NCBI GenBank assembly: GCA_016928495.1
Contig: JAFGKQ010000168.1
Location: 1-8,287 of the forward strand
Direction: 5' to 3'
DNA length: 8,287 nt
Source of the DNA: Candidatus Fermentibacterales bacterium
Lineage (GTDB): Bacteria; Fermentibacterota; Fermentibacteria; Fermentibacterales; JAFGKQ01
Positions 1 to 8,287 of the stretch are shown one piece after another. Made by a program: the position numbers and the translations under genes. The notes under the pieces were generated by a model. That model ran no database searches. It was not told the DNA's origin and saw nothing but the letters and a program-made list of their open reading frames with translations. Within the stretch, counting starts at the first letter, position 1. The number at the start of each line of letters is the position of its first letter.

Positions 1-1704
1 CCAATCGGACCTCTCCGCGGCGCTCGTCCATGCCAGCTCGATGTTCTGGAGCTCGCGCTCCAGTCCTATCACTGCAGTGCTCCTCTCCCCCTGGAGGAGC
101 TCCGGCTCTCTCGCGGCGAGGAGCCCGAGATAGTACTCGGAGTGTCTCCTCTCGACCTCGAGCCTGCGCTGGGGGTGTGCTTCGAGCTTTGTCCTGCCGT
201 GCTGACGCACGAGGGGGTGCATCACGAACCTGCCGGTGCCGGTCTGCTGGACCAGGGACTTGTCAACCAGGGCCACGAGTTGGCCGAACCGGGCGTCTGC
301 CACGGCTTTCGCGGCCAGCTTGTCGAACATGCCCCTGAAGACCGACACGCTCTCGAAGGCGATCTTCTCGTCCTCCGGCAGGAACCTCCAGGAGTAGTCG
401 AGAACCGCCGAGATGCCCGCCTGGCCGTGCGGCTCCGTCGCGGCCTCGCCTCGCAGGAAGCCGGGCTCCGTGATCTTCGACAGTATCTCCTTGATGCCCA
501 TGTGACGGGTCCAGGAAGAGGTCAGCTCGATCGCCAGGGGCAGGCCCCGGAGAGCTGAGCAGACCCCGACTATCGCCGAGACCTCCGCGGGCGAGTCCAT
601 GGGGTCCGCGGTCACCTTCGAGGCGGTCTCGAGGAACAGGCGGACGGCGTCGGACTTCATGTCCTCGAGCGTGCCCGAGTCGGTGAACTGCATTCCGCCG
701 ACCTCGACAACCTGCTCTCCCCTCACGCGAAGCCGCTCCCTGGATGTGATGAGGATCTTCGCGCGGGACGCCCCCATCAGGATCTCGCGGGGAACGCCGG
801 CCGATAAGGTGGTGAGATGATCGTAGCTGTCCAGGACTATCAGCGTGGCCCAGCGGCCGATGTGCTCCAGGAGCTCGTTCACCATGTCGCTCGAGCGGAA
901 GGCGTAGCCGATGCTGTCGGCTATCGCGCCCACCATCTGATCGGTGTTCTCCGAGGTCTCGAGTGGCACGAACCAGACGCCGTCAGGGAAGTCGTCGGAG
1001 GCTTCCGCGGCGGCCTGGAGAGCCAGCCTCGACTTGCCGCTGCCCCCCCGGCCGACCAGCGTCACCAGCTTCTTCCCGGGGTCGGCCAGCAGGTCGGTCA
1101 GCTTCGTCAGCTCCTCCGTGCGGCCGATGAATGGCGTGAGCTGCGTCGGGAGGTTGTTGGGCAGATCCGCCAGGGTGCAGATGGGCGGGAAGTCGGTGAC
1201 CGGCGTGTCCGGGCCTATGAGGTCATATAGCCTTTCCGGCTCTCCCAGGTCCTTCAGCCTCTGGACACCGAGGTCGCGGAGACTCGCTCCTTCCGGAACG
1301 GAGCACAGCTCCGCAGCCTCCCTGGACAGGACTATCTGACCGGCAGAGGCGGTATCCAGGATTCTCCGGGCACGGTCGACTACCCTGCCGAAGATCTCTC
1401 CTCCCCGCTCCAGAGCGGAGCCGGCGTGTATCGCGATCCTGACTGGTAGTGGCCCATCGGGCATCGTGTCGGGAGAGCAGACCCTCTTCTGGATCTCGAT
1501 CGCGCATCCCGGCCAGTCGGCATCCGGGGGAAAGACGGCGAAGACGCCCTCCGGGAGGCTCCTTGCCACACGCCCGCCGAAGTCGGATATGGCGGTGCCC
1601 ACTACCTGGTCGTGAAGTGTGAGAAGGCTGTCGGCGGCTGCGGGGTCCGTTTCCCGTCGCTCTGCGGGATCTTCCGTTCCGGTGAGGAAGAAGACCAGTC
1701 CCAT
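1..1704 (-). CDS. Pseudo-cyclase domain fused to STAND ATPase (partial, C-terminus outside window)
   Basis: The frame is open for 568 codons from an ATG at 1704 to the left edge, with no stop, so the C-terminus is missing. Residues 1-150 resemble a class III adenylate/guanylate cyclase domain: VRIAIHAG at 88-95, then FGRVVDRARRI at 105-115 and GQIVLS at 122-127. Catalytic positions are eroded. The LFTDIEGS-like strand reads VFFLTGTE (4-11) without Asp, the GD motif is PE (51-52), and the catalytic Asn is D110; only R114 remains. Cyclase activity is therefore unlikely. A STAND/NB-ARC-like ATPase follows: LTPFIGRTEEL at 189-199, P-loop GRGGSGKS at 218-225, Walker B-like LIVLDSYD around 288-295, ITSR at 319-322 and GLPLAIEL at 387-394. 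The ending matches 'predicted ATPase' regulators, which usually continue into TPRs. An in-frame TAG lies 10 codons upstream of a possible TTG start at 1731; ATG is preferred because GGTGG lies 4 bases upstream. The role is probably signal-responsive regulation; the ligand is unknown. Confidence 0.9.
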   Translation of the reverse strand, partial: MGLVFFLTGTEDPAERRETDPAAADSLLTLHDQVVGTAISDFGGRVARSLPEGVFAVFPPDADWPGCAIEIQKRVCSPDTMPDGPLPVRIAIHAGSALERGGEIFGRVVDRARRILDTASAGQIVLSREAAELCSVPEGASLRDLGVQRLKDLGEPERLYDLIGPDTPVTDFPPICTLADLPNNLPTQLTPFIGRTEELTKLTDLLADPGKKLVTLVGRGGSGKSRLALQAAAEASDDFPDGVWFVPLETSENTDQMVGAIADSIGYAFRSSDMVNELLEHIGRWATLIVLDSYDHLTTLSAGVPREILMGASRAKILITSRERLRVRGEQVVEVGGMQFTDSGTLEDMKSDAVRLFLETASKVTADPMDSPAEVSAIVGVCSALRGLPLAIELTSSWTRHMGIKEILSKITEPGFLRGEAATEPHGQAGISAVLDYSWRFLPEDEKIAFESVSVFRGMFDKLAAKAVADARFGQLVALVDKSLVQQTGTGRFVMHPLVRQHGRTKLEAHPQRRLEVERRHSEYYLGLLAAREPELLQGERSTAVIGLERELQNIELAWTSAAERSDW

Positions 1705-2072
1705 GCAACCACCATTTCCGATGCAGTGCAATGGAAACTACGAAACCCGCTCGTGATCGTCCAATGCAGGCGGCCTGGTCCGGAAGGGCGGCGACCCGCC
1801 CGGTTCCCCTGCGTACCGGATGGCAGGAGCACCAGGGACAGTGAGCCCTTCCGCCGGACAGGCGTGCCCGGGAGGCTCGAAGGCAATTGGCCGCCATGCG
1901 GATGGACTCCGCCCAGCCGACCGACGGCCAGCCCGGCCAGGGAAGCCCCAGCTTGATCCTGCCGAGGGTGGCGGGGAGAAGGGCGGTGGAGAGGTCGAGC
2001 GCCAGGTGAGAGGCGGTGGTCAGCCTGATGCCGGCAGCCCTGGTCGTGTTAGAGTACATGGCCCGGTATGAG

Positions 2073-2101
2073 CCGGTCTGCCGGGCCCGGACACAGACCG
2101 G
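2073..2101. repeat. Perfect 8-bp inverted repeat (hairpin A) enclosing a palindrome
   Basis: CCGGTCTG at 2073-2080 is the exact reverse complement of CAGACCGG at 2094-2101, with a 13-base loop. The loop contains the perfect palindrome CCGGGCCCGG (2081-2090). The repeat lies 77-105 bases before the chosen start of the rightward cyclase gene. It could be an operator for a dimeric regulator or an RNA hairpin in the leader. There is no T-run after it, so it does not look like a simple terminator. In GC-rich DNA some such repeats occur by chance. Confidence 0.5.
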
Positions 2102-2122
2102 GACGGGTGCCGGCCCGTCCCG
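2099..2122. repeat. Perfect 9-bp inverted repeat (hairpin B), overlapping hairpin A
   Basis: CGGGACGGG at 2099-2107 is the exact reverse complement of CCCGTCCCG at 2114-2122, with a 6-base loop. The left arm shares bases 2099-2101 with the right arm of hairpin A, so in RNA the two full stems could not form together. The flanks ACAC (2091-2094) and GTGT (2122-2125) could add pairing across a bulge. No T-run follows. A regulatory leader or operator is possible; the function is inferred only from symmetry and location. Confidence 0.5.
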
Positions 2123-2177
2123 TGTCACGCAGGTTACGGCAGCCCGAGTTGACACTGAACCTCATCCCCGCTCATCG

Positions 2178-5100
2178 ATGATCATCGGGCAGGATGGAGG
2201 TGACGACCTGCTCAATGTCATACCGCGCTTCATAGCCGCCATGGCCCGCGAGGGGAGAGCCCGCGGGAGCTTCTCCGGAAGCTCGGTCTTCGTGGATGTG
2301 TCGGGCTTCACCTCGATGACGGAGCGGCTGATGGCTCATGGCAAGAAGGGTGCCGAGGTGCTCTCCGGCATCATCAACAGCGTTTTCGCCCCGGCCGTTT
2401 CGAGGATCCGCCAGTCGGGGGGCTTCATCTCGAGCTTCGGGGGAGACTCCTTCATGGTGCTCCTGCCGGGGGGCACGACTCAGACTGCCAAGGCGCTGGC
2501 GGCGGCCCTCTGCGGTGCCATGGGGGCCAGATCGAGCCATGCCACCGAGCTGGGGGAGTTCGAGATAGCCGTGAGGACGGGAGTATCCGAGGGGCAGGTC
2601 GAATGGGGAATTCTCGGCTCCCGGGGACGCAGGTGCTACTACTTCCGCGGAGACCCGGTGGCGGAGTGCGCCCGCTCGGCTGTCGCGGCTCCAGTCAGCG
2701 CATCCCATCTACCTGACGCCACCCGCCCGCCCGGAAGCAAGCCGGACCGGGCCGGGGAGGTGCGCGTCTCACGCTCGATCGCCAGGCTGTTCGCCCCGGA
2801 GGTCGTGCTCTCGAGCCCGCCGGGAGGCGAGTTCAGGGATGTCCTGCCTGTCTTCATCAGCTTCGAGGAGCCGGGCGGGCACGAGGATCTGGCGCGCTTC
2901 GCGGACATCGTGCTCGGGGCAGCGGAGAGCTTCGGGGGTTGCGTGACTGGGCTCTACTTCGAGGAGAAGGGCCCTCTCTTCCTCGTGCTCTTCGGGGCGC
3001 CCTCGTCGTACGAGCACCAGGTCTCCAGGGCTGCAGGGTTCGCCCTCGCGGTCCGGGACGGGTCGAGCACGGGCTGCAGGATGGCGATCACCCAGGGAGT
3101 CGCCTTCGCAGGGTTCGTTGGCAATCGCGGCCGCTGCAGCTACACGGCCCTGGGCGACACGGTCAACACCGCTGCCAGGATCGCCTGCCAGGCCGAGTGG
3201 GGCAGCGTGCTGGTCTCCGGGTCCGCCGCGGGCGCACTGGAGAGCGGGTTCGAGCTGTCTGCGGGTCCCCGGCTTCGACTCAGAGGCAAGAGGTCTCCCG
3301 TCCCCACGATGAAGCTCGAGCGGAGACTGGCCGGTGGCCGCGCGGTTCTGTTCGACACGGGCATGGTCGGTCGCAAGAGGGAGCTCCGGCAGCTTCGGGC
3401 TGCGATCCGGGGGATCCTGGACGACGGCTCCTCCGGAGGGGTCCGGTACGTCTACGGGGAGGCGGGAGCGGGCAAGTCGCTGCTGGTCGACCGCGCTCTC
3501 GAGCCGTTCCGGGATCGTTGCCTGATCGCACTGATGGAGTGCGACGACATCCTGCGCAAGAGCCTGAATCCGTTCACCGCCTTCCTGAGAGGGCTGTTCG
3601 GCCAGGCTCCGGACCAGAGCCGTGAGGACGCAATACGAGCTTTCGATGCCGGTCTCGAAGCCATCGTTGCGCGGCTTCGCGGCCTCGAGGATCAGGACGG
3701 GAGACGGGCGGCCGAGGAGCTGGAGAGGCTGCGTAGCGTGCTCGGTGCCCTGATCGGGCTGTCCTGGCCCGGCTCGCTCTACGAGAGCCTGGGCGCGAGA
3801 ACGAGGTTCGAGAACACCCTGCTCGCGCTGAAGGAGCTGGTCAGGGGCCTCAGCCTGCTGCAGCCAGTGGTGATCGTGCTGGAGGACCTTCAGTGGGCGG
3901 ACAGCGATACACTGAAGGCCTTGCGTGCCCTGACCAGGAACGTCGAGCGGCTCCCGTTGCTGGTGATCGCCACCGCCAGGATCCTCGACGACGGGTCACG
4001 GCCCGCGCTCGAGCTGGACGAAGGGATCAGGCGGGAATCCCTGCTGCTGGGGGACCTCAGGGCCGAGGCGGCGCTCGAGCTGGAATCGGAGGTGCTCGGA
4101 GGTCCTCCCGACTCCGGGCTGGCAGGCCTGATCGAGGAGAGGTGTGGGGGAAATCCCTTCTACATCAGGCAGTTCTGCCTTCACCTGCGCGAGGGCGGGC
4201 TGATCGGCCTCAGGGACTGGCAAGCGGCTCTGACCGGGCCGGCAGAAGGCGTGCCGACCGGAGTGAAGGCCCTTCTGATAGCCAGGCTTGACAGGCTCTC
4301 CGCCAGGTTGCGGGATCTCGTGCAGACTGCATCGGTTCTTGGCCGGGAGTTCAACATCAGGGTGCTCTCGCTGATGCTGAGGGGCAGGGACGTCCGTCCG
4401 ATGGTCGAGTCGGTCGACCTGTTGTCGATCTGGGCGCCCCTGAGCGAGATGCTGTTCATCTTCCGGCACGACCTGATGAGAGAGGCCGCCTACGACATGC
4501 AGCTCGGCAGGCGAGTCAGGAGGCTTCACAGGCTTGCGGCGGAGGCTCTCGAGGACCTCTTCGCCGATGAGCCCGGCATGCTCGCCGACATCGCGTTCCA
4601 CTTCGATCGGGCTGGAGTGGCCGGCAAGGCGCGGCGCTATCTTGTCCTTGCGGCGGACCATGCCGAGAGCGCCTACCGCAACGACCACGCACTGGAGCTG
4701 CTCGGCAAGCTGCGGGATCACTACGCAGAGGGCTCGAGGAGACGCAACGAGCTTGCCTGCAGGATGCTGGGGCTGCTGCAGAGGACGGGGGACTGGAAGC
4801 GCGCGGAGAAGCTCGCCAGAGACACTCTGGAGTCGAGCGGGATGCGGGGTCAGAGGGCCCTGGAGGTCAGGTGCCTGATCCGTCTCGGCAGCCTTCTCAC
4901 ATCCATGGGCCAGACGGCGGAGGCGAGGCAGCTTCTGACCACGGCGGCAACGGAGGCAGGAAGGCTGAGGGATCAGGTCAGGAAGGCCGAGGCGCTCATC
5001 GAGCTCTCCACGCTCACGGTCAACGAGGGTGACTACGAGGGCGGGATGAGAGTGCTCCGGAAGGCGAAGAAGGCGGCGGAGAGGGCCGGGGACCGGTCGC

Positions 5101-6317
5101 TGATCGGTTCTTCTCTCAACAGCATCGGCAGGGTACACACCTTCCGTGGCGAGTACGACCAGGCTCTGGAGGCCCTCCAGCAGTACGCGGCAATGGCAGA
5201 GGAGTCGGGCGACCTGAAGGCCATGTGCACCGCTGGCTACAACATCGGCGTCATCAACTACTACACGGGACTCCGCGAGAAGGGGCTGAAGGCGTTCGAG
5301 ACCGCGCTCGAGACCGCAAGGAAGATCGGAGATCGCAGGACGATGGGTCTGGCCATCGGCAGTATAGGGTCCGTTCTCGCGGAGCGCGGTGATCGGGACA
5401 GGGCTCTGGATTGCCAGCGCGAGAAGCTGCGAATAGCCAGGGAGATGGACGACAAGGTCGCCATGCTGTTCGCCCTGGGCAACATCGGCCTGTCCCACTT
5501 CTACGGGGAGGAGTACGAAGAGGCCCTCGAATACTACGGGGAATACATGGAGATAGCGCGTGCCACCGGCTCCAGGGTGGAGATCTGCAGGATGCTGGGG
5601 AGCATCGGCAACGTCTACGGCAAGCTGCTGGACTACGAGAAGGCCGAGCGCAACTACGAGGAGATGCTGAAGCTGGCCGAGGAGCTCGGCGACGCCAGCC
5701 AATGGCTGGCGGCCCTGCGGTTCTGCGGCTGGATCAGGATGGAGAGGGGAAGGGTGGAGGAGTCGCGGGAGCTCCTCGAGAAGGGCCTGCGGCATGCGAG
5801 GGAGATCAGGTCTACCACCGATGTTCTCTACTTCCTGGGCTCTCTGGCCAGTCTCGAGACCTTCCTGGGGAACCACGAGGCGGTGGTCGGTCTACTCTCG
5901 GAGGGCCTGGCCATCGCACGGGAGGTAGGAGATGGTCCGGAGCTCGTGGACAAGCTGGCCGGACTGGCCTCGGCATCGCTGGAGCTGGGACGCGCAGGGG
6001 AAGCGGAGGCATACGCGACGGAGGCACTCGAGGCCTCCCGTGAGACTCCCTGCGAGTCGGCCGAGTGGTCTTCGCGGCTGGTTCTCGTGAGGCTCCGGGC
6101 CCGGAAGGACCGAGCGGGGGCCCTGAAGGCGCTCGAGGCGATGATCGAGCAGAGCGACCACCCGGAGCGAACGGCTGAGCTCGTGACGGCCCGTTTCGAG
6201 CTGAGCGGGAAGGAGCCTCACAGGAGAGGGGCCCTGGAGGCCCTGGAGGCCCTCTACGAGAAGACCGGGTCGGTCCGCTACCCGAAGGAGATCGCAAGGC
6301 TGAAACGGAGGACATGA
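2178..6317 (+). CDS. Tandem class III adenylate cyclase-STAND ATPase-TPR protein, soluble adenylyl cyclase-like
   Basis: Encodes 1379 residues. Likely makes cAMP from ATP in the cytoplasm under control of its ATPase and TPR parts. Cyclase domain 1 (about 33-200) has FVDVSGFTSMTE with metal-ligand D40 and FGGDSF with D90, but A162 replaces the catalytic Asn. Domain 2 (about 218-380) has S228 in place of the first Asp, yet keeps K264 in YFEEKGPLF and YTALGDTVNTAAR (322-334) with T323, N330 and R334. One composite active site is expected. A STAND/AAA_16-type ATPase follows: MVGRKREL from 396, P-loop GEAGAGKS 427-434, Walker B VVIVLEDLQWAD 564-575, GGNPFYI around 657-663 and a helical/winged-helix segment near 698-735. 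From about 830 to the end are TPRs, including five exact 40-residue units (IG motifs ending at 984, 1024, 1064, 1104 and 1144). No signal peptide or membrane segment is seen. ATG 2178 was chosen because homology begins soon after it, but no Shine-Dalgarno is visible. In-frame GTG 2016, ATG 2028 and ATG 2058 are alternatives. Confidence 0.93.
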   Translation: MIIGQDGGDDLLNVIPRFIAAMAREGRARGSFSGSSVFVDVSGFTSMTERLMAHGKKGAEVLSGIINSVFAPAVSRIRQSGGFISSFGGDSFMVLLPGGTTQTAKALAAALCGAMGARSSHATELGEFEIAVRTGVSEGQVEWGILGSRGRRCYYFRGDPVAECARSAVAAPVSASHLPDATRPPGSKPDRAGEVRVSRSIARLFAPEVVLSSPPGGEFRDVLPVFISFEEPGGHEDLARFADIVLGAAESFGGCVTGLYFEEKGPLFLVLFGAPSSYEHQVSRAAGFALAVRDGSSTGCRMAITQGVAFAGFVGNRGRCSYTALGDTVNTAARIACQAEWGSVLVSGSAAGALESGFELSAGPRLRLRGKRSPVPTMKLERRLAGGRAVLFDTGMVGRKRELRQLRAAIRGILDDGSSGGVRYVYGEAGAGKSLLVDRALEPFRDRCLIALMECDDILRKSLNPFTAFLRGLFGQAPDQSREDAIRAFDAGLEAIVARLRGLEDQDGRRAAEELERLRSVLGALIGLSWPGSLYESLGARTRFENTLLALKELVRGLSLLQPVVIVLEDLQWADSDTLKALRALTRNVERLPLLVIATARILDDGSRPALELDEGIRRESLLLGDLRAEAALELESEVLGGPPDSGLAGLIEERCGGNPFYIRQFCLHLREGGLIGLRDWQAALTGPAEGVPTGVKALLIARLDRLSARLRDLVQTASVLGREFNIRVLSLMLRGRDVRPMVESVDLLSIWAPLSEMLFIFRHDLMREAAYDMQLGRRVRRLHRLAAEALEDLFADEPGMLADIAFHFDRAGVAGKARRYLVLAADHAESAYRNDHALELLGKLRDHYAEGSRRRNELACRMLGLLQRTGDWKRAEKLARDTLESSGMRGQRALEVRCLIRLGSLLTSMGQTAEARQLLTTAATEAGRLRDQVRKAEALIELSTLTVNEGDYEGGMRVLRKAKKAAERAGDRSLIGSSLNSIGRVHTFRGEYDQALEALQQYAAMAEESGDLKAMCTAGYNIGVINYYTGLREKGLKAFETALETARKIGDRRTMGLAIGSIGSVLAERGDRDRALDCQREKLRIAREMDDKVAMLFALGNIGLSHFYGEEYEEALEYYGEYMEIARATGSRVEICRMLGSIGNVYGKLLDYEKAERNYEEMLKLAEELGDASQWLAALRFCGWIRMERGRVEESRELLEKGLRHAREIRSTTDVLYFLGSLASLETFLGNHEAVVGLLSEGLAIAREVGDGPELVDKLAGLASASLELGRAGEAEAYATEALEASRETPCESAEWSSRLVLVRLRARKDRAGALKALEAMIEQSDHPERTAELVTARFELSGKEPHRRGALEALEALYEKTGSVRYPKEIARLKRRT
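6307..6311 (+). promoter_or_regulatory. Ribosome binding site inside the end of the cyclase gene
   Basis: GGAGG lies in the last codons of the cyclase gene. It is 2 bases before ATG 6314, too close for good initiation, and 8 bases before ATG 6320, which is near ideal. It therefore favours 6320 as the start of the SH3-like gene and suggests translational coupling to the cyclase gene. Confidence 0.6.
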
Positions 6318-6319
6318 CG

Positions 6320-6928
6320 ATGATGCCTCTCTCCGTGCAGATAGCAGCGGCGCTGGCCCAGGGGCTTCTTTCTCTCTCGGCGCCCCTGCTCTCGTCATCG
6401 CTCCAGGGCCAGTTCGACGGTATGCCCGCCACGGCTCTGGGGGAGACCCGGGTCTACATGCGCCCGGGCGAGGAGTCCGATCCGTTCGGGCTGCTCTCGC
6501 CGGGAGAGTCGGTCCTCCTGGTGGCTGCGACCCACGATGGCTGGCTGGGACTCGATCCCGGAGTCGCGCAGGCCGACAACGTCGGGGAGCTGAGACTGAG
6601 GTGGATCCCGCCCGGCTCGCCCGTCGAGGCCTCGGGATCCCTGGATGACCTTCCCTTCGTATGGGCCCCCTCGCCACGGGCCACCTACTGCATGTGCCAC
6701 GACTCCCTCCGCCTCTACGAAATGCCGGAGTCGTCCGCCGTCGTCTTCTGTACCCTCTCACCCGGAGCGATCGCGAGGGTGCTGGGCAGAATCGAGAGAG
6801 GCTGGCTACTGCTCGGCGGCGGCGACGCGAACCGTGGCAGCTTCGTCCAGGCATGGACGCCTCTGGCCGGTGTCTCGATCAACGGGCTCCTGGACACCGT
6901 TCCGGTCCTCTACGACTGGAACAACTGA
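6320..6928 (+). CDS. Secreted or membrane-anchored protein with two SH3-like domains
   Basis: Encodes 202 residues from ATG 6320. Starting at ATG 6314 would add two residues and overlap the cyclase stop as ATGA; ATG 6323 is also possible. Residues 4-28 are hydrophobic and Ala/Leu/Ser-rich, like a signal peptide or anchor, but no Lys or Arg precedes them, so the export call is tentative. Residues about 43-97 look like a bacterial SH3-like (SH3b) domain: TRVYMRPGEESDPFGLLSPG, then a GW-containing strand (74-75) and a closing RWIPPGS. A second, weaker copy spans about 130-187: LRLYEMPESSAVVFCTLSPG, GW at 161-162 and FVQAWTPL. Cys124, Cys126 and Cys144 cluster around the start of the second copy. 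SH3b domains often bind peptidoglycan or peptides; the ligand here is unknown. The tight junction with the cyclase gene implies one transcript. No enzyme motif is seen. Confidence 0.8.
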   Translation: MMPLSVQIAAALAQGLLSLSAPLLSSSLQGQFDGMPATALGETRVYMRPGEESDPFGLLSPGESVLLVAATHDGWLGLDPGVAQADNVGELRLRWIPPGSPVEASGSLDDLPFVWAPSPRATYCMCHDSLRLYEMPESSAVVFCTLSPGAIARVLGRIERGWLLLGGGDANRGSFVQAWTPLAGVSINGLLDTVPVLYDWNN

Positions 6929-6945
6929 CAGCGAGAGGGGCAGCG

Positions 6946-7323
6946 ATGTCTGCTGAGCACAACCCATTGGGCTGGTTCGAGATCCCGGTCACTGACATGG
7001 ACAGGGCAGTGGGTTTCTACGAGCGGGTACTGGGTCTTCCGCTGGACATGCACGAGATGGGGGAAGAGAGGATGGCATGGTTCCCCTCCAGGCCTGGCGA
7101 GCCCGGTTGCGCCGGGGCCCTGGTCATGGCGCAGGGCTACGAGCCATCGCTTTCCGGCGTAGTCATCTACTTCACATGCCCCGACATCGGGGAAACGCTG
7201 GAGAAGGTCGCGGAGGCGGGAGGGAAGGTGCTTCTGGAAAGGACCGGCATCGGTCGCTATGGCTTCGTCGGCTTCCTGGAGGACTCCGAAGGCAACAGGT
7301 CAGGACTCCATTCCAGGGAATGA
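6946..7323 (+). CDS. VOC-superfamily (glyoxalase/bleomycin-resistance fold) protein
   Basis: Encodes 125 residues, a normal length for a single-domain VOC protein. The first module has GWFEIPVTDMDRAVGFYERV (9-28), the typical strand plus DxxRAxxFYxxVLG helix. GALVMAQGY (57-65) is a core strand. The second module has VIYFTCPDIGETLEKVAEAG (73-92), then GGKVLLERTGIGRYGFVGF and the C-terminal EDSEGNRSGLHS (112-123). This matches the family often annotated as glyoxalase or dioxygenase-like. The glyoxalase I metal ligands cannot be assigned confidently: E12 and H122 are candidates, and H5 lies before the fold. The substrate is therefore unknown. AGAGGGG at 6934-6940 sits 5 bases before ATG 6946 and decides this start. 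The gene begins 17 bases after the SH3-like gene and is probably its operon partner. A link to cyclase signalling is not evident; it may simply be a passenger. Confidence 0.92.
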   Translation: MSAEHNPLGWFEIPVTDMDRAVGFYERVLGLPLDMHEMGEERMAWFPSRPGEPGCAGALVMAQGYEPSLSGVVIYFTCPDIGETLEKVAEAGGKVLLERTGIGRYGFVGFLEDSEGNRSGLHSRE

Positions 7324-7429
7324 CGCGGCGCCTCAGCGGGTGGCTCCGGACCCCGGGCCGGATTAGTATACGTTTCGCCGTCCGTTGCGCTGGTGGGTTC
7401 CGCAGGGCCGTCTTCTGAAGGGAACCGGC
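7324..7429 (+). other. 106-base intergenic gap before lipoprotein gene
   Basis: The gap is GC-rich except for ATTAGTATAC at 7362-7371. TAGTAT (7364-7369) matches four of six bases of a sigma-70 -10 box, but no good -35 lies 16-18 bases upstream. A 5-bp stem (TCCGG 7345-7349 with CCGGA 7358-7362) is too weak and lacks a T-run to be called a terminator. The lipoprotein may have its own promoter here or be read through from the operon upstream. Confidence 0.4.
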
Positions 7430-8287
7430 ATGAGATCCAGTCTCCCCGTGCTCACGGTGCTGATCCTGGTGCTGGCATCCTGCGACACTGCAGGGCCGGG
7501 CTCCGGGTCGGGCTATCCCGACAGGGTGCTGGCCTACATAGCCGGAAGCAGCCAGCCCCCGTTCGGGGTGTGCGTGCTTCCCGACGGGCAGTACGTCTAC
7601 GTCAGCCACGACGGCAGCGAGGGCGTGATCGTCTACGGAATGGCCGAGGGCCAGACCGTTGCCGAGATCCCTCTCGGGAACTACTCCAGGGGCATGGATT
7701 CCACTCCCGACGGCAACTACGTCTACGTCACCGGACGCTACAGCGATGACCTCACCGTGGTGCGGACCTCTACCAACACCGTCCACAGGGTCATAGCCGG
7801 GTTCAGCGATCCTTGTGATGTAACTGTCCTTCCCAACGGGCAATACGCCTACGTGTCGAGCTCGGGCAGCGACGAGGTCGTGGTGGTAGAGACGGCCAGC
7901 AACTCGATTGTCGATGCCATCGGGGTGGGTTGCGAGCCCGATGGCGTGGTCTGCACGCCGGACGGTGACTACGTCTACGTCGTCAACCACGGAAGCGACA
8001 ACGTCCTGGTCATCGATACGAGCGACAACGGCATAGTGGCAGACACTCCGGTCGGGTTCGGCCCTCGCTGCGCGGCGGTCATGCCGAACGGGGAGTACGT
8101 CTACGTCACCAACAGCTTCGACAACACCGTCTCGGTTCTGAGGACTTCCGACCACACGGTCGTGGCGACGATAGCTGTGGGCTCCGCCCCTATCGGCGTT
8201 GCGGCCCTTCCGGGTGACGATCACGTCTACGTCGCGGAGTCGGGGGACAACACCGTTGCCATCATCTGCACCGGGGACAACACGGTC
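7430..8287 (+). CDS. YVTN-repeat beta-propeller lipoprotein (partial, C-terminus outside window)
   Basis: The frame stays open for 286 codons to the right edge with no stop. Residues 1-18 form a lipoprotein signal peptide: an Arg at 2, hydrophobic residues 5-16 and lipobox LASC (15-18), with C18 the lipid-modified cysteine. A short Gly/Ser/Pro linker (22-30) follows. From residue 45 the protein consists of YVTN-family beta-propeller repeats. Tyr-Val-Tyr-Val or close variants start at 55, 97, 139, 181, 223 and 265, exactly 42 residues apart, each preceded by a P(D/N)G turn (PGD in the sixth) and usually followed by an xxS/xN segment and a VxV(V/I) strand. Six blades are visible; the family often forms seven, so more is expected outside. 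Extra cysteines occur at 48, 129, 168, 175, 214 and 280. Such proteins are exported and usually bind ligands or surfaces; the partner is unknown. AAGGGA (7418-7423) lies 6 bases before the ATG. Confidence 0.92.
   Translation, partial: MRSSLPVLTVLILVLASCDTAGPGSGSGYPDRVLAYIAGSSQPPFGVCVLPDGQYVYVSHDGSEGVIVYGMAEGQTVAEIPLGNYSRGMDSTPDGNYVYVTGRYSDDLTVVRTSTNTVHRVIAGFSDPCDVTVLPNGQYAYVSSSGSDEVVVVETASNSIVDAIGVGCEPDGVVCTPDGDYVYVVNHGSDNVLVIDTSDNGIVADTPVGFGPRCAAVMPNGEYVYVTNSFDNTVSVLRTSDHTVVATIAVGSAPIGVAALPGDDHVYVAESGDNTVAIICTGDNTV
7577..8233 (+). repeat. 126-bp periodic coding repeat (six propeller blades)
   Basis: Tandem units encode the YVTN blades. The 12-mer TACGTCTACGTC, or a near copy, recurs at 7592, 7718, 7844, 7970, 8096 and 8222, exactly 126 bases apart each time. 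The third copy (TACGCCTACGTG) and the sixth (CACGTCTACGTC) deviate slightly. Sequence between the cores has diverged more, so the array is old at the protein level with its core turn still conserved at DNA level. Confidence 0.85.

Follow-up and report, generated by a model that had tools for sequence, protein, structure and literature searches.

Human soluble adenylyl cyclase (sAC, or ADCY10; PDB entries 4clk, 4clf, and 4usu) carries two cyclase homology domains (C1 and C2) in tandem on one chain, and these domains form one composite site. A P-loop ATPase and a TPR region lie C-terminal to the cyclases in ADCY10. CyaC of Spirulina platensis (1wc0-1wc6), which has the same class III fold, contains a single cyclase domain per chain and is a homodimer with two sites, with the base lysine present. 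In sAC, the adenine pocket comprises A97, F296, F336, L345, and V411 together with the V406 carbonyl, and the second site is blocked by the extended C2 strands 2 and 3 together with the loop between them (PMC4506562). In Table 1 of a 2026 paper on sAC (PMC12867704), the role given for Lys334 is that it "recognizes ATP base (via H2O)," the C2 beta2/3 loop is assigned to residues 338 to 341 (FDKG), and K144 is named as the pyrophosphate "receptor"; K95 and R176 are the bicarbonate residues of sAC (PMC12867704). In guanylyl cyclases, Glu replaces the lysine, and the second base position is varied (including Ala, Gly, and Thr) (PMC4215837). Two consecutive cyclase domains are also found in Pycsar clade A (PMC11224242).

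We analyzed a window (i.e., the whole 8,287-nucleotide stretch of DNA) from the order of Candidatus Fermentibacter. An uninterrupted open reading frame on the plus strand (2178..6317; ATG at 2178 and stop at 6317) encodes 1,379 residues in the order C1, C2, AAA_16/STAND ATPase, and TPR (Pfam Guanylate_cyc, AAA_16, and TPR_12). The tandem cyclase domains lie within the N-terminal 386 residues, and all of the features described for this protein are on the plus strand. C1 (approximately residues 28 to 170; 2259..2687), the metal-binding half, was delimited by alignment with sAC C1 and by the strands and helices of a structural model. C2 (approximately residues 216 to 386; 2823..3335), the base-binding and transition-state half, was delimited by the model and by Pfam PF00211 at residues 268 to 372. 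The PF00211 match (E value, 1.3e-11; 44.9 bits versus a cutoff of 21.9) places the protein among the class III nucleotidyl cyclases. As in ADCY10, a P-loop ATPase and TPRs follow the cyclases. The AAA_16/STAND ATPase domain (residues 397 to 597; 3366..3968; PF13191, E value of 1.9e-21) has an intact Walker A motif (GEAGAGKS, 3456-3479) and an intact Walker B motif (VVIVLEDLQWAD, 3867-3902), and the TPR repeat region covers approximately residues 880 to 1294 (4815..6059; TPR_12, TPR_MalT, and others).

For both cyclase domains, human ADCY10 was the best sequence match among solved structures (phmmer E value, 3.2e-15). This homology is far beyond chance, with approximately 21% identity over the tandem, and the tandem cyclase domains of the original prediction are real. 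Our preferred reading, which we consider about two-thirds probable, is that of a bacterial, sAC-like class III nucleotidyl cyclase with one composite site that probably acts on ATP and is controlled by a fused STAND ATPase and TPR sensor. The cyclase-cyclase-STAND ATPase-TPR architecture is already known, and the part worth testing is a lineage-wide change in base recognition. Proteins with tandem cyclases, an AAA/STAND ATPase, and TPRs from Chloroflexota, Bacteroidota, WOR-3, and other groups are direct family members, with the same fixed catalytic residues and long open frames. Within the order, the family to which the window's genome belongs had no other member in the sample. We found no paper on Fermentibacter cyclases and, in a search of papers available without subscription, none on the bacterial tandem cyclase family.

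In a first survey, we aligned the tandem and the two stretches of sAC given in the HMMER output with 86 sequences drawn from its own and neighboring orders. A broad search through bacterial and archaeal genomes contributed another 82 sequences to the alignment, and near-duplicates were dropped. The resulting 152 nonredundant rows (including the sAC fragment) span several phyla. Five residues of the window protein (D40, D90, T323, N330, and R334) align with sAC D47, D99, T405, N412, and R416, respectively. Comparison with ADCY10, as proposed in the original prediction, thus brought the catalytic residues into register, but it left K264 off the base-lysine position.

Both of the predicted C1 metal ligands, i.e., D40 in FVDVSGFTSM (2295..2297; sAC D47) and D90 in FGGDSF (2445..2447; sAC D99), were invariant (Asp in 151 of the 151 rows having a residue and in 152 of 152 rows, respectively). 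R133 (2574..2576) occupies the position of the sAC pyrophosphate receptor K144, in a column with Lys or Arg in 137 of the 152 rows (K, 85; R, 52). The C2 residues named earlier (T323, N330, and R334) were also found where expected, in YTALGDTVNTAAR (3144..3179), in which T323, A324, N330, and R334 correspond to sAC T405, V406, N412, and R416. Asn was present in 152 of 152 rows at N330, Arg in 145 of 152 at R334, and Thr in 126 and Ser in 9 of 152 at T323. The median column entropy was 2.6 bits, compared with the invariant columns D40, D90, and N330. The class III residue set is therefore complete across the interface, with D40 and D90 in C1 complemented by N330 and R334 in C2, all of which are invariant or nearly so.

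The second site lacks its metal and Asn/Arg residues. The alignment placed A162 (2661..2663) at the catalytic Asn position of C1 and S228 (2859..2861) at the lost first metal Asp of C2, as had been read from the sequence, and both columns are variable (D, 32; R, 21; E, 15; A, 14; and N, 13 of 152 for the former; S, 65; N, 23; and T, 16 of 152 for the latter). No second Asp, Asn, or Arg aligned at this site.

An AlphaFold2 model of the tandem was built from a 40-sequence alignment (mean pLDDT, 90.8; pTM, 0.90; ligand free). In this model, C1 packs against C2 within one chain, like in nucleotide-bound sAC. The 24 best Foldseek matches were all human sAC entries, and VIA-align superposed the model on the sAC-AMPCPP complex 4clk over both domains (Z score, 39.6; 369 residues; 2.8 Å), making ADCY10 the best fold match. 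Cya2 (2w01; Z score, 20.9) and CyaC (aligned to C2; Z score, 20.0) have the same fold. The superposition on sAC over the whole tandem supports C1-C2 pairing within a single chain in the modeled structure. Because the complementary residues are conserved in the 152 relatives and the model packs C1 and C2 like nucleotide-bound sAC, one intramolecular, ADCY10-like composite site with a degenerate second site is well supported by alignment and model, as originally proposed. At this predicted site, C1 would supply D40 and D90 to hold the metals and R133 as the probable pyrophosphate residue, while C2 would supply T323, N330, and R334. R334 would contact the alpha-phosphate, N330 would act at the transition state or the product step, and cyclization would be metal dependent.

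A tandem that only binds nucleotide, as a regulatory pseudoenzyme module of the STAND ATPase that performs no cyclization, would not demand the observed invariance of the metal aspartates and the transition-state Asn in 152 homologs or the retention of R334 in 145, and we regard this explanation as very unlikely. It has some appeal given PDB entry 6yii, an inactive-looking tandem relative whose title describes a class III adenylyl cyclase-like ATP-binding protein (Z score, 25.6; our literature search on this entry returned nothing relevant), the loss of the base lysine, and a cyclase-like domain in the neighboring gene that appears degenerate on sequence inspection.

The window protein departs from ADCY10 at the base-recognizing lysine. 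The original prediction had designated K264 (2967..2969) as an adenine-selecting lysine, which would mean an adenylyl cyclase in which a Lys-Thr pair, K264/T323, picks out ATP just as in ADCY10 and CyaC. T323 does sit at the sAC T405 position, and K264 supplies a lysine, although it falls a few residues downstream of the proper position. However, the pairing printed by HMMER (query, sfGGCVTGLYFEEKGPLFLVLFG; sAC, ifQGQINKVFMFDKGCSFLCVFG) is gapless, and K264 therefore pairs with sAC K340, and G258 (2949..2951) pairs with K334, the base-recognizing lysine. The substitutions relative to sAC are K334 to G258 and F336 to Y260. The same gapless pairing sets EEKG over the FDKG of the sAC C2 beta2/3 loop, so that the loop is shared by the two proteins (DKG in sAC and EKG here), and the extension of the C2 strands is likewise present (beta2, residues 255 to 262; beta3, residues 265 to 272 in the model). 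K264 lies in the modeled beta2/beta3 hairpin turn, and G258 is in midstrand. Since K264 is aligned to the sAC loop (PMC12867704, Table 1), it is part of the loop that closes off the degenerate site, and this K264-bearing loop matches the sAC extension that blocks the second site.

Several relatives separate the two positions directly. In the relative L111 (GGYFNKIDFGDKG) and similar sequences, and in relatives with NKID-FGDKG, one lysine occupies the base position and another the loop; the base and loop positions are therefore distinct. The gapless alignment and the modeled turn rule out K264 as the adenine lysine, and we find selection of ATP by a K264/T323 pair scarcely credible. Of the Lys/Thr pair, the Thr is present (T323) and the lysine is replaced (G258).

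Residues at the base positions varied among the relatives. In the first survey, position 258 was Gly in 57 of 86 sequences and Lys in 10 of 86; in the full alignment, G (59), K (33), R (14), E (10), and Q (9) were the chief residues among the 152 rows. This column is as variable as the average column, whereas the catalytic residues are fixed. The 258/323 pairs in the 152 rows were chiefly G/T, K/T, and R/T, and E258 went with A323 in 8 of 10 cases and Q258 with G323 in 7 of 9. Many bacterial tandem relatives, chiefly Chloroflexota, retain K/T, and others have E/A or Q/G, while G/T is typical of the order and is also the pair in the window protein. The E/A relatives (L119, L120, L124, L130, L131, L132, L135, and L148) are seven Bacteroidota (chiefly Saprospiraceae/Lewinella) and one Chloroflexota; their residues resemble those of guanylyl cyclases, which makes them candidate bacterial sAC-like cGMP producers. 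The Q/G relatives (L133, L170, L174, L175, L179, L181, and L182) are mostly Chloroflexota. An independent-pairs test on positions 258 and 323 gave two to three changes in the same direction and none in the opposite direction (median P value, 0.5), reflecting few independent changes, and the association of G258 with an aromatic residue at 260 is a lineage effect involving approximately two changes at 258. As read from the alignment, the residue pairs follow lineages, and we do not offer them as proof of coevolution. The aligned sequences indicate that the base-recognizing lysine is missing in the window protein and in most close relatives, i.e., that its loss is lineage-wide.

Given that K264 is a loop residue and that the K334 position is occupied by G258, the Lys/Thr argument for ATP made in the original prediction falls. 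ATP is not read directly from the sequence because G258 replaces the base-recognizing lysine, and T323 alone cannot identify ATP because guanylyl cyclases vary at this position, Thr included (PMC4215837). The predicted product, cAMP, can still be reached by another, weaker argument. The equivalents of the sAC adenine pocket in the window protein are G88, F226, Y260 (2955..2957; at the F336 position), L269, V329, and A324, which suggests that the hydrophobic pocket is largely kept. We retain ATP as the likeliest substrate because most of the sAC adenine pocket survives, and conversion of ATP to cAMP is, on this evidence, the probable reaction. Less certainly than the composite site itself, ATP would sit in the hydrophobic pocket formed by F226, Y260, L269, and V329, and the A324 backbone carbonyl would accept a hydrogen bond from adenine N6. 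With Gly at position 258, the contact that the sAC lysine makes through water is missing, and base selectivity may therefore be relaxed.

An active composite-site cyclase with its base lysine replaced might instead make mainly a product other than cAMP, or a mixture (e.g., cGMP or a cyclic pyrimidine nucleotide). The variation of the base position at the level of an average column alongside fixed catalytic residues fits such an enzyme, as do the relatives with guanylyl cyclase-like E258 and A323 (PMC4215837) and the Pycsar cyclases, in which class III enzymes can use UTP or CTP by means of different base residues (PMC11224242). However, guanylyl cyclases such as Cya2, in which the base lysine is also replaced, have Glu rather than Gly (the Cya2 pair is E-G) (PMC4215837), and no guanine- or pyrimidine-specific counterpart of G258 is known. 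T323 persists here together with the hydrophobic adenine pocket, and changes to the lysine do not abolish ATP use, as demonstrated by Ma1120 K101E, a lysine-to-Glu variant that still made cAMP (PMC4215837). We thus view a main product other than cAMP as unlikely, if clearly the strongest competitor to ATP conversion to cAMP.

The window protein shares the class III fold with the Pycsar pyrimidine cyclases (PycC), and the PADLOC PycC model matched C1 (E value, 1.2e-14). Pycsar membership was rejected since this match is confined to C1 and no Pycsar effector gene was present among the window genes; no CNB domain was detected by Pfam in the window's five translated genes.

The degenerate second site had been predicted to be possibly regulatory. 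Such a role is possible, but not through the bicarbonate mechanism of sAC. Of the two bicarbonate residues, K95 is replaced by S86, and R176 is replaced by A165, the latter read by carrying the gapless register beyond the aligned sAC stretch. Bicarbonate sensing of the sAC type was accordingly rejected. Judging from domain content, the STAND/TPR region would sense a ligand, alter the C1-C2 geometry, and switch cyclization on.

The source genome yielded nine matches to class III cyclases, including a stand-alone single-domain cyclase, L001, that has the customary Lys (GGYVDKFEGD). A single cyclase domain of this genome that is fused to a long frame (L103; G000:C291) has, unlike its sister L001, Ser at the expected catalytic Asn (GEEVSMASR). 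There are also five matches to cNMP-binding domains, on short or partial frames that are putative cAMP binders, and such domains were present in 42 of the 42 order genomes searched. Because of the nine cyclase matches and the cNMP-binding domains in the genome and the order, cyclic-nucleotide signaling in the source organism is plausible; none of these matches specifies which product the window protein makes. Tandem-cyclase matches are multiplied in the genomes of the order (G001-G041; 2 to 4 Mb), with up to 12 per genome (G026), and one genome outside the order (G071) has 25.

The flanking genes in the window do not form a conserved operon with the cyclase, being absent beside six relatives except for one distant propeller match, and the neighbors do not inform function because they are not shared with these six relatives. 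A divergent neighbor (1-1731, minus strand), which runs off the contig end, has an N-terminal cyclase-like domain followed by an NB-ARC/AAA ATPase; by eye, the cyclase-like domain looks degenerate, with no metal Asp at either position. The next open reading frame downstream (6314-6928, plus strand) overlaps the cyclase stop codon (ATGA), is apparently secreted, and has a weak SH3-like match; it was not found beside the six relatives. Positions 7430-8287 (plus strand) encode a truncated beta-propeller of the YncE/lactonase-like type whose start resembles that of a lipoprotein, and a distant match lies beside the relative L185.

A split site of the ADCY10 type occurs widely among bacteria and is strongly conserved there, whereas the residue thought to choose the base varies. 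The label "adenylate cyclase" is unsafe for the tandem family from sequence alone. Should the window protein make cAMP, sAC-like enzymes can do without the lysine; should it not, such proteins represent an untapped source of other cyclic nucleotides. A broader proposal, which we hold to be rather improbable, is that an ADCY10-like subfamily dominant in the Fermentibacter order has kept the composite chemistry and lost the base lysine, so that its product is not cAMP or is a mixture, with the E/A and Q/G sister clades making others. If true, one enzyme architecture would have several second-messenger outputs.
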